Part shown: positions 1-64,000 of the stretch, piece by piece
How the letters are laid out: each line of letters starts with the position of its first letter
Position numbering within the stretch: the stretch's first letter is position 1
Assembly (NCBI RefSeq): GCF_029360705.1
Contig: NZ_JARKMX010000002.1
Location: forward strand, 434,001-498,000
Length of the DNA: 64,000 nt
From: Paraflavitalea pollutisoli
GTDB lineage: Bacteria; Bacteroidota; Bacteroidia; Chitinophagales; Chitinophagaceae
Reading direction: 5' to 3'
Notes under the pieces: generated by a model
Database searches by the model: none
The model's input: only the letters and a program-made list of their open reading frames with translations
Told to the model about the DNA's origin: nothing
Program-made: the position numbers and the translations under genes

Positions 1-1
1 C

Positions 2-244
2 CTGCACCCACTCAATACAGTTGGCGCCATCCCCACCAGCAAGCAGGCAGCCATCGTACGGGAGATGCACACGTACGCTTTTGAATTCCTGCGTTGGAAA
101 AAGGCAGGCGTATTGAAAAAGCATTGGGAGGCACACACCAAAAAGATATGCCCCCGTTGCGGCATCCCCTTCCACAAAGAATACCTGGGCAAAACCAAGC
201 GAAGAACCTTCTTCTGCGAAAGTTGTCAAATCCGCTATGCCTGA
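2..244 (+). CDS. Nei/Fpg-family DNA glycosylase, C-terminal fragment
   Basis: This is the 3' end of a gene that begins left of the window; the frame opens at base 2 and stops with TGA at 242-244, giving 80 residues. It carries a zinc finger of the form CPRC then CESC, separated by a basic stretch (GKTKRRTFF), as in the C-terminal finger of formamidopyrimidine-DNA glycosylase/endonuclease VIII. Just ahead are helices of the helix-two-turn-helix region (TSKQAAIVREM). These enzymes excise oxidised bases and cut the strand by beta/delta elimination. The catalytic N-terminal Pro and Glu lie outside the window, so Fpg and Nei cannot be separated here. Confidence 0.75.
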   Translation: MHPLNTVGAIPTSKQAAIVREMHTYAFEFLRWKKAGVLKKHWEAHTKKICPRCGIPFHKEYLGKTKRRTFFCESCQIRYA

Positions 245-382
245 CCAACAGCTTCCTGGGTAAACACGACCGGCAACCGTTGGCGGTGCGTTCATGCCGG
301 TATTGCCCCTCCGTGGTAAGATCCGGCGCTATCCTGATTCTGGCACCATATTTACAGGTTAATCCATTAAAACGATATAGCC

Positions 383-883
383 ATGGACGGAAAACAACTT
401 TGCCAGGTCTACCTGGCCGAAATGAAAGCGGAGTCTACTGCTACCCGTAATTGCCTGGAACGCATACCCGAAAGCACTTACAAGTTCAAGCCCCACGAAA
501 AGTCGATGGAGATGGGCTACCTCACCCTGTTGGTGGCAGATATTCCCCGGTGGATCGAGAAGATGATCGAAAAGTCGGTGATTGACTTCACCACCGACGA
601 GCGGTTCCCATTAAGCACCACCGATAAGTTGCTCGGCTGGTACGATAAACACCTCGAAGGGGCCTATAACGCCCTGGCCAACATCACCGATGAAAGTCTC
701 AATAAACAATTTGAGCTGAAGAACGGTGGACAATTGTTATGGGCCTCCCCTAAACTGGAAGCTATCGAAAACACCATTAACCATTGGATACACCACCGCG
801 GGCAACTGACCGTATACATGCGCATGAATGACATCGCGGTACCGTCGATCTACGGTCCATCCGGCGATACGAAAGGGTTTTAG
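383..883 (+). CDS. DinB-like four-helix protein (DUF1569/DinB superfamily)
   Basis: A 166-residue protein with the look of DinB/YfiT-type metal-binding four-helix bundles: a KSMEMGYL...ADIPRW block near residues 40-60 and an NHWIHHRGQLTVYMR block near residues 132-146, which supplies the usual C-terminal histidine pair. The first histidine of the usual triad, expected in a 'xTHxAE' context, is replaced by Leu (TLLVADIPRW). Family members are thiol transferases, stress proteins or of unknown role. The gene is monocistronic, about 140 bp after the glycosylase. Family assignment is fairly sure; the function is unknown. Confidence 0.75.
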   Translation: MDGKQLCQVYLAEMKAESTATRNCLERIPESTYKFKPHEKSMEMGYLTLLVADIPRWIEKMIEKSVIDFTTDERFPLSTTDKLLGWYDKHLEGAYNALANITDESLNKQFELKNGGQLLWASPKLEAIENTINHWIHHRGQLTVYMRMNDIAVPSIYGPSGDTKGF

Positions 884-971
884 CGCTCAGGCATTCGCTT
901 CGGCGCCCTAAGGTTTTATTAGTCTGTAACCACCCGGCTACCCGGCAACACGCCGGCAGTAGCCTCCACAT

Positions 972-1006
972 AAAAAAGCGGTGAACCACAATAGGTTCGC
1001 CGCTTT
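972..1006 (-). terminator. Rho-independent terminator after icmF
   Basis: Inverted repeat AAAGCGGTGAACC (975-987) and GGTTCGCCGCTTT (994-1006) with a 6-nt loop. On the minus strand it is followed by six T (complement of 972-977). It lies 21 bp past the IcmF stop codon. Confidence 0.8.
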
Positions 1007-1027
1007 GTATTACAAACAATCGAAAGA

Positions 1028-4000
1028 TTACATATTTCTCCGGTATTGGCCACCCACCTCATACAAGGCATGGGTGATCTGCCCCAGTGAACAATACTTC
1101 ACCGTTTCCATCAGTTCGGCAAACAGGTTACCGTTGTTAATGGCTACCACTTTCAATCGATCCAGCATAGCCGCACAATGTGCATCGTTCCTTTTCTGGA
1201 AAGCCTGCAGGTTCTGGATCTGCTGCTCTTTTTCTTCCGTCGTGCTACGAATCACCTCCTGCGGTATCACCGTCGGACTACCTTTCTTGTTCAGGAAGGT
1301 ATTGACCCCCACAATCGGCAACTCGCCATTGTGTTTTAGACTTTCATAATAGAGGCTTTCTTCCTGGATCTTATTGCGCTGGTACATGCGCTCCATGGCG
1401 CCTAGTACACCACCACGATCGGTAAGCCGGTCAAATTCCGTCAGCACCGCTTCTTCCACCAGGTCGGTCAGTTCTTCGATCAGGAAAGAGCCCTGAATGA
1501 AGTTCTCCGTTTTGGCCGTCCCCAGCTCGCGGTTGATGATCAGCTGAATGGCCATCGCCCGGCGTACACTTTCTTCCGTCGGTGTGGTGATGGCTTCGTC
1601 GTATGCGTTTGTATGTAAACTGTTACAGTTGTCATAGATCGCATACAAAGCCTGCAGCGTTGTCCGGATATCGTTGAAGTCGATCTCCTGCGCATGCAAA
1701 CTGCGGCCGGAGGTCTGGATATGATACTTTAGTTTCTGCGAGCGGTCATTGCCCTTGTATTTCTCTTTCATCGCCTTGGCCCAGATGCGCCGCGCCACCC
1801 GCCCGATCACACTGTACTCGGCATCCATACCATTGCTGAAGAAGAAAGATAGGTTGGGGGCAAAATCGTCGATGTGCATACCACGGCTGAGGTAATACTC
1901 CACGTAGGTAAACCCATTGGCCAATGTAAAGGCCAGCTGCGTGATGGGATTGGCCCCCGCTTCAGCTATATGGTAACCGCTGATGCTGACACTATAGAAA
2001 TTACGCACCTTCTGTTCGATAAAATATTCCTGCACATCCCCCATCAGCTTCAGGGCAAACTCGGTGCTGAAGATGCACGTGTTCTGTGCCTGATCTTCTT
2101 TCAGGATATCCGCCTGCACCGTTCCCCGCACCTGCGACAAGGCCTCCGCCTTCAGTTTTTGGTACACCTCCGCCGTCAACACTTCCTCGCCACTCAGGCC
2201 CAGCAACTTCAATCCAAGGCCGCTATTGCCTTCGGGTAGCCTTTCGGGCGAAGAAGGATTGTAGTAAACAGGTTTGGGTAAATGCGCAAAACGGGTTGCG
2301 ATCTTTTTATTGACCTCTTCCCACAAACCATTTGCTCCGATGTATTTTTCACACAACTGATCGATGGCAGCATTCATGAAAAACGCCAGCAGGATAGGAG
2401 CCGGACCATTGATCGTCATACTCACCGAAGTCTTCGGATCGCACAGATCGAATCCACTGTAGAGTTTCTTGGCATCATCGACAGTAGCAATGCTTACCCC
2501 ACTATTGCCCACCTTACCATAGATATCAGGCCGGTGTGCCGGGTCTTCGCCGTATAAGGTTACGCTGTCAAAAGCAGTCGACAGGCGCTTGGCCGGTTGA
2601 TCTACCGATACATAGTGAAATCTTTTGTTGGTACGCTCGGGGCCACCCTCACCGGCAAACATCCGCGTAGGATCTTCGCCCTGGCGCTTCAATTCAAATA
2701 CACCGGCTGTATAGGGATACTCGCCGGGCAGGTTTTCCTGGAGCAACCAGCGCAGAATATCGCCCCCATCTTTGTAGCGGGGCAATACCACTTTAGGTAT
2801 GCGGGTACCACTCAGTGTTTGTGTGATCAGTGGTTGCTTGATCACTTTATCGCGTACCTGGTATTCGAAGAAATCGGCCTGGTACTTTTTCACCACGGCA
2901 GGCCATTGATCCAGCAAGGTCTTACAGCCGGGATGCAGCTTATTTTCAAAGTCTTTTTTCAACAACTCCAGGTCCTTGCTATAATGGGCCTTGGTTCCGG
3001 CAGCTTCCATTACGCCCTGGATCTGGTAAATGCGGGAAGCAATCACACATTGTTCCTGCACCCACTCATTGTACCCACGATTGCCCTCGGCGATCTCGGA
3101 GAGATAGCGTACGCGCTTAGGTGGAATGATCTGACTCTTGGTACTGGTATCGCGGGTGTGCGGATGCAACACCAGTTCTCCAAAGGAGGTGCCTGTTTTT
3201 TGTTGAATGGCAACGACCAGCTTTTCAAACAGCTCGTTTACCCCGGCATCGTTAAACTGTGCCGCGATGGTACCGATCACCGGCACTTCTTCATCTTTTG
3301 CCATGAAGAGCTGGTGGTTGCGTTTGTATTGCTTGCGCACATCGTGCAGGGCATCGAGAGCACCGGCCTTGTCAAACTTATTGATACAGATTACGTCGGC
3401 GTAATCCAGCATATTGATCTTTTCGAGCTGTGAAGCCGCACCGTATTCGGGCGTCATCACATAGAGGCTCACATCGCAGAAGTCGAGTATACTCACATCG
3501 CTTTGGCCTACACCGGCACTTTCAAGGATGATGAAATCGAAGCCGGCAGCCTTACAGATGTTGACGGCATCTTCTACGTATTTGCTCAGGGCCACATCGC
3601 TTTCGCGCGTCGCCAGCGAGCGCATATAAGCCCGGGGCGAATGAATACTGTTCATGCGGATGCGGTCACCCAGCAAGGCACCGCCCGTCTTTTTGCGGGA
3701 AGGATCTACCGATACCACGGCGATCGTTTTATCAGCAAACGCATTCAGGTAACGGCGAACAATCTCGTCTGTTACTGATGATTTACCCGCACCACCGGTA
3801 CCGGTGATGCCCAGTACGGGCGGATTGCTGGTTGTGGTAACGCTATCCGCGCCAGCGTTGAGGTGCCTGTTATCGATGGCATTCTTTTCTGCGCCGGCTT
3901 TGCCAAACTTTTTCGTCGCGCCATTTGCCATCACTCCATCCCGGCCACGGCCGTCAACAGCCGTATCGCCATGACCATCCCGGTTATTCTCCACATTCGA

Positions 4001-4504
4001 GATGCTGCGGGCGATGCGGCGAATATCTTTCCATTCACCCAGCTTCATCGGCGTTTTGAAATTGGCAGGATCACCGTTCACGGGAAAGTCGCACTGCTTT
4101 ACGACCTCTTCAATCATGCCTTCGAGGCCCAGTTTGCGACCATCGTCGGGGCTGTAGATCTTGGTGATGCCGTAATGATGCAGTTCTTCTATTTCCTGGG
4201 GCAGGATGGTACCACCACCACCGCCAAATATTTTGATGTGGCCACAGCCGTTTTCGTCGAGCAGGTCCTTCATGTATTTGAAGAACTCTACGTGACCGCC
4301 CTGGTAGCTGGTAATGGCGATACCCTGGGCATCTTCTTCAATGGCACATTCCACGATCTCGGCAACCGACCGGTTATGCCCGAGGTGAATGATCTCGGCC
4401 CCCTTGGCCTGCATAATGCGGCGCATGATATTGATGGCAGCATCGTGCCCGTCAAAGAGGGAAGCAGCCGTTACGATACGTACAGTATTTGTAGTGAAGC
4501 TCAT
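1028..4504 (-). CDS. icmF: Fused isobutyryl-CoA mutase (IcmF)
   Basis: A 1158-residue adenosylcobalamin enzyme that interconverts isobutyryl-CoA and n-butyryl-CoA, with its own G-protein chaperone built in. Domain order as read: B12-binding domain (1-140) with the DGHDAAI lower-ligand motif (His20) and a GGGGG loop (94-98); a MeaB/ArgK-type GTPase with P-loop GTGGAGKS (235-242); then the mutase barrel (about 560-1158), including the PYTAGVF...[11 protein letters not shown] stretch typical of IcmF rather than methylmalonyl-CoA mutase. Residues 171-228, between B12 and GTPase domains, are a low-complexity Gly/Asp/Asn-rich linker. A TAACTTCG box (complement of 4529-4536) resembles the phylum's -7 element, about 25 bp before the ATG. 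Monocistronic; IcmF-like acyl specificity (for example pivalyl-CoA) cannot be told from sequence. Confidence 0.93.
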
Positions 4505-4626
4505 ATCAGGTAATAATTACGATCGCTGCGAAGTTAGCTCAAAAAGCTAATGATCGTTAGTATCAGGCAATTTGATTTCCTAATCACTTAAAATGGAGTA
4601 GCTTAGACCTATAAAATGCCTACACC

Positions 4627-5448
4627 ATGGTGATTGATGCACACGTACACTTCTGGAAGTACAACAAGCAGCGCGATAGCTGGATGGATGACATGAAGAC
4701 CCTGCAGCAAGACTACCTGCCCGAACACCTCGAACCTACGCTTCGGCGCAACGGGGTCGATGGGGTAGTGGCAGTGCAGGCCAGCCAGGAGGAAGTAGAA
4801 ACCAGGTTCCTGTCGGAACTTGCCCGCACCCATCCCATCATCAAAGGGGTAGTGGGCTGGCTCGACCTACAGGCTGATAACATCGAAGAGCGGCTCGAAC
4901 ATTTTACCCAATACGAAAGCATCCGCGGCTACCGCCATGTGGTGCAGGCAGAACCGGATGACTTCCTGCTACGGCACAACTTCCAGCGAGGTGTGCGGGC
5001 ACTGAAGGCATACAATTATACTTATGACGTATTGATCTTTCACCACCAGCTGAAGCCGGCGGTGGAGTTTGTAGCGCAGTTTCCCGATCAGAAGCTCATC
5101 ATCGACCACTGCGCCAAACCCGATATCAAGCACAAGAAGATCGACGAATGGGCTGCCCTGATGAAGGAGATCGCCCAACAGCCACAGGTCTATTGCAAGC
5201 TGTCGGGCCTGTTTACCGAAGCGGCCTGGAAAACCTGGAGTGCGGCGGAATTCTATCCGTATCTCGATGTAGTGTTCGAAGCCTTTGGTACAGACAGGTT
5301 GGTATTTGGCAGCGACTGGCCGGTGATGCTGGTCAGTGGCATCTATGTACAATGGAAAAGCCTATTGGAGAAATACATGGAAAACTACAAAGCCGAAGAG
5401 AAAGACAAGGTATTTGGCCGCAATGCCCAAACCTTCTATTCTTTATAA
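4627..5448 (+). CDS. Amidohydrolase family 2 / lactonase-like hydrolase (COG3618)
   Basis: A 273-residue TIM-barrel metal hydrolase of the amidohydrolase-2 family, close in layout to L-fuconolactonase and 2-pyrone-4,6-dicarboxylate hydrolase. The metal-binding HxH is at the very start (DAHVHFW, residues 4-10); later come IIDHCAKPD (about 156-164) and FGSDWPV (about 234-240), supplying the conserved His and Asp. It has no signal peptide and should be cytoplasmic. It stands divergently from icmF and is followed by its own terminator, so there is no pathway context; the natural substrate, a lactone or amide, is unknown. Confidence 0.85.
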   Translation: MVIDAHVHFWKYNKQRDSWMDDMKTLQQDYLPEHLEPTLRRNGVDGVVAVQASQEEVETRFLSELARTHPIIKGVVGWLDLQADNIEERLEHFTQYESIRGYRHVVQAEPDDFLLRHNFQRGVRALKAYNYTYDVLIFHHQLKPAVEFVAQFPDQKLIIDHCAKPDIKHKKIDEWAALMKEIAQQPQVYCKLSGLFTEAAWKTWSAAEFYPYLDVVFEAFGTDRLVFGSDWPVMLVSGIYVQWKSLLEKYMENYKAEEKDKVFGRNAQTFYSL

Positions 5449-5453
5449 ATCAT

Positions 5454-5488
5454 TGGCGGCTCGCAGTCCTTGTGAGCCGCCACTTTCC
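5454..5488 (+). terminator. Putative terminator after the amidohydrolase gene
   Basis: Stem TGGCGGCTC (5454-5462) and GAGCCGCCA (5474-5482) with an 11-nt loop, followed by a pyrimidine tract (CTTTCCTT). It starts 6 bp after the stop codon. Confidence 0.65.
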
Positions 5489-5647
5489 TTGATTCCAGAT
5501 ACCCGTTTGTAATTCAAGGCCTTACCTGAAAACCCGCTCCCCGCCAGCCTTTCGACCGCCTCCACTCACGGCACCGCCTCTCCCAAATAATTTCCGGACT
5601 CATCACAAAAATCCTTATATTGTGTAAGCCACACACAAACGACTGCT

Positions 5648-6208
5648 TTGAAACAATGCGCCGCCATATTGTTACTAAGTCTCCTTTCCTTCAACTGGTT
5701 TGGCTACCGCATTCTAGCAGACATCCTTCAGCAACAGGCAGATATAGCACTCGAAGCAAAACTGGATCAACACGATTACGACGAATCAAGGCTCGTCGAA
5801 ATGCGCGTTACCCTCGACCTCCCCTATCAGACCAACTGGACCGATTTTGAACGGGTAGATGGTGAAATAGAGATCAACGGTATCCACTATAAATATGTAA
5901 AACGTAAAGTGCAGGACGGACAGCTCGTGCTCCTCTGTCTTCCCAATGAGCAAAAAATGAAACTGCAAACGGCCCGCGACGACTTCTTCAAACTCGTCAA
6001 CGATTTGCAGCATCCGTCCCAAAGCAAAAAATCAGACAACCACGCCTTTTCCTTCCATAGTTTTTCCACGGAATATTGTTCCCAAAGGAACGAGTGGAGC
6101 CTGGCCGCACTCCACGCGGAACCGCTACACTTCCGCCAAACAACAGCAGTCATCCCGGAAGGCGCCTATGCCGCCACGCCAGAACAACCACCGGAGTTGC
6201 TCGGTTAA
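5648..6208 (+). CDS. Exported protein of unknown function at the head of the haloperoxidase locus
   Basis: A 186-residue protein I do not recognise. It would begin with a TTG codon; no in-frame ATG would keep the N-terminal hydrophobic segment (AAILLLSLLSFNWFGY), which looks like a signal peptide or single anchor. The middle (about 40-115) is rich in alternating charged and hydrophobic residues that could form a small beta domain (VEMRVTLDLPY..., EIEINGIHYKYVKRKV); the C-terminal third is low in predicted structure and Pro/Ala-rich. It is 145 bp upstream of the first haloperoxidase-like lipoprotein on the same strand. Small exported proteins of this kind often sit near outer-membrane receptor genes in this phylum, but I can name no function. 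Confidence 0.6.
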   Translation: MKQCAAILLLSLLSFNWFGYRILADILQQQADIALEAKLDQHDYDESRLVEMRVTLDLPYQTNWTDFERVDGEIEINGIHYKYVKRKVQDGQLVLLCLPNEQKMKLQTARDDFFKLVNDLQHPSQSKKSDNHAFSFHSFSTEYCSQRNEWSLAALHAEPLHFRQTTAVIPEGAYAATPEQPPELLG

Positions 6209-6353
6209 TCTTCTAGTGACTCACTTTTGATCGTCTCGCAGCATTCGTATTGGCCATCCTTACATTGGCATTACCAGCACATCGATCACAACCCGTGTTC
6301 TAAAGCAGCACAAGGCTGCCATGGAACAGATACGCCATCATATCCGACTATAC

Positions 6354-7697
6354 ATGCAAAAGTTCCTTTTGGCCATCTTACTGTGCGCCTCCATTGTGTC
6401 CTGTAAACCCAAAGATGATTACCAGGCAGTGATGCACGATCCTGTCTTGTACAGCAAGCTAACCGGTCAACTCACGGAGATCATGACCTTCAACATCTTT
6501 ACGCCGGTTGTAGCCAGCAGGGTATACGCCTATGCCCACCTGGCCGGCTATGAAGCCATGGCAGCTGGTGACAGCAATTACCTGTCGCTTGCCGGACAAC
6601 TCAAAGGATTTGAGGGAGTACCCAAAGCACCGGCAGGCAAACCAATAGACCACCACTACGCCGCCATGATCGCCATGATGGAAGTGGGCAAAACACTCAC
6701 CTTCTCCAATGCGACCATGGATAGCATCGTCAATGCCCTCAAAGACCAGGCACTCGACCACGGCATGCCCGACTCGATGGAAGCACACTCCAAAGCCTAT
6801 GGAATGGAGGTAGCCAAAGCCGTACTCGGCTGGAGCAAAAAAGACAACTACGCACAAACCCGCTCTGCCCCCAAATACACCGTTCCCGAAGAAGAAGGGA
6901 AATGGATACCCACGCCGCCTGCTTATATACAGGCTGTAGAACCGCATTGGCGCACCATCCGCACCATCGCCATGGACAGCGCCAGTCAATTTGCGCCACC
7001 GCCGCCGGCCACGTATAGCAAAGACAGCAGCAGCGAATTCTACCAATGGGCCAAAGGCGTGTACGAGACCGGCAATAACCTCACCGAAGAAGAGAAAGCC
7101 ATCGCCAGCTTCTGGGATTGCAACGGCTTCAAGGTAAATGTGGTGGGCCACGCGATGTTTGCCACCAAAGCCATGACCCCCGGCGGCCACTGGATGGGCA
7201 TCGTCGGCATCATCTGCAAAGACAGAAACGTCAACTTTGCCAAAACCATACATACCTATACCATCGTATCCTTCGCCCTCATGGATGCCTTCATCTCCTG
7301 CTGGGACGCCAAGTATACCTGGGCACTCATTCGCCCCGAATCGATGATCAACCAATTCATCGATCCGGCGTGGAAACCGTTCTTACAAACACCACCGTTC
7401 CCGGAATATACCAGCGGTCACTCGGAAATCTCCAGCGCCGCCGCTACCGTACTCGAACACCTGTACGGAAACAATATTTCCTTCAGCGATTCCACCGAGC
7501 GGGGCTGGGGCTGGCCCGACCGGAAGTTCACCTCCGTTCGTCAGGCGGCTGACGAAGCAGGTATCAGCCGTTATTACGGCGGCATTCACTACCGCAAATC
7601 CGTGGAAGTAGCCAAAGAACAGGGCTTGCGCCTCGGCAATTACATCATAAGCAAACTGCAGACAGATAAACAGGCCAGTAAACTGGCTGCCCATTGA
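6354..7697 (+). CDS. Vanadium-dependent haloperoxidase/PAP2-type lipoprotein (first copy)
   Basis: A 447-residue exported lipoprotein of the vanadium chloroperoxidase/type 2 phosphatidic acid phosphatase superfamily. I place the start at 6354 because it gives a compact lipoprotein signal (MQKFLLAILLCASIVSC) with lipobox Cys; an upstream in-frame ATG at 6321 adds 11 residues. All oxyanion-binding motifs are present near the C-terminus: K-x6-RP (KYTWALIRP), SGH (YTSGHSE) and SR-x5-H (SRYYGGIHY). The same site binds vanadate in haloperoxidases and phosphate in acid phosphatases, so either peroxide-dependent halide oxidation or phosphomonoester cleavage is possible. It is the second member of a probable operon running to the TonB receptor at 13693 and only loosely resembles the second copy (9878-11431). 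Confidence 0.85.
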   Translation: MQKFLLAILLCASIVSCKPKDDYQAVMHDPVLYSKLTGQLTEIMTFNIFTPVVASRVYAYAHLAGYEAMAAGDSNYLSLAGQLKGFEGVPKAPAGKPIDHHYAAMIAMMEVGKTLTFSNATMDSIVNALKDQALDHGMPDSMEAHSKAYGMEVAKAVLGWSKKDNYAQTRSAPKYTVPEEEGKWIPTPPAYIQAVEPHWRTIRTIAMDSASQFAPPPPATYSKDSSSEFYQWAKGVYETGNNLTEEEKAIASFWDCNGFKVNVVGHAMFATKAMTPGGHWMGIVGIICKDRNVNFAKTIHTYTIVSFALMDAFISCWDAKYTWALIRPESMINQFIDPAWKPFLQTPPFPEYTSGHSEISSAAATVLEHLYGNNISFSDSTERGWGWPDRKFTSVRQAADEAGISRYYGGIHYRKSVEVAKEQGLRLGNYIISKLQTDKQASKLAAH

Positions 7698-7793
7698 TTC
7701 AGATCCTTTACCCATCCGAAAACAAGATATCCTACCCAAATACCAAAGAAGAAAATGCGCTAGAATCAACACGTCCAAAAACTACTGCCAAAC

Positions 7794-8879
7794 ATGAAAA
7801 AACTAATTGCTTGTTGCTGCATGCTCCTCGCTGGTGCAGCTGCCTACGCACAAGGCTGTGTAGCCATCCGTAGCACCGGTGCCGTTTGTACGAAACCCGA
7901 CGCCATGGCCGACGGACACAAAGGATGGCAACTCAATACCACCTACCGCTACTTCAGATCATTCAGACATTTTGTAGGCACAGAAGAACAAAAGGAAAGA
8001 CTCGAGAAAAACACAGAGGTCATCAACTGGACTCATAACCTCGACCTGGCCCTGGTACGCCACTTCAACAACCGCTGGTCGCTGGCTGTGAACCTGCCCA
8101 TTATTTCCAACGTACGTTCATCGCTGTATGAACATGGAGGTAACAGCGCCAAGAATGCCCGCCACAAAACAAGCTCCTTCGGCATCGGCGATATCCGCTT
8201 CACTGGCTATTACTGGCTGTTTGACCCCATGAAATCGCCCAATGCCAATATACAGGTTGGCCTGGGCATCAAATTACCAACCGGCGACTACCAGTATCAG
8301 GACTTCTTCGTTAAAAACGATACCACCAAATTGCTCGGTCCCGTCGACCAGTCGATCCAGCTGGGGGATGGCGGCACCGGCTTCACCACGGAGATCAACG
8401 CCTACTACAACTTCTCGAAGAAGATAAGCGTGTACGGTAGCTTCTTTTACCTCCTCAATCCGCGTGAGCAAAATGGTGTATCCACCGGCCGGGGTAGCCC
8501 CGTAGCGGCAACCGCCATTACCTACGGCAGCAGCGTAATGAGTGTGCCCGATCAATACATGGTCCGCGGCGGCGCCAACTATACGCTCGACAAACTAACC
8601 GCTTCAGCAGGTATTCGTATGGAATGCGTGCCCTCCAGTGACCTTATTGGTGGCAGCAGCGGATTCAGAAGACCAGGTTATGTACTATCAGCAGAACCTG
8701 GCCTCTCCTACAACCTCCCCAAATTCAGCGCTTTCGTTACGGTACCCGTAGCCTTGCAACGCAACCGTACCCAGAGCTATGCCGATAAGCAACGAACCCG
8801 GATCACCGGCGTTTATGCGCAGGGAGATGCAGCCTTCGCCGACTACTCGATCAACATCGGCTGCTCATTCCGGTTTTAA
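7794..8879 (+). CDS. Outer-membrane beta-barrel protein
   Basis: A 361-residue protein with a Sec signal peptide (MKKLIACCCMLLAGAAAYAQ, cleavage after AYAQ) and a long series of amphipathic strands with aromatic girdles (NTTYRYFRSF, LALVRHFNNRWSLAVNLPI, VGLGIKLPTGDYQY), ending in an aromatic residue (IGCSFRF), the usual outer-membrane barrel sorting signal. It resembles the porin/'transporter' barrel superfamily. A pair of cysteines (GCVAIRSTGAVC) sits at the mature N-terminus. It lies 96 bp after one haloperoxidase-like gene and 31 bp before another barrel, so it probably serves the same exported system; its cargo is unknown. Confidence 0.75.
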   Translation: MKKLIACCCMLLAGAAAYAQGCVAIRSTGAVCTKPDAMADGHKGWQLNTTYRYFRSFRHFVGTEEQKERLEKNTEVINWTHNLDLALVRHFNNRWSLAVNLPIISNVRSSLYEHGGNSAKNARHKTSSFGIGDIRFTGYYWLFDPMKSPNANIQVGLGIKLPTGDYQYQDFFVKNDTTKLLGPVDQSIQLGDGGTGFTTEINAYYNFSKKISVYGSFFYLLNPREQNGVSTGRGSPVAATAITYGSSVMSVPDQYMVRGGANYTLDKLTASAGIRMECVPSSDLIGGSSGFRRPGYVLSAEPGLSYNLPKFSAFVTVPVALQRNRTQSYADKQRTRITGVYAQGDAAFADYSINIGCSFRF

Positions 8880-8910
8880 CCAATACCACTAACTAAAATT
8901 GAACTGCCAG

Positions 8911-9876
8911 ATGAAATGCACAATACCTAACCAACTTATTCAACGCATTCTATTCGCTGTGTGCTGCCTGGTACTCCTTCGGGAACAGGCAGCTGCACAG
9001 ACGGAGATCGACGGCATCATGATGGCCAAGAACAAGTTTTGCCTCGGACCGGTCTATAGCTACAGCAGCTGGACCGATTACTGGGAAGGAAAAATGAAAC
9101 GCGACAACGAAAACCTGGGTCGCGTCTCCACACAAATGGCTGCCATTATGGGCAACTATGGCATCACCGACAAACTCAATGTGCTCTTCAGCCTGCCGTA
9201 TGTCTCCACCAAAGCCTCGGCCGGCACGCTTCACGGCATGAACGGCATCCAGGATTTCAGCCTGTGGGTAAAGTGGATGCCCATCGAGCAAAAGATCGGC
9301 AAAGGCGACTTCTCGGCCTATGCCATCGGCGGCTACTCACTGCCGGCCTCCAATTATGCAGCAGACTTCCTACCGCTGTCTATCGGACTGCGCAGCCGGA
9401 ATCTCTCCCTGCGTGCCATGGCCGATTACCAGTTGGGCTGGTTCTACGTTACCGGCTCCGCCACCTATGTGGTACGCAGTAATATCTCTATTGACCGCTC
9501 GGCCTATTATACCACCGAGATGCACTATACCAACAAGGTCGACATGCCCGATGCCGCTTCCTTCAACTTCCGCACAGGATACCGCCAGGGCAACCTGGTA
9601 GCGGAGGCCATCATCGACAACTGGACTACACTCGGCGGCTTCGACATCACCCGCAACAACATGCCCTTTCCCAGCAACAAGATGAACGCCACCCGGGTGG
9701 GCGCCAATGTCAAATACGAAATAGCACAACTGCGTGGCCTCTCGCTCATCGGCGGTGGCAACTATACCATCGCCGGCCGCAATATGGGCCAGGCCACCAC
9801 GGTATACGGCGGTATTTTCTACATCCTGGATTTTGCCGCCAGCAGGAAGACCACCACTTCACCCAAAAAGAACTGA
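8911..9876 (+). CDS. Second outer-membrane beta-barrel protein
   Basis: A 321-residue exported protein. I take the ATG at 8911 instead of the in-frame TTG at 8899; it gives a signal peptide with cleavage after EQAAAQ. The mature part starts with MMAKNKFCLGPVYSYSSWTDYWEG and alternates polar and hydrophobic residues in barrel-like strands (LNVLFSLPYVS, FSLWVKWMPI, GVYGGIFYILDF near the end). This resembles outer-membrane proteins annotated as alpha-amylase-like/transporter barrels, without a confident family. The stop is one base before the next start (TGACATG), so translation is probably coupled to the second haloperoxidase-like lipoprotein. Confidence 0.7.
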   Translation: MKCTIPNQLIQRILFAVCCLVLLREQAAAQTEIDGIMMAKNKFCLGPVYSYSSWTDYWEGKMKRDNENLGRVSTQMAAIMGNYGITDKLNVLFSLPYVSTKASAGTLHGMNGIQDFSLWVKWMPIEQKIGKGDFSAYAIGGYSLPASNYAADFLPLSIGLRSRNLSLRAMADYQLGWFYVTGSATYVVRSNISIDRSAYYTTEMHYTNKVDMPDAASFNFRTGYRQGNLVAEAIIDNWTTLGGFDITRNNMPFPSNKMNATRVGANVKYEIAQLRGLSLIGGGNYTIAGRNMGQATTVYGGIFYILDFAASRKTTTSPKKN

Positions 9877-9877
9877 C

Positions 9878-11431
9878 ATGAAAAAGTTATTATTCGTTAC
9901 TACCACCATAGTCGCAGTGGCCATTGCCCTGCCAATCGCCTGCTCCAAAGATGTAAAAGGCCGTACCGACGACCTGCCCGCCTTGCAGCCCGCCAAAACC
10001 GATATCGAGGGAGGCACCTGGAAGCCCGTATTGCTGGCCGCCGCGAATGAATTTTCCGTGCCGGTACCGTCAGCCACCACCACACCGGATTACATCGCAC
10101 AGATCAATGAGATCAAGACCTGGCAGGCCGACCTCACCAGCGACGAAAAAGCTATTGTAAAATACTGGAGCGCCGGCGCGATCCTGCGTTGGAATGAGAT
10201 ATTGCGCGAACTGGTGGCCAAGCACAACCTGCCCCCCTATCAAAATGCCGACGGCACCTATCCGGCGCCCAACGCCAACAACCCGTTGGCCTATCCATTC
10301 TTTCCCTTTGCCAACCCTCCTTACGCTGCACGTGCTTATGCGTATGTAAGCGCCGCCCAATACGATGCCCTGGTGGCAGCCTGGCACTATAAGAAACTGT
10401 ACAACCGGCAAGCGCCTTACAAGGTCGATGCGACGGTACAGGTATTGGTACCACAAACCGACCTGCCCTCCTATCCATCGGAAGATGCCGTGGTAGTTGG
10501 TGCCGCCGTGGAGATGCTGAAACTACTCTTCCCCGGCGACCAGGATTTCATTCAAGGGAAAGCAGAAGAACACAAACGTGCCCGCCTCATCGCCGGTGCC
10601 AACGTGCGCAGCGATATAGAAGCCGGTGAAGCACTCGGCAAAGCGGTAGCCCAAAAGTTCGTGACCCGCGCCCGGGGCGACCGGGCAGGTACAGCCGGTG
10701 GCAATGCCACACTCTGGAAGAAACTGGAAACAGATTGCGAAGCACGCGGAGAGAAACCCTGGTACAGCCTCGAGACACCCAAACGTCCGCCTATGTTACC
10801 GGTATTTGGTGTTGTAAAGCCTTTCCTCTTCGACTCACTCACGGCGGTGTCTTTACGTCCCGGTCCGCCACCACTCACCGGCAGCGAAAAAATGAAGCAT
10901 GAAACCAATGAGATCTACGAATACGTCAACAATCCTACGCGCGAACGCCTGCGCATCGTGCACTTCTGGGCCGATGGTGCGGGTACGTATACCCCTCCGG
11001 GTCACTGGGACGCTATTGCCGCCGAAGATTTCATCACCAAGAACTACAGCGAGATCCGCTGGGCGCGCAACATGGCCTTGCTCAACATGTCACTCATGGA
11101 TGCGGCCATCGTATGCTGGGATACCAAGTATTATTATTTCAACCCACGCCCCACACAACTGGATCCCAAGATCAAAACGCTGACGGGCATTCCCAATTTC
11201 CCGGCTTATATCTCCGGCCACTCCACCTTTAGTGGAGCTGCCGCCGCCATCCTCTCACACCTGGTGCCAGAAAGAGCCAGCGCTTACCAGGCAATGGCCA
11301 GCGAGGCATCTATGTCGCGTATGTACGGCGGTATACATTATCGCGCTGATTGTGAAGTGGGACTGGAAGTAGGCAAGAAGATCGGCAACTATGCAGCAGA
11401 ACGGGCCAAGACCGATGGTGCCGGTAATTAA
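9878..11431 (+). CDS. Vanadium-dependent haloperoxidase/PAP2-type lipoprotein (second copy)
   Basis: A 517-residue lipoprotein. The ATG at 9878 gives the signal MKKLLFVTTTIVAVAIALPIAC with a lipobox Cys; an open frame upstream at 9734 only overlaps the previous gene. The C-terminal half has the complete PAP2/haloperoxidase signature: K-x6-RP (KYYYFNPRP), ISGHSTFSGAAA and SR-x5-H-x3-D (SRMYGGIHYRAD). It is about 70 residues longer than the first copy and differs widely outside the motifs, so these are paralogues of old divergence or different substrates, not a recent duplication. It is one base from the preceding barrel gene and 21 bp from the TonB receptor, which ties it to an outer-membrane uptake function. 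Haloperoxidase versus phosphatase activity is open. Confidence 0.88.
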   Translation: MKKLLFVTTTIVAVAIALPIACSKDVKGRTDDLPALQPAKTDIEGGTWKPVLLAAANEFSVPVPSATTTPDYIAQINEIKTWQADLTSDEKAIVKYWSAGAILRWNEILRELVAKHNLPPYQNADGTYPAPNANNPLAYPFFPFANPPYAARAYAYVSAAQYDALVAAWHYKKLYNRQAPYKVDATVQVLVPQTDLPSYPSEDAVVVGAAVEMLKLLFPGDQDFIQGKAEEHKRARLIAGANVRSDIEAGEALGKAVAQKFVTRARGDRAGTAGGNATLWKKLETDCEARGEKPWYSLETPKRPPMLPVFGVVKPFLFDSLTAVSLRPGPPPLTGSEKMKHETNEIYEYVNNPTRERLRIVHFWADGAGTYTPPGHWDAIAAEDFITKNYSEIRWARNMALLNMSLMDAAIVCWDTKYYYFNPRPTQLDPKIKTLTGIPNFPAYISGHSTFSGAAAAILSHLVPERASAYQAMASEASMSRMYGGIHYRADCEVGLEVGKKIGNYAAERAKTDGAGN

Positions 11432-11452
11432 ACCCAAACACCAGAGCGAATA

Positions 11453-13693
11453 ATGATATTGACTAAACATATTCTTTCCTGTAGCACCACAAGGCACCTG
11501 CTCTTAGGAGCAGGCTGCCTTTGTTCCCAACTGGTAATGGCACAAGACCACACCAGGACCGATACCCTCAAGGCCAAAACACTCGATAGCATCACCGTCA
11601 TCGCCCGGTTGCAACAGGGTGTGGTACAAACATTGTCTTCCATCCACGGCACCTATATGTATGGAGCACGGAAGACGGAGGTCATCAACCTCGACAAACT
11701 CGATGTGAACCGTACGGATAATAATCCCCGCCAGCTGTTTGCCAAAATACCCGGTGTATTTGTGTACGAGAACGACGGCACGGGCAACCAGGTCAATATC
11801 GCCACCCGCGGCCTCACCGCCCACCGTTCGTGGGAGATGAATGTGCGGCATAATGACGTCATGACCAACTCCGACCTGTATGGCTATCCGGCCAGCCACT
11901 TCAATGCGCCTACCGAATCCATCGAGCGCATCGAACTGGTGCGGGGCAGCGGCGCTTTGCAATACGGCGCCCAGTTTGGGGGTATGGTCAATTACATTAC
12001 CAAAGAAGGAGATAGCAGCCGCAAGATCAGTTTCGAAACACAGAACGCTGCCGGTTCTTATGGCCTGCTCAGCACCTATAATGCCATTGGTGGCAAGGTT
12101 AACAAGCTGCAGTATTATGCCTATGTGAATTACCGAAAGTCTGACGGCTACCGCGAGAACAGCGAATACCGTTATGTAGCTACCCATGCTCACCTGACTT
12201 ATCATTTTACAAACAGGTTGCGCCTGCGGGCCGAATACAACCTGATGGACTACCGCAACCACGTGAACGGGGGATTGACTGATGCCCAGTTCAATGCCAA
12301 CCCGCGGCAGTCTACGCGTACGAGAAACTACTACAGCCCCACCATCCATGTTCCCTCGCTGCGATTGGACTACGATATCAGCAAGAACACGTCGATCAAC
12401 TTCATCAGTTCGGCCATACTGGGTTCACGCAACAGTGTGCAGTTCATCGCCCTCAGCACCGTGAAAGACACTTTCAATACCACGCTGGGCAGCTATAACC
12501 CACGCCAGGTAGACATCGATCAATACCACAGTTATGCGCAGGAGTTGCGGGTGAGGCACAGCTATAAACTGTTCAGCAAACCATCTACCGTCGTAGCCGG
12601 TGTACGCTACATCAACAACGACCTGCACCGCATGCAATTGGGCAAGGGTACTACCGGGTTCGATTACGACCTCAGCCTGACCGATCCGCAATGGGGCAGG
12701 GACCTTCATTTCAAAACGCAGAACGTATCGCTCTTTGCCGAAAACATGTTGCAGTTGTCGAGGCAGTGGTTGCTGACGGCGGGTATACGCTACGAGAACG
12801 GGGAGACCCGTATGAATGGCACCATCAAGAACTACACAGCAGGGGAGATCCCTGTCAACATTCCGCATCGCTTTGTTTTGCTGGGTGCCGGGTTGCAATA
12901 CCAACCCAGCAGTACTTTAACTGTATTTGCCAACTGGGCACAGGCTTACCGGCCAGTAATCTTTGCCGACATCATCCCCACCAGCAACCTCAATAAGATT
13001 GATCATAATATCAAGGATGCCAGCGGCAGCAATGCCGAGCTGGGTGTCCGTGGCCGCATCAGCCAGTACCTGCATTTCGACCTCACCCTGTTCAATATGA
13101 ACTACGGCAACCGGGTGGGCAACATGGCCCAGGTCCAGAACAACCAAACCTATCTGCTGCGCACCAATATTGGCGACGCCACCACGCGGGGTGCAGAACT
13201 GTATGTAGAATTCCAGCCACTGGCCTGGCTTAGCGGATACCGCTCCCCCTTCCAGCTTTCGGTATTTACTTCCACAGCCTATATCCATGCACGCTATAAG
13301 AACGGGCAGGCTACTGTAAATGGTGCCAACATCGATGTAACCGGTAACTGGATCGAAACGACGCCCAACTGGATCAGCCGCAACGGCGTGCAAATGGGAT
13401 ATCGGGGATTATCTGCCACGGTACAGTACAGCATTACCGGCAAGTCTTATGCGGACGCACTCAATACGGTGCAGCCCAATGCCAGCGGCACCATTGGCCT
13501 GGTACCTGGCTACCAGCTGGTTGACCTCAACCTCACCTGGCGGTTTGCCAAACATTACAATGTGAAATGCTCCCTGAACAATCTTTTCGACAAACAATAT
13601 TTTACAGAGCGTCCTCCATTCTTCCCCGGCCCAGGCGGTATATACCCGTCTGATGGCCGTTCGATCATTTTCTCCATCGGCGCTTCTCTGTAA
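11453..13693 (+). CDS. TonB-dependent receptor, ferric-dicitrate (FecA)-like
   Basis: A 746-residue outer-membrane active transporter. After a signal peptide ending about residue 31 (MAQ), it shows a short TonB-box-like region (LDSITVIARL, residues 44-53), a plug domain (about 70-180, with QLFAKIPGVFVYENDGTGNQVNIATRG reading as the classical plug motif and RIELVRGSGALQYG), and a 22-strand barrel ending in ASL with FDKQYFTERPP shortly before. It lacks the N-terminal carboxypeptidase-regulatory-like domain found in SusC proteins and no SusD partner follows, so this is a siderophore/metal type receptor, not a glycan one. It is the last gene of the haloperoxidase-barrel operon and precedes a strong terminator. 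Substrate unknown; iron chelates or a phosphorylated ligand are possible. Confidence 0.88.
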   Translation: MILTKHILSCSTTRHLLLGAGCLCSQLVMAQDHTRTDTLKAKTLDSITVIARLQQGVVQTLSSIHGTYMYGARKTEVINLDKLDVNRTDNNPRQLFAKIPGVFVYENDGTGNQVNIATRGLTAHRSWEMNVRHNDVMTNSDLYGYPASHFNAPTESIERIELVRGSGALQYGAQFGGMVNYITKEGDSSRKISFETQNAAGSYGLLSTYNAIGGKVNKLQYYAYVNYRKSDGYRENSEYRYVATHAHLTYHFTNRLRLRAEYNLMDYRNHVNGGLTDAQFNANPRQSTRTRNYYSPTIHVPSLRLDYDISKNTSINFISSAILGSRNSVQFIALSTVKDTFNTTLGSYNPRQVDIDQYHSYAQELRVRHSYKLFSKPSTVVAGVRYINNDLHRMQLGKGTTGFDYDLSLTDPQWGRDLHFKTQNVSLFAENMLQLSRQWLLTAGIRYENGETRMNGTIKNYTAGEIPVNIPHRFVLLGAGLQYQPSSTLTVFANWAQAYRPVIFADIIPTSNLNKIDHNIKDASGSNAELGVRGRISQYLHFDLTLFNMNYGNRVGNMAQVQNNQTYLLRTNIGDATTRGAELYVEFQPLAWLSGYRSPFQLSVFTSTAYIHARYKNGQATVNGANIDVTGNWIETTPNWISRNGVQMGYRGLSATVQYSITGKSYADALNTVQPNASGTIGLVPGYQLVDLNLTWRFAKHYNVKCSLNNLFDKQYFTERPPFFPGPGGIYPSDGRSIIFSIGASL

Positions 13694-13730
13694 TAAACGA
13701 CGTAATTAGTCTTAGTTAGTTATAAATGGT

Positions 13731-13760
13731 CACCCCCGTTTCTACGGGGGTGTATTTTTT
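13731..13760 (+). terminator. Rho-independent terminator after the TonB receptor
   Basis: Perfect 9-bp stem CACCCCCGT (13731-13739) and ACGGGGGTG (13744-13752) with a TTCT loop, followed by TATTTTTT. It lies 38 bp after the receptor stop codon and closes the haloperoxidase/TonB operon. Confidence 0.93.
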
Positions 13761-13806
13761 GTAGGAGATATATTGCTTAATTTAGAACCATCCAAACCGG
13801 TCGGTT

Positions 13807-15414
13807 ATGAAGAAAACGATAGGATTGATCTCCTTGATGGGGTTTGTATTGCTCGCTACTGCCCAGTTGCCGGCATCCCCCGATAAGATCTATGGCGATC
13901 TGTTTCACCAGGTACAGATGAGTAAGATCTTTCCCGACGGAAAAACATTCGTGGACTGTATCCCCAAGCGCGCTCCCAAAGACATCATGTATGATTACGG
14001 GATGCGAAAAGGCCCGCAGTTTGACCTGAAGAAATTCGTGGAGGAAAACTTCGAACTACCACATACCCCACAACTGAACTATATCACCCGGGAGAAAGAT
14101 GTAGTCATGCACATCAGGAACCTATGGGGTGTATTGAAACGCGAACCCGATATTACGCCCGGCGCACCGCCCATGGGCGCCCAGGCCCGGGAAGGCACCT
14201 CGCTCTTACCACTTCCTTATCCTTACATCGTACCCGGTGGCCGCTTCCGCGAGGTTTATTACTGGGATTCTTATTTCACGCTGCTGGGACTGAAAGAAAG
14301 CGGGGAAAATGTCATGGTCGAAAACATGGTCAGGAATTTCGCGTACCTGATCGACACCTATGGCCATATTCCCAATGGCAACCGCAGTTATTACCTCAGT
14401 CGTTCACAGCCTCCTTTCTTTGCCCTGATGGTCGAATTGCTGGCCGAGATCAAAGGCGACTCCATCTACACCACCTTTCTGCCTGCGCTGGAAAAAGAAT
14501 ACCAGTTCTGGATGGAAGGCGCACAGAAGCTAAAACCCGGTCAGGCCGCGCGGCGGGTAGTGAAGTTGAAAGACGGCACGGTCATGAACCGCTATTGGGA
14601 TGACAGTCCGACCCCACGCCCTGAAAGCTACCGCGAAGACGTAGAGACCGCCAATAAGACCAAACGCCCCAAAACGGAAGTGTATACGCACCTGCGTGCC
14701 GGTGCTGAGAGTGGCATCGACTTCAGCAGCCGCTGGCTGGCAGATGGTAAAACACTTACTTCGATACAAACGACCGACTACATTCCCGTAGACCTCAACG
14801 CCCTGCTCTACAAACTGGAGATCGTGATGACCAAGGCCTATGTGGTGAAACATGCCGATAGCCTGTCGGCCGTATTCCGGAAGATCTCGGAGAAAAGAGC
14901 ACTGTCCATCGACAAATATTGCTGGAACAACAAGCTCAACTTCTATGTCGATTATAATTTCCGCACGCTGAAACAATCTACCATCATATCGCCTGCCGGC
15001 ATGTATCCCTTTTGTGTGTATACGCGCAAGCTCGATTACATGAGCCTGTTGGCCCGCCGGGCGGGCGCCGTGGTACGTGAGCAGCTGCTACGGGATGGTG
15101 GCGTACAAACCACCGCCCATGCTACCGGTGAACAGTGGGATGCCCCCAATGGCTGGGCGCCCCTGCAGTGGATGACTATCTGGGGACTTGATCGTTGTGG
15201 TCAGCGCGAGCTGGCCCGCGATATCGCCGACCGCTGGATGAAACTCAACATCGAAGTGTTTCAGCGCACCGGCAAACTCATGGAGAAATACAATGTAGTT
15301 GATACCAAGCTGGAAGCCGGTGGGGGAGAATATGCGGGACAGGATGGTTTTGGCTGGACCAACGGTGTATTACTTAAACTCATCAGCAAATACGGAATGC
15401 CCAAAGAACAATAA
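13807..15414 (+). CDS. treA: Exported alpha,alpha-trehalase (GH37)
   Basis: A 535-residue glycoside hydrolase that splits trehalose into two glucose units in the periplasm. It has a signal peptide (cleavage about residue 20, LLATAQ) and both GH37 signatures: PGGRFREVYYWDSYF (about 142-156) and QWDAPNGWAPLQW (about 445-457). The acid Asp is in AGAESGIDFSSRW and the base Glu in LMEKYNVV, both intact, with the Gly-rich GGGEYAGQDGFGW loop. Length fits periplasmic TreA. It overlaps the next gene by one base (TAATG). A polar effect from the upstream operon is unlikely because of the terminator at 13731. Confidence 0.95.
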   Translation: MKKTIGLISLMGFVLLATAQLPASPDKIYGDLFHQVQMSKIFPDGKTFVDCIPKRAPKDIMYDYGMRKGPQFDLKKFVEENFELPHTPQLNYITREKDVVMHIRNLWGVLKREPDITPGAPPMGAQAREGTSLLPLPYPYIVPGGRFREVYYWDSYFTLLGLKESGENVMVENMVRNFAYLIDTYGHIPNGNRSYYLSRSQPPFFALMVELLAEIKGDSIYTTFLPALEKEYQFWMEGAQKLKPGQAARRVVKLKDGTVMNRYWDDSPTPRPESYREDVETANKTKRPKTEVYTHLRAGAESGIDFSSRWLADGKTLTSIQTTDYIPVDLNALLYKLEIVMTKAYVVKHADSLSAVFRKISEKRALSIDKYCWNNKLNFYVDYNFRTLKQSTIISPAGMYPFCVYTRKLDYMSLLARRAGAVVREQLLRDGGVQTTAHATGEQWDAPNGWAPLQWMTIWGLDRCGQRELARDIADRWMKLNIEVFQRTGKLMEKYNVVDTKLEAGGGEYAGQDGFGWTNGVLLKLISKYGMPKEQ

Positions 15415-15944
15415 TGAAACAGTACTTATTAACCCTGATCCTTTTTCTGGCCGCCTTTACCAGCTTCGCACAAAATAAACACTCCTTTCCAAAAGATTTT
15501 ATCGGCCATTGGCAGGGCACGTTGCATTGGTATTCGCAGGGGGCGGATACGCCTAAAACGGTCAATATGGAGCTCACCGTGCGGCCTCATCCCGACAGCG
15601 CCGGCCAATATACCTGGCATATCGTGTACGGTAAGCCGGGGCAGGATAGCCGCCCTTATGTGTTGAAACCGGTGGATGTGGCGAAGGGGCATTGGGTGAT
15701 CGATGAGGTCAATGGCATTGTGCTCGACCAATACTGGATCGGTGGCAAGTTTGCCGGCGCTTTTACGGTGGGTACGGTCACCATTCTCAACAGCTACTGG
15801 ATCGAAAATGGTCAGCTACAGGTAGAATTCTACTCCCACCCGCCCAAGCCATTGGCCACCACCGGTAAAGGCACGGAAGACTCACCGACCGTCGACAGCT
15901 ACCAGATCAGGTCGTACCAGCGGGCTGTGCTCAGCAAAAAATGA
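15414..15944 (+). CDS. Small exported protein of unknown function
   Basis: A 176-residue protein with a clear signal peptide (MKQYLLTLILFLAAFTSFAQ). The mature part begins with a lipocalin/calycin-like opening (FPKDFIGHWQGTLHWY) and continues as likely beta strands (VNMELTVRPH, YTWHIVYG, KGHWVIDEVNGIVLDQYWIG, VTILNSYWI, LQVEFYSH). This pattern suggests a small beta-barrel that binds a ligand, but I cannot name the family. It overlaps the trehalase stop by one base and its own stop overlaps an ATGA of the next frame, so it belongs to the same transcript as trehalase. Confidence 0.7.
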   Translation: MKQYLLTLILFLAAFTSFAQNKHSFPKDFIGHWQGTLHWYSQGADTPKTVNMELTVRPHPDSAGQYTWHIVYGKPGQDSRPYVLKPVDVAKGHWVIDEVNGIVLDQYWIGGKFAGAFTVGTVTILNSYWIENGQLQVEFYSHPPKPLATTGKGTEDSPTVDSYQIRSYQRAVLSKK

Positions 15945-15976
15945 GACAAACAGTTACCTTCGCACAAATTTTTACC

Positions 15977-16798
15977 ATGACCCGCTGGATAATCTGTTGT
16001 CTTTTGCCCCTTGTGTTTGTTGGTTGCTCGCCCAATAATGTGGATGTAGAGAATGACCTGAAGCAGTATTTTGACGCGAACAAAGTAACCGGCACCTTCG
16101 GCATGTTTGACAATGGCCAGGGTCGTTTTTCAGTCTACAACCTGCCCCGGTTTACCGATAGCGTGTACCTGCCCGCCTCGACTTTCAAGATCATCAACTC
16201 CCTGATCGGTCTCGAAACCGGACAAGCGCTGGATAGCTCTACCATTATCAACTGGGATGGCATCGACCGTGGCCGGCCCGAGTGCAACCGCAACATGAGC
16301 ATGAGAGATGCCTTCCGCATTTCCTGCCCACCATGGTACCAGGAGCTGGCCCGCCGCATCGGCAAACCCGCCATGCAGAAATGGATCGACACCCTGGGCT
16401 ATGCACAGCGCTATGGCAAGTTTACCATTGGCAACAACCTCGATACGTTCTGGCTCGACAACAGCGCCAAAGTAACGGCTGATGAAGAATTGGGCATCGC
16501 CAAAAAGCTCTACTTCGACCAACTCCCTTTCCAGAAAAGATCACAACGCATTGTACGTGATATGATGCTTTGGGAAACAGACGCCAACTATCACCTTTCG
16601 TACAAAACAGGCTGGGGTTTCACCGAAAAAGGCAATGCCCTCGGTTGGATCGTAGGCTGGATCGAAGAGAACCAACACCCTTACTTTTTCGTGTTGCAGA
16701 TAGAATCGAACGACCACAACTTCGATATGGCGCCCGTACGCATCAAGATGCTGAAAGACATCCTGAAACACAAGGGGTTCATGGAAGGCAAGCGTTAA
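15977..16798 (+). CDS. Class D beta-lactamase (OXA)-like lipoprotein
   Basis: A 273-residue serine hydrolase of the penicillin-binding/class D beta-lactamase fold. I choose ATG 15977, which yields a lipoprotein signal (TRWIICCLLPLVFVGC), in preference to ATG 15941, which overlaps the previous stop; a TACCTTCG promoter-like box lies just upstream of 15977. Seen motifs: the nucleophile box S-x-x-K in PASTFKI, a second box SCPPWYQEL where OXA enzymes have SxV, YGK where they have YGN, FWLDNS, YKTGWGF (the KTG box) and GWIVGWIE. Two of the accessory boxes are therefore altered, so hydrolysis of beta-lactams is not assured. Lipidation would hold it at the membrane. No regulator sits beside it. Confidence 0.85.
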   Translation: MTRWIICCLLPLVFVGCSPNNVDVENDLKQYFDANKVTGTFGMFDNGQGRFSVYNLPRFTDSVYLPASTFKIINSLIGLETGQALDSSTIINWDGIDRGRPECNRNMSMRDAFRISCPPWYQELARRIGKPAMQKWIDTLGYAQRYGKFTIGNNLDTFWLDNSAKVTADEELGIAKKLYFDQLPFQKRSQRIVRDMMLWETDANYHLSYKTGWGFTEKGNALGWIVGWIEENQHPYFFVLQIESNDHNFDMAPVRIKMLKDILKHKGFMEGKR

Positions 16799-16974
16799 TG
16801 ACTTGACAGAACCGGCCCGGTGATCCCAGGAATACCTGGTTTGTAGGATTGGCTACCTGACTCGTCTGCTTAAGCCATTAGCTGGCATGCCAGCGCGACG
16901 ATCTGTTCTACCAGTTTAGCTCCCGCCCCTACCTGCCCGCGCCGAGCTCGATTCAACAAATAATTAGCATTCCC

Positions 16975-17008
16975 GAAGGCTTTCAATAACTTGAAAGCCT
17001 TCTCTTTA
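16975..17008 (+). terminator. Strong hairpin terminator, 177 bp from the nearest upstream gene
   Basis: Perfect 12-bp stem GAAGGCTTTCAA (16975-16986) and TTGAAAGCCTTC (16991-17002) with TAAC loop, followed by TCTTTAT. It is well separated from the beta-lactamase-like stop (16798), leaving a 177-nt stretch between gene and hairpin. Confidence 0.8.
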
Positions 17009-17062
17009 TGGGAAATAAGTACTACATTTCCAATCTGGTTTGATTATTGATCTAACCCCTTC

Positions 17063-18070
17063 GTGAACGTGGAACTTCGATTTCAACATATAGAATATCT
17101 GATTGGGCTGGCGGGCATACCGCTGGTCATTGCCCTGTTTTTGTGGGTGCTTCGCTGGAAGAAAAAGACCGCCCGGAAGATCGGCGACGAACAGCTGGTC
17201 AGGCAGCTCACCGGCAGCTATTCCCCCAAAAACTTCCTCTTCAAATTCCTGTTGCTGGCGGTATCGCTGGCAGCCATCATTACCGGTGCCGCCAACCTGC
17301 AGCAGCCTGGACCCATGGAGCAGGTGCAGCGCAAAGGGGTGGATGTAGCCATTGCCCTCGACGTGAGTAAGAGTATGCTGGCGGATGATATCAAACCCAG
17401 TCGCCTCGACCGGGCCAAGCAAATGGTGCTCAAACTGATGGAGCAATTGCCCGACGACCGGATCGCCCTGGTGCTGTTTGCCGGCAGGGCCTATATGCAA
17501 ATGCCGCTGACCACCGATCACAGCGCTGCCCGTATGTTTGTGCAGCAGGCGAGCCCCGATGTAGTACCCGCACAGGGTACGGTGATCACCGAAGCGCTCC
17601 GCATGAGCAACACCGCCTTCAACAGTAAAGAAAGAAAGTATAAATCCATCATCCTGATCACCGACGGCGAAGACCACGACCCCGGGGCCGTTCCCCTCGC
17701 CCAGCAGTTGACGGAAGACGGCGTGATGATCAATACCATTGGGATCGGATCGCCCGAAGGCGCCCCCATCCCGGACCCTGCCACCGGCGACTTCAAGAAA
17801 GACCAGCAGGGCAATACCGTGATCACCAAACTCAATGAACCTGAGTTGCAGCAACTGGCTGCAGCCACCAAAGGCATCTACCTGCGACTTTCGAATATCG
17901 AAGAAGCGGTAAAAGCCCTGAAAGACCAGTTGGCTACCATCGAATCGACTTCCATGGACGATAGCGCTTTCAAGAACTTCAAGAATTATTTTCCCTGGTT
18001 CCTGGGCGCCGCCCTGGTATTGCTGGTATTGGAATTCTTTTACCCCGAAAGAAAACGTGTAGCCCCATGA
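17063..18070 (+). CDS. VWA-domain membrane protein (BatA/BatB type)
   Basis: A 335-residue inner-membrane protein starting with GTG. Two N-terminal membrane segments (LIGLAGIPLVIALFLWVLRW, residues about 13-32; FKFLLLAVSLAAIITGAANL, about 55-75) precede a von Willebrand A domain (about 92-285) with an intact metal-ion-dependent adhesion site: DVSKS (DxSxS), a Thr in QGTVITEAL and DGEDHD. A C-terminal membrane helix (FLGAALVLLVLEFFYP) ends the protein. This is the BatA/BatB layout. Bat proteins are linked to MoxR AAA+ chaperones and to aerotolerance in Bacteroides, mechanism unclear. The stop overlaps the start of the TPR gene (ATGA), but no MoxR, DUF58, second VWA or BatD gene is adjacent. 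Confidence 0.87.
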   Translation: MNVELRFQHIEYLIGLAGIPLVIALFLWVLRWKKKTARKIGDEQLVRQLTGSYSPKNFLFKFLLLAVSLAAIITGAANLQQPGPMEQVQRKGVDVAIALDVSKSMLADDIKPSRLDRAKQMVLKLMEQLPDDRIALVLFAGRAYMQMPLTTDHSAARMFVQQASPDVVPAQGTVITEALRMSNTAFNSKERKYKSIILITDGEDHDPGAVPLAQQLTEDGVMINTIGIGSPEGAPIPDPATGDFKKDQQGNTVITKLNEPELQQLAAATKGIYLRLSNIEEAVKALKDQLATIESTSMDDSAFKNFKNYFPWFLGAALVLLVLEFFYPERKRVAP

Positions 18071-18711
18071 ACAGGTCATTAACCATCACCCTGGCATTGG
18101 CCCTTTGCACGGCCGCCACACAGGCGCAGACCGAGAACAAGGCCATTCGCTCAGCCAATAAACTGTACAAAGAAGGCAAGTTCGAAGAAGCCCTGCCTCA
18201 GTACGAGAAAGCGTTGTCGCTGAACCCGGGCAACCCGGTGGGCCACTACAATATCGGCAATGCGCGTTTCCGCAAAGATGATTTCGCGAATGCCGTGAAA
18301 GACTTCGATACCGCTGCGGCAGCCGCTACGACCAACGAACTCAAACAACGGTCTACCTATAACAAGGGCGTCGCCCTGACCAAACAGAAAAAGCTGCAGG
18401 AAAGCATCGAGGCCTACAAGCAAGCCCTCCGCCTCGATCCGCAGGATGCGATCACCCGCTACAACCTGGAGAAAGCCCTGTCGGAGCTGAAAAAGCAGCA
18501 GCAACAAAACCAACAGCAGCAAAAGCAGCAGGAGCAGGACCAGAAAAAAGACCAGAAGCAGCAGAAACCGCAGCCACAGCCGCAACCCAAGCTCGACAAG
18601 AAGAAGATAGAGCAGTTCCTCAAGTCGCTCGAGCAGAAGGAGCAGGAAGTGCAGCGTAAAATGCAGCAAAACAAGACCCGCGCCGCCAGCCAACCCGAAA
18701 AGGACTGGTAG
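18067..18711 (+). CDS. Exported TPR protein (BatC-like)
   Basis: A 214-residue protein with a signal peptide (MNRSLTITLALALCTAATQAQ) and about three tetratricopeptide repeats (residues 25-140: NKLYKEGKFEEALPQYEKALSL, then GNARFRKDDFANAVKDFDTA, and KGVALTKQKKLQESIEAYKQALRL). The tail (about 143-214) is a low-complexity Gln/Lys/Pro stretch. Its start overlaps the VWA gene stop by four bases, so the two are translationally coupled and probably form a periplasm-facing complex. This matches BatC next to BatB. The Gln-rich tail is probably a flexible or coiled-coil contact region. Confidence 0.85.
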   Translation: MNRSLTITLALALCTAATQAQTENKAIRSANKLYKEGKFEEALPQYEKALSLNPGNPVGHYNIGNARFRKDDFANAVKDFDTAAAAATTNELKQRSTYNKGVALTKQKKLQESIEAYKQALRLDPQDAITRYNLEKALSELKKQQQQNQQQQKQQEQDQKKDQKQQKPQPQPQPKLDKKKIEQFLKSLEQKEQEVQRKMQQNKTRAASQPEKDW

Positions 18712-18821
18712 CCAAATTCCTGCAACAATTACCGTCCACTTTTCGTTTTAACTGACATTCAAGGGAATAAAGAGCAGGTGCTGACCCAAGGCCCAATGGC
18801 CGCAGGCTACCAGCTTCTTTG

Positions 18822-18829
18822 TACCTTTG
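18822..18829 (+). promoter_or_regulatory. -7 promoter box of ispG
   Basis: TACCTTTG matches the TAnnTTTG -7 element of the Bacteroidota housekeeping sigma factor and lies 22 nt before the ATG at 18852. I see no convincing TTG at the expected -33 spacing. Confidence 0.6.
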
Positions 18830-18851
18830 CACCTCAATTACAAATAAGCAC

Positions 18852-20846
18852 ATGCAGCTGTACTGTGAATCACTGACAGAATATAAGCGCCTCCAGACCC
18901 GGGAAGTTAAGATTGGACATTTGCTGCTTGGTAACAACCACCCCATACGGGTGCAAACGATGACTACCACGGATACCATGGATACTATTGCGACAGTAGA
19001 GCAATCCATCCGTTGTATCGAAGCCGGCGCCGAGCTGGTACGCATCACCGCCCCCAGCAAAAAAGAAGCAGAGAACTTACTCGTCATAAAGAATGAACTC
19101 CGCAAAAGAGGATACGATACACCACTGGTAGCCGATATACACTTTACACCCAATGCGGCAGAAGTGGCGGCCCGCATCATCGAAAAAGTGCGGGTGAACC
19201 CGGGCAATTATGTCGACAAGAAGAAGTTTGAACAGATCGATTATACGGATGCAGAATATGCCGAGGAGATCGAGCGTATCCGCGAACGCTTCACCCCGCT
19301 GGTGAAGATCTGCCGCGAGTACGGCACCGCCATGCGCATCGGCACCAACCACGGCTCGCTCAGCGACCGTATCATGAGCCGCTATGGCGATTCGCCCATC
19401 GGCATGGTAGAAAGCGCCATGGAGTTTCTGCGCATTGCCCGTGCGGAGAACTACCACCAGATCATCCTGAGTATGAAGGCCAGCAACCCGCAGGTCATGG
19501 TACAAGCTTATCGCCTGCTGGTACAAAGTATGACCGCAGAGTTCAACGAATGTTATCCGCTCCACCTCGGTGTTACGGAAGCAGGTGACGGTGAAGATGG
19601 ACGTATCAAATCGGCCATCGGTATTGGCACCTTGCTCGAAGACGGTATCGGTGATACCATCCGTGTGTCACTCACAGAAGATCCCGAGTTTGAGATACCC
19701 GTTTGTAAAGACCTCGTCAAAAGATACGAAGGCAAGAGAAAGCCCGGTGGTGTTACGCCTCCCATGGAGAAGATCACCTACAATCCTTTCGAATACCAGC
19801 GCCGCGAAACCTTCACCGTCGACAATATCGGCGGCAAACAGGTACCGGTGGTCATTGCAGACCTCAGCAAAGTAGAAGAGATAACGCCCGCCAGCCTGCA
19901 AAGCATCGGTTATACTTACGATGAGCCTACCGACAAATGGAATATCGGTGATGCAGCGGCAGATTACATCTTCACCGGCAATAAGATCGTGCCCTTTGCC
20001 CTGCCCGGCATGCTGAAAGTGATCACGTATCCTGCTGCCTGGATACAGGCGGAAGATAAAACCAAGTACTTCCCTATCTTCAACGATAGCGGGTATGCTA
20101 CGGCGGAAGCGAAAAGCGATCACCTCAACTTTGTGATGGTCGATTGTTTCAGCGACGAGACGCCGATCAACAACTATACCTACCTCGATGCCCTGGCCAA
20201 TGACCCAACCGTAGTCATCTGCCTCAGCAGTACCAACCAGAATGCGATGCAATCCGTGCGACGCATGGTGACGGAACTACAGGCGCGGAAGATCAAGAAT
20301 CCGGTGGTGCTGATCACCGATAGCAATGAACAGACGCCGGATGAGCACCTGATCCATTTTGCCACCGAGACCGGCGCGCTGCTGCTGGAAGGATTTGGCG
20401 ATGGTATCTGCCTGGGTTATGGCAGTCAGGCCCAGATGGAGAATATCCAGGTAACAGGCCGTACCTACCTGCCACTGAAAGACATCTTCCAGTTTACCAA
20501 CAATACCGCTTTCTCGATACTGCAGGCCACGCGTACCCGCATATCGAAAACAGAATATATCTCTTGCCCTTCCTGCGGCCGTACATTGTTTGATCTGCAG
20601 GAAACGACGGCCAAGATCCGTTCGGTCACCAATCACCTCAAGGGCGTCAAGATCGCCATCATGGGTTGCATTGTCAATGGTCCCGGAGAGATGGCCGACG
20701 CTGATTTCGGATATGTGGGCAGCGGTCCCGGCAAGATCACGCTCTACAGGGGCAAGGATGTGGTGAAGCGGAATGTAGATAGTCATATTGCTGTAGAAGA
20801 ACTGATCAACCTGTTGAAAGAGAATGAAGCCTGGGTGGAACCATAA
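18852..20846 (+). CDS. ispG: (E)-4-hydroxy-3-methylbut-2-enyl-diphosphate synthase, long form
   Basis: A 664-residue iron-sulfur enzyme of the MEP isoprenoid pathway that converts methylerythritol cyclodiphosphate to HMBPP. The N-terminal TIM barrel (about 1-290) shows the VQTMTTTDTMD opening and RIGTNHGSLSDR; a large insert (about 290-560) is the extra domain of the Bacteroidota, chlamydial and plant form; the C-terminal cluster domain has SCPSCGRTLFD and GCIVNGPGEMADAD, giving the three 4Fe-4S cysteines. I start at ATG 18852 because the promoter box at 18822-18829 lies inside any longer version. The gene stands alone; the electron donor is probably ferredoxin. Confidence 0.95.
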   Translation: MQLYCESLTEYKRLQTREVKIGHLLLGNNHPIRVQTMTTTDTMDTIATVEQSIRCIEAGAELVRITAPSKKEAENLLVIKNELRKRGYDTPLVADIHFTPNAAEVAARIIEKVRVNPGNYVDKKKFEQIDYTDAEYAEEIERIRERFTPLVKICREYGTAMRIGTNHGSLSDRIMSRYGDSPIGMVESAMEFLRIARAENYHQIILSMKASNPQVMVQAYRLLVQSMTAEFNECYPLHLGVTEAGDGEDGRIKSAIGIGTLLEDGIGDTIRVSLTEDPEFEIPVCKDLVKRYEGKRKPGGVTPPMEKITYNPFEYQRRETFTVDNIGGKQVPVVIADLSKVEEITPASLQSIGYTYDEPTDKWNIGDAAADYIFTGNKIVPFALPGMLKVITYPAAWIQAEDKTKYFPIFNDSGYATAEAKSDHLNFVMVDCFSDETPINNYTYLDALANDPTVVICLSSTNQNAMQSVRRMVTELQARKIKNPVVLITDSNEQTPDEHLIHFATETGALLLEGFGDGICLGYGSQAQMENIQVTGRTYLPLKDIFQFTNNTAFSILQATRTRISKTEYISCPSCGRTLFDLQETTAKIRSVTNHLKGVKIAIMGCIVNGPGEMADADFGYVGSGPGKITLYRGKDVVKRNVDSHIAVEELINLLKENEAWVEP

Positions 20847-20907
20847 CGGAATAGCCAAGTAACACCCAGCGATCGCCTTATAGCCAAAAACAAAACTACC
20901 TTCTGTT

Positions 20908-21855
20908 GTGAATCGTATAGACCGACTGCACGCCATTCTTACGCACCTGCAAAGCAAGAAGCGGGTGACGGCCCAGGAGATCGCCGACCGGTTCGAGATC
21001 AGCCTGCGTACCGTGTACCGCGATGTCAAGGCGCTCGACGAGAGCGGCGTACCAGTGATCGGCGAGGCTGGCACCGGCTATACCATTATGGAGGGTTACC
21101 GCCTGCCACCGGTGATGTTTACCCAGGAAGAGGCCGCCTCTTTGCTGCTGGGTGGCAAACTCGCCGCCCATATGACGGATGAGTCGGTCAAGAAGCATTT
21201 CGAAACGGCACTGTTCAAGATCAAGGCGGTATTGCGCACCACCGATAAAGAGCAGATGGATATCCTGGCCGACCACATCGAGATCATCCGCTCACGCATT
21301 CCCGACGAAGAGGCGCCCAGCCAGCACCTGACGGCCCTGCAAAAGGCCATAGCGGACAAACGTTCCATCTTCATACTGTATCATTCCAATTACAACGAGC
21401 AGGTCAGCGAACGGGTGATAGAACCAATTGGTCTTTGTCATTACAGTGGCAACTGGCACCTGATCGGCTGGTGTCGCTTGCGCAATGGCTACCGGGACTT
21501 CCGGGTGAGCCGTATCCGGCGCTTGCAGTTGAAAGACGAACAATACGATCTATCGGTGCACCCCTCTTTGCAGGAATACCTGAAGCAGATGATGAGCAGT
21601 CATGAATTGCAGGAGGTAGTCTTGCGCTTTGACAAAGACGTGGTGAAATACATGCGCGAGCAGAAGTATTACTATGGGTTTGTGCGGGAAGAGGAAGAAG
21701 CCGACTTCATCCGTATGCACTTCCTGACGGGTTCTATGAGTGGCTTTGGCCGTTGGTTGCTGATGTATACGAATGCCGTGAGGGTGGAGTCGCCCGCCGG
21801 CCTGGTCACCCTCCTGCAGCAGTATGCGGCGGAGTTGCACAACCATCACGGGTAG
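20908..21855 (+). CDS. WYL-domain transcriptional regulator (YafY type)
   Basis: A 315-residue DNA-binding protein starting with GTG. An N-terminal helix-turn-helix (about 5-60: ILTHLQSKKRVTAQEIADRFEISLRTVYRDVKAL) is of the HTH_11/DeoR-like type; a WYL domain follows (about 140-230) with the diagnostic run SGNWHLIGWCRLRNGYRDFRVSRI split around the W-x-L core, then a C-terminal WCX extension. WYL proteins sense ligands, often nucleic acids or nucleotides, and control stress or defence genes. It lies 61 bp after ispG on the same strand. The neighbours downstream (GyrI-like and VOC proteins) may be its targets, which is inference. Confidence 0.88.
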   Translation: MNRIDRLHAILTHLQSKKRVTAQEIADRFEISLRTVYRDVKALDESGVPVIGEAGTGYTIMEGYRLPPVMFTQEEAASLLLGGKLAAHMTDESVKKHFETALFKIKAVLRTTDKEQMDILADHIEIIRSRIPDEEAPSQHLTALQKAIADKRSIFILYHSNYNEQVSERVIEPIGLCHYSGNWHLIGWCRLRNGYRDFRVSRIRRLQLKDEQYDLSVHPSLQEYLKQMMSSHELQEVVLRFDKDVVKYMREQKYYYGFVREEEEADFIRMHFLTGSMSGFGRWLLMYTNAVRVESPAGLVTLLQQYAAELHNHHG

Positions 21856-22088
21856 ACTTTTGGGGCATTTCAACCCGCCGATCTTCCTTTTCGTGGCACT
21901 TCCTTTCCGCTTCGGCCGACGCTCGGTCCAGGCTCCAATAGGCACCCACCTGTCCGCACCTTCAGCACCAGGCTATTATGGACCTCCATGTTCAGCTCTT
22001 CCAATTATCTAATTTCCATTTTTGCATGCCTCCTGACATAGGGCTGTCACTAGCCGGTTGTTGCTTTGTACAAACAAAAGCACTTACT

Positions 22089-22538
22089 ATGCAAATCAAG
22101 ACCTATCCCCCGGTTACTGTTCTTTACAGCCGTCACCGCACCACCATCGGCCAGTTGGGCGATTTTGTGGGCACAGTCGCCAAAGACCTGTTTGCTGAAG
22201 CGGTAGAATTCGATGCACTCATCAGCGGCCCCGTCATCTGGGTCTACCATGGCATGGATGGTAAGCCAGATACCGAATTCACCCTGGAGATCGCCGTTCC
22301 CGTACAAGGCACCATCCGCTCCAGCCGCTTCGCCGTCAAGCAGTTACCTGCTTTCAAAGCCCTCACCCACAACCACGAAGGCCCCTGGACAGAGATGCCG
22401 CAGACTTACGGAGACATCATGCAGCATGTCGACGCCCATAAAATTCCCCTGACCGAGGAATCGCGGGAACTCTATTACAACATCGACTTCCAGCAACCGC
22501 AGCACAACATCACTCAAATACAATTGGGCGTCGTTTAA
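22089..22538 (+). CDS. GyrI-like small-molecule-binding protein
   Basis: A 149-residue cytoplasmic protein resembling the AraC effector-binding/GyrI-like (SHOCT-type alpha/beta) fold: a first strand with YPPVTVLYSRHRTTIGQLGDFV, then GPVIWVYHGMD, EFTLEIAVPV and a terminal NITQIQLGVV. I prefer ATG 22089 to an upstream in-frame ATG at 21978 because similarity begins there and a TTTG box (in GTTGCTTTGTAC) lies just ahead. Stand-alone GyrI-like proteins bind or hydrolyse hydrophobic compounds, or inhibit gyrase; which applies cannot be told here. The VOC gene starts 11 bp later, so both are probably co-transcribed. Confidence 0.7.
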   Translation: MQIKTYPPVTVLYSRHRTTIGQLGDFVGTVAKDLFAEAVEFDALISGPVIWVYHGMDGKPDTEFTLEIAVPVQGTIRSSRFAVKQLPAFKALTHNHEGPWTEMPQTYGDIMQHVDAHKIPLTEESRELYYNIDFQQPQHNITQIQLGVV

Positions 22539-22549
22539 AACCTATAGCC

Positions 22550-23068
22550 ATGACAAAACTCCACCGCATCTTCCCTGGCATCGTTATTTGTGCCCTGTTG
22601 GGGTTAACCCAGTGCCGGGAAGCAGACACCACCAATGCAGGTCAGCCGACAGCCACTAAAGATTCGCTCACCACCAAAAGACCAGCTATGAAACTGAATG
22701 CAGGCATCGTTACCGATAAACTGACCCAAAGCAAGGCTTTCTACCAACGTGTCCTCAACTTTGGCGTTACGTTCGAGAACGACTTCTACTTGTTGATGCA
22801 CACGCCCGACCAGGCTACCAACCTGGCTTTTCTGTTACCCAACCACCCCTCGCAACAACCGATCTTCCAGGCGCCCTTTGCCGGCAAAGGCATGTTCCTG
22901 ACCATTGAAGTAGATGATGCCGATGCCGAATACAACCGCATCAAAGCCCTCGGCATCAACATTGCCGTACCCATACGCGATGAGCCCTGGGGCGACCGCC
23001 ATTTCTCTTTTTATGACCCCAATGGCATTGGCATCGACATCGTAAAATACTCGGCACCGCAGCCGTAA
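22550..23068 (+). CDS. VOC-family (glyoxalase-like) protein with a lipoprotein signal
   Basis: A 172-residue protein in two parts. Residues 1-46 are a lipoprotein signal (RIFPGIVICALLGLTQC, lipobox Cys22) plus a Thr/Lys-rich spacer. From Met47 on is a complete VOC domain, as in cytosolic glyoxalase/bleomycin-resistance proteins: MKLNAGIVTDKL, SKAFYQRVLNFG, MFLTIEVDDADAEYNRIKALG, and DRHFSFYDPNGIGIDIVKY. VOC proteins are usually cytosolic metal enzymes or drug-binding proteins. Both halves are in one open frame, so either the protein is a real exported VOC lipoprotein or translation can also start at Met47. It sits 11 bp after the GyrI-like gene, another small-molecule binder. Confidence 0.8.
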   Translation: MTKLHRIFPGIVICALLGLTQCREADTTNAGQPTATKDSLTTKRPAMKLNAGIVTDKLTQSKAFYQRVLNFGVTFENDFYLLMHTPDQATNLAFLLPNHPSQQPIFQAPFAGKGMFLTIEVDDADAEYNRIKALGINIAVPIRDEPWGDRHFSFYDPNGIGIDIVKYSAPQP

Positions 23069-23106
23069 TCATTTATAGCACGACAACTCCCTGTATAGCA
23101 AAAGAA

Positions 23107-23143
23107 AGAGGCTGCTCCGGAAGGAAACAGCCTCTTATTATTG
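23107..23143. terminator. Bidirectional terminator between the VOC gene and galK
   Basis: Stem AAGAGGCTG (23107-23115) and CAGCCTCTT (23129-23137), with A-rich flank on the left and TTATTATT on the right. It lies between two convergent genes and would serve both. Confidence 0.8.
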
Positions 23144-23158
23144 TAACAACGTGCTTGC

Positions 23159-24304
23159 TTAGATCGCTTTGGCGCCGTCTTCTATCTGTGTTACATACAC
23201 CAGGGGTACTTGCCTGAACAATTGCTCGAAGGCTCTCTGGATCTTCTCCGTAAAAACCGGCACGGCTTCTTTCTTCACGATGTTGATGGTACAACCACCA
23301 AAGCCACCACCCATCATTCGGGAACCCATGACACCGTCGATATAACCAGCCCGCTCAGCCAGGAAGTCGAGCTCCGTGCAGCTAACGCTGTATTGCTTGC
23401 TCAATCCCTGGTGGGTAGCATTCATCATCTGACCGAAGGTGGTAAGATCGCCTTGCTGCAGGGCCTCGCAACCCCTCAGCAAACGCTCTTTCTCACTGAC
23501 CACATACCAGCAACGGTCGTACACAATGGGCGACAACTCTTGGCGGTGCAGTTCCAGCACATCCATCGTCACGTCGCGCAGGGAGTTGATATCGGCGTAA
23601 TGCTTTTTGAGGATTGCCACGCCTTCTTCGCACTGCTGCCTGCGGATATTGTATTCGGAACCTGCCAGCGAATGGCTCACCATACTGTTGACCAAAACAA
23701 TATTGTAATCGGGGAAGTTGAAGGGGATATAATCGTATTCGAGGCTGCGGCAGTCGAGACGCATCACATGCCCGGCCTTGCCGTGCAGGCTCGCAAACTG
23801 GTCCATGATACCGCACATCACCCCTACAAAAGTATGTTCTGTCTTTTGGCCGATCAGGGCGAGGTCCATGCGGCTGAAGCCCAATTTAAAGATCTCATTG
23901 AGGGCAAAACCGTAGGCTGAGGTCAGCGCTGCGGAAGAGCTCATGCCAGCACCCACCGGTACATCGCCGTCGATGATCACATCAACACCACTGATTTGCT
24001 TGCCGCGGTCCTGGATATGATAGGTAACGCCCAGCAGGTAGTTCATCCAGCCATTGACGGGCTGGATACCGGTGAGCTTAAAGGAATACGATTCGTTGAA
24101 CTGGTTGGCGTAGACGTTGATGGTATCGGTGTTGTTCTCGGCCATGGCCACGTACATCTTTTTGTCGACGGCGCCAGGCAATACAAAACCTTCATTGTAA
24201 TCGGTGTGCTCTCCGATCAGGTTAACGCGGCCGGGTGCGGCGATAACAAGCGCTTCCTTATTGTAAAGTTCCTGGAATTGCTTGCGTAATTGTTCTGCGA
24301 TCAT
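23159..24304 (-). CDS. galK: Galactokinase
   Basis: A 381-residue GHMP kinase that phosphorylates alpha-D-galactose at C1 in the Leloir pathway. The galactokinase signature GRVNLIGEHTDYNEGFVLP is near residues 25-43, the ATP-binding loop PVGAGMSSSAAL near 117-128, and the third GHMP motif MMGGGFGGCTI near 345. Length is standard. It is divergent from the aldose epimerase at 24345 with 40 bp between start codons, so both probably share one compact promoter region. No galT or galE is within the window. Confidence 0.95.
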   Translation of the reverse strand: MIAEQLRKQFQELYNKEALVIAAPGRVNLIGEHTDYNEGFVLPGAVDKKMYVAMAENNTDTINVYANQFNESYSFKLTGIQPVNGWMNYLLGVTYHIQDRGKQISGVDVIIDGDVPVGAGMSSSAALTSAYGFALNEIFKLGFSRMDLALIGQKTEHTFVGVMCGIMDQFASLHGKAGHVMRLDCRSLEYDYIPFNFPDYNIVLVNSMVSHSLAGSEYNIRRQQCEEGVAILKKHYADINSLRDVTMDVLELHRQELSPIVYDRCWYVVSEKERLLRGCEALQQGDLTTFGQMMNATHQGLSKQYSVSCTELDFLAERAGYIDGVMGSRMMGGGFGGCTINIVKKEAVPVFTEKIQRAFEQLFRQVPLVYVTQIEDGAKAI

Positions 24305-24344
24305 AACTACAAAAAAATTATTTTTAATCCCTTATAACGGAAGT

Positions 24345-25298
24345 ATGAGTTTTACAATTGACAGGTACCGGATCAACGATCTATCGATTCTGCGGCTGCA
24401 AGATAAGGCAACGGGAGCAATGGTGGGTATTTTACCGGAACATGGCGCCCTGCTGCACGCCTTTGAAATTCCCGTGGGGGGAAAACCCTTCAATGTGGTA
24501 GACAATTACCCCGACCGGGCCTCACTTGACCAGGAACTGACCCTCTCGTACAAAAGCGCCAAACTATCGCCTTTTCCCTGTCGCATCGCCAACGGCCGGT
24601 ATGAATATGAGGGTGAGCACTATGAATTTCCCCGCAAGTTTGTAGACGGTACCGCCATACATGGTTTGCTGGCCGACAAACCTTTTCAGCTGCTCAACCA
24701 CTATGCCGATGACCAGATGGCGGCAGCCACTTTCCGGTATCATTATGACCGGGAAGATCCCGGTTACCCGTTCACCTACAATTGTGAGTTGCGTTATACC
24801 CTGCACCCGAACAACGTATTGCAGCTACAGACCACCCTGCTCAACCTCGACGACCGAACCATTCCCATCGCCGACGGCTGGCACCCTTATTTTGCCCTGG
24901 GAGGCAGTGTGAATGACCAGGAACTTCAATTCAGCTCCGATACCATGCTTGAGTTCGACGACCGGCTGATCCCCACCGGCGAAGTGATCAAGGTACCCGA
25001 CTACCTGCAGCCGGCACCACTCGGCCACCGGCAGCTCGACAATTGTTTTGTGCTCGAAGTGCAGGAGGGCATGCCCTGTTGCCTGCTGCGCAATCCGGCC
25101 AATGGACTCAGTTTATCCATCTACACCAACGTGTTATATCCTTATCTCCAGATTTATACCCCCGATCACCGCCGCAGCATTGCCATTGAGAACCTGAGCA
25201 GTGCGCCCGACTGCTTCAACAACGGGATGAATGTACACCTGCTGGCGCCCCGCGCCAGCCTCACTTTTAACGTATGGTACCAATTGAGTGTGGAATAA
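24345..25298 (+). CDS. Aldose 1-epimerase family protein
   Basis: A 317-residue mutarotase-fold protein (COG2017). The ATG at 24345 opens with MSFTIDRYRINDLSILRL; a longer in-frame version from 24282 would overlap galK. Galactose mutarotases use a conserved His and Glu: here IHGLLADKPF (about residues 104-113) and DGWHPYFALGG (about 182-192) give the two His sites, and IENLSSAPDCFNNG (about 283-296) the catalytic Glu region. Its place back to back with galactokinase suggests it supplies alpha-galactose to GalK, though some family members act on hexose-6-phosphates. Confidence 0.87.
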   Translation: MSFTIDRYRINDLSILRLQDKATGAMVGILPEHGALLHAFEIPVGGKPFNVVDNYPDRASLDQELTLSYKSAKLSPFPCRIANGRYEYEGEHYEFPRKFVDGTAIHGLLADKPFQLLNHYADDQMAAATFRYHYDREDPGYPFTYNCELRYTLHPNNVLQLQTTLLNLDDRTIPIADGWHPYFALGGSVNDQELQFSSDTMLEFDDRLIPTGEVIKVPDYLQPAPLGHRQLDNCFVLEVQEGMPCCLLRNPANGLSLSIYTNVLYPYLQIYTPDHRRSIAIENLSSAPDCFNNGMNVHLLAPRASLTFNVWYQLSVE

Positions 25299-25332
25299 TT
25301 CGAGTATTTTGCCGGCAAATATGTATGTGCGT

Positions 25333-26124
25333 ATGAAGTTCCTGAGATACACCCTTGTCCTGTTGTTTTTAGGTATGCTCGCCAGCTGTTACGAAGTCAA
25401 TGAAGAGATCGTGATCAAAGAAGATGGCAGCGGTACTTACCTGACGAAAATGGACATGAGCCCCCTGATCGAAATGATGCAAACCTTTGCCGGCGAAGAG
25501 GAACTCACCAAAGACGGGCTGGACAAAGCCATCGATACGACCATCAGCTTCAAAGATATTCTCGACTCTTCTAAAGACGCTACGGCCGAGCAACGCGCCC
25601 TCATGGACAAAGGCACCATGAAAATGCAGATGAACATCAAGGAGAAATTGTTCAAGATGGACATGAACTTCCCCTTCAGCGGTTATAGCAGCCTGCAAAA
25701 ACTGATGGAAGGACAAGCCAACGGCACGGGTGGCATGAGTGATATGTTTAAAGGTTTTCTCGGCGGCGAGAAGAAGCCCGCACCCGATACCACCAAGATC
25801 ATCGACGAAGCGAAGGAACCGGATATGAAAGACATTGCCGGCATCTTCGATGTAGTGGCGAAGAATGGTCTTATCAGCAAAAAGAAAAACGAGGCAAAAT
25901 ACAAGGCCCTCCTGGCGATGCCCGACATGGAAAAGCTAAAGAGCCTGCAGGGCTCGGGCATGGAGATCCTCTATACCACGACGATCAAACTGCCCCGCCC
26001 CGTGAAGAGCGCTGACAACACCCTCATCAAATTGTCGGAAGACAAGAAGACGGTAACGATGCGGTACAACCTGCTTGACCTGCTGGAAAATCCCGACAAA
26101 TACGCTTACACCATCACTTACTAA
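25333..26124 (+). CDS. Lipoprotein of unknown function
   Basis: A 263-residue lipoprotein: MKFLRYTLVLLFLGMLASC with lipobox Cys. In-frame ATGs at 25321 and upstream give longer N-termini but less typical signals; a TATTTTGCC promoter-like stretch lies at about 25307. After the Cys comes NEEIVIKEDGSGTY, the start of a beta-strand region seen in LppM-like and other exported beta domains, followed by a long Met/Lys-rich helical portion (about 45-130) and a C-terminal VTMRYNLLDLLENPDKYAYTITY. Methionine content is high in the centre. I recognise no enzyme motif. A strong terminator follows at once. Confidence 0.72.
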   Translation: MKFLRYTLVLLFLGMLASCYEVNEEIVIKEDGSGTYLTKMDMSPLIEMMQTFAGEEELTKDGLDKAIDTTISFKDILDSSKDATAEQRALMDKGTMKMQMNIKEKLFKMDMNFPFSGYSSLQKLMEGQANGTGGMSDMFKGFLGGEKKPAPDTTKIIDEAKEPDMKDIAGIFDVVAKNGLISKKKNEAKYKALLAMPDMEKLKSLQGSGMEILYTTTIKLPRPVKSADNTLIKLSEDKKTVTMRYNLLDLLENPDKYAYTITY

Positions 26125-26132
26125 AGATACCG

Positions 26133-26157
26133 GGGCCGCAAATTGCGGCCCTTTTTT
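26133..26157 (+). terminator. Rho-independent terminator
   Basis: Stem GGGCCGC (26133-26139) and GCGGCCC (26145-26151) with AAATT loop, followed by TTTTTT. It is 9 bp after the stop codon of the lipoprotein. Confidence 0.93.
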
Positions 26158-26274
26158 ATGTTGACACCTGCCGGCGATGGTGGTTGTTAATCGACTGCCA
26201 AGTGCACGCCGGGCCCTATCGCTTTTGGTGTAAGAGATTGATTTAGAAAAGTTGTGCTATTTTCATTACACTTC

Positions 26275-26318
26275 CATGGGAGCGAGTAGGGAGCGGCATG
26301 GAAGCGAGTAGGGAGCGG
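26275..26318. repeat. 22-bp tandem duplication
   Basis: Two head-to-tail 22-bp units, 26275-26296 and 26297-26318, with one difference (GGGAGCGAG versus GGAAGCGAG). Each unit contains GCGAGTAGGGAGCGG. The start of copy 2 (CATGGAAG) can pair with the CTTCCATG overlapping the start of copy 1. Confidence 0.9.
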
Positions 26319-26641
26319 TCCCCTTCGGAAGCCTCCATTAGCTGGTGACATAGACTTCGGAATACCTTACAAACCTACTATCAGCAACCGGCCGTTCCCA
26401 AATTTCGGGTCAGTTGATTCAAAAATGTCATGACATACAGTTCGTCCGTCGCCTGGGCGTGGTCGGCGGTTGGTACCTGGAGGGGCCTGGTGACTGCTGG
26501 CAGTTGGTCGCTGGTGGCTTTTGATCTGCGCGTAGTCGTCCACCCAGGGTTCCCCGCCAACCTGCCCGCTTTTAGGAACAGTGTTTTACGACTAGCCCAT
26601 CGAAACTCCCGATCCGGTGTCATTCCCTCTCCCTTTTCCCG

Positions 26642-26649
26642 TAAATTTG
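26642..26649 (+). promoter_or_regulatory. -7 promoter box of nadB
   Basis: TAAATTTG matches TAnnTTTG and is 19 nt ahead of the nadB ATG. No clear -33 TTG at standard spacing. Confidence 0.6.
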
Positions 26650-26668
26650 GCGATTCTAACCGCACGTT

Positions 26669-28285
26669 ATGCAAACAGACTTTTTAGTGATCGGCTCAGG
26701 CATCGCCGGACTTACTTTCGCCCTCAAGGCCGCTCACCAGTTTCCCGATAAAAAAGTATTGGTGGTCACGAAGGCACAGGCCGACGAGACCAACACTAAA
26801 TATGCCCAGGGCGGTATCGCCGGGGTTACCGACTTTGAAAAAGACAGTTTCGACAAACATATTGAAGACACCCTCATTGCCGGCGACGGACTCTGCAACG
26901 AAAAAGTAGTAGAGATCGTGGTGAAGGAAGGCGTAGACCGCATCCAGGAGATCATCGAATGGGGTGCCCGATTCGACAAAGAAGCCGATGGCGACTACAA
27001 GCTGGGCCGCGAAGGTGGTCACAGCGAATACCGCATCCTGCACCATAAAGACGTGACCGGCCGCGAGATGGAACGTGCCCTGCTGGACGCCCTCGCCCGG
27101 TACAACAACATCGAAGTAGTGAAACACTGCTTTGTGGTAGACCTCATCACCCAGCACCACCTGGGCTACCTGGTAACTAAGGCTACGCCTGATATCGAAT
27201 GTTATGGGGTGTACGTGCTCAACCGGGAGACCAACCAGATCGAGAAGATCATTGCCAACTATACCTTGCTCGCTACGGGCGGCAACGGACAGGTATACCG
27301 CTCTACCACCAACCCCTATATCGCTACCGGCGACGGCGTGGCCATGGTGTACCGCGCCAAAGGCCGCATCGAAAACATGGAGTTTATCCAGTTTCACCCC
27401 ACGGCACTGTATGAGCCCGGCGTGCGCGGCCAGTCGTTCCTCATCACCGAAGCCGTACGCGGCGACGGCGGCATCCTGCGCAACAAGAACGGCGAAGCTT
27501 TTATGGAGCGCTATGACGAACGCAAGGACCTGGCACCCCGTGATATCGTAGCCCGCGCGATCGACAGTGAAATGAAAATCACCGGTACCGAACATGTGTA
27601 CCTGGATGTACGTCATATCCCCCTCGAAAAATTCACCGAGCACTTCCCCAATATTTATGAGAAGTGTAAGTCGATCGGTATCGATGTGACTAAACATTTG
27701 ATTCCCGTAGCCCCCGCTGCCCATTACAGCTGCGGCGGTATCAAGGCCGATGAATGGGGCCGCACCTCTATCAATAAGCTATATGCCGCCGGCGAATGTG
27801 CGAGCACGGGCCTGCACGGCGCCAACCGCCTGGCCAGCAATTCCTTGCTGGAGGCGATGGTATTTGCCCACCGCTGTTTTATGGATGTGGCCCAGAAGAT
27901 ACAGACCAAACACAGCTCTTCGCTGCAAATGAAGGAGACTGACATTCCGGTATGGAATGCTTCCGGTACTACCGAGCCCAAAGAAATGATCCTGATCACG
28001 CAAAGCCTGAAGGAAGTACAACAGGTGATGAGTGATTATGTCGGCATCGTACGTACCGACACCCGCCTGGAACGGGCCATGAAACGCCTCGACCTGTTGT
28101 GGACAGAAACGGAAGCGCTGTACGAAACCACGACCTTGTCGCCCCAACTCTGCGAGCTGCGCAACATGATCACGGTGAGCTACCTGATCGTGAAGGGCGC
28201 CAACTTCCGCAAAGAGAGCCGTGGTCTGCATTTCAACACCGATTATCCGCAAAAGAGCGAACTGGTACAAAATATTGTACTGTAA
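26669..28285 (+). CDS. nadB: L-aspartate oxidase
   Basis: A 538-residue FAD enzyme that oxidises L-aspartate to iminoaspartate, the first step of de novo NAD synthesis. The FAD-binding GSGIAGL is at residues 9-15, KYAQGGIAGV at about 45-54, REGGHSEYRILHHKD in the capping domain (about 115-130), and VAPAAHYSCGGIKAD plus LYAAGECASTGLHGANRLASNS in the C-terminal half of the FAD domain. These are the succinate dehydrogenase/NadB family hallmarks, and the protein lacks the long C-terminus of fumarate reductases. No nadA or nadC is adjacent in the window; next comes a sugar-nucleotide gene 15 bp later. Confidence 0.95.
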   Translation: MQTDFLVIGSGIAGLTFALKAAHQFPDKKVLVVTKAQADETNTKYAQGGIAGVTDFEKDSFDKHIEDTLIAGDGLCNEKVVEIVVKEGVDRIQEIIEWGARFDKEADGDYKLGREGGHSEYRILHHKDVTGREMERALLDALARYNNIEVVKHCFVVDLITQHHLGYLVTKATPDIECYGVYVLNRETNQIEKIIANYTLLATGGNGQVYRSTTNPYIATGDGVAMVYRAKGRIENMEFIQFHPTALYEPGVRGQSFLITEAVRGDGGILRNKNGEAFMERYDERKDLAPRDIVARAIDSEMKITGTEHVYLDVRHIPLEKFTEHFPNIYEKCKSIGIDVTKHLIPVAPAAHYSCGGIKADEWGRTSINKLYAAGECASTGLHGANRLASNSLLEAMVFAHRCFMDVAQKIQTKHSSSLQMKETDIPVWNASGTTEPKEMILITQSLKEVQQVMSDYVGIVRTDTRLERAMKRLDLLWTETEALYETTTLSPQLCELRNMITVSYLIVKGANFRKESRGLHFNTDYPQKSELVQNIVL

Positions 28286-28300
28286 ATACGTTATCCAAGT

Positions 28301-29026
28301 ATGCATACCATTTCACAGGGCATGATCTTCGCCGCAGGGCTCGGTACCCGGTTCAAACCCTGGACCGACCAGCATCCCAAAGCATTGGCGGTGATCAATG
28401 GCAAAAGCCTGCTGCAACGCAATATCGAATTCCTGCAACAGGCCGGCATTTTCCAGGTCGTCATCAATGTGCACCATTTTGCCGACCAGGTATTGAAAGC
28501 CTTGCAGGATAACGACGGATGGGGCAGCAAGGTACTCATCAGCGATGAAACCGATGCCCTGCTGGAAACCGGAGGCGGACTCAAGAAAGCAGCCCCTTTG
28601 TTTGAACCAACGCCGTTGGTGGTGATCAATTCGGATATCCTCACGGACCTCGACCTTGGCGCCATGATCCGCTTCCATATTAAGGAAGCACCACTGGCGA
28701 CCCTGGCCATTACCAACCGGGTAACATCGCGTTACTTCCTGTTTGACGAAGAGAACAATCTTTGTGGCTGGCGCAATACCAGTACCGGCGAAGAAAAGAT
28801 CAGCCGGTCTGTCGATACACTGGTACCCAAAGCCTTCAGCGGCGTGCACATCATTTCTCCCGAATTGCTGCCCATGATCAGGCAGGAAGGCAAATTCTCG
28901 ATGGTCGATGTATACCTCGAACTAGCGAAGACCAATTCCATCAAAGGATACGACCACAGCTATTCGAAATTCATCGACGTCGGCAAACCCGAAGCCCTAG
29001 CGCAGGCAGAAGCCTTGTTTCCCTAG
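28301..29026 (+). CDS. Nucleotidyltransferase, MurU-like (MurNAc-1-phosphate uridylyltransferase)
   Basis: A 241-residue sugar-phosphate nucleotidyltransferase. The N-terminal loop AAGLGTRFKPWTDQHPKAL (about residues 10-28) is the nucleotide-binding signature; LLETGGGLKKA (about 86-96) and the metal site around VINSDILTDLD (about 107-117) follow, and a FIDVGKPEALAQAEALF ending matches the family. MurU makes UDP-MurNAc from MurNAc-1-P in the recycling route that bypasses fosfomycin-sensitive MurA. The adjacent AmgK-type kinase strongly supports this role over GDP-mannose or glucose-1-P transferases. It lies 15 bp after nadB and 59 bp before the kinase. Confidence 0.82.
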   Translation: MHTISQGMIFAAGLGTRFKPWTDQHPKALAVINGKSLLQRNIEFLQQAGIFQVVINVHHFADQVLKALQDNDGWGSKVLISDETDALLETGGGLKKAAPLFEPTPLVVINSDILTDLDLGAMIRFHIKEAPLATLAITNRVTSRYFLFDEENNLCGWRNTSTGEEKISRSVDTLVPKAFSGVHIISPELLPMIRQEGKFSMVDVYLELAKTNSIKGYDHSYSKFIDVGKPEALAQAEALFP

Positions 29027-29085
29027 TCATGTCTTATTTTGCCGGGGTACCGGCAACCATTATTTTTACCGCCCACAACAACCAC

Positions 29086-30540
29086 ATGCAAAATATCGTC
29101 GAAGCAATCAAAGAATTATATGCCTCCTGGAGCCAGCAGCCAGCGGACCGCGTTGAAATGCTGCCTCAATCCGGATCCGACAGGCGCTACTTCCGGCTCT
29201 ATGCCGGCGACAGCACTTATATTGCCACCTATGGCAACAATATACCGGAGAATGACACCTTTCTGTATTTCTCCCATCACTTCAAAGACCGTAACCTTCC
29301 TGTACCTGAAGTGATCGCCATTAGTGAAGACAGGACTATATACCTGCAGGAAGATTTTGGGGATGTATCTCTGCTCAACCGCCTGGAAAGTGAAGGCCTC
29401 TGCGAGGCTGTATACCAGCTCTTCCGCGAAAGCCTGCATCAACTCGCCAACTTACAGGTAAGAGGGCACGAAAACCTGGACTACACCCGCTGCCTCACCA
29501 ACCAGGAATTTGGCAAGCAAGCCATCATGGCCGACCTGCTGTATTTTAAATATTACTTCCTCGACGCTTTGCGTAAACCTTATGATAAGCAAAAGCTCAT
29601 CGACGATTTCGAAGCCTTGAGCACCTATCTCACCTTCACCGAATACAAGTATTTCATGTTCCGCGACTTTCAAAGCCGTAACATTCTCGTGAAAGAAGAC
29701 GATTCGGTACATTTTATCGATTACCAGGGAGGTATGCGTGGCGCACCACAATACGATGCGGCCAGCATGATCTGGCAAGCGCGCGCCAACCTGCCAGACG
29801 AATGGAAGGCACGCCTGCTGGAAGACTATATGGACTCCTTTGAATCGATCATTGGCCAACCGATTGACAAAGGCATTTTCAAAAGCCAGTATAATGGTTA
29901 TGTGCTCATCCGCCTGCTACAGGTACTGGGCGCCTATGGTTTCCGCGGTTTGTTTGAACGCAAAGCACAGTTTCTCACGAGTATCCCGCAGGCGCTCCAT
30001 AACCTGAAATGGTTTATCGACAACCAAAGCCTCGGTATCGCAGTGCCGGAGTTCCGCAAGGTGCTCGACATCTGCGTGGGCCAGGATATTATCAAAAGAT
30101 TTACACCGCTCACCGCCAACGAGCACACGCCGCTGGTGGTACACGTCAGCAGCTTTTCGTACAAGAAGGGAGGCATTCCCGAAGATGCTACCGACAACGG
30201 TGGAGGTTTTGTATTCGACTGCCGCGGCATTCTGAACCCGGGCCGACAGGCCGAATTCAAGACCCAGACCGGTCGTGACAAAGGCGTGAAAGACTTCCTG
30301 GAGCAACAAACTCGGATGCCCGAATTCCTCAACAGCGTATTCGACATCGTAGACATTGCTGTGGAAGATTATATCAGCCGTGGGTTTCAGAGCCTGATGG
30401 TAAGTTTTGGCTGTACAGGTGGACAGCACAGAAGTGTGTACGCCGCCGATGCCCTGGCCCGCCACCTGCGCAACAAGTTCAAGGTAACTATCCAGCTCGA
30501 CCACCATGTTCAGGATGCCAAGAACTGGATCAATACCTGA
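29086..30540 (+). CDS. AmgK-like amino-sugar kinase fused to a RapZ C-terminal domain
   Basis: A 484-residue two-domain protein. I start at ATG 29086; a longer open frame overlaps the MurU-like gene. Residues 1-320 form an aminoglycoside phosphotransferase-type kinase as in AmgK (MurNAc/GlcNAc anomeric kinase): SGSDRRYFRL, IYLQEDFGD, the catalytic loop FMFRDFQSRNIL (Asp194) and metal-binding HFIDYQGG (Asp212). Residues about 350-484 are the RapZ C-terminal domain: VVHVSSFSYKKG, FDCRGILNPG and SFGCTGGQHRSV (440-450). In E. coli the RapZ C-domain senses glucosamine-6-phosphate; the RapZ N-terminal P-loop kinase is absent here. A GlcN6P-sensing domain on a recycling kinase suggests feedback control of amino-sugar flow. 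Confidence 0.85.
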   Translation: MQNIVEAIKELYASWSQQPADRVEMLPQSGSDRRYFRLYAGDSTYIATYGNNIPENDTFLYFSHHFKDRNLPVPEVIAISEDRTIYLQEDFGDVSLLNRLESEGLCEAVYQLFRESLHQLANLQVRGHENLDYTRCLTNQEFGKQAIMADLLYFKYYFLDALRKPYDKQKLIDDFEALSTYLTFTEYKYFMFRDFQSRNILVKEDDSVHFIDYQGGMRGAPQYDAASMIWQARANLPDEWKARLLEDYMDSFESIIGQPIDKGIFKSQYNGYVLIRLLQVLGAYGFRGLFERKAQFLTSIPQALHNLKWFIDNQSLGIAVPEFRKVLDICVGQDIIKRFTPLTANEHTPLVVHVSSFSYKKGGIPEDATDNGGGFVFDCRGILNPGRQAEFKTQTGRDKGVKDFLEQQTRMPEFLNSVFDIVDIAVEDYISRGFQSLMVSFGCTGGQHRSVYAADALARHLRNKFKVTIQLDHHVQDAKNWINT

Positions 30541-30603
30541 TATTAAGCAACCATTTGGCCCCTTACCTGTTATACCGGTATTGTGTAACAGTTGATCTGA
30601 GCT

Positions 30604-31503
30604 ATGTATTACGTACTATTTGTTCCACTCTACCTCTTGTCGCTCCTGCCTTTGCGGGTGCTGTTCCTATTGTCCGACTTCCTATCGGCCCTCAACTGGT
30701 ATGTCATCGGCTACCGCAAAAAGGTAGTGTTGGATAACCTGCGCCTGGCTTTTCCGGAGAAAACGGAGCAGGAGCGACAGGTGATCGCCAAAAGGTTTTA
30801 CCGCAACTTCGTCGACAACTTCATAGAGACTATCAAGCTTATTTCGGCCAGCAAGGCCTGGATCACCCGCCACTTTGTGCTGGACGCCAGCCCCTTCGCG
30901 GCACCCTACGCGGCCGGCCGCAAATGCCAGATGCACCTGGGGCATAATTTCAATTGGGAAGTAGCCAATGTGGCCATGCCGTTTTACACCGACTATACCT
31001 TTGTCGTGGTGTACATGCCCATCAAGAATAAAGCCATGGACCGGTTGTTCATGTACCTGCGCAGCCGTACCGGCTCGGTGATGCTGCCAGCTACCAACAT
31101 GCGCAATGCGATCGTACCCTACCGTAATACCCAATACATGCTCGCCCTGGTGGCCGACCAGGCGCCGGGCGATGTATCGAAAGCCTACTGGCTCAACTTC
31201 TTTGGCCAGCCCACACCATTTGTTCGCGGCCCCGAAAGCGGCGCCCGGGTGGGTGATATTCCGGTCGTCTTTACGCAGATCTACAAAGTGAAAAGAGGTT
31301 ATTACCGTGCCCATATGGAGCTGGGTGCTGAACATCCGAAACAATTACCAGAAGGTGAACTCACCCGTCGTTATATCGCCTTTCTGGAAAAAGGCATCCG
31401 CCAATATCCCGACATGTGGCTATGGACCCATCGCCGCTGGAAACATGGATGGAATGCAGCCTATCAAAAATTGTGGATCGGCCAGGATCAACCTCCCGCC
31501 TGA
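30604..31503 (+). CDS. Lysophospholipid/lipid A-type acyltransferase (LpxL/HtrB family)
   Basis: A 299-residue membrane-bound acyltransferase. An N-terminal membrane helix (YYVLFVPLYLLSLLPLRVLFLLSDF) is followed by NLRLAFPEKTEQER and the catalytic H-x4-E box in GHNFNWEVAN (about residues 118-127), then LVADQAPG (about 184-191) and FFGQPTPFVRGPE. This matches the LpxL/LpxM family that transfers secondary acyl chains onto lipid A; in Bacteroidota family members also act in glycine- or ornithine-lipid synthesis. It follows the AmgK-RapZ gene by 63 bp on the same strand, rounding off an envelope-related cluster. Confidence 0.88.
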   Translation: MYYVLFVPLYLLSLLPLRVLFLLSDFLSALNWYVIGYRKKVVLDNLRLAFPEKTEQERQVIAKRFYRNFVDNFIETIKLISASKAWITRHFVLDASPFAAPYAAGRKCQMHLGHNFNWEVANVAMPFYTDYTFVVVYMPIKNKAMDRLFMYLRSRTGSVMLPATNMRNAIVPYRNTQYMLALVADQAPGDVSKAYWLNFFGQPTPFVRGPESGARVGDIPVVFTQIYKVKRGYYRAHMELGAEHPKQLPEGELTRRYIAFLEKGIRQYPDMWLWTHRRWKHGWNAAYQKLWIGQDQPPA

Positions 31504-31636
31504 TCTGATAGCGCCGGCGCATCCGGGCAAAGCAGCCGTATTTTTACCACTGGCCCCTATCGATCCACAGCAACCTCCCCTCCTTAAAGTCCTTCCCGAA
31601 GCCTCATTATAAAGGGGTTACAGCATCAGTAGATTC

Positions 31637-31659
31637 CACCCTTGCACAAAGGGTGTTTT
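31637..31659 (+). terminator. Possible terminator upstream of the histidine kinase gene
   Basis: Stem CACCCTT (31637-31643) and AAGGGTG (31649-31655), followed by TTTTAACC and a further T run. It is about 135 nt past the acyltransferase stop, so it may end a long 3' UTR or a separate short transcript. Confidence 0.5.
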
Positions 31660-31755
31660 AACCGTTTTTAGAACCTGGAAACATGGTAAATTGTCTGTCC
31701 AGGTCAACCCTGTGTTCTGTATTCAGTAAATTACAGGTAGCAGCCTTCGTATCAA

Positions 31756-32418
31756 ATGGAAAGACTCGGGATAAAATATGAGCATGAGATTGTAAAAACA
31801 AAGCTTGAAATCCAGGAACAAGCGTTGAAGCATACAGTGCAGGAGATTCACGACAATATCGGTCAGGTATTGAGTTTAGCTAAACTGCACCTGGGAACCT
31901 TGGATTTTACCCGGCCTGATGAGGTAGCACAGAAAGCCTTTTACAGCAAACAGCTGGTAGGGCAGGCCATCAGAGATCTCCGCAACCTGGCCAGGCACCT
32001 CAACGCTGACCGGTTCGACAATCTTGGCTTGCTGAAGGCGCTGGATTATGAGCTGGCCTGTATACCGGCTGAACGATCTGCCGATCCGCTGCTTCAAACA
32101 AGCGGTCAATTACCGGCACTCAGTAAGGAACAGGAGTTGATGTTGTTCAGGATCATCCAGGAAAGCATCCATTGCTTCCTGGGTCTTGGAGATCAATCGC
32201 GGGTGAGTGTTTGTTTGAAAACCAATACGGATCATTTCGAGATCGCCATCAGCAACATCGACCAGCAGGAACTGATAGCTGAACAAACACCACTGCCAGC
32301 AGCATATCTCAGCAAGATCCATAATCGGGCAGCGCTGGCGGGTGCCACTTTGCAGATCGACCAGCATTCACCCAACGACCTGACGATCAAGATCAATTTA
32401 CCTTTATCACATTCATAA
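31756..32418 (+). CDS. Short sensor histidine kinase, HisKA_3 type, with degenerate ATPase domain
   Basis: A 220-residue protein with no membrane segment. Residues 1-75 form the dimerisation/phosphoacceptor helices of NarX/DesK kinases: QEIHDNIGQVLSLAKLHL, His32 as phosphoacceptor. The C-terminal half aligns in outline with a HATPase_c domain (EQELMLFRIIQESI... to LTIKINLPL), but the N-box Asn is not present (the run after QE is SIHCFLGLG instead of a NAxKHA type), and no DxGxG G1 box is visible. It might therefore not bind ATP and could act as a phosphatase, a phosphotransfer protein or be trans-phosphorylated. The cognate-looking regulator starts 10 bp downstream. Confidence 0.8.
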   Translation: MERLGIKYEHEIVKTKLEIQEQALKHTVQEIHDNIGQVLSLAKLHLGTLDFTRPDEVAQKAFYSKQLVGQAIRDLRNLARHLNADRFDNLGLLKALDYELACIPAERSADPLLQTSGQLPALSKEQELMLFRIIQESIHCFLGLGDQSRVSVCLKTNTDHFEIAISNIDQQELIAEQTPLPAAYLSKIHNRAALAGATLQIDQHSPNDLTIKINLPLSHS

Positions 32419-32428
32419 ACGGCTTAAA

Positions 32429-33091
32429 ATGGAAGCAACCACAACAAGTGTAGCCCTTATCGACGACCATGTGTTATTGCGCAACGGTCTGGCCAGTATG
32501 GTGAAAAATTTCGACGGCTATTCTGTATCCCTGGAAGCCAACAACGGACGCCAGTTTATCGACCAGCTCAAAACACAGCCGCCGCCGGACATGGTACTGA
32601 TGGACATCAACATGCCCGAAATGGACGGCTTCGAGACGACCATCTGGATCAAGCAACACCATCCGGAGATCCGCGTGCTGGCCCTCTCGATGTACGACAA
32701 CGAACAGTCCATCATCCGGATGCTCAAGAATGGCGCCCGCGGCTATATCCTGAAAGAGACGGAGCCCAAGGAGTTCAAATCAGCCCTCGACTCCATCATC
32801 AGCAAAGGCTATTATTATTCGGAAATGGTAACCGGCAAAATGATTCATGCACTCAGCAACCTGGAAGATGAGAATAGCGGGATCAAACCTTTCTTCTCGC
32901 TCAATGACCGGGAAATTGAATTCCTGAAACTGGCCTGTACCGAACTGACCTACCGGGAGATCGCCGATAAGATGCACCTGAGCCCCCGTACCATCGATGG
33001 TTACCGGGATACCCTGTTTGAGAAACTACATGCTAAAACGCGGGTTGGCCTGGTGCTGTATGCCATCAAGAATGGCATCGTCAATGTGTAG
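32429..33091 (+). CDS. NarL/LuxR-family response regulator
   Basis: A 220-residue transcription factor. The receiver domain (about 7-125) is intact: acidic pair IDDH (12-13), phosphoacceptor Asp59 in VLMDINMPEMDG, a conserved Ser/Thr in ALSMYD and Lys in YILKE. The C-terminal LuxR-type helix-turn-helix (about 155-215) has ELTYREIADKMHLSPRTIDGYRDTLFEKL. It directly follows the degenerate kinase by 10 bp, so they form a two-component pair. A bidirectional terminator follows. Confidence 0.93.
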   Translation: MEATTTSVALIDDHVLLRNGLASMVKNFDGYSVSLEANNGRQFIDQLKTQPPPDMVLMDINMPEMDGFETTIWIKQHHPEIRVLALSMYDNEQSIIRMLKNGARGYILKETEPKEFKSALDSIISKGYYYSEMVTGKMIHALSNLEDENSGIKPFFSLNDREIEFLKLACTELTYREIADKMHLSPRTIDGYRDTLFEKLHAKTRVGLVLYAIKNGIVNV

Positions 33092-33116
33092 CAAATACAT
33101 CTTCGACTAACAGCAT

Positions 33117-33150
33117 AAAAAAAGCAGCAAATGACTTTGCTGCTTTTTTA
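33117..33150. terminator. Bidirectional rho-independent terminator
   Basis: Stem AGCAGCAAA (33123-33131) and TTTGCTGCT (33136-33144) with TGAC loop, flanked by an A run on the left and TTTTTTA on the right, between convergent genes. Confidence 0.93.
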
Positions 33151-33211
33151 TTGGTACTTATCCTGACCGGTTGCTGCACACCTGCACGATGACAGGCGAT
33201 TATGCCACCCG

Positions 33212-34618
33212 TTAGTTCAGAACGCTATTCTCTTTAACGGTATCGATACCTTTTTGCCCTTTGATGGCATTCCAGCCGCCGAGTACGTTGTGGAGGTTGT
33301 GGATGCCCTGGCGCTTCAGCAGCGAGGAGGCGATAACGCTCCGGTAACCACCTGCGCAATGCACATACAAGTTCTGCGTTTCCTGGATATTCGCCATGGT
33401 TCCGGGATCTGTCATCTCGTTGAGGGGCAGGTTGACGGCGCCTGCCACGTGACCGTCGGCAAACTCCGTTTCGCGGCGCACATCGACGACAACCAGGTTG
33501 TTATCGAAGGGGAGGTCCATCGCCAGTTCGTCGGCTTCTACATCGATGATGAGATCGATCTGCTCACCAGCTGCCTTCCAGGCTTCAATCCCCCCTTTCA
33601 GGTAGCCTTGCATTTTGGAGAAACCTACGCGTGCCAGCCGCACTACGCTTTCTTCTTCCTGGCCAGGCTCTGTAACCAGAATGATAGGCTTTTCGAATGG
33701 TAACAGGCTACCGGCCCATTCGGCAAAACGACCTTCCAGGCCAATGAAGATGGAACCGGGCACAAATTGTTCGGTAAACTGGGAGGCAGGACGGGTATCC
33801 AGCACGATCACTTCTTCGTCCTTAGCCAATGCTTTGAACTCGTCTACAGAAAGCGGTGTTAAGCCTTGCTGCAGAATACCATCCAGGCTATCGTAACCTT
33901 CTTTGTTGATACGGGCATTGATGGGAAAGTATTGTGGGGGCAGACCGAGACCATCGGTGACGGCCTTGATGAATGCTTCTCTTGTCTGGGGTTGCAGGGC
34001 GTAGTTGGTTTTCTTCTGCTCGCCAATGGTGCTATGCGTTTCGGGACCCAGGTTCTTGCCGCAGCTGCTACCGGCTCCGTGGGCAGGGTATACCAGCACT
34101 TCGTCGGGCAGGGTTGCAACTTTTTGCTGGAGGGAGTCGAATAACATCGACGCAAGCTCTTCTTTGCTCAGATTTCCGCTACTGAGGTCCGGGCGGCCAA
34201 CATCCCCTACAAACAGCGTATCGCCCGTAAACAGGGCATATGCGGCGTTCTGCTCATCACGGAGGAGGTAGCAGGTGGACTCCAGGGTATGTCCTGGTGT
34301 ATGGATGACTTCGATCGTCAGTTTGCCCAACTTGAATAGTTCGCCGTCTTTGGCGAGGTGTATCGGGAAGTTGGTTTCTGTAGAGGGACCATATACAATG
34401 GGGGCACCGGTGGCCTTTTGCAGGTCGAGGTGACCACTCACAAAGTCTGCATGAAAGTGTGTTTCGAAGATATACCGGATGGATGCCTTCCTTGCATTGG
34501 CGAGGTCTACATACCCGGCGGTATCCCGCAGCGGATCGATGATGGCAGCCTCTCCTTCGCTCTCGATATAATAAGCGGCTTCGCTCAAACAGCCTGTATA
34601 TAATTGCTTTATAAACAT
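33212..34618 (-). CDS. MBL-fold hydrolase with two rhodanese domains (persulfide dioxygenase-like)
   Basis: A 468-residue cytoplasmic protein. The metallo-beta-lactamase domain (1-245) has THFHADFVSGH (His54, His56, Asp58), HTPGHTLES and FTGDTLFVGDVGR, the ETHE1/Blh pattern that oxidises glutathione or other persulfides. Two rhodanese domains follow (about 255-360 and 365-460). In the first, the active-site loop reads VTEPGQEEE with no cysteine, so it is probably inactive; the second has CAGGYRS with the active Cys. A TAAATTTG promoter box (complement of 34623-34630) sits four bases before the start codon, implying a nearly leaderless message. An ArsR regulator lies just upstream on the same strand. 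Confidence 0.92.
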   Translation of the reverse strand: MFIKQLYTGCLSEAAYYIESEGEAAIIDPLRDTAGYVDLANARKASIRYIFETHFHADFVSGHLDLQKATGAPIVYGPSTETNFPIHLAKDGELFKLGKLTIEVIHTPGHTLESTCYLLRDEQNAAYALFTGDTLFVGDVGRPDLSSGNLSKEELASMLFDSLQQKVATLPDEVLVYPAHGAGSSCGKNLGPETHSTIGEQKKTNYALQPQTREAFIKAVTDGLGLPPQYFPINARINKEGYDSLDGILQQGLTPLSVDEFKALAKDEEVIVLDTRPASQFTEQFVPGSIFIGLEGRFAEWAGSLLPFEKPIILVTEPGQEEESVVRLARVGFSKMQGYLKGGIEAWKAAGEQIDLIIDVEADELAMDLPFDNNLVVVDVRRETEFADGHVAGAVNLPLNEMTDPGTMANIQETQNLYVHCAGGYRSVIASSLLKRQGIHNLHNVLGGWNAIKGQKGIDTVKENSVLN

Positions 34619-34622
34619 GGTG

Positions 34623-34630
34623 CAAATTTA
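34623..34630 (-). promoter_or_regulatory. -7 promoter box of the MBL-rhodanese gene
   Basis: On the minus strand this reads TAAATTTG, a match to TAnnTTTG, with only four bases to the ATG. A CTG at the -33 distance (complement of 34650-34652, 19-nt spacer) is one base from the TTG consensus and falls within the terminator hairpin of the preceding gene. Confidence 0.65.
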
Positions 34631-34640
34631 CTTCTTTAAA

Positions 34641-34678
34641 AGCAAAAAGCAGAACATGGTCGCCCATGTCCTGCTTTA
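34641..34678 (-). terminator. Terminator between the arsR-type gene and the MBL-rhodanese gene
   Basis: On the minus strand a stem formed by 34646-34659 (AAAGCAG, mismatch, ACATGG) and 34664-34677 (CCATGT, mismatch, CTGCTTT), TCGC loop, followed by five T (complement of 34644-34648). It separates the two transcripts at least partly. Confidence 0.75.
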
Positions 34679-34709
34679 TAAGCAGATTATCAAAAGGTTA
34701 AACCGCTGA

Positions 34710-35063
34710 TCAGCTGTTTAGATCCTCCACACATTCCATGATGTGTGCCACGCGGGCACTATTCACGGAATAGTAGATGAACTTGCCATCCCGCTCTGTC
34801 TTGACGATCCCGGCCCTTCGCAGGATTGCGAGGTGCTGAGAAGCTACGGACTGCTCCAGACGGAGCCGCACATAGATTTCAGTGACAGTGAGTCGCTTTT
34901 GCTCATCAATGAGCTTCAGGATCTGTTGGCGCAATTTGTGATTGAGCGCCCGCAAAATCATAGCGGCCTTTTTTAGGTTTAGGAAGTCAACCTTGACGGA
35001 ATCCCCATGTACGCCGTCTGCATTCAGCACCATGGAGTAGTTGCTTGTTACGTTCATGTGCAC
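34710..35063 (-). CDS. ArsR-family winged-helix repressor
   Basis: A 117-residue DNA-binding protein (ATG at 35063, or a second ATG two codons in). The winged helix spans about 30-105: MILRALNHKLRQQILKLIDEQKRLTVTEIYVRLRLEQSVASQHLAILRRAGIV then the wing ERDGKFIYYSVN. The recognition helix is QSVASQHLAIL. Metal-binding Cys pairs (ELCVCD) of the ArsR/SmtB type are absent; only one Cys (MECVED) remains near the C-terminus. Its placement ahead of a persulfide dioxygenase-like gene suggests a sulfide/persulfide-responsive role like BigR/SqrR, but those need two cysteines, so the signal is uncertain. Confidence 0.88.
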   Translation of the reverse strand: MHMNVTSNYSMVLNADGVHGDSVKVDFLNLKKAAMILRALNHKLRQQILKLIDEQKRLTVTEIYVRLRLEQSVASQHLAILRRAGIVKTERDGKFIYYSVNSARVAHIMECVEDLNS

Positions 35064-35103
35064 ATCAGAGCTTTTAAAAAGATTTAATAGGATAAGCGAG
35101 TGC

Positions 35104-35111
35104 CAAATTTA
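35104..35111 (-). promoter_or_regulatory. -7 promoter box of the arsR-type gene
   Basis: On the minus strand the sequence reads TAAATTTG, about 40 nt ahead of the ATG at 35063. Fits TAnnTTTG; no clear -33 TTG. Confidence 0.6.
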
Positions 35112-35162
35112 CAAGAAAAAAAATACTATGTGAATTAAAGACCTATAAAAGTTTCACTTAGT

Positions 35163-35864
35163 TTAATTTTTTATACCAGTGTGGAATTCCTTTAGATAAG
35201 CGGGTTCTGCGTAAGCCAGATCGGCCCACCTACGTTGATGAAACGCTTGCGCTGACAACGTGGCAAGGTCAGCTGCTGTATGTGCATCTCCCTCATAAAA
35301 CATTGCATGTGAATGCTTACATAGGGGTTTCCACTTAGCCACTGCGTTGCCGCAGAAAATTAGATGATTATTCTCTAACTCTTTGTTAAAAGAACTTTCT
35401 TCCAATATCACAGCACCACCCGGAACTACTTCCTCCAAATCCTGGCTATAGACGCCTGTAAATACTTCCATCCTGCGGGCATCTATCATAGGACATAAAA
35501 AAATAGGTAATTCATCGGTAGGTTGCGCCGTTGACAACTGCATGGCTGTGCGCGTTGCATACGCAATTACTTTTAGCGTGCTTTCCGTAATCAACGGAAT
35601 ATTAAGCGCATAGCACAAGCCTTTTGCCGTAGCCAACCCAACCCGTAACCCTGTGTAAGAGCCTGGTCCGGCTGTTACCGCCACGGCTTCCAGTTGATTC
35701 ATGGCATAACCTGTTTCTTCCATCAGCTGGGCTATGGCAGGCTGTATCCAGCTTGCGTGATCCCGTTGATCACGGTTCACCTTATTCGCCACCAACTTTC
35801 CATCCTTCGCCAGGCAGACGCTGGCATTCTCCGTAGCCGTATCTATGTTTATAATCAAGCCCAT
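35163..35864 (-). CDS. tsaB: tRNA threonylcarbamoyladenosine biosynthesis protein TsaB
   Basis: A 233-residue ASKHA-fold subunit needed for t6A modification of tRNA position 37. The N-terminal phosphate-binding-like segment IINIDTATENASVCL, followed by DHASWIQPAI and the hallmark AGPGSYTGLRVGLATAKGL (about residues 65-83), identify TsaB; it dimerises with TsaD but lacks catalytic metal ligands. A TATTTTTG box (complement of 35886-35893) is 21 nt upstream of the start and should be its -7 element. Confidence 0.94.
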   Translation of the reverse strand: MGLIINIDTATENASVCLAKDGKLVANKVNRDQRDHASWIQPAIAQLMEETGYAMNQLEAVAVTAGPGSYTGLRVGLATAKGLCYALNIPLITESTLKVIAYATRTAMQLSTAQPTDELPIFLCPMIDARRMEVFTGVYSQDLEEVVPGGAVILEESSFNKELENNHLIFCGNAVAKWKPLCKHSHAMFYEGDAHTAADLATLSAQAFHQRRWADLAYAEPAYLKEFHTGIKN

Positions 35865-35885
35865 TTATCCGACATAAAAAGTGAA

Positions 35886-35893
35886 CAAAAATA
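35886..35893 (-). promoter_or_regulatory. -7 promoter box of tsaB
   Basis: Minus-strand TATTTTTG matches TAnnTTTG, 21 nt before the ATG at 35864. A TTG occurs upstream but with 16-nt, not 19-nt, spacing. Confidence 0.55.
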
Positions 35894-36006
35894 AGATCAT
35901 TCTACCATCCAACCCCTAACGGTTGCAAGCTCCGAAAACTATTTATTTCACAAAGACGCCAGCATAACCATTTTGGGTATTCGATGCCACAAACACACCA
36001 TTCGGT

Positions 36007-36642
36007 TTACCGAGATGCCTCCAAAGCCAGTTCCAATGCGGGCGCCGGCGTATACCGTGCGTCCTGTCGGGATAGTTCTTTCAGTAAGGTGGCCACTCTT
36101 TCCCATCCAATAGCGGCGCCCCACTCAAACGGCCCCATTGGGTAATTGGTACCCAGCTTCATGGCAATATCGATCTCGTCCTTCGAACTAACGCCGGCCT
36201 GCAACGTAAACCAGGCTTCATTGAAGATGGTGGCCAGTACCCGGGGGGTAATCATACCTGTGATATCCGGCACCACCTGAAAACGCCATTGCAACGCGTT
36301 GAAAACGGTCTCTACGGTCGCGTGCTGGGCCTCGTCGGTCAGCGCCACTTCCACCAGCGAACGCCTTAAAAGGGTTGGCCATGCATTGATGCGGATGGCC
36401 TGCAGCCCGGCAGCACGGCCAGGCCAGGCCACCGAGTTGATAAACAACCTTTTGCCTTTCAGCTGCTGTAACCTGGCGCTTCTTTCCGGATCGGGCTGAA
36501 ACAGCAGATCGAAATAAGCATCGGCTTCTATCATGAGCAACGAACTCACGCTGTCGGCCCAAATGAATTCAACCTCCCCTGCTGTCTCCTTTTCCAACCA
36601 CTCTGCTTTCAACCCTTCATCGGCCAGTATGGCAATGGTCAT
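36007..36642 (-). CDS. 3-hydroxyacyl-CoA dehydrogenase C-terminal domain protein lacking a Rossmann motif
   Basis: A 211-residue protein (ATG at 36642; the frame extends to a TTG at 36660). Residues about 118-205 look like a 3HCDH C-terminal domain: GMITPRVLATIFNEAWFTLQAGVSSKDEIDIAMKLGTNYPMGPFEW, including the NEA and G-x-N-x-P-M-GP-x-E stretches that form the dimer interface and substrate site. The N-terminal 110 residues keep a beta-alpha-beta feel (MTIAILADEGLKAEWL) but have no GxGxxG, and the catalytic His-Glu pair is not evident. It is about two-thirds the usual length. It may be a non-catalytic relative, or an acyl-CoA binder. Confidence 0.72.
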   Translation of the reverse strand: MTIAILADEGLKAEWLEKETAGEVEFIWADSVSSLLMIEADAYFDLLFQPDPERSARLQQLKGKRLFINSVAWPGRAAGLQAIRINAWPTLLRRSLVEVALTDEAQHATVETVFNALQWRFQVVPDITGMITPRVLATIFNEAWFTLQAGVSSKDEIDIAMKLGTNYPMGPFEWGAAIGWERVATLLKELSRQDARYTPAPALELALEASR

Positions 36643-36843
36643 GATAAAAAATTTACGCAATGTACCTTCTTATTAGCATACAGCGCGCGATATTCCCCAC
36701 CGGCAGTACTAAGGACTGCTTACTGCTACCTGCTCAATAAGGAAAGAATAAGTAAGTCGAAGGCCAACCATTGCTTTCTATTCAACTTGTATATACAACC
36801 CTGATAAGCTGCTGGCCCTTTCATCACGAAACGGGAAACTTCC

Positions 36844-36851
36844 TATTTTTG
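36844..36851 (+). promoter_or_regulatory. -7 promoter box of ridA
   Basis: TATTTTTG matches TAnnTTTG and ends four bases ahead of the ATG at 36856, so the transcript is likely leaderless or nearly so. Confidence 0.65.
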
Positions 36852-36855
36852 GCCC

Positions 36856-37236
36856 ATGGAAAAAAAGATCATCAATACCAGCAACGCACCGGCGCCTATA
36901 GGCCCGTATAGCCAGGCAGTTCAACTCGGCAACACCTTATATGTCTCTGGCCAGGTTGCCATCAATCCGGCTACCGGCAATATCGATGCTACCGATGTGA
37001 TCGGCGAAACGCACCAGGTGATGCACAACATCAAAGCTTTACTGACGGCTGCTGGCATGGATTTCAGCAATGTCGCCAAGACCACCATCTTCCTCAGCGA
37101 CATGTCTTTGTTTGCGACGGTGAATGAAGTGTATGGCAAGTATTTCCAAAACGATTTCCCCGCCCGGGAAACGGTTGCCGTTAAAGGTCTGCCCAAGAAC
37201 GTAAACGTAGAAATCAGCGTCATCGCAGGCAAATAA
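36856..37236 (+). CDS. ridA: RidA family reactive intermediate/imine deaminase
   Basis: A 126-residue cytosolic trimeric enzyme that hydrolyses reactive enamine/imine intermediates from PLP enzymes such as threonine dehydratase. The signature is complete: NAPAPIGPYSQAV (about 9-21), LYVSGQVAINP, NIKALLTAAGM, KTTIFLSDMSLFATVNEVYGKYF and FPARETVAVKGLPKNVNVEISVIA with the conserved Arg that binds the carboxylate. The convergent neighbour encodes a PLP enzyme of threonine degradation (kbl), a sensible chemical pairing although they are on opposite strands. Confidence 0.95.
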   Translation: MEKKIINTSNAPAPIGPYSQAVQLGNTLYVSGQVAINPATGNIDATDVIGETHQVMHNIKALLTAAGMDFSNVAKTTIFLSDMSLFATVNEVYGKYFQNDFPARETVAVKGLPKNVNVEISVIAGK

Positions 37237-37237
37237 T

Positions 37238-37277
37238 AGAGAAGCCGTCAGCTACCTGCGTAACTGACGGCTTCTCT
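37238..37277. terminator. Hairpin terminator between ridA and kbl
   Basis: Perfect 14-bp stem AGAGAAGCCGTCAG (37238-37251) and CTGACGGCTTCTCT (37264-37277) with a 12-nt loop. It lies just after the ridA stop and downstream of the convergent kbl stop (37324). No long T tract on either side. Confidence 0.8.
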
Positions 37278-37323
37278 ATGTTGTTTCAGCAACGATCCTC
37301 CCGGATCCTGCCCTTTTATTCAT

Positions 37324-38511
37324 CTACTTCAACACGCCCAATTCCTTACCGACTTTGGTAAACGCTGCAATCGCTTTGTCGAGGTGTGCAGGTTCGTGAC
37401 CGGCGCTCAGCTGTACGCGGATACGCGCCTGACCTTTCGCTACTACCGGGAAGAAGAACCCAATCACATAGATACCTTCTTCCAGCAGTTTGGCTGCGAA
37501 GTTCTGTGCCACTACGGCATCGTACAACATGATCGGTACAATGGGGTGGTCACCTGGTTTGATGTCGAAGCCGGCTTCCGTCATTTTGGCCCGGAAATAC
37601 TTCGTGTTGTTTTCCAGTTTGTCGCGCAGTTCGGTAGAGTCTGTCAGCAGATCGAGCACTGCGATAGATGCACCAACGATGCTGGGTGCCAGGGTATTGG
37701 AGAAAAGGTAAGGACGGGAACGCTGGCGCAGGATCTCGATCACCTCTTTGCGTCCGCTGGTGAATCCGCCGGAAGCGCCACCCAGGGCTTTACCGAGGGT
37801 ACCAGTGATGATATCGATCTTACCCATTACACCACGGTATTCGTGGGTACCACGGCCTGTTTTGCCGAGGAAACCACTGGAGTGGCACTCGTCGATCATA
37901 ACGGCTGCATCATATTTTTCGGCCAGCGCGACGATCTTATCGAGCTGGGCGATGGTACCATCCATGCTGAATGACCCGTCGGTAATGATTACGCGGCTGC
38001 GTTGCGCCTGGGCTTCGATCAGCTTAGCCTCCAGGTCGTCCATATTGTTGTGCTTATAGCGGTAGCGCTGTGCCTTACAGAGACGTACGCCATCGATGAT
38101 GGATGCGTGGTTCAGTTCGTCGGAGATCAGCGCGTCCTGTTCGTTGTACAGGGGTTCGAACACACCACCGTTGGCATCGAATGCCGCCGCATACAGAATG
38201 GTGTCTTCGGTACCGAGAAACTGAGAGATCTTCGCTTCGAGCTCTTTATGAATATCCTGCGTACCGCAGATAAAACGTACGCTGCTCATGCCATAGCCAC
38301 GATGGTCAACGCTTTTCTTGGCGGCTTCCAGCACTTTGGGGTGCGAGGAAAGGCCCAGGTAATTGTTGGCGCAGAAGTTCAGCACCGTCTTTCCGTTTAC
38401 GACGATCTCTGCCCCCTGGGGAGATTCGATGATACGCTCTGTTTTGTACAGTCCGGACGCTCTGATTTCTTCCAGCTCCGCTGCCAGCCTTTTGACTAAA
38501 TTCTCATTCAT
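37324..38511 (-). CDS. kbl: Glycine C-acetyltransferase (2-amino-3-ketobutyrate CoA ligase)
   Basis: A 395-residue PLP enzyme of the alpha-oxoamine synthase family that cleaves 2-amino-3-ketobutyrate with CoA to glycine and acetyl-CoA, the second step of threonine degradation. Motifs: [13 protein letters not shown] (about 46-58), [46 protein letters not shown] and the PLP Lys in [11 protein letters not shown] (about 240-250). Length equals E. coli Kbl. No threonine dehydrogenase gene is adjacent. A TATTTTTG box (complement of 38540-38547) lies 28 nt upstream of the start. Confidence 0.94.
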
Positions 38512-38539
38512 GGAAAGAGGGATTTTTTAGATAAGGTCA

Positions 38540-38547
38540 CAAAAATA
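38540..38547 (-). promoter_or_regulatory. -7 promoter box of kbl
   Basis: Minus-strand TATTTTTG fits TAnnTTTG, 28 nt before the kbl ATG. Confidence 0.55.
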
Positions 38548-39220
38548 GTGTTTTGGTGAGCTGTTTATTTGAAAAGTTCAAACGATTGTCCATGGGGAAA
38601 TAACCATTTGGTGGCAGATTTTATGGTAAAATAACTTTGGCGTGTTTTAATAAGGCCAGGCAGAAAGGGATGCAAAGCCAGCAACAAACACATACCAACT
38701 ATTCAATATATCTGATTTACTGCCGAGCTCATGCCGAGGTGGTGCCGAGCTACTGCCGAGCTGGTGCCGTGCGTTAGGTTCTCGATAAGTCCTTGATGGG
38801 TCGCCGATGCGTCCTCTACGCCCGGCCTGGAACTTGCCTGACAACAGCCTGCCACCCGCCCCTTAGAAAAGCACTATTCAGGCAATCAGCAGAGTAGCTG
38901 GGGAGCTATCGTAGGCTTACAGCTGGCCACTTCCAGCGCCTTTCCAGCGAGTCCATAATAAGCTCCAGGGAACCTGGCTAATGGACAATGATGGTTATAG
39001 GGGCCCCACTGGTGCCCGGCCCAGAGCAGCACAGCTGTGATGGTTGTAACCAGAAAGCAAGGACAAGGGGCCACCCTAGTGCCGTCCATGAGCAGTACAG
39101 CTATGACGCCTTAACCCAGATAGCATTCGTCCCGGCAGGCCGGCTAAAACCGCCGCAAATGGGTAATTTTACCGACGATCCACTTCATTTCACCTAATTT
39201 TTAGAATTCCTTACCATTCC
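38548..39220. other. Gene-free, repeat-bearing interval
   Basis: About 670 bp with no convincing gene. It holds an 11-bp tandem array at 38721-38769 and a pair of imperfect direct repeats about 67 bp apart (39000-39042 and 39067-39107, both starting GGGGCC and containing AGCAG-ACAGCT). The composition is richer in G+C and AGCT/CCAG words than the flanking genes. It lies between kbl and the ECF-type promoter of the 68-residue peptide gene. Confidence 0.5.
38721..38769. repeat. Tandem array of an 11-bp unit (TGCCGAGCTNN)
   Basis: Four complete 11-bp units begin at 38721, 38732, 38743 and 38754 (TGCCGAGCTCA, TGCCGAGGTGG, TGCCGAGCTAC, TGCCGAGCTGG), with a fifth degenerate one (TGCCGTGCG) from 38765. 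TGCCGAG is identical in the four full units. Confidence 0.92.
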
Positions 39221-39249
39221 TGTAACATTTTGCTGTTAACTTCGTCTTA
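39221..39249 (+). promoter_or_regulatory. ECF-type promoter of the 68-residue peptide gene
   Basis: -35 element TGTAACATTT (39221-39230), 12-nt spacer, -10 element CGTCTTA (39243-39249), 18 nt before the ATG. The same arrangement is found ahead of the sigma factor gene (39558-39587). GTAAC/CGTC pairs are typical of ECF sigma factors. Confidence 0.7.
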
Positions 39250-39267
39250 TCATTTAAAGGGCTAGTT

Positions 39268-39474
39268 ATGTTTAAAAATTCCTTAATACGGGCATGTCTG
39301 ATACTGGGAGTAGTAACTGCCGGTATCGTATTGGTGGCGGCCACCCGCGCTTTTACAAAAGCCGAGGAGGGAGTTTGCAGTGAAGCGGCAGAAGCCTGTG
39401 AGAAGGCCAAAGCCCATGGGGAGTTCATGATCCTGGAGGCCCTGAACCGGGCAGTCATGACGACTACCCGCTAA
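39268..39474 (+). CDS. Small membrane/exported peptide under an ECF-type promoter
   Basis: A 68-residue peptide I do not recognise. It has one hydrophobic N-terminal segment (RACLILGVVTAGIVLVAATRAF, split here by its central Gly-Val run), then a short charged tail with two cysteines (GVCSEAAEACEKAKAHG) that could form a disulfide or bind metal. It is flanked by an ECF-type promoter and a terminator, so it is a separate transcript. That layout and the shared promoter with the sigma factor gene downstream argue it is a real gene and a likely sigma target. Confidence 0.7.
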   Translation: MFKNSLIRACLILGVVTAGIVLVAATRAFTKAEEGVCSEAAEACEKAKAHGEFMILEALNRAVMTTTR

Positions 39475-39504
39475 AGTTGTTAATCTTCAACGAATTATAA
39501 TCCG

Positions 39505-39531
39505 AAGAGGCCCCTGAAGCCTCTTTTTTAT
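39505..39531 (+). terminator. Rho-independent terminator after the small peptide gene
   Basis: Stem AAGAGGC (39505-39511) and GCCTCTT (39519-39525) with a 7-nt loop, followed by TTTTATT. It is 31 bp after the stop codon. Confidence 0.88.
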
Positions 39532-39557
39532 TATCTGAAATAAAAGTTTTTGGGGTC

Positions 39558-39587
39558 TGTAACATTTCAGAGACCTTGTGCGTATTA
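39558..39587 (+). promoter_or_regulatory. ECF-type promoter of the sigma factor operon
   Basis: -35 TGTAACATTT (39558-39567), 13-nt spacer, -10 CGTATTA (39581-39587), 46 nt before the sigma gene ATG. Identical 10-mer -35 to that at 39221, which suggests the sigma factor reads its own promoter. Confidence 0.7.
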
Positions 39588-39632
39588 CCAATAACACAAC
39601 CTTACAAGCACTTTTAGAGACAGGACTTGCTT

Positions 39633-40118
39633 ATGACTGAAAGAGAATATAACCAGTGTGTCACAGAGTATGCGGATAACGTGTACCGGTTCATCCTGAA
39701 AAACCTCCGCCATGAGGAGGACGCCCGGGATGTGGTACAAACGGCATTCGAGAAAATGTGGGTCAACCGGGCGCAGGTAGACGGCAGTAAATGCAAGAGC
39801 TATCTGTTTACTGTGGCTTACCACCAGATGGTGGACCATATCCGGAAGGCCAAAAGGGTGACGTATAAGGAAGAGTTCAACGAGAATGTCCGGGTTTATG
39901 ACCGCCCCATGCACAACACGCGCAAGGTGCTGGAAGAAGCCCTGGCTCAATTGAACGAAACCCAGCGATCGCTCGTGTTGCTGAAAGATTATGAGGGATA
40001 TTCGTACGAAGAGATCGGGCAGATCACCGGCCTGAGTGAAAGCCAGGTGAAAGTGTACTTACACCGTGCCCGGGTGCAGTTGAAAAATTATTTGGTCAGT
40101 CCTGAAAACGTGTTATAG
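39633..40118 (+). CDS. ECF-type RNA polymerase sigma factor
   Basis: A 161-residue group 4 sigma-70 factor (ATG 39633; a TTG two codons upstream is in frame). Region 2 (about 5-70) has YADNVYRFILKNLRHEEDARDVVQTAFEKMW with the usual D-A-x-D-x-x-Q core; region 4 (about 105-155) has LNETQRSLVLLKDYEGYSYEEIGQITGLSESQVKVYLHRARVQLK, the -35-binding helix-turn-helix. The next gene starts one base after the stop, an anti-sigma-like membrane protein, and a barrel follows. A matching ECF promoter upstream suggests autoregulation. Confidence 0.93.
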   Translation: MTEREYNQCVTEYADNVYRFILKNLRHEEDARDVVQTAFEKMWVNRAQVDGSKCKSYLFTVAYHQMVDHIRKAKRVTYKEEFNENVRVYDRPMHNTRKVLEEALAQLNETQRSLVLLKDYEGYSYEEIGQITGLSESQVKVYLHRARVQLKNYLVSPENVL

Positions 40119-40119
40119 T

Positions 40120-41298
40120 ATGAACATTACACGACACAATTACGAAGAATACTTTTTGCTTTATGTGGACAATGAACTCAACATTGTTCAACGCAAAGCT
40201 GTAGAAGCTTTTGTAGCAGAAAACCCGGATCTGCGTACCGAGCTGGAAATGCTGCAGGACGTTATTCTGCCGGCTGATAACGCGATCGTATTCCAGGATA
40301 AAACATCCTTGCTGAGAACCAGCGTAGCGCCCAATCCCGTTAACGATACCAATTGCGAAGAATATTTCATTCTATATGCTGATGATGAGCTCACCAATGA
40401 GCAGAAAGACCAGGTAGAGCAGTTTGTTTACCGCAACCCGCAACACCAGGCAGGCTTTGAGCTGCTGCAAAAGGTGAAGCTGATGCCCGATGCGTCGGTC
40501 GTATTCCCCGACAAATATGCGCTTTACCGCCATGAGGAAGAAGAAAAGAGACCGGTGGTGGCGATGCGCTGGTACAGAATGATGGCTGCCGCTGCTGTAT
40601 TGCTACTCGTAGGAGGAACCACCTGGTACCTGGCTACCAAAGAGCCAGGTGGCAAGGGTGAGTTTGTTCGCAATACCGAAAAGCTTCCTACCAGCAACAA
40701 TGGTGGTCAGCAACAACTGGCAGCTGCCGACAGCAATAAAGCAACACAAAAGAATGCTGCTGCCGATCATCAACTGGCAGCAACCGATCAGCCTGCAGTA
40801 AAAACTACTACTGATCAACAAGCCGTGAATACGCCTGCAGACAAGGCTCCTAACCGTCTAACACCTGTTATCAGCAACAAACAAGATATGGCTGTGCACA
40901 ACGGTGCTGTGCAACAAAAAAAGAATGGTACAAAAAAAGTTGGAAATCGCAGTAACATTCAGGATGCGCCGAGCGTACTACCTATAGACAACGATGAGAT
41001 GAACGGAGCAGACAGGCTGGCGGCGAGGGGAACGGCGAGTATGAAAAAAGCGGATGCAACCACCCGGCCCAATACAGGTGAGGCCATGGACGAGAAGGCT
41101 ATCATGAATTCACTAGCTCTCAATAATCCACCGATCATTGAACCTGGCGGTCCGGACTATCCGGTTGATGACAGAAAAAACCCCATGCGTGGCTTCTTCA
41201 GAAAAGTTTCCCGCGTGTTTGATAAAGCTACCAATGCAGATCCTGATCAAACCAAGAACAGCATTCGGATAGCGAGTTTTGAAATAGCGTTAAAATAA
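40120..41298 (+). CDS. Anti-sigma-like membrane protein with a duplicated N-terminal domain
   Basis: A 392-residue single-pass protein. Residues 7-66 and 78-137 are tandem copies of the same about 60-residue module (YEEYFLLYVDNELNIVQRK... and CEEYFILYADDELTNEQKD..., each ending F-x-DK-x-x-L-x-R). The pattern resembles anti-sigma N-terminal helices (short Glu/Leu-rich arms) but without the HxxxCxxC zinc site. A membrane helix is at 155-173 (AAAVLLLVGGTTWYL), followed by a long Ala/Gln/Thr/Asn-rich, low-complexity periplasmic part (about 175-345) and a conserved basic end (NPMRGFFRKVSRVFDKA). Its place one base after an ECF sigma gene supports an anti-sigma role, which is inference. Confidence 0.75.
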   Translation: MNITRHNYEEYFLLYVDNELNIVQRKAVEAFVAENPDLRTELEMLQDVILPADNAIVFQDKTSLLRTSVAPNPVNDTNCEEYFILYADDELTNEQKDQVEQFVYRNPQHQAGFELLQKVKLMPDASVVFPDKYALYRHEEEEKRPVVAMRWYRMMAAAAVLLLVGGTTWYLATKEPGGKGEFVRNTEKLPTSNNGGQQQLAAADSNKATQKNAAADHQLAATDQPAVKTTTDQQAVNTPADKAPNRLTPVISNKQDMAVHNGAVQQKKNGTKKVGNRSNIQDAPSVLPIDNDEMNGADRLAARGTASMKKADATTRPNTGEAMDEKAIMNSLALNNPPIIEPGGPDYPVDDRKNPMRGFFRKVSRVFDKATNADPDQTKNSIRIASFEIALK

Positions 41299-41326
41299 TC
41301 TCCATTACACAAGTAAATTCAGCAGT

Positions 41327-42151
41327 ATGAAAAGGATGTTAACCCTCCTGACCGGAATAGCTATGTCTTATTCGGCACTGGCACAAGTGGATTCTACCAG
41401 CCAAGAACCTAAAGCCGATACGATCAGGATCGGTAAAATGATCATCGTGCGTAAGAAAGGCAGTGCTAAAGCAGATAATGAAGAAAGTACCCGCGTTTAC
41501 CGTCGTACGTACAAGCCTTCCAACATATCGACCAACTGGCTCGTATTTGACATCGGCTTCACCAACTTCAACGATCAAACCAATTACAGCAGCGCGGAAG
41601 CACAGGCCTTTGCACCGGGCGCCAACGGTGACTGGTTTGACCTGAGAGCGATCAAATCTACCAACGTCAACATCTGGCTGTTCATGCAGCGCCTGAACCT
41701 GATCAAGCACGTGGTGAACTTGAAATATGGCCTGGGTATCGACATGAACAATTACCGCTTTGATGAGCCGGTGAAGTTCCAGACCAATCCCACGATGGTG
41801 ATCATGGACAACTCTACCCACTACAAAAAGAACAAGCTGGCGACCGATTATGTGACCGTTCCCATGATGCTCGACTTTGATTTTACGCCTAAGCGTGAAA
41901 GAGGATTTGGCCTAGCCCTTGGTGTAAGTGCCGGCTATCTCTATGCCAGCCGCCAGAAGACTATTACCGATGCTGATGGCAAACGCAAGAAAAGAGATGA
42001 TTTTGATCTGCGCCCCTGGAAACTTCAATATATCGCAGAATTAAAACTGGGCCCTGTTAAGTTGTACGGTTCGTATGCTTCACAAAGCATTTTCGAGAAA
42101 GGATTGGACCTCACCCCCTATAGCGTAGGTGTACGGATCAGTAGCTGGTAA
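41327..42151 (+). CDS. Outer-membrane beta-barrel protein of the sigma operon
   Basis: A 274-residue exported protein: signal peptide MKRMLTLLTGIAMSYSALAQ, then an acidic/Lys-rich spacer (to about 70), and a barrel of about eight strands starting NWLVFDIGFTNF and ending DLTPYSVGVRISSW (terminal Trp as sorting signal). This is the PorT/OmpA-like 'outer membrane beta-barrel' type common after ECF/anti-sigma pairs in Bacteroidota. It lies 28 bp after the anti-sigma-like gene, and a terminator follows. Probably the envelope component or reporter of the same stress circuit. Confidence 0.78.
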   Translation: MKRMLTLLTGIAMSYSALAQVDSTSQEPKADTIRIGKMIIVRKKGSAKADNEESTRVYRRTYKPSNISTNWLVFDIGFTNFNDQTNYSSAEAQAFAPGANGDWFDLRAIKSTNVNIWLFMQRLNLIKHVVNLKYGLGIDMNNYRFDEPVKFQTNPTMVIMDNSTHYKKNKLATDYVTVPMMLDFDFTPKRERGFGLALGVSAGYLYASRQKTITDADGKRKKRDDFDLRPWKLQYIAELKLGPVKLYGSYASQSIFEKGLDLTPYSVGVRISSW

Positions 42152-42176
42152 CAGCCCGCATAGCCATGAAACAAAC

Positions 42177-42225
42177 AGATCGCTGAGCAGGACCGGTTAG
42201 GTCTCCGCTCAGCGATCTTGCTTTT
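42177..42225. terminator. Hairpin terminator between convergent genes
   Basis: Perfect 12-bp stem AGATCGCTGAGC (42177-42188) and GCTCAGCGATCT (42207-42218), followed by TGCTTTTAGG. It separates the sigma operon from the convergent YdcZ gene. Confidence 0.85.
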
Positions 42226-42246
42226 AGGGATGCGGACTGACGGGTT

Positions 42247-42690
42247 TCATTTCCGGTTCACCAGCCAGGCGCCTGCAATCAGGAAAATGATACCAATCAT
42301 CTTCTGCAGCGTTATCGGACTGTGTTTCATCCCCAGTACCCCAAAATGATCCATCAGCACGGCCGTGAAAAGCTGCCCCGCAATGATCAGCACAAACATA
42401 TTAGCCGCGCCAATCTCCTGCACCGACAGTAATACGATCGTTACCACAAATACCCCCAGCAGGCCACCGGTGAACTTATACCAGCTGATATCGCTGTAGG
42501 CACTGAGGGACGGGAAGGCTTGTTTGGAAAACAACAGCATGAGCGCCAATACCAGGGTACCTCCCACAAATGAAATAAAAGCCGCCAGTACCGGGTGGTT
42601 GATGGCCGCCCGGAGCTGGGCATTGATGCCCGCCTGCACCGTCATCGCCACCCCTGCCAGTATCGGCAGTATATAAAACATGTATTTCAT
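42247..42690 (-). CDS. DMT-superfamily transporter, YdcZ/DUF606 family
   Basis: A 147-residue integral membrane protein with about five membrane helices (FYILPILAGVAMTVQAG, HPVLAAFISFVGGTLVLALML, WYKFTGGLLGVFVVTIVLLSV, MFVLIIAGQLFTAVLM, MIGIIFLIAGAWLV). QAGINAQLR after the first helix and QEIGAAN...GQL are typical of the DUF606 half-size drug/metabolite transporters, which act as dimers. Substrate unknown. A small hydrophobic frame lies 12 bp upstream on the same strand. Confidence 0.85.
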   Translation of the reverse strand: MKYMFYILPILAGVAMTVQAGINAQLRAAINHPVLAAFISFVGGTLVLALMLLFSKQAFPSLSAYSDISWYKFTGGLLGVFVVTIVLLSVQEIGAANMFVLIIAGQLFTAVLMDHFGVLGMKHSPITLQKMIGIIFLIAGAWLVNRK

Positions 42691-42702
42691 CTTACCCAGG
42701 GT

Positions 42703-42945
42703 TTAATGCAGCAAGTTCATGAATATCATGCAAAAATGCAATTTAACGGGCGAGGCCTGCGGCGGGGAAACTGCCTGCTGGCCCGATAACAGCACCGCAT
42801 GCCCAAAAACTTGTCGCTCTTGAGGCCCTAATAAATTGGACTGCAACAGTTCTTTAACCAGAAATGGCAAAAAAATTGCTAATGAACCACCTAAGACATT
42901 GACAATATCATTATTGCCTGTGGCGAGATTAAAAATTATCCCCAT
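42703..42945 (-). CDS. Possible short hydrophobic peptide upstream of the YdcZ gene
   Basis: An 80-residue open frame on the minus strand, ending 12 bp before the YdcZ start. Its N-terminal half is a plausible membrane segment (NIVNVLGGSLAIFLPFLVKELL with a minor change in order); the C-terminal half has no clear character. I recognise no family, and the frame may be chance. It does fill an otherwise empty 369-bp interval (42691-43059) between YdcZ and the L,D-transpeptidase gene, in which I see nothing else. Confidence 0.25.
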   Translation of the reverse strand: MGIIFNLATGNNDIVNVLGGSLAIFLPFLVKELLQSNLLGPQERQVFGHAVLLSGQQAVSPPQASPVKLHFCMIFMNLLH

Positions 42946-43059
42946 GAAAAATATTTATATTTCCTTATGCGTTGTTTTACGATAAGGATTCACTGAGCAT
43001 CCGTATTCATTCATCAAAAGCTTACCGATCGACTGGTCTCTACTTTAACCAGGCTTACC

Positions 43060-43614
43060 ATGAAACGCTACCACATTGTTGCGCTGCTGCTGTTCTGCTG
43101 TGCAGGGTTTACTGCCTTTAAAACCATCGAGACAAGGGTTTACAAGAAACGCTTATTCCGCGGTGGGCCTACAGGCACGGTGTACATCATTATCGATAAG
43201 TCGGACTATGAACTCCAGGTGTACGATGAAGAGGGGTGGTACGCCACCTACCCGGTGGTCTTTGGCAACAAAGATCTCGGCGATAAAATGATGGAGGGCG
43301 ATCGAAAGACGCCCGAGGGCACTTTCCGGGTACTGTCCAAAAAGCCGCATGCCAAGTGGCACAAGATGTTTATGCTCGACTACCCCAATGCAGAAAGTGT
43401 CGCCAAATTCAACCAGCGCAAAGCGCAGGGAATCATCCCCAAAGGTGCAAAGATCGGAAGCGGTATCGCCATTCACGGTACCTGGCCCAACGACAATATC
43501 GTGGTAGACGATTTCACCAACTGGACCAATGGCTGTATTGCCGTCAAGAATGAAGACCTCGACGATATCGAATCTTATTTGCCGGTGGGCACGAAGGTGA
43601 TCGTGAGAAGATAA
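43060..43614 (+). CDS. L,D-transpeptidase (YkuD) family protein
   Basis: A 184-residue exported protein with a hydrophobic N-terminus (RYHIVALLLFCCAGFTAF) acting as signal or anchor. The YkuD domain (about 40-184) contains GDRKTPEGTF, AIHGT (His139) and NWTNGCIAV (Cys159), the catalytic His and Cys of enzymes that crosslink or modify peptidoglycan stem peptides through a diaminopimelate 3-3 linkage. The 'SxGC' usual motif reads TNGC here, a tolerated variant. It is monocistronic and convergent with the alpha/beta hydrolase, with 7 bp between stops. Confidence 0.88.
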   Translation: MKRYHIVALLLFCCAGFTAFKTIETRVYKKRLFRGGPTGTVYIIIDKSDYELQVYDEEGWYATYPVVFGNKDLGDKMMEGDRKTPEGTFRVLSKKPHAKWHKMFMLDYPNAESVAKFNQRKAQGIIPKGAKIGSGIAIHGTWPNDNIVVDDFTNWTNGCIAVKNEDLDDIESYLPVGTKVIVRR

Positions 43615-43621
43615 TATTTAA

Positions 43622-44566
43622 TCAATAATTGAAGAGAAAGTTCTTGATCTCTGTTTGCCACAAGGCAGGTTCCTTACCGCAAAGCGATTCATGAACAGCT
43701 GTTTCATAGATTACCAACCGCTTTCTGCCATGCGGGATATTTCCGTAGATCGATTTTGTTTCTGCTATCGTTACTCTCGGATCTTTGGCACCATGCTGTA
43801 CCAGTACGGGGCATTCGATCTTTTTGGCATATTCTTCGGGCTTCATATCGAAGGCCCAGAATCCCCGCACCGTACCACCCCAAAAGGTTAGCAAGCCAGC
43901 AATCGGCTGCACAGGCAATCCCATCGTGCGCACCCGGCCTTTCGCAGCACCAGAAAGTGTACCGAACGACATTTCCAGGATGGCTTTCTCTGGCTTCACC
44001 TCATAGGCTGCAATGGCCCGTGTGATGGCTGCAGCGCCCATAGAGACTCCCCAGAGTATGATATTCTTTTCACCCCGCTTGCGCACATAATCATAGGCAG
44101 CTTTTACATCAGCCCCTTCTTCGTAACCGATGGTGCATACATTGCCTTCACTATTGCCATGTGCCCGGAAGTCGATGATGAACGTATTGAAGCCAAGGCC
44201 GTTCATATAATAACTTTCATCCAATACACCTGCTGCAGACGAGCCATGACCATGGAACAGTATAACGGTACCTTTCGCCTGTTTGCGTGGCATGTACCAT
44301 CCCTTCAGGTGCATAGTGTCTACTGTGGTAAGAGATATGGTAGTAAAAGGTATCTTAGGTAGTACCTTATTGACCGACTTCTTGTAGTTGAACCCAAATA
44401 AGATTGCTTTGGCCTTATCCCACTTATCCATTTGCTCGGGTTTCCTGATAGACGCATCGCCCTGGTCGTAGAAGTAGGTGAACTTACAGGCATGGAAGAT
44501 CGCCAATGCATTGAGCAATAAGAAGAGGATGAGCAGGGTCCAAAGGGTTCTTCGTAATAGTCGCAT
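43622..44566 (-). CDS. Membrane-anchored alpha/beta hydrolase
   Basis: A 314-residue serine hydrolase with an N-terminal membrane helix (LRRTLWTLLILFLLLNALAIF). The hydrolase domain (about 80-314) has the oxyanion HGHGSSAAG (about 104-112), nucleophile elbow GVSMGA (Ser near 174), an Asp in HGAKDPRVT and a His in ETAVHESLCG. The layout resembles the ABHD/YqkD-like (bem46) family. The active site probably faces the periplasm. Substrate is unknown; a lipid or peptide ester is likely by family. Confidence 0.87.
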   Translation of the reverse strand: MRLLRRTLWTLLILFLLLNALAIFHACKFTYFYDQGDASIRKPEQMDKWDKAKAILFGFNYKKSVNKVLPKIPFTTISLTTVDTMHLKGWYMPRKQAKGTVILFHGHGSSAAGVLDESYYMNGLGFNTFIIDFRAHGNSEGNVCTIGYEEGADVKAAYDYVRKRGEKNIILWGVSMGAAAITRAIAAYEVKPEKAILEMSFGTLSGAAKGRVRTMGLPVQPIAGLLTFWGGTVRGFWAFDMKPEEYAKKIECPVLVQHGAKDPRVTIAETKSIYGNIPHGRKRLVIYETAVHESLCGKEPALWQTEIKNFLFNY

Positions 44567-44824
44567 GGTATGGGCTGGTATATATACGGGTGCAGCGAAA
44601 AGGTGCTGCTATTGGTCTTATAACGGGTGATTGATGGCCAACGATTCTGGCATGAATATCGTACATAAATAGTGTACGGCCCATATCCTTGAAGAACCCA
44701 ATCAACTTTGGGAGATCGAACGCAACATATAACATTGGAAATCAGAAAACGGCCAATGTTTTCCGTCTCTATGAAAACCCCATAACCACTCCAGCCATGG
44801 GGTTTTCTTTTTCTATATAACTCC

Positions 44825-46741
44825 TTATAATTTTCCTTTCACGATGTCGTCAACCACGGCAGGATCGAGCAGGGTAGAAGTATCGCCTAATTTATCAAAT
44901 TCTCCTTCTGCAATTTTACGTAGTATTCTCCGCATGATCTTACCGCTGCGTGTCTTGGGAAGACCTGTTACAAACTGGATCTTATCCGGCTTGGCAATGG
45001 GACCAATAATGCGTGACACCGTGGTGGAGATATCCTGACGGGCTAGTTTATCATCATGATTGCCGCTGCTTTGGTAGATCACAAAGGCATAGATGCCCTG
45101 TCCTTTGATGTCGTGCGGGTAACCTACTACGGCACTTTCTACCACACCAGTGTGCATATTGATCGCGTTCTCTACTTCTGCCGTTCCGATTCGGTGACCG
45201 CTAACATTCAACACATCGTCTACACGACCAGTGATGCGGTAATTGCCGTTCTCATCGCGGAGACAGCCATCGCCGGTGAAATATAAATTGTCGTAGGTAG
45301 CAAAATAGTTCTGGCGGCAGCGCTCATGATCGCCATAGGTGGTGCGCAACATACCGGGCCAGGGGAACTTGATACAGAGGTTGCCGCTCACGCCATTTCC
45401 TGCTACTTCTTTACCGTTCTCATCTACCAGGATGGGCTGCACGCCAGGCAATGGCAGCGTTGCATACGATGGTATGCCGGGGGTAACGCCTGCCATATTG
45501 GAGATGAGCACACCACCTGTTTCTGTTTGCCACCAGGTATCTACGATGGGGCATTTCTTTTTACCGATATGCTCATCGTACCAATGCCAGGCTTCTTCGT
45601 TGATGGGCTCACCCACCGTACCAAGCACTTTCAGGGAACCGAGGTCATGTTTCTCCACGGGCTCCAGGCCAAAGCCCATCAGGCTGCGGATAGCTGTTGG
45701 TGCTGTATACAGGGTATTGACTTTAAACTTATCGACGATATCCCAGAAGCGGCCGGCATCGGGCCAGGTAGGCACGCCTTCAAACAGCAGGGTGGTAGCC
45801 CCCGCACTTAACGGACCGTATACGATATAGCTGTGGCCGGTGATCCAACCGATATCGGCAGTACAAAAGAATACATCGTTGGGCTGGTATTGGAAGACAT
45901 TGAGGAAACTGTAATTGGTATACACCATATAGCCGCCGCAGGTATGCACCACCCCTTTGGGCTTGCCGGTTGATCCCGATGTATACAGGATAAACAACAT
46001 ATCTTCTGCATCCATGACTTCTGCCGGGCAATCGGGGTTACCCTGTGTTTCTACTTTCTTCACTTCATCTTCCCACCATACGTCGCGGCCTTTGATCATC
46101 GAAACGGCGGTACGGGTGCGGGTGAGTACGATCACTCTTTTCACAAAGGGGCATTGTACCAGGGCATCGTCGATCACGCCTTTGAGCGGAATTTGCTTAT
46201 TACCCCGGTATGCCCCATCGCAAGTAACGACGAACTCTGCCTTGGCATCCTGCAGGCGATCGGCGATGCTTTGGGCACTAAAGCCACCAAATATGACCGA
46301 GTGGATGGCACCAATGCGGGCGCAGGCGAGCACAGCTACTGCCAGTTCGGGGACCATACCCATGTAGATACATACGCGGTCGCCTTTCTTTATGCCGTTA
46401 TTCTTCAGCACATTGGCAAACTGTACTACTTTATTATATAACTCACGATAGGTGAGTACACGATGGTATTCTTCGGGATCATTGGGTTCCCAGATGATGG
46501 CGGGCTTATTGCCCAGCTTCTCGAGGTGACGATCGATACAGTTTTCTGTAATGTTGAGCCGTGCACCGCTGAACCATTTGATGGTGGGCGTTTTGAAATC
46601 CCACTCCAATACTTTATCCCAGGTTTTACGCCATTGAAAATGGGAAGCAATATCACTCCAGAAAGCTTCGGGGTTTTCAACGCTCCTTTTATATACTTCG
46701 TGGTACTGTGCTGCTGACCTTATCTGGTAGGGATATGACAT
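44825..46741 (-). CDS. acs: Acetyl-CoA synthetase
   Basis: A 638-residue ANL-superfamily enzyme that makes acetyl-CoA from acetate, ATP and CoA. I start at ATG 46741 (MSYPYQIRSA); a 45-codon upstream extension is in frame but would lie in the divergent promoter region. Motifs: YTSGSTGKPKGVVHTCGGY (P-loop, about 257-275), WWQTETGG (about 403-410), YFTGDGCLRDENGNYRITGR, and the terminal PKTRSGKIMRRILRK, whose Lys is acetylated in well-studied Acs enzymes. Length matches Acs, and propionyl-CoA synthetase is less likely. It is divergent from a transporter gene, with 241 bp between starts. Confidence 0.95.
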   Translation of the reverse strand: MSYPYQIRSAAQYHEVYKRSVENPEAFWSDIASHFQWRKTWDKVLEWDFKTPTIKWFSGARLNITENCIDRHLEKLGNKPAIIWEPNDPEEYHRVLTYRELYNKVVQFANVLKNNGIKKGDRVCIYMGMVPELAVAVLACARIGAIHSVIFGGFSAQSIADRLQDAKAEFVVTCDGAYRGNKQIPLKGVIDDALVQCPFVKRVIVLTRTRTAVSMIKGRDVWWEDEVKKVETQGNPDCPAEVMDAEDMLFILYTSGSTGKPKGVVHTCGGYMVYTNYSFLNVFQYQPNDVFFCTADIGWITGHSYIVYGPLSAGATTLLFEGVPTWPDAGRFWDIVDKFKVNTLYTAPTAIRSLMGFGLEPVEKHDLGSLKVLGTVGEPINEEAWHWYDEHIGKKKCPIVDTWWQTETGGVLISNMAGVTPGIPSYATLPLPGVQPILVDENGKEVAGNGVSGNLCIKFPWPGMLRTTYGDHERCRQNYFATYDNLYFTGDGCLRDENGNYRITGRVDDVLNVSGHRIGTAEVENAINMHTGVVESAVVGYPHDIKGQGIYAFVIYQSSGNHDDKLARQDISTTVSRIIGPIAKPDKIQFVTGLPKTRSGKIMRRILRKIAEGEFDKLGDTSTLLDPAVVDDIVKGKL

Positions 46742-46982
46742 AACTAATCGTTTACCGTTTGTTTTGGAGCTTAAAAATACAACAGTTTCATTCTTTAAGG
46801 ATGATGTTTTCAAAAATTGAAGATTATTTACGGCAACGTTGCCGCTTTGTGTGCGCAATCGATTTCCCAGAAGCAAAAAACTAACAACAGTTATTAAACT
46901 CCTGCAATTTAATAGACTGTTCAGTAAATGTTTTGCACCCGGTGCTGTTCAGTTTCTCAACTTTTCAAATTATCTTCCGTTC

Positions 46983-48524
46983 ATGAATCAAACGACTGCC
47001 GCGCCAACCAACGTTATCCGACAGGTTATCATCGCCTCCTCCGTAGGTACCATGATCGAGTGGTACGATTTTTACATCTTCGGCATGCTTGCGAAGACCA
47101 TCAGCAATCAGTTTTTCCCAGAAGGTAATGCGACCGCAGCGTTGTTGAGTACGTTGGCCATCTTTGCAGCGGGGTTCATTGTGCGCCCGTTTGGTGCACT
47201 GGTGTTTGGCCGGCTCGGCGATATGATCGGCCGCAAATACACCTTCCTGCTCACCCTGATCCTTATGGGCGGGTCCACCTTCCTCATCGGCCTGGTACCG
47301 GATTATAAAAGTATCGGTATGGCCGCTCCCCTGATCGTGTTGTTGCTTCGCCTGGTGCAGGGGCTGGCCCTGGGTGGTGAATATGGCGGTGCCGCTACTT
47401 ATGTAGCTGAATACTCCCCTGCACGCAAACGTGGTTACTATACCAGCTGGATCCAAACGACGGCCACGCTTGGCTTGTTTGTGGCACTGGGGGTGATCAT
47501 GCTGGTTAAATTGAATATGAGCGATGAACAGTTCAATGCTCCCTGGGGCGGCTGGCGCTATCCCTTCTGGGTGTCGATCTTCCTGGTCATTGTATCTATA
47601 TATATACGGATGAAAATGGATGAGTCGCCCATCTTCAGCAAACTCAAAAAGGAAGGTAAGACCTCATCCAACCCACTCAAAGAAAGTTTTCGGAACAAGG
47701 CCAATTTCAAAATGGTATTACTCGCCCTGTTTGGTGCCGTGATGGGCCAGGGGGTTATCTGGTATACGGGGCAATTCTATGCGCAGAGCTTCCTGGAAAC
47801 GAAATGTGCCCTTGAATTTGAGCAGAGCCGTACGATCATGTTATGGGCTATTGCTTTTGCCACACCATTCTTCCTGTTCTTCGGCTGGCTGAGTGACCGT
47901 ATTGGTCGTAAATGGATCATGCTCTCGGGCATGTTGCTGGGCGTAGTGCTTTATCCGTTCATTTTTGGAGCCTTTCTGAAAGATACGGACACGAAAACCT
48001 GGCTGGCCGACAATCCGCAATTGGTAAAAGAAGAAAGGAAGGTGTCCGTACACGGCGAACAATCGATCGTGCAGGTATCGGCCCATTATGAAACGGCCAG
48101 CGGTGCCGAATATACCCGTCTTACTACGGATACCGTAGCGCAGCTAAGCACGGCCGACCTGGCGACAAATACCGCCAAGGCGACCTCCTATGTAAACAAA
48201 AAGTTACCACAGGGCACGTATATCAAATTCACCTTTTTGATCTGGGTGATGGTGGTATTGGTGACGATGGTATACGGTCCTATTGCCGCCTTCCTGGTGG
48301 AGATGTTCCCTACCAAGATCCGGTACACCTCTATGAGCCTCCCCTACCATATCGGCAATGGGGTGTTTGGCGGACTCGTACCTTTTATCGGTCTGCTGCT
48401 GACGACCAGCTTCCCCAACGAACCGCTAGTGGGCCTCTGGTACCCCATTGGTATTGCAGCCCTTTGCTTCATCATTGGCAGCATTTACCTGAGCAACAAG
48501 ATCGACCGCGATGTAACAGATTAA
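46983..48524 (+). CDS. MFS transporter of the metabolite:H+ symporter (MHS) family
   Basis: A 513-residue 12-helix secondary transporter. ATG 46983 gives MNQTTAAPTNVIRQVIIASSVGTMIEWYDFYIFGM, where SxGTxxEWYDF is the MHS hallmark in helix 1; GRLGDMIGRKYTF (loop 2-3) and GWLSDRIGRKWIM (loop 8-9) are the MFS repeat motifs. The loop after helix 9 is enlarged by about 80 residues (KDTDTKTWLADNPQ...) and is largely soluble. Divergent acs suggests the cargo is acetate or another short carboxylate. A small membrane protein gene follows 29 bp later. Confidence 0.9.
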   Translation: MNQTTAAPTNVIRQVIIASSVGTMIEWYDFYIFGMLAKTISNQFFPEGNATAALLSTLAIFAAGFIVRPFGALVFGRLGDMIGRKYTFLLTLILMGGSTFLIGLVPDYKSIGMAAPLIVLLLRLVQGLALGGEYGGAATYVAEYSPARKRGYYTSWIQTTATLGLFVALGVIMLVKLNMSDEQFNAPWGGWRYPFWVSIFLVIVSIYIRMKMDESPIFSKLKKEGKTSSNPLKESFRNKANFKMVLLALFGAVMGQGVIWYTGQFYAQSFLETKCALEFEQSRTIMLWAIAFATPFFLFFGWLSDRIGRKWIMLSGMLLGVVLYPFIFGAFLKDTDTKTWLADNPQLVKEERKVSVHGEQSIVQVSAHYETASGAEYTRLTTDTVAQLSTADLATNTAKATSYVNKKLPQGTYIKFTFLIWVMVVLVTMVYGPIAAFLVEMFPTKIRYTSMSLPYHIGNGVFGGLVPFIGLLLTTSFPNEPLVGLWYPIGIAALCFIIGSIYLSNKIDRDVTD

Positions 48525-48553
48525 TGTCATCCTTCACTGATCAACACATTTGT

Positions 48554-48799
48554 ATGAATACTATAAAAAAAATATTGGGATTTGTATGGCTTTTACTGGG
48601 TCCTGTCGTTATTTACTTCCTGGTACAGGGAGCCATTACCCATATCGACCCGGCCGGCAAGAAGGACATCAACAATCCGGTGATCTGGGTGATCATCATT
48701 ACCATCTTTACCCCGATTGCCGTCGGCCTGATGATCTTTGGTTATTATGCGGTAAAAGGAGAGTACAACCATTTGCCGGAGAATTCGGCAGAGGTTTAA
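48554..48799 (+). CDS. Small two-helix membrane protein following the MHS transporter
   Basis: An 81-residue protein with two membrane segments (ILGFVWLLLGPVVIYFLVQGA and VIWVIIITIFTPIAVGLMIFGYYA). I take ATG 48554; an earlier in-frame start at 48464 lies within the transporter gene. Proteins of this size commonly follow MHS carriers in Bacteroidota (possibly the DUF6814 family, from memory and not checked), so an accessory subunit is likely. Co-transcription is suggested by the 29-bp gap. Confidence 0.72.
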   Translation: MNTIKKILGFVWLLLGPVVIYFLVQGAITHIDPAGKKDINNPVIWVIIITIFTPIAVGLMIFGYYAVKGEYNHLPENSAEV

Positions 48800-49014
48800 C
48801 CGGCTAATGGATCGACCATCCTCCGGACCACCGTTTCCGGTTATTTCCGGGGTTTACCAGCAGACGATGACGAATGTTCCCCCTATACCAAGGCTGGAAC
48901 TTGTTCATCATCAATAGCTGCGTCTGACTGGCGTCACCAAATTGTTAAAAAAAACCAAACGAGCTAACATTTGCCCCTTCCGCGGGTTATATTTGCGTAG
49001 GCAGTAAATTGATT

Positions 49015-49389
49015 ATGAAGCAGGCACGCAGAAAATACCATCCTTTTGCGCTTAGGCGGGTGATCCCGGCTATCAGCATGATGTTGTTATTGACGCTCCT
49101 GACCAGTATGAACTTCTTTATTTACACGGCTAAAGATGCTGCGGCGGAGTCTTCCTGGACAGCTACCAACGAGGAAGAATCGCCTGAAAGCAGCAATCCC
49201 TGCTCTCCGGCAGGACCCGATGAAAAGGCGCCTAATAAGCCTGTCTCCGTTAATGAAGAATATATCCACGAAGGTCCAGACCTGGACCACCCTTTCTGGA
49301 TAGATCCGCTCTTCGCTCACAAGATCCACGAAGCAGAAAAACTGCAGATCGTGCATTCTGAATTGCTGACGCCCCCTCCCAAGGTTTAG
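49015..49389 (+). CDS. Small single-pass membrane protein of unknown function
   Basis: A 124-residue protein (ATG 49015; an in-frame TTG at 49009 is less likely). A basic start (MKQARRKYHPFALRR) precedes one membrane helix (VIPAISMMLLLTLLTSMNFFIY), then an acidic, Pro/Ser-rich exported part ending LLTPPPKV. No family recognised. A TATATTTG box (48988-48995) lies 19 nt before the start and supports an independent gene. The SulP gene begins 189 bp downstream. Confidence 0.6.
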   Translation: MKQARRKYHPFALRRVIPAISMMLLLTLLTSMNFFIYTAKDAAAESSWTATNEEESPESSNPCSPAGPDEKAPNKPVSVNEEYIHEGPDLDHPFWIDPLFAHKIHEAEKLQIVHSELLTPPPKV

Positions 49390-49578
49390 CGTATTCCCCC
49401 CTTTGGCACTCTTGTGCCCGCTCATTCTTATTATATTCTTATTTATTATTTAACGCCCCCTTTTCTGCCGTAAGAAAAGGTCATGGTTGTCGATGCAATG
49501 GTTTGCCGCGTCTTCACGCGCGCATGCTCATTGGTCGTGACATACTATCGTAAACTCAATCTTCCTAATAATTTTTTT

Positions 49579-51162
49579 ATGGTGCAAAAGCCTAAAAGCT
49601 ATCTCCGCTCTCTTGGTTCCGACCTACCGTCCTCCATCGTGGTATTTCTGGTAGCGCTTCCCCTCTGTCTGGGTATCGCCATCGGATCTGGCGCTCCTCC
49701 TTTCTCCGGTCTTATTGCCGGTATTGTGGGTGGCATTGTGATTGGTTCACTCAGCGGATCGCAATTAAGCGTGAGCGGACCAGCTGCGGGCCTTACGACC
49801 ATTGTATTGGCGGCCATTACCAAACTTCAGGTGTACGAAGCTTTCCTGCTGGCAGTGGTGCTGGCGGGCCTTATTCAGATCGCCCTTGGTTTTCTGAAGG
49901 CGGGTGTATTGGGCGATTATATTCCCGGTGCCGCTATTAAAGGAATGCTCGCAGCGATCGGTTTGATCCTGATCCTCAAACAGATCCCCCACCTGTTGGG
50001 TGACGAGGCCGACTTTGAAGGGGATGAAGGCTTTAAGCAGCCCGACGGCAAGAATACCTTCACAGCGGTTTTTTATGCCTTTAAGAATATCATGCCCGTA
50101 GCTATGGGCATTGGTCTGCTGTCGCTGGCCATCATCATCATTTGGGAAAAGATCTCTAAAAAATCAAGGGTGCTGACCCTTATTCCTTCTGCAATGATCG
50201 TGGTGGTGGTGAGCGTATTGATCAATGAATGGCTGAAGGCCAATAAGCCCGAGCTGGCGCTGGGCACTGCCCACCTGGTAAGCATTCCGATCGCTCAAAC
50301 GCCCGGAGAATTCCTGTCGTTCTTCACGCATCCCGATTTCAGTCACCTGAGCAATGTGACAGTATGGACCTCGGCCTTCACCATTGCCATCGTGGCCAGT
50401 CTTGAAACGCTCCTCAATATCGAGGCGTCGGACGAGCTGGATGTTTACAAGCGTGTAACGCCTACCAATCGTGAGCTGAAGGCACAAGGTATGGGTAACC
50501 TGGTATCGGGTTTGATCGGTGGTTTGCCCCTGACCTCCGTTGTCGTTCGCACCTCTGCTAACGTAAACGCTGGCGCCAAAACAAAGGTATCTGCCATCAC
50601 CCATGGCCTGTTGTTGTTGCTGTGTGTGGCCTTGATCCCCGGATTACTGAATCTGATTCCCTTTGCTTCGCTGGCCGCCGTACTGATCTATACCGGTTAT
50701 AAACTGACCAAGCCATCTTTGTATAAGAAGTTTTATAAGAAAGGTATGGATCAGTTCCTGCCATTTGTGATCACGGTGGTAGCCATTTTGATGACCGACT
50801 TGCTAATTGGTATTCTGATCGGCTGTTGTGTCGGGCTGATCTTTGTATTGCGCAGCAATTTCAAATCGGCGGTATTCATCGTCAACGACGACAACAAGTA
50901 CCTGTTCCGTCTGCGTAAGGATGTGTCCTTCCTGAATAAACCCATCATTAAACGTAAGCTGGAAGAAGTTCCTGAAAATTCCTATGTACTGATCGATGCT
51001 GCCCGTGCCGACTTTATCGACAAGGACGTGATCGAAGTGATCGAGGATTTCCAGAAGCATGCTCCGTTGAAGAACATCAACGTGGAGCTGAAAAAAAGTG
51101 TGTATAAAGAACAGGGGTTCCATCATTTTGAACCCCAGGAGCTTGTTTTATCCAAAAACTAA
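49579..51162 (+). CDS. SulP-family inorganic anion transporter
   Basis: A 527-residue membrane transporter of the SulP/SLC26 family. I start at ATG 49579 (MVQKPKSYLRSLGSDLPSSIVVFLVALPLCLGIAIGSGAPPFSGLIAGIVGG), where helices 1 and 2 carry the family LPxxLGIAxGSGxPP signature; SGSQLSVSGPAAGL is the substrate-site loop. About 11-12 helices follow, then a cytoplasmic STAS-like C-terminal part (about 430-527). SulP proteins beside a beta-carbonic anhydrase are thought to take up bicarbonate (BicA type), and the carbonic anhydrase gene starts five bases after the stop here. Confidence 0.92.
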   Translation: MVQKPKSYLRSLGSDLPSSIVVFLVALPLCLGIAIGSGAPPFSGLIAGIVGGIVIGSLSGSQLSVSGPAAGLTTIVLAAITKLQVYEAFLLAVVLAGLIQIALGFLKAGVLGDYIPGAAIKGMLAAIGLILILKQIPHLLGDEADFEGDEGFKQPDGKNTFTAVFYAFKNIMPVAMGIGLLSLAIIIIWEKISKKSRVLTLIPSAMIVVVVSVLINEWLKANKPELALGTAHLVSIPIAQTPGEFLSFFTHPDFSHLSNVTVWTSAFTIAIVASLETLLNIEASDELDVYKRVTPTNRELKAQGMGNLVSGLIGGLPLTSVVVRTSANVNAGAKTKVSAITHGLLLLLCVALIPGLLNLIPFASLAAVLIYTGYKLTKPSLYKKFYKKGMDQFLPFVITVVAILMTDLLIGILIGCCVGLIFVLRSNFKSAVFIVNDDNKYLFRLRKDVSFLNKPIIKRKLEEVPENSYVLIDAARADFIDKDVIEVIEDFQKHAPLKNINVELKKSVYKEQGFHHFEPQELVLSKN

Positions 51163-51167
51163 TTTTT

Positions 51168-51791
51168 ATGAACTCATTCGAAAAGCTTTTACTCGAGAAT
51201 AAGGCCTGGGCAGCAGAAACCCAGGCAGAAGACCCCGGATTCTTCGACCGTCTGTCGAAAGGACAAACCCCCGATTTTCTGTGGATAGGTTGTAGTGACA
51301 GTCGTGTACCAGCCAATATGATCACCGGCACCAACCCCGGTGAAATCTTCGTGCACCGCAATATTGCCAACCTGGTGGTAGAGGATGACCTCAACCTGCT
51401 AAGTGTACTGGAGTATGCCGTGATGCACCTCAAAGTGAAACACGTGATCGTATGTGGCCACTATGGTTGTGGTGGCGTTAAAGCGGCGCTTAGCAATGAA
51501 AGCCTTGGCCTGCTCGATCAATGGCTCATCCATATCAAGAACACCTACCAGGATAATAAAACAGCCATCGACAGTATTTCCGATCATGATGCCAAGGCCA
51601 ATTTATTGTCGGAGTTCAGCGTGCGTCAGCAGGTGATCAATCTGTCGAAGACGGATACCATCCGCCGGGCCTGGGAAAAAGGCGCCCGCCCACATATTCA
51701 CGGATGGGTGTATGCTTTGAAAGACGGTTTACTGAAACAGGTTTATGATATAGCGCCGCCGGTAAAATCGCCGGCCTATGCGATACTATAG
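51168..51791 (+). CDS. Beta-class carbonic anhydrase
   Basis: A 207-residue zinc enzyme that interconverts CO2 and bicarbonate. Zinc and catalytic residues are intact: GCSDSRVPAN (Cys42, Asp44, Arg46) and CGHYGCGG (His98, Cys101). The C-terminal half ends with HGWVYALKDGLLKQV. Its start is five bases after the SulP transporter stop, so the two are co-translated; the pair would capture bicarbonate for carboxylation reactions. A strong bidirectional terminator follows at 51814. Confidence 0.95.
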   Translation: MNSFEKLLLENKAWAAETQAEDPGFFDRLSKGQTPDFLWIGCSDSRVPANMITGTNPGEIFVHRNIANLVVEDDLNLLSVLEYAVMHLKVKHVIVCGHYGCGGVKAALSNESLGLLDQWLIHIKNTYQDNKTAIDSISDHDAKANLLSEFSVRQQVINLSKTDTIRRAWEKGARPHIHGWVYALKDGLLKQVYDIAPPVKSPAYAIL

Positions 51792-51813
51792 TTTGGTTGT
51801 CTGTATACCCTGT

Positions 51814-51848
51814 AAAAAGCCCGGCGAGGATTCTCGGCCGGGCTTTTT
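51814..51848. terminator. Bidirectional rho-independent terminator
   Basis: Stem AAAAAGCCCGG (51814-51824) and CCGGGCTTTTT (51838-51848); T tract on either side. It follows the carbonic anhydrase stop by 22 bp. Confidence 0.93.
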
Positions 51849-52029
51849 CTGTTGAACATAGGATGCCTGTTACGACCGGGTTGAGTCGTGTCTACCTAGA
51901 CGGTTTGCGCTAACAAGGACATGGGAAAGCACGTCAGCACTTGTTCGTTCAGGACACTGTCACCGACATGCGGGAATCGTCCATGCGAACATGGCTGTAG
52001 ATAATAGTCGTTGACTGCGAGAAGTGCCC

Positions 52030-52911
52030 TTATTCCAACGTCGCTAAACTACTATCGCGTTTGCCTGGTTTTACACCCGGAAACTTACTGGTCACCAGTA
52101 GTTCGTACTCATCCCTTGCCTTTAATTTTTTGATCAGCTGGTGCAGCTCGGCCGAGTCATTGGCATCATCATATACCTGATCGTGTGCCAGCAAAACGAG
52201 GTGCTCGGGTACACGGGTACGGTTGGTGGCAAAGATACTGTCGATCTGCCCCATGATCTCGTCCGACTTGTTGCGCAGTGAAAAACTCCGGTGATCGTAG
52301 TGCCATTCGAGGTCCCAGCCAATGATGGTAAACCCTGCCTGTTGCAGGGAGTCGGCTGCCGCGGCGCTCTTCGACAGATCGGTATACCGCAAGGTATCGA
52401 CCCGCCAGATGTTACGACCGGGTGTACGGGTGATGTTGTTGGCCAGCTCGAGACTGTCGCGGCAACGTTTAAAATCTTTGACTACTGAATCTGGATTTTG
52501 GTAGAATTTGTTGTAGCGGTTGTTCCAGGCATGGGTGTGGCTGTGGTTGCATAGTTCAATGGATTCGGCTACACGGAGACTGTCCCAGGTAGCCTTCTGG
52601 GTGGTGCTGGCAAATACGTGCTCACCAATGAGGAAGAAAGTAACAGGTACCTGTTCCTGTTGTACGATGTTCAATACTTTACGGGTGCCCCGGTTGGGGC
52701 CATCGTCGAACGTAAGGAAGATCTTCTTTTTTTTCTTCTTACGCGGAGGAGCTGGCTTCTCCTCTGTCTTTGCTGTTTGTTGGGTGATGGGAATGGGTTT
52801 CTTATCGCTTTGGCGGGTTGGTTTGGCACAGGCCACCAGCACCAGGCAAAGCAGGAGCGGTCGGTAGAAAACAAAGGCAGTGGTGTCGCCTTCGTCACTG
52901 TTGGTTTCCAT
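52030..52911 (-). CDS. Polysaccharide deacetylase (NodB) lipoprotein
   Basis: A 293-residue exported deacetylase. I take ATG 52911 (METNSDEGD); a 48-codon extension is open but carries no signal. A membrane/lipoprotein segment (YRPLLLCLVLVAC) is followed by a basic, Pro/Lys-rich linker (APPRKKKKKKI) and the NodB domain: motif 1 FLTFDDGPN, motif 2 HSHTHAW, then RTPGRN, GWDLEWH and LLAHDQVYDD. The metal-binding Asp-His-His set is present. It should remove acetyl groups from GlcNAc polymers or peptidoglycan. The gene is alone and divergent from korA. Confidence 0.88.
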   Translation of the reverse strand: METNSDEGDTTAFVFYRPLLLCLVLVACAKPTRQSDKKPIPITQQTAKTEEKPAPPRKKKKKKIFLTFDDGPNRGTRKVLNIVQQEQVPVTFFLIGEHVFASTTQKATWDSLRVAESIELCNHSHTHAWNNRYNKFYQNPDSVVKDFKRCRDSLELANNITRTPGRNIWRVDTLRYTDLSKSAAAADSLQQAGFTIIGWDLEWHYDHRSFSLRNKSDEIMGQIDSIFATNRTRVPEHLVLLAHDQVYDDANDSAELHQLIKKLKARDEYELLVTSKFPGVKPGKRDSSLATLE

Positions 52912-53157
52912 AAATGTTAAGGGGAAATTTTGTACCCTGAATTTATTACATAGAAAGGCCCTTCTGCAAATTGTTTTGGTTAAAGTATGTTTAAATACGA
53001 CGAATGAACAACCAGGGAGGAAAACAGCGTTGACCAATGGCTCACCAGCGTTCACGATTGGCTATTATAAAGGATCGTCGGGGCTTTGCTTTGCGTGTGC
53101 GCTGGCGCCAGGAACCGTTAGGAGCTAATAACTGTAATTACTGACGGGATAAACGAA

Positions 53158-53187
53158 TTGTCTTACATTTATAGGAACAACTTTTTG
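53158..53187 (+). promoter_or_regulatory. Housekeeping promoter of the korA gene
   Basis: TTG (53158-53160), a 19-nt spacer and ACTTTTTG (53180-53187), close to the Bacteroidota consensus TTG-N19-TAnnTTTG. The -7 box ends two bases before the ATG at 53190, so the message should be leaderless. Confidence 0.6.
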
Positions 53188-53189
53188 CA

Positions 53190-55046
53190 ATGAGCCGTAA
53201 AGAAGAATTATTGCAGGATGTAGTGATCAAGTTTGCCGGAGATTCCGGCGATGGCATGCAATTGACCGGCAGCCAGTTTACCAATAATACCGCGCTGCTG
53301 GGCATCGACCTGGCCACCTTCCCCGACTTCCCCGCTGAGATACGTGCGCCACAAGGTACCCTGCCTGGTGTCAGTGGTTTTCAACTCCGGTTCTCCAGTA
53401 ACCCGATCTATACACCCGGTGATGAATGCGATGTGCTGGTAGCTATGAATGCCGCCGCCCTGAAAGCCAATTTGAAGGCTTTGAAAAAAGGAGGGAAAAT
53501 AATCGCCAACACCGATGGCTTCGACGCCAAAAACCTGCGGCTGGCCAATTATCCAGATGGCATCCATCCGTTGGACGATGGCAGCCTCGACGGTTACGAA
53601 CTGATCAGGATCGACATCAGCAAAATGACCCGCGAAGCGCTCAAGGAGACAAGCCTTGGTACCAAAGAAAAGGATCGCGCCAAGAATATGTTTGTGCTTG
53701 GCTTTCTGTACTGGATGTATAACCGTGACATGGAGAGTACGCTGCATTTTTTCCGGGAGAAGTTCAGCAAGAAACCTGACATACTAGACAGTAATATCAA
53801 AGCGCTGCAGGCGGGTTACCATTATGGCGATACCACGGAAACCTTTACGACCCGCTACCGGGTCGACAAGGCTAAAATGGAGCCAGGTGTTTACCGCTCC
53901 ATCATGGGCAACCAGGCGCTGGCCTATGGCCTGATTGCAGCTTCCCGGCAAAGTGGGCTGCCTTTGTTTCTCGGCTCTTACCCCATTACGCCAGCCTCGG
54001 ATATCCTGCACGAGTTAAGTCGTCACAAAGCCTTTGGGGTGAAGACCTTTCAGGCGGAAGACGAGATTGCGGCCATCACCTCTGCCATTGGCGCCGCCTA
54101 CGGTGGGTCGCTAGGCGTCACCACGACTTCGGGACCTGGTATGGCACTTAAAGCGGAGGCGATGGGGTTGGCCGTGATGATGGAGATCCCCCTGATCATT
54201 TGCAATATTCAACGGGGTGGCCCTTCCACCGGGCTGCCTACGAAAACCGAACAAAGCGATCTGCTGCAAGCCTACTATGGCCGCAACGGCGAATGCCCCA
54301 TGCCCGTCATTGCGGCCTCGACGCCCAGTGATTGTTTTGCCGCGATCTATGAAGCGGTGCGCATTGCCATTCAACATATGACTCCCGTTATCTTCCTCAG
54401 TGATGGCTACATCGCCAATGGGGCCGAGCCCTGGCGTTTTCCGCAAAGCCAGGAACTTGCGCCTATAGCTGTTCAATTCAAAACCGACCTGGGGCATCAT
54501 GAAGACAAATTTCAACCTTACCTGCGCGATGAACGGCTGGTACGTCCCTGGGCCATACCCGGCACAGCGGGCCTGGAGCACCGCATTGGCGGACTGGAAA
54601 AACAAAACATTACGGGTAATGTAAGTTATGACCCGGATAACCACCAGCTGATGGTGAAGATCCGGCAGGAGAAAGTAGACAAGATCGCTGAGCATATACC
54701 GCCGCAGCACCTCGATAGCGGACCTGCTTCCGGCAAGGTGCTCGTATTGGGATGGGGAAGCACGTATGGCGCCATCAAGAGCGCGCTGGCCGAGTTGCAA
54801 GCCGAAGGGCATGCCGTTAGCCATGCGCATCTGCGCCACCTTCGGCCACTACCTCGGAATCTCGGTGATATCCTGCAACGGTTTGAGCAGGTATTGATCC
54901 CGGAGATCAACAATGGGCAGTTAATCAAGATCATCCGCGATGTATACCTGGTAGATGCCCAGGGTTACCACAAGATCATGGGGGTGCCGATCACCAGTAC
55001 AGAACTGGTGACTCAACTAAAGGAGATGTTGGGTATTATTCATTAA
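53190..55046 (+). CDS. korA: 2-oxoacid:acceptor oxidoreductase, fused gamma-alpha subunit (KorA)
   Basis: A 618-residue subunit of a ferredoxin-dependent 2-oxoglutarate or pyruvate oxidoreductase. Residues about 15-185 are the gamma (POR) part: KFAGDSGDGMQLTGSQFTNNTALLGIDLATFPDFPAEIRAPQGT; residues 225-460 are the PFOR domain I (GNQALAYGLIAASRQSGLPLFLGSYPITPASDILHEL and TTSGPGMALKAEAMGLAVM); the C-terminus (about 490-618) is domain II. The beta subunit, carrying thiamine diphosphate and FeS clusters, is required but is not adjacent here: the next gene is convergent. Either korB is elsewhere or has moved. The fold alone does not fix the 2-oxoacid. Confidence 0.92.
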   Translation: MSRKEELLQDVVIKFAGDSGDGMQLTGSQFTNNTALLGIDLATFPDFPAEIRAPQGTLPGVSGFQLRFSSNPIYTPGDECDVLVAMNAAALKANLKALKKGGKIIANTDGFDAKNLRLANYPDGIHPLDDGSLDGYELIRIDISKMTREALKETSLGTKEKDRAKNMFVLGFLYWMYNRDMESTLHFFREKFSKKPDILDSNIKALQAGYHYGDTTETFTTRYRVDKAKMEPGVYRSIMGNQALAYGLIAASRQSGLPLFLGSYPITPASDILHELSRHKAFGVKTFQAEDEIAAITSAIGAAYGGSLGVTTTSGPGMALKAEAMGLAVMMEIPLIICNIQRGGPSTGLPTKTEQSDLLQAYYGRNGECPMPVIAASTPSDCFAAIYEAVRIAIQHMTPVIFLSDGYIANGAEPWRFPQSQELAPIAVQFKTDLGHHEDKFQPYLRDERLVRPWAIPGTAGLEHRIGGLEKQNITGNVSYDPDNHQLMVKIRQEKVDKIAEHIPPQHLDSGPASGKVLVLGWGSTYGAIKSALAELQAEGHAVSHAHLRHLRPLPRNLGDILQRFEQVLIPEINNGQLIKIIRDVYLVDAQGYHKIMGVPITSTELVTQLKEMLGIIH

Positions 55047-55068
55047 AACAGCAAGCCGCCTGATTACA

Positions 55069-56334
55069 TTATGATGCCTGAACGGTAGGTTCGGAGAAGA
55101 GCATGGCGATGGCAAATGCTACAATAGCTACGATCAACCCAAACATAAAGACGTTGTAACTGATACGCAGGAACTTGTATTTGCGGGCCAGTACCACCCC
55201 GAGGAAATAGATATCCTTGATCATGCTGCTGTTGAGGTATTCCCCGTCTTTCATCATTTCTTTCATCGCCCAGTCGTACTCGTGCAGCGACATGTTGTAG
55301 AAATTACCGAAAAAGAGCAGGTTTACTTTCTTGTTCCGGATATCTTCTTCCGTAAAAGTGCCCTTGGTTATATTGGGCCGGGTAGCCAGGATGGCAAATA
55401 CCACGGCGGTAAGACATACCGCTAGTAATATAATGGTAGGTACAATAAACTCTGTATAGAATTGCAGTCTGCCCAGCAGCCCGGATACCATGATCGACAT
55501 CACGATGGTGTTTACCGAGATCATGATATTGGCCTTGCTGTCGGCCATCTGACTCAGGTTGACGTGGTTATCGGACATGATGCGGAACATCGTAGAGATA
55601 CCGCGTTCAGTGCGGCTGGCTACTTTCAGTTTCTCTTTGGCAGCCTTTTCCGCGCCATGTGGAGCAGGTTCGCCGGGAGGCAATGCAGCTACTTTTTCCG
55701 GTGCGGGAGCGGGGGCGGCTTCTGGCTGTACATCATCGTCTTTGGCAATCAGTTCCTGCAGGTGCTGGTCTTTCAGCGGCTGGTAGTTCTTGCGTGCGTA
55801 GTCGGTAAAATAGCGCACCTGTTGCAGGAAGGCGATATTCTTCTTTCGCCATTCCTTTTTAGAGAGCTTGTTTTCGAACAGCGTATTCAACTCTTTGCGG
55901 AGCAATTTGTTTCTTTCATCGAAGTGTTCTCCACCAAGATGGGCCAGGTCTGCGTCGCACAGTATCTGCTCGATCAGGTTGGTAGGGCATTGTGGCCATT
56001 GTGTGGCGAGGATGGCGTTTCCTACCTTTTCGATGAACGAGGCATCGGCCTGGTGTTGTTGCAGGAAATCGCCGGCGATCTCCTTACTGATCTTTTCGTG
56101 CCAGCGGGCATTGCCACTGGAGTATCCCGTGTCATGGAACCAGGCTGCCACCAGCAATATCCGCCTGTCGGTTTCCGGCAGTTGGTAATAGTCGGCCATG
56201 GTAGTGGCGGCTGCTACTACATCTTTCGTGTGATCTATATTGTGGAACAGGAATGCGGGACTGACACGCGTAGCAAAAAAATGCGTCACATATCGTTCGG
56301 ATTCCTGCAATAATAACTGGCTGTCTGATGCCAT
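55069..56334 (-). CDS. HD-domain protein fused to a Pycsar-effector-like membrane domain
   Basis: A 421-residue protein in three parts. Residues 15-185 are an HD phosphohydrolase domain with HNIDHT (His31, His35), WFHDTGY (His67, Asp68) and CDADLAHL (Asp127), the set needed for two metal ions. Residues 200-232 are a Pro/Ala/Glu-rich linker. Residues 240-421 match the Pycsar effector transmembrane domain (formerly DUF5706) as I remember it: RGISTMFRIMSDNHVNLSQMADSKANIMISVNT, helices at about 270-288, 297-317 and 393-413. PycTM effectors open pores in response to cUMP/cCMP in phage defence. No uridylate cyclase is adjacent. HD fused to this domain suggests nucleotide turnover linked to a membrane effector, which is inference. 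Confidence 0.82.
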   Translation of the reverse strand: MASDSQLLLQESERYVTHFFATRVSPAFLFHNIDHTKDVVAAATTMADYYQLPETDRRILLVAAWFHDTGYSSGNARWHEKISKEIAGDFLQQHQADASFIEKVGNAILATQWPQCPTNLIEQILCDADLAHLGGEHFDERNKLLRKELNTLFENKLSKKEWRKKNIAFLQQVRYFTDYARKNYQPLKDQHLQELIAKDDDVQPEAAPAPAPEKVAALPPGEPAPHGAEKAAKEKLKVASRTERGISTMFRIMSDNHVNLSQMADSKANIMISVNTIVMSIMVSGLLGRLQFYTEFIVPTIILLAVCLTAVVFAILATRPNITKGTFTEEDIRNKKVNLLFFGNFYNMSLHEYDWAMKEMMKDGEYLNSSMIKDIYFLGVVLARKYKFLRISYNVFMFGLIVAIVAFAIAMLFSEPTVQAS

Positions 56335-56429
56335 ACATGCGTTACTTTAGCTGTACAAATTAAGCAATAAAAGATTGTATCTTTAGAAGAATTAATTGTC
56401 TGTATCAAGGTTTTAAAGGAACTAATGCC

Positions 56430-57269
56430 ATGAAACGTTCTTATTCTATTTTCTTTTTATCCCTGTTCCTCGTCATTTCCTTCCAGGCCTGCAGCCGGCA
56501 GGGGAAGTCTTTCGTTCCACCTATGCCGGGTTACCACGAATCGCATAAGCAGGTGATCGTACTGGACAAAGAGCTGATTGAGATCTCCGGTATGTTTTAC
56601 CTGCCCGATACCCGGATAGCCGCCATCAATGATGAAGATGGCAAGATATTCCTGATCAATAGTACGACAGGCGATTATACCGTCACCAAGTTTGGCCGCA
56701 AGCGCGATTATGAGGATATCGTGATGGTGGGTGATTATTATTATGTACTGGAAAGTAATGGTAATATTCACCGGGTGCCCACGGCGCAGCCCAATACCGA
56801 AAATGAGATCGAGTTTCCGCGGGAGAAGAAGATAGAATTTGAAAGCCTGTACCATGATCCCAATCTGGGCAAGCTGGTACTGGTATCGAAGGAGCAGCGC
56901 GAGACCAAGAAGGGGGTGATCACTTATACCTTCGATATGGATAGCCTGCAATTCTCGGACACGATCCTGTACGAGATCCGTCGCAAGGAGATCCACAAGT
57001 GGCAGAAAGATAATAATGGGCAGTTTAAGCCGTCGGCAGCAGCGATCCATCCTATCCTGAAGCGCTTGTTTATAGTAGCTTCCGTGGGCAAGGGCATCCT
57101 GCAAACCACGCTCGATGGCAAGATAGAAGGGGCCTGGCAAATGAATCCGGATCAGTTTCCGCAACCAGAGGGCATCTGCTTTGCCCCCAATGGCGATATG
57201 TTCATCTCCAATGAAGGCGCCGATGGTAAAGCTACCATATTGAAATTTCCTTATACGCCGGGCAAGTGA
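56430..57269 (+). CDS. SdiA-regulated-type beta-propeller lipoprotein
   Basis: A 279-residue lipoprotein with signal MKRSYSIFFLSLFLVISFQAC. The mature protein reads as a beta-propeller of the SdiA-regulated/YjiK family: KELIEISGMFYL, RIAAINDEDGKIFLINS, RDYEDIVMVGDYYYVLESNGNIH, FPQPEGICFAPNGDMFISNEG. The repeated Asn/Asp-Glu-Asp-Gly and ESNGNI motifs are typical. The function of the family is not settled; ligand binding or phytase-like activity has been suggested. Its start is 95 bp from the start of the divergent HD-Pycsar-type gene. Confidence 0.8.
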   Translation: MKRSYSIFFLSLFLVISFQACSRQGKSFVPPMPGYHESHKQVIVLDKELIEISGMFYLPDTRIAAINDEDGKIFLINSTTGDYTVTKFGRKRDYEDIVMVGDYYYVLESNGNIHRVPTAQPNTENEIEFPREKKIEFESLYHDPNLGKLVLVSKEQRETKKGVITYTFDMDSLQFSDTILYEIRRKEIHKWQKDNNGQFKPSAAAIHPILKRLFIVASVGKGILQTTLDGKIEGAWQMNPDQFPQPEGICFAPNGDMFISNEGADGKATILKFPYTPGK

Positions 57270-57339
57270 TCGCATTAGTCACCTTCACTTAACCCATTAT
57301 TAACAGTTTCTAATTTTAAGGCAACAAAAAGTTTAGCCT

Positions 57340-57393
57340 ATGTCAAAATTGACGCAGGTTATTTGTATACAAATAAGACCTTCACACCCGTGA
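57340..57393 (+). CDS. Possible 17-codon upstream ORF overlapping the regulator start
   Basis: ATG at 57340 opens a 17-residue frame that ends TGA at 57391-57393, overlapping the GTG start of the regulator at 57390 (GTGA). It contains the palindrome at 57361-57374. It may couple translation of the regulator or be chance. Confidence 0.3.
   Translation: MSKLTQVICIQIRPSHP
57361..57374. promoter_or_regulatory. 14-bp perfect palindrome, probable operator of the XRE regulator
   Basis: ATTTGTATACAAAT is identical to its own reverse complement. It lies 16 bp ahead of the GTG start I prefer for the XRE-family regulator. The site is a candidate binding site for that protein (autoregulation). Confidence 0.6.
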
Positions 57394-57638
57394 ATATTCG
57401 TAACGAAGCATATAACAAAGCATTTGGCGCCAACCTGAAAAGGTTGAGAACTGCCAAGAAACTCTCCCGCGAGGCACTGGCCGCTCAGGCAGGCATTGAA
57501 CCTAAACAGGTATACAGGATCGAGGTAGGCGAAAGCAGCCCTACCATTGCTACTGTAGTCACCATTGCCAATGCCATGAGCATGCATCCGAAGAAAATGT
57601 TCGACTTTGAATTCGACTTTAAGGCCGGAGGACTGTAG
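57390..57638 (+). CDS. XRE-family helix-turn-helix regulator
   Basis: An 82-residue DNA-binding protein of the Cro/C1 type. I prefer the GTG at 57390 (MNIRNEAYNKAFGANLKRL) over an in-frame TTG at 57363, because the latter would put the palindrome at 57361-57374 inside the gene. The HTH covers about residues 13-65: LKRLRTAKKLSREALAAQAGIEPKQVYRIEVGESSPTIATVVTIANAM, with EPKQVYRIE as recognition helix. No membrane or ligand domain. The gene is alone and ends with a strong terminator shared with the convergent GAF gene. Confidence 0.85.
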   Translation: MNIRNEAYNKAFGANLKRLRTAKKLSREALAAQAGIEPKQVYRIEVGESSPTIATVVTIANAMSMHPKKMFDFEFDFKAGGL

Positions 57639-57656
57639 TCTGTACGTAAGGTGAGA

Positions 57657-57711
57657 TAAAAAAATACATCCTGGCCCTTGCGTGGCACCAGGATGTAAAC
57701 AGATTTTTATT
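57657..57711. terminator. Bidirectional terminator
   Basis: Perfect 10-bp stem TACATCCTGG (57665-57674) and CCAGGATGTA (57688-57697) with a 13-nt loop, flanked by an A run on the left (57657-57664) and AGATTTTTATT on the right. It lies between the XRE gene and the GAF gene stops. Confidence 0.9.
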
Positions 57712-57719
57712 GTATATGC

Positions 57720-60113
57720 TTAGATAACGGCCTGCTTCTTTTCTTCTTTCTTAGTGTCAGGCTCCTGTTCTTCTTCGAGATTGATCGCTACGCGCAAACC
57801 TTTGAGTCCACTTACGCCTTGCAACTCTTCGAGGTCAAACTTCTGCACTTCACCTTTCAGCAAACCCTGGTTTTGCAGGAACTCTACGTACTCGAGGTAT
57901 TCCTGTGCTTCCTGTGGCTGTGAATAGACGATGGCGATGGTACCGGGCTGTGTCAGCCTTTCGTTGGAGTCTTTTACATGCACCTTGTCGATCCGCTTCT
58001 TGATGATCTCATAGCGAATGTTGTAGGCACCGTCTACATCGAACTTTCTTTCGGCCGTACGGAAGCTGATGGAGATCGGGTGGCTGTGTGCCAGGATCAG
58101 CTGACTGGTTTGTAAACGCAGCGGTAGCTCCTTCTCCAGTTTGTGGGTCAGGCGGGCCGCCTTGGCCAGGGTACTGAGTTGCCAGATCTTCAGGTTCTTC
58201 AGGTAGAAGAAGTCGAATTTCTTATCGGGACTGATCGATTGTCCGATGTATATATTAAAGTCTACCCCATCCGTCACAAAACGTTCGAAGTAGTGGGGGA
58301 ATATCTTTTGGGCAGCTTCCTGTTCGCGGTCGATAAACCTGGCTACGGCGGTGTTGATGGTGGTGATGCTGTCTTCATATTCTTTCCGGTGGTGATACAC
58401 CATTTCGACCGGCGAATTGATCGCATCGAAGTAACGGTTGATCTCGCGGTTGAGCGAAGGCAGGATGGACTGTAAGTGCTTGAACAGGTTGATGAGCTCC
58501 ACCTTCAGGAATTGCAGGATGGCGATCTCTTCGTCGGCAAACAGAATGTTGGACACGGAGTGTTTGAACTTCTGCAGCTTGAAGGAGGTTTCATCCAGCA
58601 GCGGGAAGGGATGTTCTTTCTTCGCCAGCTGTACAATGTCGTGCGCCAGGTTGAGCTGTTCGAGCAGGTCGAGCTGGATGGCATTGTTCCGTTCTACCGA
58701 AGAGTTGCGGATATCGATGGCCCCGTACATCGGGTATACATTCTGGAACACGATGGGCTCGATCTTGACTTGCTCGCCTTTGCTTTTGCGGGTCAGGTAG
58801 CGCAGGGCTTCTTCGGTGAACCTCCACTCGACTGCATCCTGTACGGCGGTGAACTGATCTTTGATTACCCGATCGACCTGGTGGTCGAGGTTCTCCTGGC
58901 TTTTTTCCATGGCCAGTTTGAACAGGGGGATCGCAGGTTCAATGCGTGCAATATGCGACTGATTGAATATGTTGGGCTCTTCGCTCACGATCAGCAATAC
59001 GCCCAGCATATCGTGGTTATCGGCGAAAAGCGGGCAAATGATGGCGCTTTTGTATCCCAGTTCGGCCAGCATGACCATGAAGGGATGACGCATCACCGCT
59101 TCATCGTTGATGTTGGGGATCAGCAGAGGACGTTCGGAATTCTTGAACGCCTTGGTGACGGCCTGGTAGATAAACTGCAGCTGCTCGGGCGTGGGTTCTT
59201 TTTTAGTACCACGATCAATGTTGGAGCTGCTGAATATTTCGGACAATACCAGGTGGTTGTTGACCCGGAAGAACGGCTTGATGGCGGTATTGACGCCATG
59301 GAGGCCGATCAGGTTCTGCACTTGTTCCTGCAACTCAGCAAATACATGTTTGTCGGAAAACGTGTGCAGATCGAGCAGGCGATTACGAATGATATTCAAT
59401 ACCTCGCGCTGGGTAACATCGCGCAGGCGGAGGATGATCATGCCTTCAAACTCAAAAAGACTGAGGGGCAACATTTCCTTCAGGGCTTCGAGCGACATCA
59501 GGTCGGTTACATCGTGGCAATGGGCGCCGCAATCGATGGGCAGGTGTGGCAGGTCGCCTTTCACCTTTACCTCAATAAAACGGGCGTCGAGCTCCAGCTC
59601 TGTGTAGGTGTCGAGACCAGTATCCGGGCATTTCACCTCGTATACGCTGGTCATGACACCATTATTAATATTGGTATTGAAGTAGCGGTTGAGGATCATT
59701 TGGTAAGCACCAACAATCTTCTCACTGTGCATCCTGTCTTCCGTTTCACAGTTGGGCATTTTGATCTTGTTGCCAGCCGTATCCAGGAAATCCTGTTGCA
59801 TTTTGCTGGAAGCGTAGAACATGGTGAACTGGAAGGGAATGGCAGCTCCGTACAGGTCTTCTTTATCAGACAGGGTGACGGGGAATACCGTCGCCATCAG
59901 TTGTTCGATCAGTTCTTTGTGTGTATCGAGCAGGCTGAGATCACGGATTGGTTCCAGGAGCTCCGGGTGCTGGTATACTTTATTGAGCAGGTCCTTATAT
60001 AAGTTACCGATGCCCGACCTCCCCTCGCGTACGGTCTTCTCCAGCTCCCTGATCAGCGGCCGGAACGACAGGGATGAAGTAATGGGACTGCTATGTGTAG
60101 ATGTTTTGTCCAT
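57720..60113 (-). CDS. Large GAF-domain protein of unknown function
   Basis: A 797-residue cytoplasmic protein. Residues about 285-405 look like a GAF domain (NIDRGTKKEPTPEQLQFIYQAVTKAF..., then GYKSAIICPLFADNHDMLGVLLIVSEE, ...IEPAIPLFKLAMEKS). The N-terminal 280 residues contain helices and a Cys-rich bit (PNCETEDRMH, PIDCGAHCHDV); the C-terminal 390 residues are largely helical with a beta end (SQLILAHSHPISISFRTAERKFDVDGAYNIRYEIIKKRI). I see no kinase, cyclase or HTH domain after the GAF, so its output is not apparent. Monocistronic. Confidence 0.75.
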   Translation of the reverse strand: MDKTSTHSSPITSSLSFRPLIRELEKTVREGRSGIGNLYKDLLNKVYQHPELLEPIRDLSLLDTHKELIEQLMATVFPVTLSDKEDLYGAAIPFQFTMFYASSKMQQDFLDTAGNKIKMPNCETEDRMHSEKIVGAYQMILNRYFNTNINNGVMTSVYEVKCPDTGLDTYTELELDARFIEVKVKGDLPHLPIDCGAHCHDVTDLMSLEALKEMLPLSLFEFEGMIILRLRDVTQREVLNIIRNRLLDLHTFSDKHVFAELQEQVQNLIGLHGVNTAIKPFFRVNNHLVLSEIFSSSNIDRGTKKEPTPEQLQFIYQAVTKAFKNSERPLLIPNINDEAVMRHPFMVMLAELGYKSAIICPLFADNHDMLGVLLIVSEEPNIFNQSHIARIEPAIPLFKLAMEKSQENLDHQVDRVIKDQFTAVQDAVEWRFTEEALRYLTRKSKGEQVKIEPIVFQNVYPMYGAIDIRNSSVERNNAIQLDLLEQLNLAHDIVQLAKKEHPFPLLDETSFKLQKFKHSVSNILFADEEIAILQFLKVELINLFKHLQSILPSLNREINRYFDAINSPVEMVYHHRKEYEDSITTINTAVARFIDREQEAAQKIFPHYFERFVTDGVDFNIYIGQSISPDKKFDFFYLKNLKIWQLSTLAKAARLTHKLEKELPLRLQTSQLILAHSHPISISFRTAERKFDVDGAYNIRYEIIKKRIDKVHVKDSNERLTQPGTIAIVYSQPQEAQEYLEYVEFLQNQGLLKGEVQKFDLEELQGVSGLKGLRVAINLEEEQEPDTKKEEKKQAVI

Positions 60114-60505
60114 GTAATTTCAAATATTTTGTTTTTCTGGCTATGCTATACAAGGGTAGACGGTCGGTCAAGTCGGATATTGTAAAAGTAGGATTTTTTT
60201 ATAGGGACAGGCTTACCCGAATCCGGGGTGTTTTAATGTCAAATTAATAACACGGGGGGTACCCAAATGTTGAACCAAAAGGTACAAGAAGTGGTAACCT
60301 TCCGGAAACCTTGTACAAAAAAGGATACCCGCAAGCGCCACATAGTATTGATTTATAATTGATTATAAAAAATCTGACACTCATTGCCCCAATCAATGCT
60401 GCGTACGGCCCCTGGCTGCCAAACAGGCTATTTTCCCGAGCAGGATGACAGGTTACGCAATCAGGAATCTGCCAATAAGGCTAGCGGTGACCGTTGGCGG
60501 GTAGT
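60114..60505. other. Gene-free interval between the GAF gene and nth
   Basis: 392 bp with no convincing frame. It should hold the GAF gene promoter at the left end. An inverted pair GTACAAG (60282-60288) and CTTGTAC (60310-60316) lies in the middle; the latter is followed by an A run. Nothing else recognised. Confidence 0.45.
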
Positions 60506-61159
60506 TTACCGAATAGTTTTGGCGATGCTTTTCTGAAAATAGCGGCAAGCGGGCTGCAGGCCGCACTCTTCGCATTTGGGGTTGCGGGCTACGCAAACAT
60601 AGCGGCCATGCAGGATGAGCCAGTGGTGGGCTATATGCACCAATTCTTTGGGAATGTACTGTAGTAGCTGCTTTTCTGTGGCCAACGGCGTGGTGGCGCC
60701 CACCGTGAGGCCAATACGGGCCGATACGCGGAATACATGCGTATCTACTGCCATATTGGGTTGCTGGTCGACGACGGAGGTGATGACATTGGCTGTCTTC
60801 CGCCCCACACCGGGCAGCAAGATCAATTCCTCGACCGTCAGGGGGATTTCGCCATGAAACTTCTCCATCAGCATGTTGGCCATGCCGATGAGGTGTTTCG
60901 TCTTGTTGTTTGGATAAGAGATGCTTCTGATCAGCGGAAAGAGCTCGTCAAAAGTGGCTTTAGACAAGGTGGCCGCGTCGGGATACCTTTCGAAGATAGC
61001 CGGCGTGGTCATATTGACCCTTTTGTCGGTGCATTGGGCTGATAAGATAACCGCCACCAGTAACTGGTAGGGATTGTCGTATAATAACTCCGTCTCCGCA
61101 TTGGGAGCATGTTCCTGAAAATAGCTGATGACGAAGTTAAAACGATCTTTCCGTGTCAT
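60506..61159 (-). CDS. nth: Endonuclease III
   Basis: A 217-residue DNA glycosylase/AP lyase for oxidised pyrimidines. It has LSAQCTDKRVN (about 39-49), the helix-hairpin-helix LPGVGRKTANVI (115-126) with catalytic Lys121, VDTHVFRVSARIGL with catalytic Asp139, and the C-terminal 4Fe-4S loop with Cys189, 196, 199 and 205 in C-x6-C-x2-C-x5-C spacing. All catalytic and cluster residues are present. Monocistronic. Confidence 0.96.
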   Translation of the reverse strand: MTRKDRFNFVISYFQEHAPNAETELLYDNPYQLLVAVILSAQCTDKRVNMTTPAIFERYPDAATLSKATFDELFPLIRSISYPNNKTKHLIGMANMLMEKFHGEIPLTVEELILLPGVGRKTANVITSVVDQQPNMAVDTHVFRVSARIGLTVGATTPLATEKQLLQYIPKELVHIAHHWLILHGRYVCVARNPKCEECGLQPACRYFQKSIAKTIR

Positions 61160-61220
61160 TCGGTTATGAGAATGACGGCGAAATTACGGGAAGTGAATCA
61201 ATAATTGCAAGGGCCGTAGA

Positions 61221-61466
61221 TTACTCTACGGATGCAGTTACTGATTCGCGTGCGTAGTTAAGGATGTTTAAAATAACCTGCGGCCTGGGGGATTCAACGA
61301 TCCTGTTGAGGCTTTTTACAGATGTCTTCAATACTTCTAATTTCTCGCGAAGAGTCCAATCTTCTTGCAATGCGGTTTCGATTGCTGCGGTTTTCTCTGG
61401 AGAGGTTTCATTATACAAATACTGTATGAGCTCCTCTGGTGTAAAGAGAATCATAGGCAATTCCAT
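61221..61466 (-). CDS. Short helical protein of unknown function
   Basis: An 81-residue protein (ATG 61466; a second ATG four codons in). Its core reads FTPEELIQYLYNETSPEKTAAIETALQEDWTLREKLEVLKTS, a two-helix arm similar in pattern to anti-sigma N-terminal modules (compare YEEYFLLYVDNELN...NPDLRTELEML of the anti-sigma-like protein at 40120). No membrane segment or Cys/His metal site. Such short proteins occur across the Bacteroidota without assigned function. Followed, upstream on the same strand, by a 324-bp gap (61467-61790) in which I find no gene. Confidence 0.65.
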   Translation of the reverse strand: MELPMILFTPEELIQYLYNETSPEKTAAIETALQEDWTLREKLEVLKTSVKSLNRIVESPRPQVILNILNYARESVTASVE

Positions 61467-61790
61467 TTATGTCCTAAAAAATAGTCCGAAAGAGTCAATT
61501 TCGGAGTCCGTCCGATTTATAAACGCTGGCTGGGGTCTTGTTATTGTATAGGATTCGGAAATTGGAGGAGTCGTTGCTTAAATCGAACACCAAGGTAGAT
61601 AAAATAATCTAATAATAATAGCGGCTTTTATACAGCCTGGCTGTGAAAGTCGGGCCTGGCACTGCATCCGACAGCCTGGCGGGCAAGGTTTCCAATGACG
61701 TGCAAGTAGTTGTAAATGAACCAGCTTATGGCTATCTGGCAGCGGTAAACCGAGGGGGGAGTAGCGTTGAAAGCCGGATATCGGGGCTAT
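61467..61790. other. Gene-free interval between the short helical protein and the FtsB/DivIC-like gene
   Basis: 324 bp with nothing I can support as a gene. ACAGCCTGGC occurs twice about 35 bp apart (near 61634 and 61670), and the left part is A+T-rich and probably holds the promoter of the 81-residue gene. Confidence 0.4.
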
Positions 61791-62105
61791 TTATTGCTTT
61801 TCGGCAGGCGGTTCGGGGAGAATGAAGAGGTCTTCATTGTCTCTTTTCATCCAGTATTTTTCACGGGCATATTTTTCCAGCGTAGCGGGATCGGACTTCA
61901 GTTGTTCGAGTTCTTTTTTGGTGTTCTCTATTTGTCCGAGGAAAAAGTCGCGGCTCTTTTCGAGCTTGTGCAGTTCACTCTTGTGCTTGAAGTGGGTAGT
62001 GATGATATCCTGATCATCGAAGAAGCACAACCATACTGCAAACACCAATCCGGTCAGGAGGTATTTATTCTTAAGCCAGGCGGGTATTTGTTGCAACAGC
62101 TTCAT
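61791..62105 (-). CDS. FtsB/DivIC-family septum formation protein
   Basis: A 104-residue single-pass protein (ATG 62105; longer frame from 62162 overlaps the enolase terminator). A membrane helix (NKYLLTGLVFAVWLCFFDDQDII, split at CFF) is followed by a coiled coil (HKSELHKLEKSRDFFLGQIENTKKELEQLKSDPATLEKYAREKYWMKRDNEDLF), and the AREKYWMKRDNED ending is typical of FtsB/DivIC, a divisome scaffold that binds FtsL and FtsQ. It lies 87 bp after enolase on the same strand, with the terminator between. Confidence 0.85.
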   Translation of the reverse strand: MKLLQQIPAWLKNKYLLTGLVFAVWLCFFDDQDIITTHFKHKSELHKLEKSRDFFLGQIENTKKELEQLKSDPATLEKYAREKYWMKRDNEDLFILPEPPAEKQ

Positions 62106-62131
62106 GGTCCTTCTTCTTTGTGTGATATCTG

Positions 62132-62180
62132 AAAAAAGGGAAAGGCAGGAAGTCAGCACCAAGGGTCCTGACTTCCTGCC
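62132..62180 (-). terminator. Rho-independent terminator after eno
   Basis: Perfect 13-bp stem: GGCAGGAAGTCAG (62144-62156) and CTGACTTCCTGCC (62168-62180), 11-nt loop, followed on the minus strand by TTTCCCTTTTTTC. It starts 13 bp past the enolase stop. Confidence 0.93.
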
Positions 62181-62192
62181 CTTGTCCTATAA

Positions 62193-63536
<1,344 letters not shown>

Positions 63537-63617
63537 TTAGTGCACGCGGCGTCTTTGCCAGACGCTGCGTTCGGATGGCAAAGAAACGAAGTTTATATTA
63601 ATTAATGCTTACGGAGC

Positions 63618-64000
63618 TTAGCTTATCCTATCCTCGAGGTCGGATAATACGGCCAGCCACTCCCCGGGTTCGTCGCCTTCTTCCTGCCAGAGATCGCGCA
63701 ATTCGGAGTTATTGCGTACCCGGTCGATGACCTTTTTCATGCGGGCGAGGTCTTGCGACACGAGCGGACCAGCCTCTGTTTTGGCGAGCCAGTCTTCTGC
63801 CCCTTCGGGGAAATCTTCCGATTGTTTGCCTTTTGCAGCGGCAACAAACTCTATTGCGGCAAGTACCGCTACGCTATCATCTACTTCGAGGTAATTTTCT
63901 TCTGGTAATACGGCTACTCTGTCCAGGATCTCATTGATTACTTTCACTCCATTGTCTTCCACTTCGATCACGAAATCCAGTGCGGCGTCATTCTCAAAGT
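63618..64000 (-). CDS. DUF4259-like protein, N-terminus beyond the window
   Basis: A partial gene running off the right edge of the window; the frame stays open to the last base and shows FENDAALDFVIEVEDNG at the edge, the FxNDxALDW-type motif seen near the start of DUF4259 proteins. About 127 residues are seen, ending LAVLSDLEDRIS, acidic throughout (FPEGAEDWLAKTEAG...). The role of the domain is unknown. The true start is probably 5-15 codons beyond 64000. Confidence 0.7.
   Translation of the reverse strand, partial: FENDAALDFVIEVEDNGVKVINEILDRVAVLPEENYLEVDDSVAVLAAIEFVAAAKGKQSEDFPEGAEDWLAKTEAGPLVSQDLARMKKVIDRVRNNSELRDLWQEEGDEPGEWLAVLSDLEDRIS

Follow-up and report, generated by a model that had tools for sequence, protein, structure and literature searches.

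Six adjacent plus-strand genes of Paraflavitalea pollutisoli (5648-13693), lying between two terminator-like hairpins, may form one unit whose products carry out peroxide-dependent halide chemistry in the outer membrane region, a reading that we favour tentatively. All positions refer to the window, the 64,000-nucleotide stretch of DNA that we analysed. In the proposed mechanism the two lipoproteins, E1 and E2, would carry vanadate and oxidise a halide (most likely iodide) with H2O2, giving a hypohalous acid or halogen. A barrel fixed to E2, named B2, and a further barrel, B1, would let either an organic substrate or a hydrophobic product (I2/HOI or an organohalogen) cross the outer membrane. 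The small protein S186 might be anchored in the membrane and serve such operons as a helper or control protein, with the TonB receptor as an optional importer. The vanadate, the halide, the direction of transport, the role of S186 and the receptor's ligand belong to what we infer; gene content, families, active-site residues, predicted folds and synteny are observed and are described below.

Results

Gene layout and boundaries

The open reading frames bear out six plus-strand genes with the extents given by the earlier note, apart from the start of E1, which is now placed at 6354 as the probable position. From S186 to the receptor the intergenic gaps are 145, 96, 31, 1 and 21 bp (Table 1). The six genes may make up one transcription unit. 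On the plus strand, positions 4500-17000 held two terminator-like hairpins, which closely flank these genes. The stretch that holds the second hairpin (13694-13790) has a folding z of -3.7. Scanning both strands of positions 4500-17000 gave 9 terminator-like matches against a shuffle mean of 13.4, and we therefore take the hairpins only as support for the ends of the unit. The same region contained no Rfam match, its sigma-70-type promoter matches were at chance level, and a Bacteroidota-type promoter pattern was no more frequent than in shuffled sequences.

Conservation was followed in two sets of E2 loci, 60 fetched and 80 named. The gene upstream of the first hairpin was rejected as an operon member, being present in just 3 fetched and 6 named loci. 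The trehalase downstream is unlikely to share the operon's transcript in the window, as a terminator-like hairpin lies between them.

Table 1. Features of the putative unit and its flanks (window positions)
Feature	Position	Strand	Basis or remark
Terminator-like hairpin 3' of upstream gene (4627-5448)	5454..5482	+	13-pair stem; pattern match only
S186	5648..6208	+	First gene of unit; TTG start; small, probably membrane-anchored; no named family
E1, lipoprotein, vanadium iodoperoxidase family	6354..7697	+	phmmer to 4cit; site residues
B1, outer-membrane barrel, PF13557/FapF-like	7794..8879	+	Pfam; phmmer to FapF
B2, outer-membrane barrel, constant partner of E2	8911..9876	+	AlphaFold2; Foldseek; synteny
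E2, lipoprotein, second haloperoxidase-type enzyme	9878..11431	+	PF01569; profile; AlphaFold2; Foldseek
TonB-dependent receptor	11453..13693	+	PF00593 + PF07715; nearest solved relative FecA
Terminator-like hairpin 3' of receptor	13731..13752	+	9-pair stem, then TATTTTTT; folding z
Exported trehalase	13807..15414	+	PF01204; neighbour, probably separate transcript in window; recurs beside E2 in relatives

E1 and E2 resemble vanadium haloperoxidases

Both enzymes carry a lipobox-like Cys and the motifs K-x6-RP, SGH and SR-x5-H. E1 (447 residues) matches the solved vanadium iodoperoxidase 4cit with a phmmer value of 1.3e-137, and 218 of 435 aligned residues (50%) are identical to 4CIT/4USZ, so that in sequence and length it agrees with a solved vanadium-dependent haloperoxidase. 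The window copy has a complete set of vanadate-site residues (Lys, two Arg, Ser-Gly-His and His), its site comprising W317, K320, R327, F349, S354-G355-H356, R406 and H412. An alignment of 35 E1-slot proteins showed the Lys, the first Arg and both His in every member and the second Arg and the Gly in 34 each; the site Ser is present in 19 and replaced by Cys in 16, which we count against the halide reading. A separate tally of such proteins gave 104 of E1 type and 38 of E2 type. The genome of the window also encodes an E1 paralogue, found 3' of SusC-like, SusD-like (by eye) and FG-GAP/UnbV genes.

E2 (517 residues) matches PF01569 with 58.6 bits. Its profile found 4cit as best match (1.7e-35) and the acid phosphatase 7f17 as the next distinct one (6e-14). 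The AlphaFold2 model (pLDDT 91.7) has the two-bundle haloperoxidase fold, and Foldseek placed the iodoperoxidase 4usz first (6.8e-14, TM 0.73 by target length), ahead of acid phosphatases, in the structural comparison that the earlier note had proposed. Haloperoxidases align with the model over its whole length, phosphatases over about 200 columns, within the catalytic bundle only. The E2 alignment held 62 copies, two of them fragments. Of the 60 readable copies, 59 keep all vanadate-site residues, 60 have a Trp three residues before the Lys (K-3) and 59 a Phe five residues before the Ser (S-5). This Trp and Phe, which belong to the haloperoxidase pocket, occur in nearly all copies of E1 and E2 and are absent from the aligned 7f17. 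E2 is more distant than E1 from the iodoperoxidase, yet by profile and predicted fold it is nearer to that enzyme than to acid phosphatases. E2 relatives also occur on two alphaproteobacterial plasmids, with no annotated barrel adjoining in gene tables that are incomplete; the two best-covered plasmid relatives are annotated 'phosphatase PAP2 family protein', and others in the same list 'vanadium-dependent haloperoxidase'.

B1 and B2 are predicted channel-like barrels

B1 matches the COG4313/FapF class of channels, scoring 25.4 bits against PF13557 (cut-off 22) and 6.9e-07 by phmmer against FapF; mean column identity among 14 sequences is 54%. B2 had no Pfam family at E <= 1, PF13557 included, and its profile had no match among PDB sequences at E <= 1. 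Its AlphaFold2 model (mean pLDDT 89.4) has 12 long strands, and B2 is predicted to form a barrel of 12 strands, as do FapF and the COG4313 channel for hydrophobic molecules. FapF came first among its Foldseek matches, which also included the COG4313 channel 4rl8; by target length the first matches have TM values of 0.79 for 4rl8 (range 0.78-0.79) and 0.64 for FapF. Pput2725 (4RL8) and FapF (5O65, 5O67, 5O68) are 12-strand barrels of similar length, to which B1 is linked by Pfam cut-off and B2 by predicted fold. B2 differs from these channels in lacking a sequence match to them and in its one-to-one pairing with a haloperoxidase-type lipoprotein. Uptake of hydrophobic molecules, most likely by lateral diffusion, is proposed for COG4313 channels (PMC4493636).

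B2 and E2 form the conserved core

The gene directly upstream of E2 is B2 in all 60 fetched loci and in 79 of the 80 named ones, the last having only 53 bp upstream; adjacency on this scale is more than chance. Twenty of the fetched loci come from six other families, and the pair is adjacent in every one of them, at E2 identities down to 37%, which rules out close kinship as the source of the co-conservation. The proposal of a conserved envelope module thus withstood the comparison across relatives, as a lack of co-conservation beyond close relatives would have spoken against it. On the same 20 loci we reject a six-gene unit shared across the phylum: E1 adjoins E2 in one, and the receptor is near in two. 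A third has a short receptor match 10 kb away. The fuller gene set is mostly limited to the window's family, and elsewhere we find mainly B2-E2, often with S186. Because E1 stands beside E2 in only one of the 20, the two enzymes need not share a substrate.

The idea that each enzyme has a barrel of its own holds for E2 and B2; the link between E1 and B1 is loose. As a general rule for E1 it found no support, since six other-family loci (L248-L251, L253 and L256) have no B1 or B2 match after E1, and in five of them, whose proteins were inspected, the gene that follows is not barrel-like by eye.

S186 and the receptor vary more

Neither Pfam nor NCBIfam gave S186 a match at E <= 1, and its best value against solved structures was 0.087, nothing convincing. 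Asn16, Gly19, Tyr20, Tyr81 and a C-terminal PP are invariant among 20 aligned sequences. The earlier note had described a small exported protein; the gene is confirmed, and the alignment, judged by eye, looks like that of a membrane-anchored rather than a freely exported product. S186 is near E2 in 46 of the 60 fetched loci by ORF clustering (42 by tblastn), and among family genomes it is present in 46 of the 62 that have E1 or E2 vs 2 of the 55 that have neither (Fisher 2.6e-16, a value that ignores kinship). Away from E1 and E2 it is often found next to PF02627 proteins; one of these scores above the NCBIfam cut-off for 'peroxidase-related enzyme'.

The receptor is over the cut-offs of both PF00593 and PF07715. 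FecA is its closest solved relative (phmmer 1.5e-19), in keeping with the earlier note's FecA-like label, but the receptor stays below the NCBIfam cut-offs for siderophore receptors (TIGR01783, 134.4 vs 223.5 needed) and FecA (103.5 vs 1100 needed). With a receptor in only 20 fetched and 30 named E2 loci, a dedicated active importer of the product was not borne out.

Sugar genes recur near E2

The trehalase is over two of the three NCBIfam TreF/TreA cut-offs. A trehalase gene is near E2 in 19 fetched and 29 named loci and begins 1.6-1.9 kb from the E2 start in 8 of the fetched ones. GH65 genes occur in 20 of the 60 fetched loci (the single one tested scores above the NCBIfam cut-off for kojibiose hydrolase), and LacI and MFS/sugar-transporter genes also neighbour E2 in relatives. 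The trehalase/GH65 link was unforeseen and is without explanation in halide chemistry; we count these sugar-gene neighbours against that reading, as we do the absence of any H2O2-making enzyme or halide transporter among the genes identified.

Discussion

Peroxide-dependent halide chemistry and removal of phosphate from a ligand had both been suggested for these genes, and the former fits better, given the 50% identity of E1 to the iodoperoxidase, the best profile and fold matches of E2, and the Trp K-3/Phe S-5 pair. That E1 and E2 are envelope phosphatases, removing phosphate from sugars or other ligands before their uptake via the barrels and the receptor, we consider unlikely. Class A acid phosphatases (PhoN, PhoC) and 7F17 have PAP2-type site motifs in common with E1 and E2, as PF01569 membership reflects, and PAP2-type sites also hydrolyse phosphate. 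An Asp four residues after the last His, found likewise in class A phosphatases, is present in 60/60 readable E2 copies and, together with this activity, counts against halide oxidation. The position of 7f17 as the next E2 match, the trehalase and GH65 neighbours and the annotation of the two plasmid relatives point the same way. Against this, class A enzymes and 7F17 have chains of about 210-260 residues that match the catalytic bundle of E2 only, and neither E1 nor E2 fits a single-bundle enzyme of about 230 residues; length, two-bundle fold, first matches and the pocket Trp and Phe of both enzymes are those of haloperoxidases.

The sugar genes would find a place if the haloperoxidase-type lipoproteins served carbon uptake, processing or detoxifying hydrophobic or aromatic compounds that accompany plant or fungal disaccharides, with the barrels importing the products. 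The trehalase, GH65, LacI and MFS neighbours, the surroundings of the E1 paralogue and the proposed hydrophobic cargo of COG4313 channels agree with this, and carboxymuconolactone decarboxylases belong to PF02627. But each of these sugar genes is absent from most fetched E2 loci, the genes annotated nearby include no aromatic ring-cleavage gene, and in the window a hairpin separates unit and trehalase; we think this account improbable. Lower still we place the suggestion that B2 is not a small-molecule channel but a dedicated export pore taking E2 to the cell surface, as FapF does with amyloid subunits. The strict B2-E2 pairing and the FapF matches of both barrels would suit it, whereas B2 has the higher TM value to the 4rl8 channel, and we know of no folded lipoprotein among FapF cargo.

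For halide chemistry the closest known enzyme is the Zobellia galactanivorans iodoperoxidase (4CIT, 4USZ), which resembles E1 in sequence, site residues and a lipoprotein-type N-terminal Cys, and E2, more remotely, in predicted fold and site. That protein is reportedly a single, iodide-specific enzyme; here a putative operon combines two unlike enzymes with two barrels, S186 and a TonB receptor. A Zobellia vanadium iodoperoxidase gene is up-regulated on a brown alga vs alginate (PMC9296495). Arenibacter sp. C-21, a flavobacterium of the Bacteroidota, shows H2O2-dependent iodine uptake and has five or more relatives of 4USZ; a membrane-bound haloperoxidase was proposed, with a membrane-bound glucose oxidase as H2O2 source (PMC5064120). 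No channel or small protein is named in that study, nor any operon, and no glucose oxidase was identified here. The view that no described system has this content stands in the literature searched, a search that mostly excluded subscription papers; the cluster is not described in PMC8490876, PMC11871015, PMC11765636, PMC10643221, PMC4926216, PMC4493636 or PMC9296495, as far as their available parts go.

A broader version of the halide reading, which we regard as doubtful, is a widespread Bacteroidota system for halogen oxidation at the envelope. The fixed E2-B2 pair would oxidise halide with peroxide, and its barrel would let the reactive product through; in the window's family the system would have grown into an operon by gaining an importer and a second enzyme of iodoperoxidase type, under the common small protein S186, which also stands before peroxidase-related genes. 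The whole would serve peroxide-driven halogen uptake or signalling, and the Cys-site branch a further chemistry.

Little is settled about what bacterial vanadium haloperoxidases do for the cell. The recurring enzyme-channel pair may point to an envelope chemistry of halogens and peroxide, and a partner channel that remains beside its enzyme while E2 diverges to 37-38% identity, in a recurrent operon, offers concrete genes for study. If the halide reading is true, they would provide a genetic handle on halogen and peroxide handling at the Bacteroidota cell surface.

The six-gene unit in the window

The earlier note had described a plus-strand set of six genes, and all six were present where it had placed them (see table), with intergenic gaps of 145, 96, 31, 1 and 21 bp in order from S186, a small and probably membrane-anchored protein, to the receptor. 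E2 was mostly analysed as 9887-11428 (514 of the 517 residues), its residue numbers being those of the full protein minus three. Two plus-strand terminator-like hairpins were found in 4500-17000, both flanking the unit, and the stretch of the second folds well below its shuffles (z = -3.7). Because terminator-like matches as a whole were not above chance (9 against a shuffle mean of 13.4), we regard the hairpins only as supportive of the unit's ends. Three genes after the receptor lies a gene (15941-16798) for a class D beta-lactamase-like protein, which scores 215 bits and does not reach the NCBIfam cut-off of 250; its cluster was found in 8 of 61 E2 loci, the window counted.

Features of the six-gene unit and its borders
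Feature	Position	Strand	Remark
Terminator-like hairpin	5454-5482	+	just outside the unit
S186	5648-6208	+	
E1	6354-7697	+	
B1	7794-8879	+	
B2	8911-9876	+	
E2	9878-11431	+	517 residues
TonB-dependent receptor	11453-13693	+	
Terminator-like hairpin	13731-13752	+	just outside the unit
Exported trehalase gene	13807-15414		after the receptor and second hairpin

B2 and E2 form the constant core

Relatives of E1 and E2, the two PAP2/haloperoxidase-type lipoproteins, were found in 60 and 45 of 117 sampled Chitinophagaceae genomes, respectively (E <= 1e-20), and E1, taken as the higher-scoring matches, lay within 7.5 kb of 33 of the 41 places accepted as true E2 places (own included, one broken). Across 296 sampled genomes of the phylum, E2 was present in 24 (E <= 1e-40) and E1 in 58. 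Of the 60 E2 loci that we fetched, 40 belong to the family and the remaining 20 are spread over six further families. The earlier note had tied its claim to co-conservation beyond close relatives and, indeed, the outer-membrane barrel B2 lay directly upstream of E2 in all 60. ORF clustering without the window placed S186 in 46 of these loci, E1 in 33, the other barrel, B1, in 30, the receptor in 20, trehalase in 19, GH65 in 20 and a large FG-GAP/UnbV (CRTAC1-type) protein in 10; tblastn gave 42 for S186, 32 for B1, 21 for the receptor, 19 for trehalase and 3 for the gene upstream of the unit.

We also scanned named genomes, using the best 80 of at least 568 relatives, all 80 being Bacteroidota by title and at least 10 looking like genomes already in the first set. 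B2 was upstream in 79 of these best 80, the 80th having just 53 bp upstream, and the closest E2 match among them was a Niastella MAG (87%). The other counts are lower bounds, many loci being truncated: at least 59 for S186, 52 for E1, 45 for B1, 30 for the receptor, 29 for trehalase and 6 for the upstream gene. The loci outside the family speak against the strong form of the idea, a conserved six-gene set: E1 adjoined E2 in just one of these 20 loci, and the last six of them (L123-L128) held, of the query genes, only B2-E2. What stays constant is B2 with E2, frequently accompanied by S186. The enzyme family and the channel class are already known; the fixed enzyme-channel pairing, the operon, S186 and a Cys variant of the E1 site were undescribed in what our literature search turned up.

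E1 and E2 resemble vanadium haloperoxidases

E1 matched 4cit, a vanadium iodoperoxidase of solved structure, at 1.3e-137, and the two are identical at 218 of the 435 aligned residues. The Zobellia vanadium iodoperoxidase is reportedly specific for iodide. Judged by sequence, E2 is remoter from 4cit (4.8e-19 in a single-sequence phmmer search). The earlier note had considered phosphate removal, and a phosphatase reading is kept as a rival. A profile of 21 E2 sequences reached an acid phosphatase at 6e-14; the same profile was far stronger to 4cit (1.7e-35). A Foldseek search with the AlphaFold2 model of E2 (pLDDT 91.7) returned the iodoperoxidase first (4usz, 6.8e-14, TM 0.73 by target length) and other haloperoxidases next, whereas phosphatases matched across only about 200 columns.

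The E2 alignment comprised 62 sequences (the window, the 60 loci and a second L120 copy), of which two are site-less fragments, leaving 60 readable. All 60 had Trp three residues before the active-site Lys (K-3), the Lys, the first Arg, Pro, Ser and an Asp four after the last His, and 59 had Phe at S-5, Gly, His, the second Arg and the last His; the acid phosphatase 7f17, aligned to E2, has neither the K-3 Trp nor the S-5 Phe. PMC11871015 discusses the residue three before the Lys and gives it as Trp for the enzymes of Curvularia and Ascophyllum. Among the 60 E2 copies the lone exception was the second L120 copy, whose site is lost. It belongs to a second B2-E2 pair in that genome (L120:6337-7842), lacks the Gly-His of SGH, the second Arg and the last His, and is by its sequence probably a dead enzyme kept with its barrel.

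The 35 proteins in the E1 slot all had Trp, Lys, the first Arg, Pro, Phe and both His, with Gly and the second Arg in 34 each, Ser in 19 and Cys in the other 16. We gathered 142 proteins from all loci with E1 as query (104 E1-type and 38 E2-type). At the vanadate-site Ser position, the E1-type proteins had Cys (CGH) in 46, SGH in 50 and SAH in 4, with 4 unclassified; the window's own E1 has Ser. In a tree built from the whole 142, the 46 CGH proteins grouped as a single clade (support 0.95). Two changes were linked to the Cys: 42 of the 46 had Ala instead of Ser ahead of the second Arg, and 41 had a His two positions beyond the last His; the SGH set with which they were compared also contained E2-type proteins. 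The motif ARFYGGIHFH is linked to CGH (E1-slot examples in L070, L072, L074, L080, L086 and others), and the clade may represent a new active-site type.

Screened with a lipobox pattern, 26 of 34 E1 proteins and 41 of 60 E2 proteins gave a match; the pattern is crude, non-matchers including looser Cys sites and a few truncated proteins, and a few matches looking spurious. In the window genome and in a congener, E1 paralogues (L129, L133) follow SusC-like, SusD-like (judged by eye) and large FG-GAP/UnbV genes.

Barrels and receptor

B1 exceeded the PF13557 cut-off and matched FapF. For a barrel of the outer membrane its conservation looks unusually high: mean column identity was 54% (14 sequences), with QGCVA invariant near the predicted mature start. 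B2 matched none in a sequence-family search; its model (pLDDT 89.4) has 12 long strands, and its first Foldseek matches were FapF and the COG4313 channel 4rl8. For COG4313 channels, PMC4493636 proposes a role in bringing in hydrophobic molecules, with lateral diffusion as the likeliest route. The receptor resembles FecA, yet falls under the NCBIfam siderophore-receptor and FecA cut-offs.

S186 accompanies the enzymes and favours non-ATG starts

The 117 family genomes held 75 S186 matches, 26 of them elsewhere and 49 near E1 and/or E2 (both 29, E1 only 13, E2 only 7). Counted by genome, E1 or E2 was present in 46 of the 48 with S186, and both were absent from 53 of the 69 lacking it (Fisher 2.6e-16, uncorrected for kinship); in the phylum sample, S186 was found in 18 of 296 genomes (E <= 1e-5). 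We examined 20 regions away from the enzymes (L137-L156), covering 21 of the 26 such matches. PF02627 proteins occurred in 12 and FG-GAP/UnbV in 10, both in three; only L144 had neither, so 19 of 20 had one or the other. An MFS transporter accompanies the PF02627 proteins there, and one PF02627 member, from an E2 locus, passes as an NCBIfam 'peroxidase-related enzyme' (86.6 against a cut-off of 81.8).

Of 44 readable S186 copies, 37 began with TTG or GTG and 5 with ATG, while 2 were unplaced (4 more anchorless); the window copy at 5648 follows this pattern. ATG starts were found in 42 of 45 for E2 (15 anchorless), 54 of 56 for B2 (5 anchorless) and 17 of 20 for E1 (14 anchorless), and equal-width search windows left the S186, E2 and B2 counts unchanged. 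A wider set of 122 S186 matches, in which some genomes are counted twice, gave 117 placed copies, with only TTG/GTG near the expected place in 91, ATG in 17 and none in 9. This prevalence of non-ATG starts suggests low or regulated translation of S186.

A tentative halide-oxidising pathway

An exported trehalase and GH65 recur beside the unit (13807-15414 in the window, L090:892-2931 and others), the trehalase close after E2 in 8 of the 60 fetched loci, and LacI and MFS transporter genes recur there too; NCBIfam calls the one GH65 member tested a kojibiose hydrolase. This sugar side does not fit a halide mechanism. A conceivable link is that glucose, once released, would supply an oxidase that makes H2O2, but the genes identified in the loci include none of this kind. 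Two further rivals are kept, in which the unit would serve carbon uptake or export. Iodine uptake by Arenibacter C-21 depends on a supply of peroxide or on glucose together with oxygen, and its genome has at least five 4USZ relatives (PMC5064120); it offers a parallel to, and no test of, halide chemistry by E1 and E2.

Our own proposal, to which we give somewhat less than an even chance, is that E1 and E2 would oxidise halide with H2O2 at the outer membrane, B2 (and B1) would pass a hydrophobic product or substrate, S186 would act as helper or control, and the receptor may be an optional importer.
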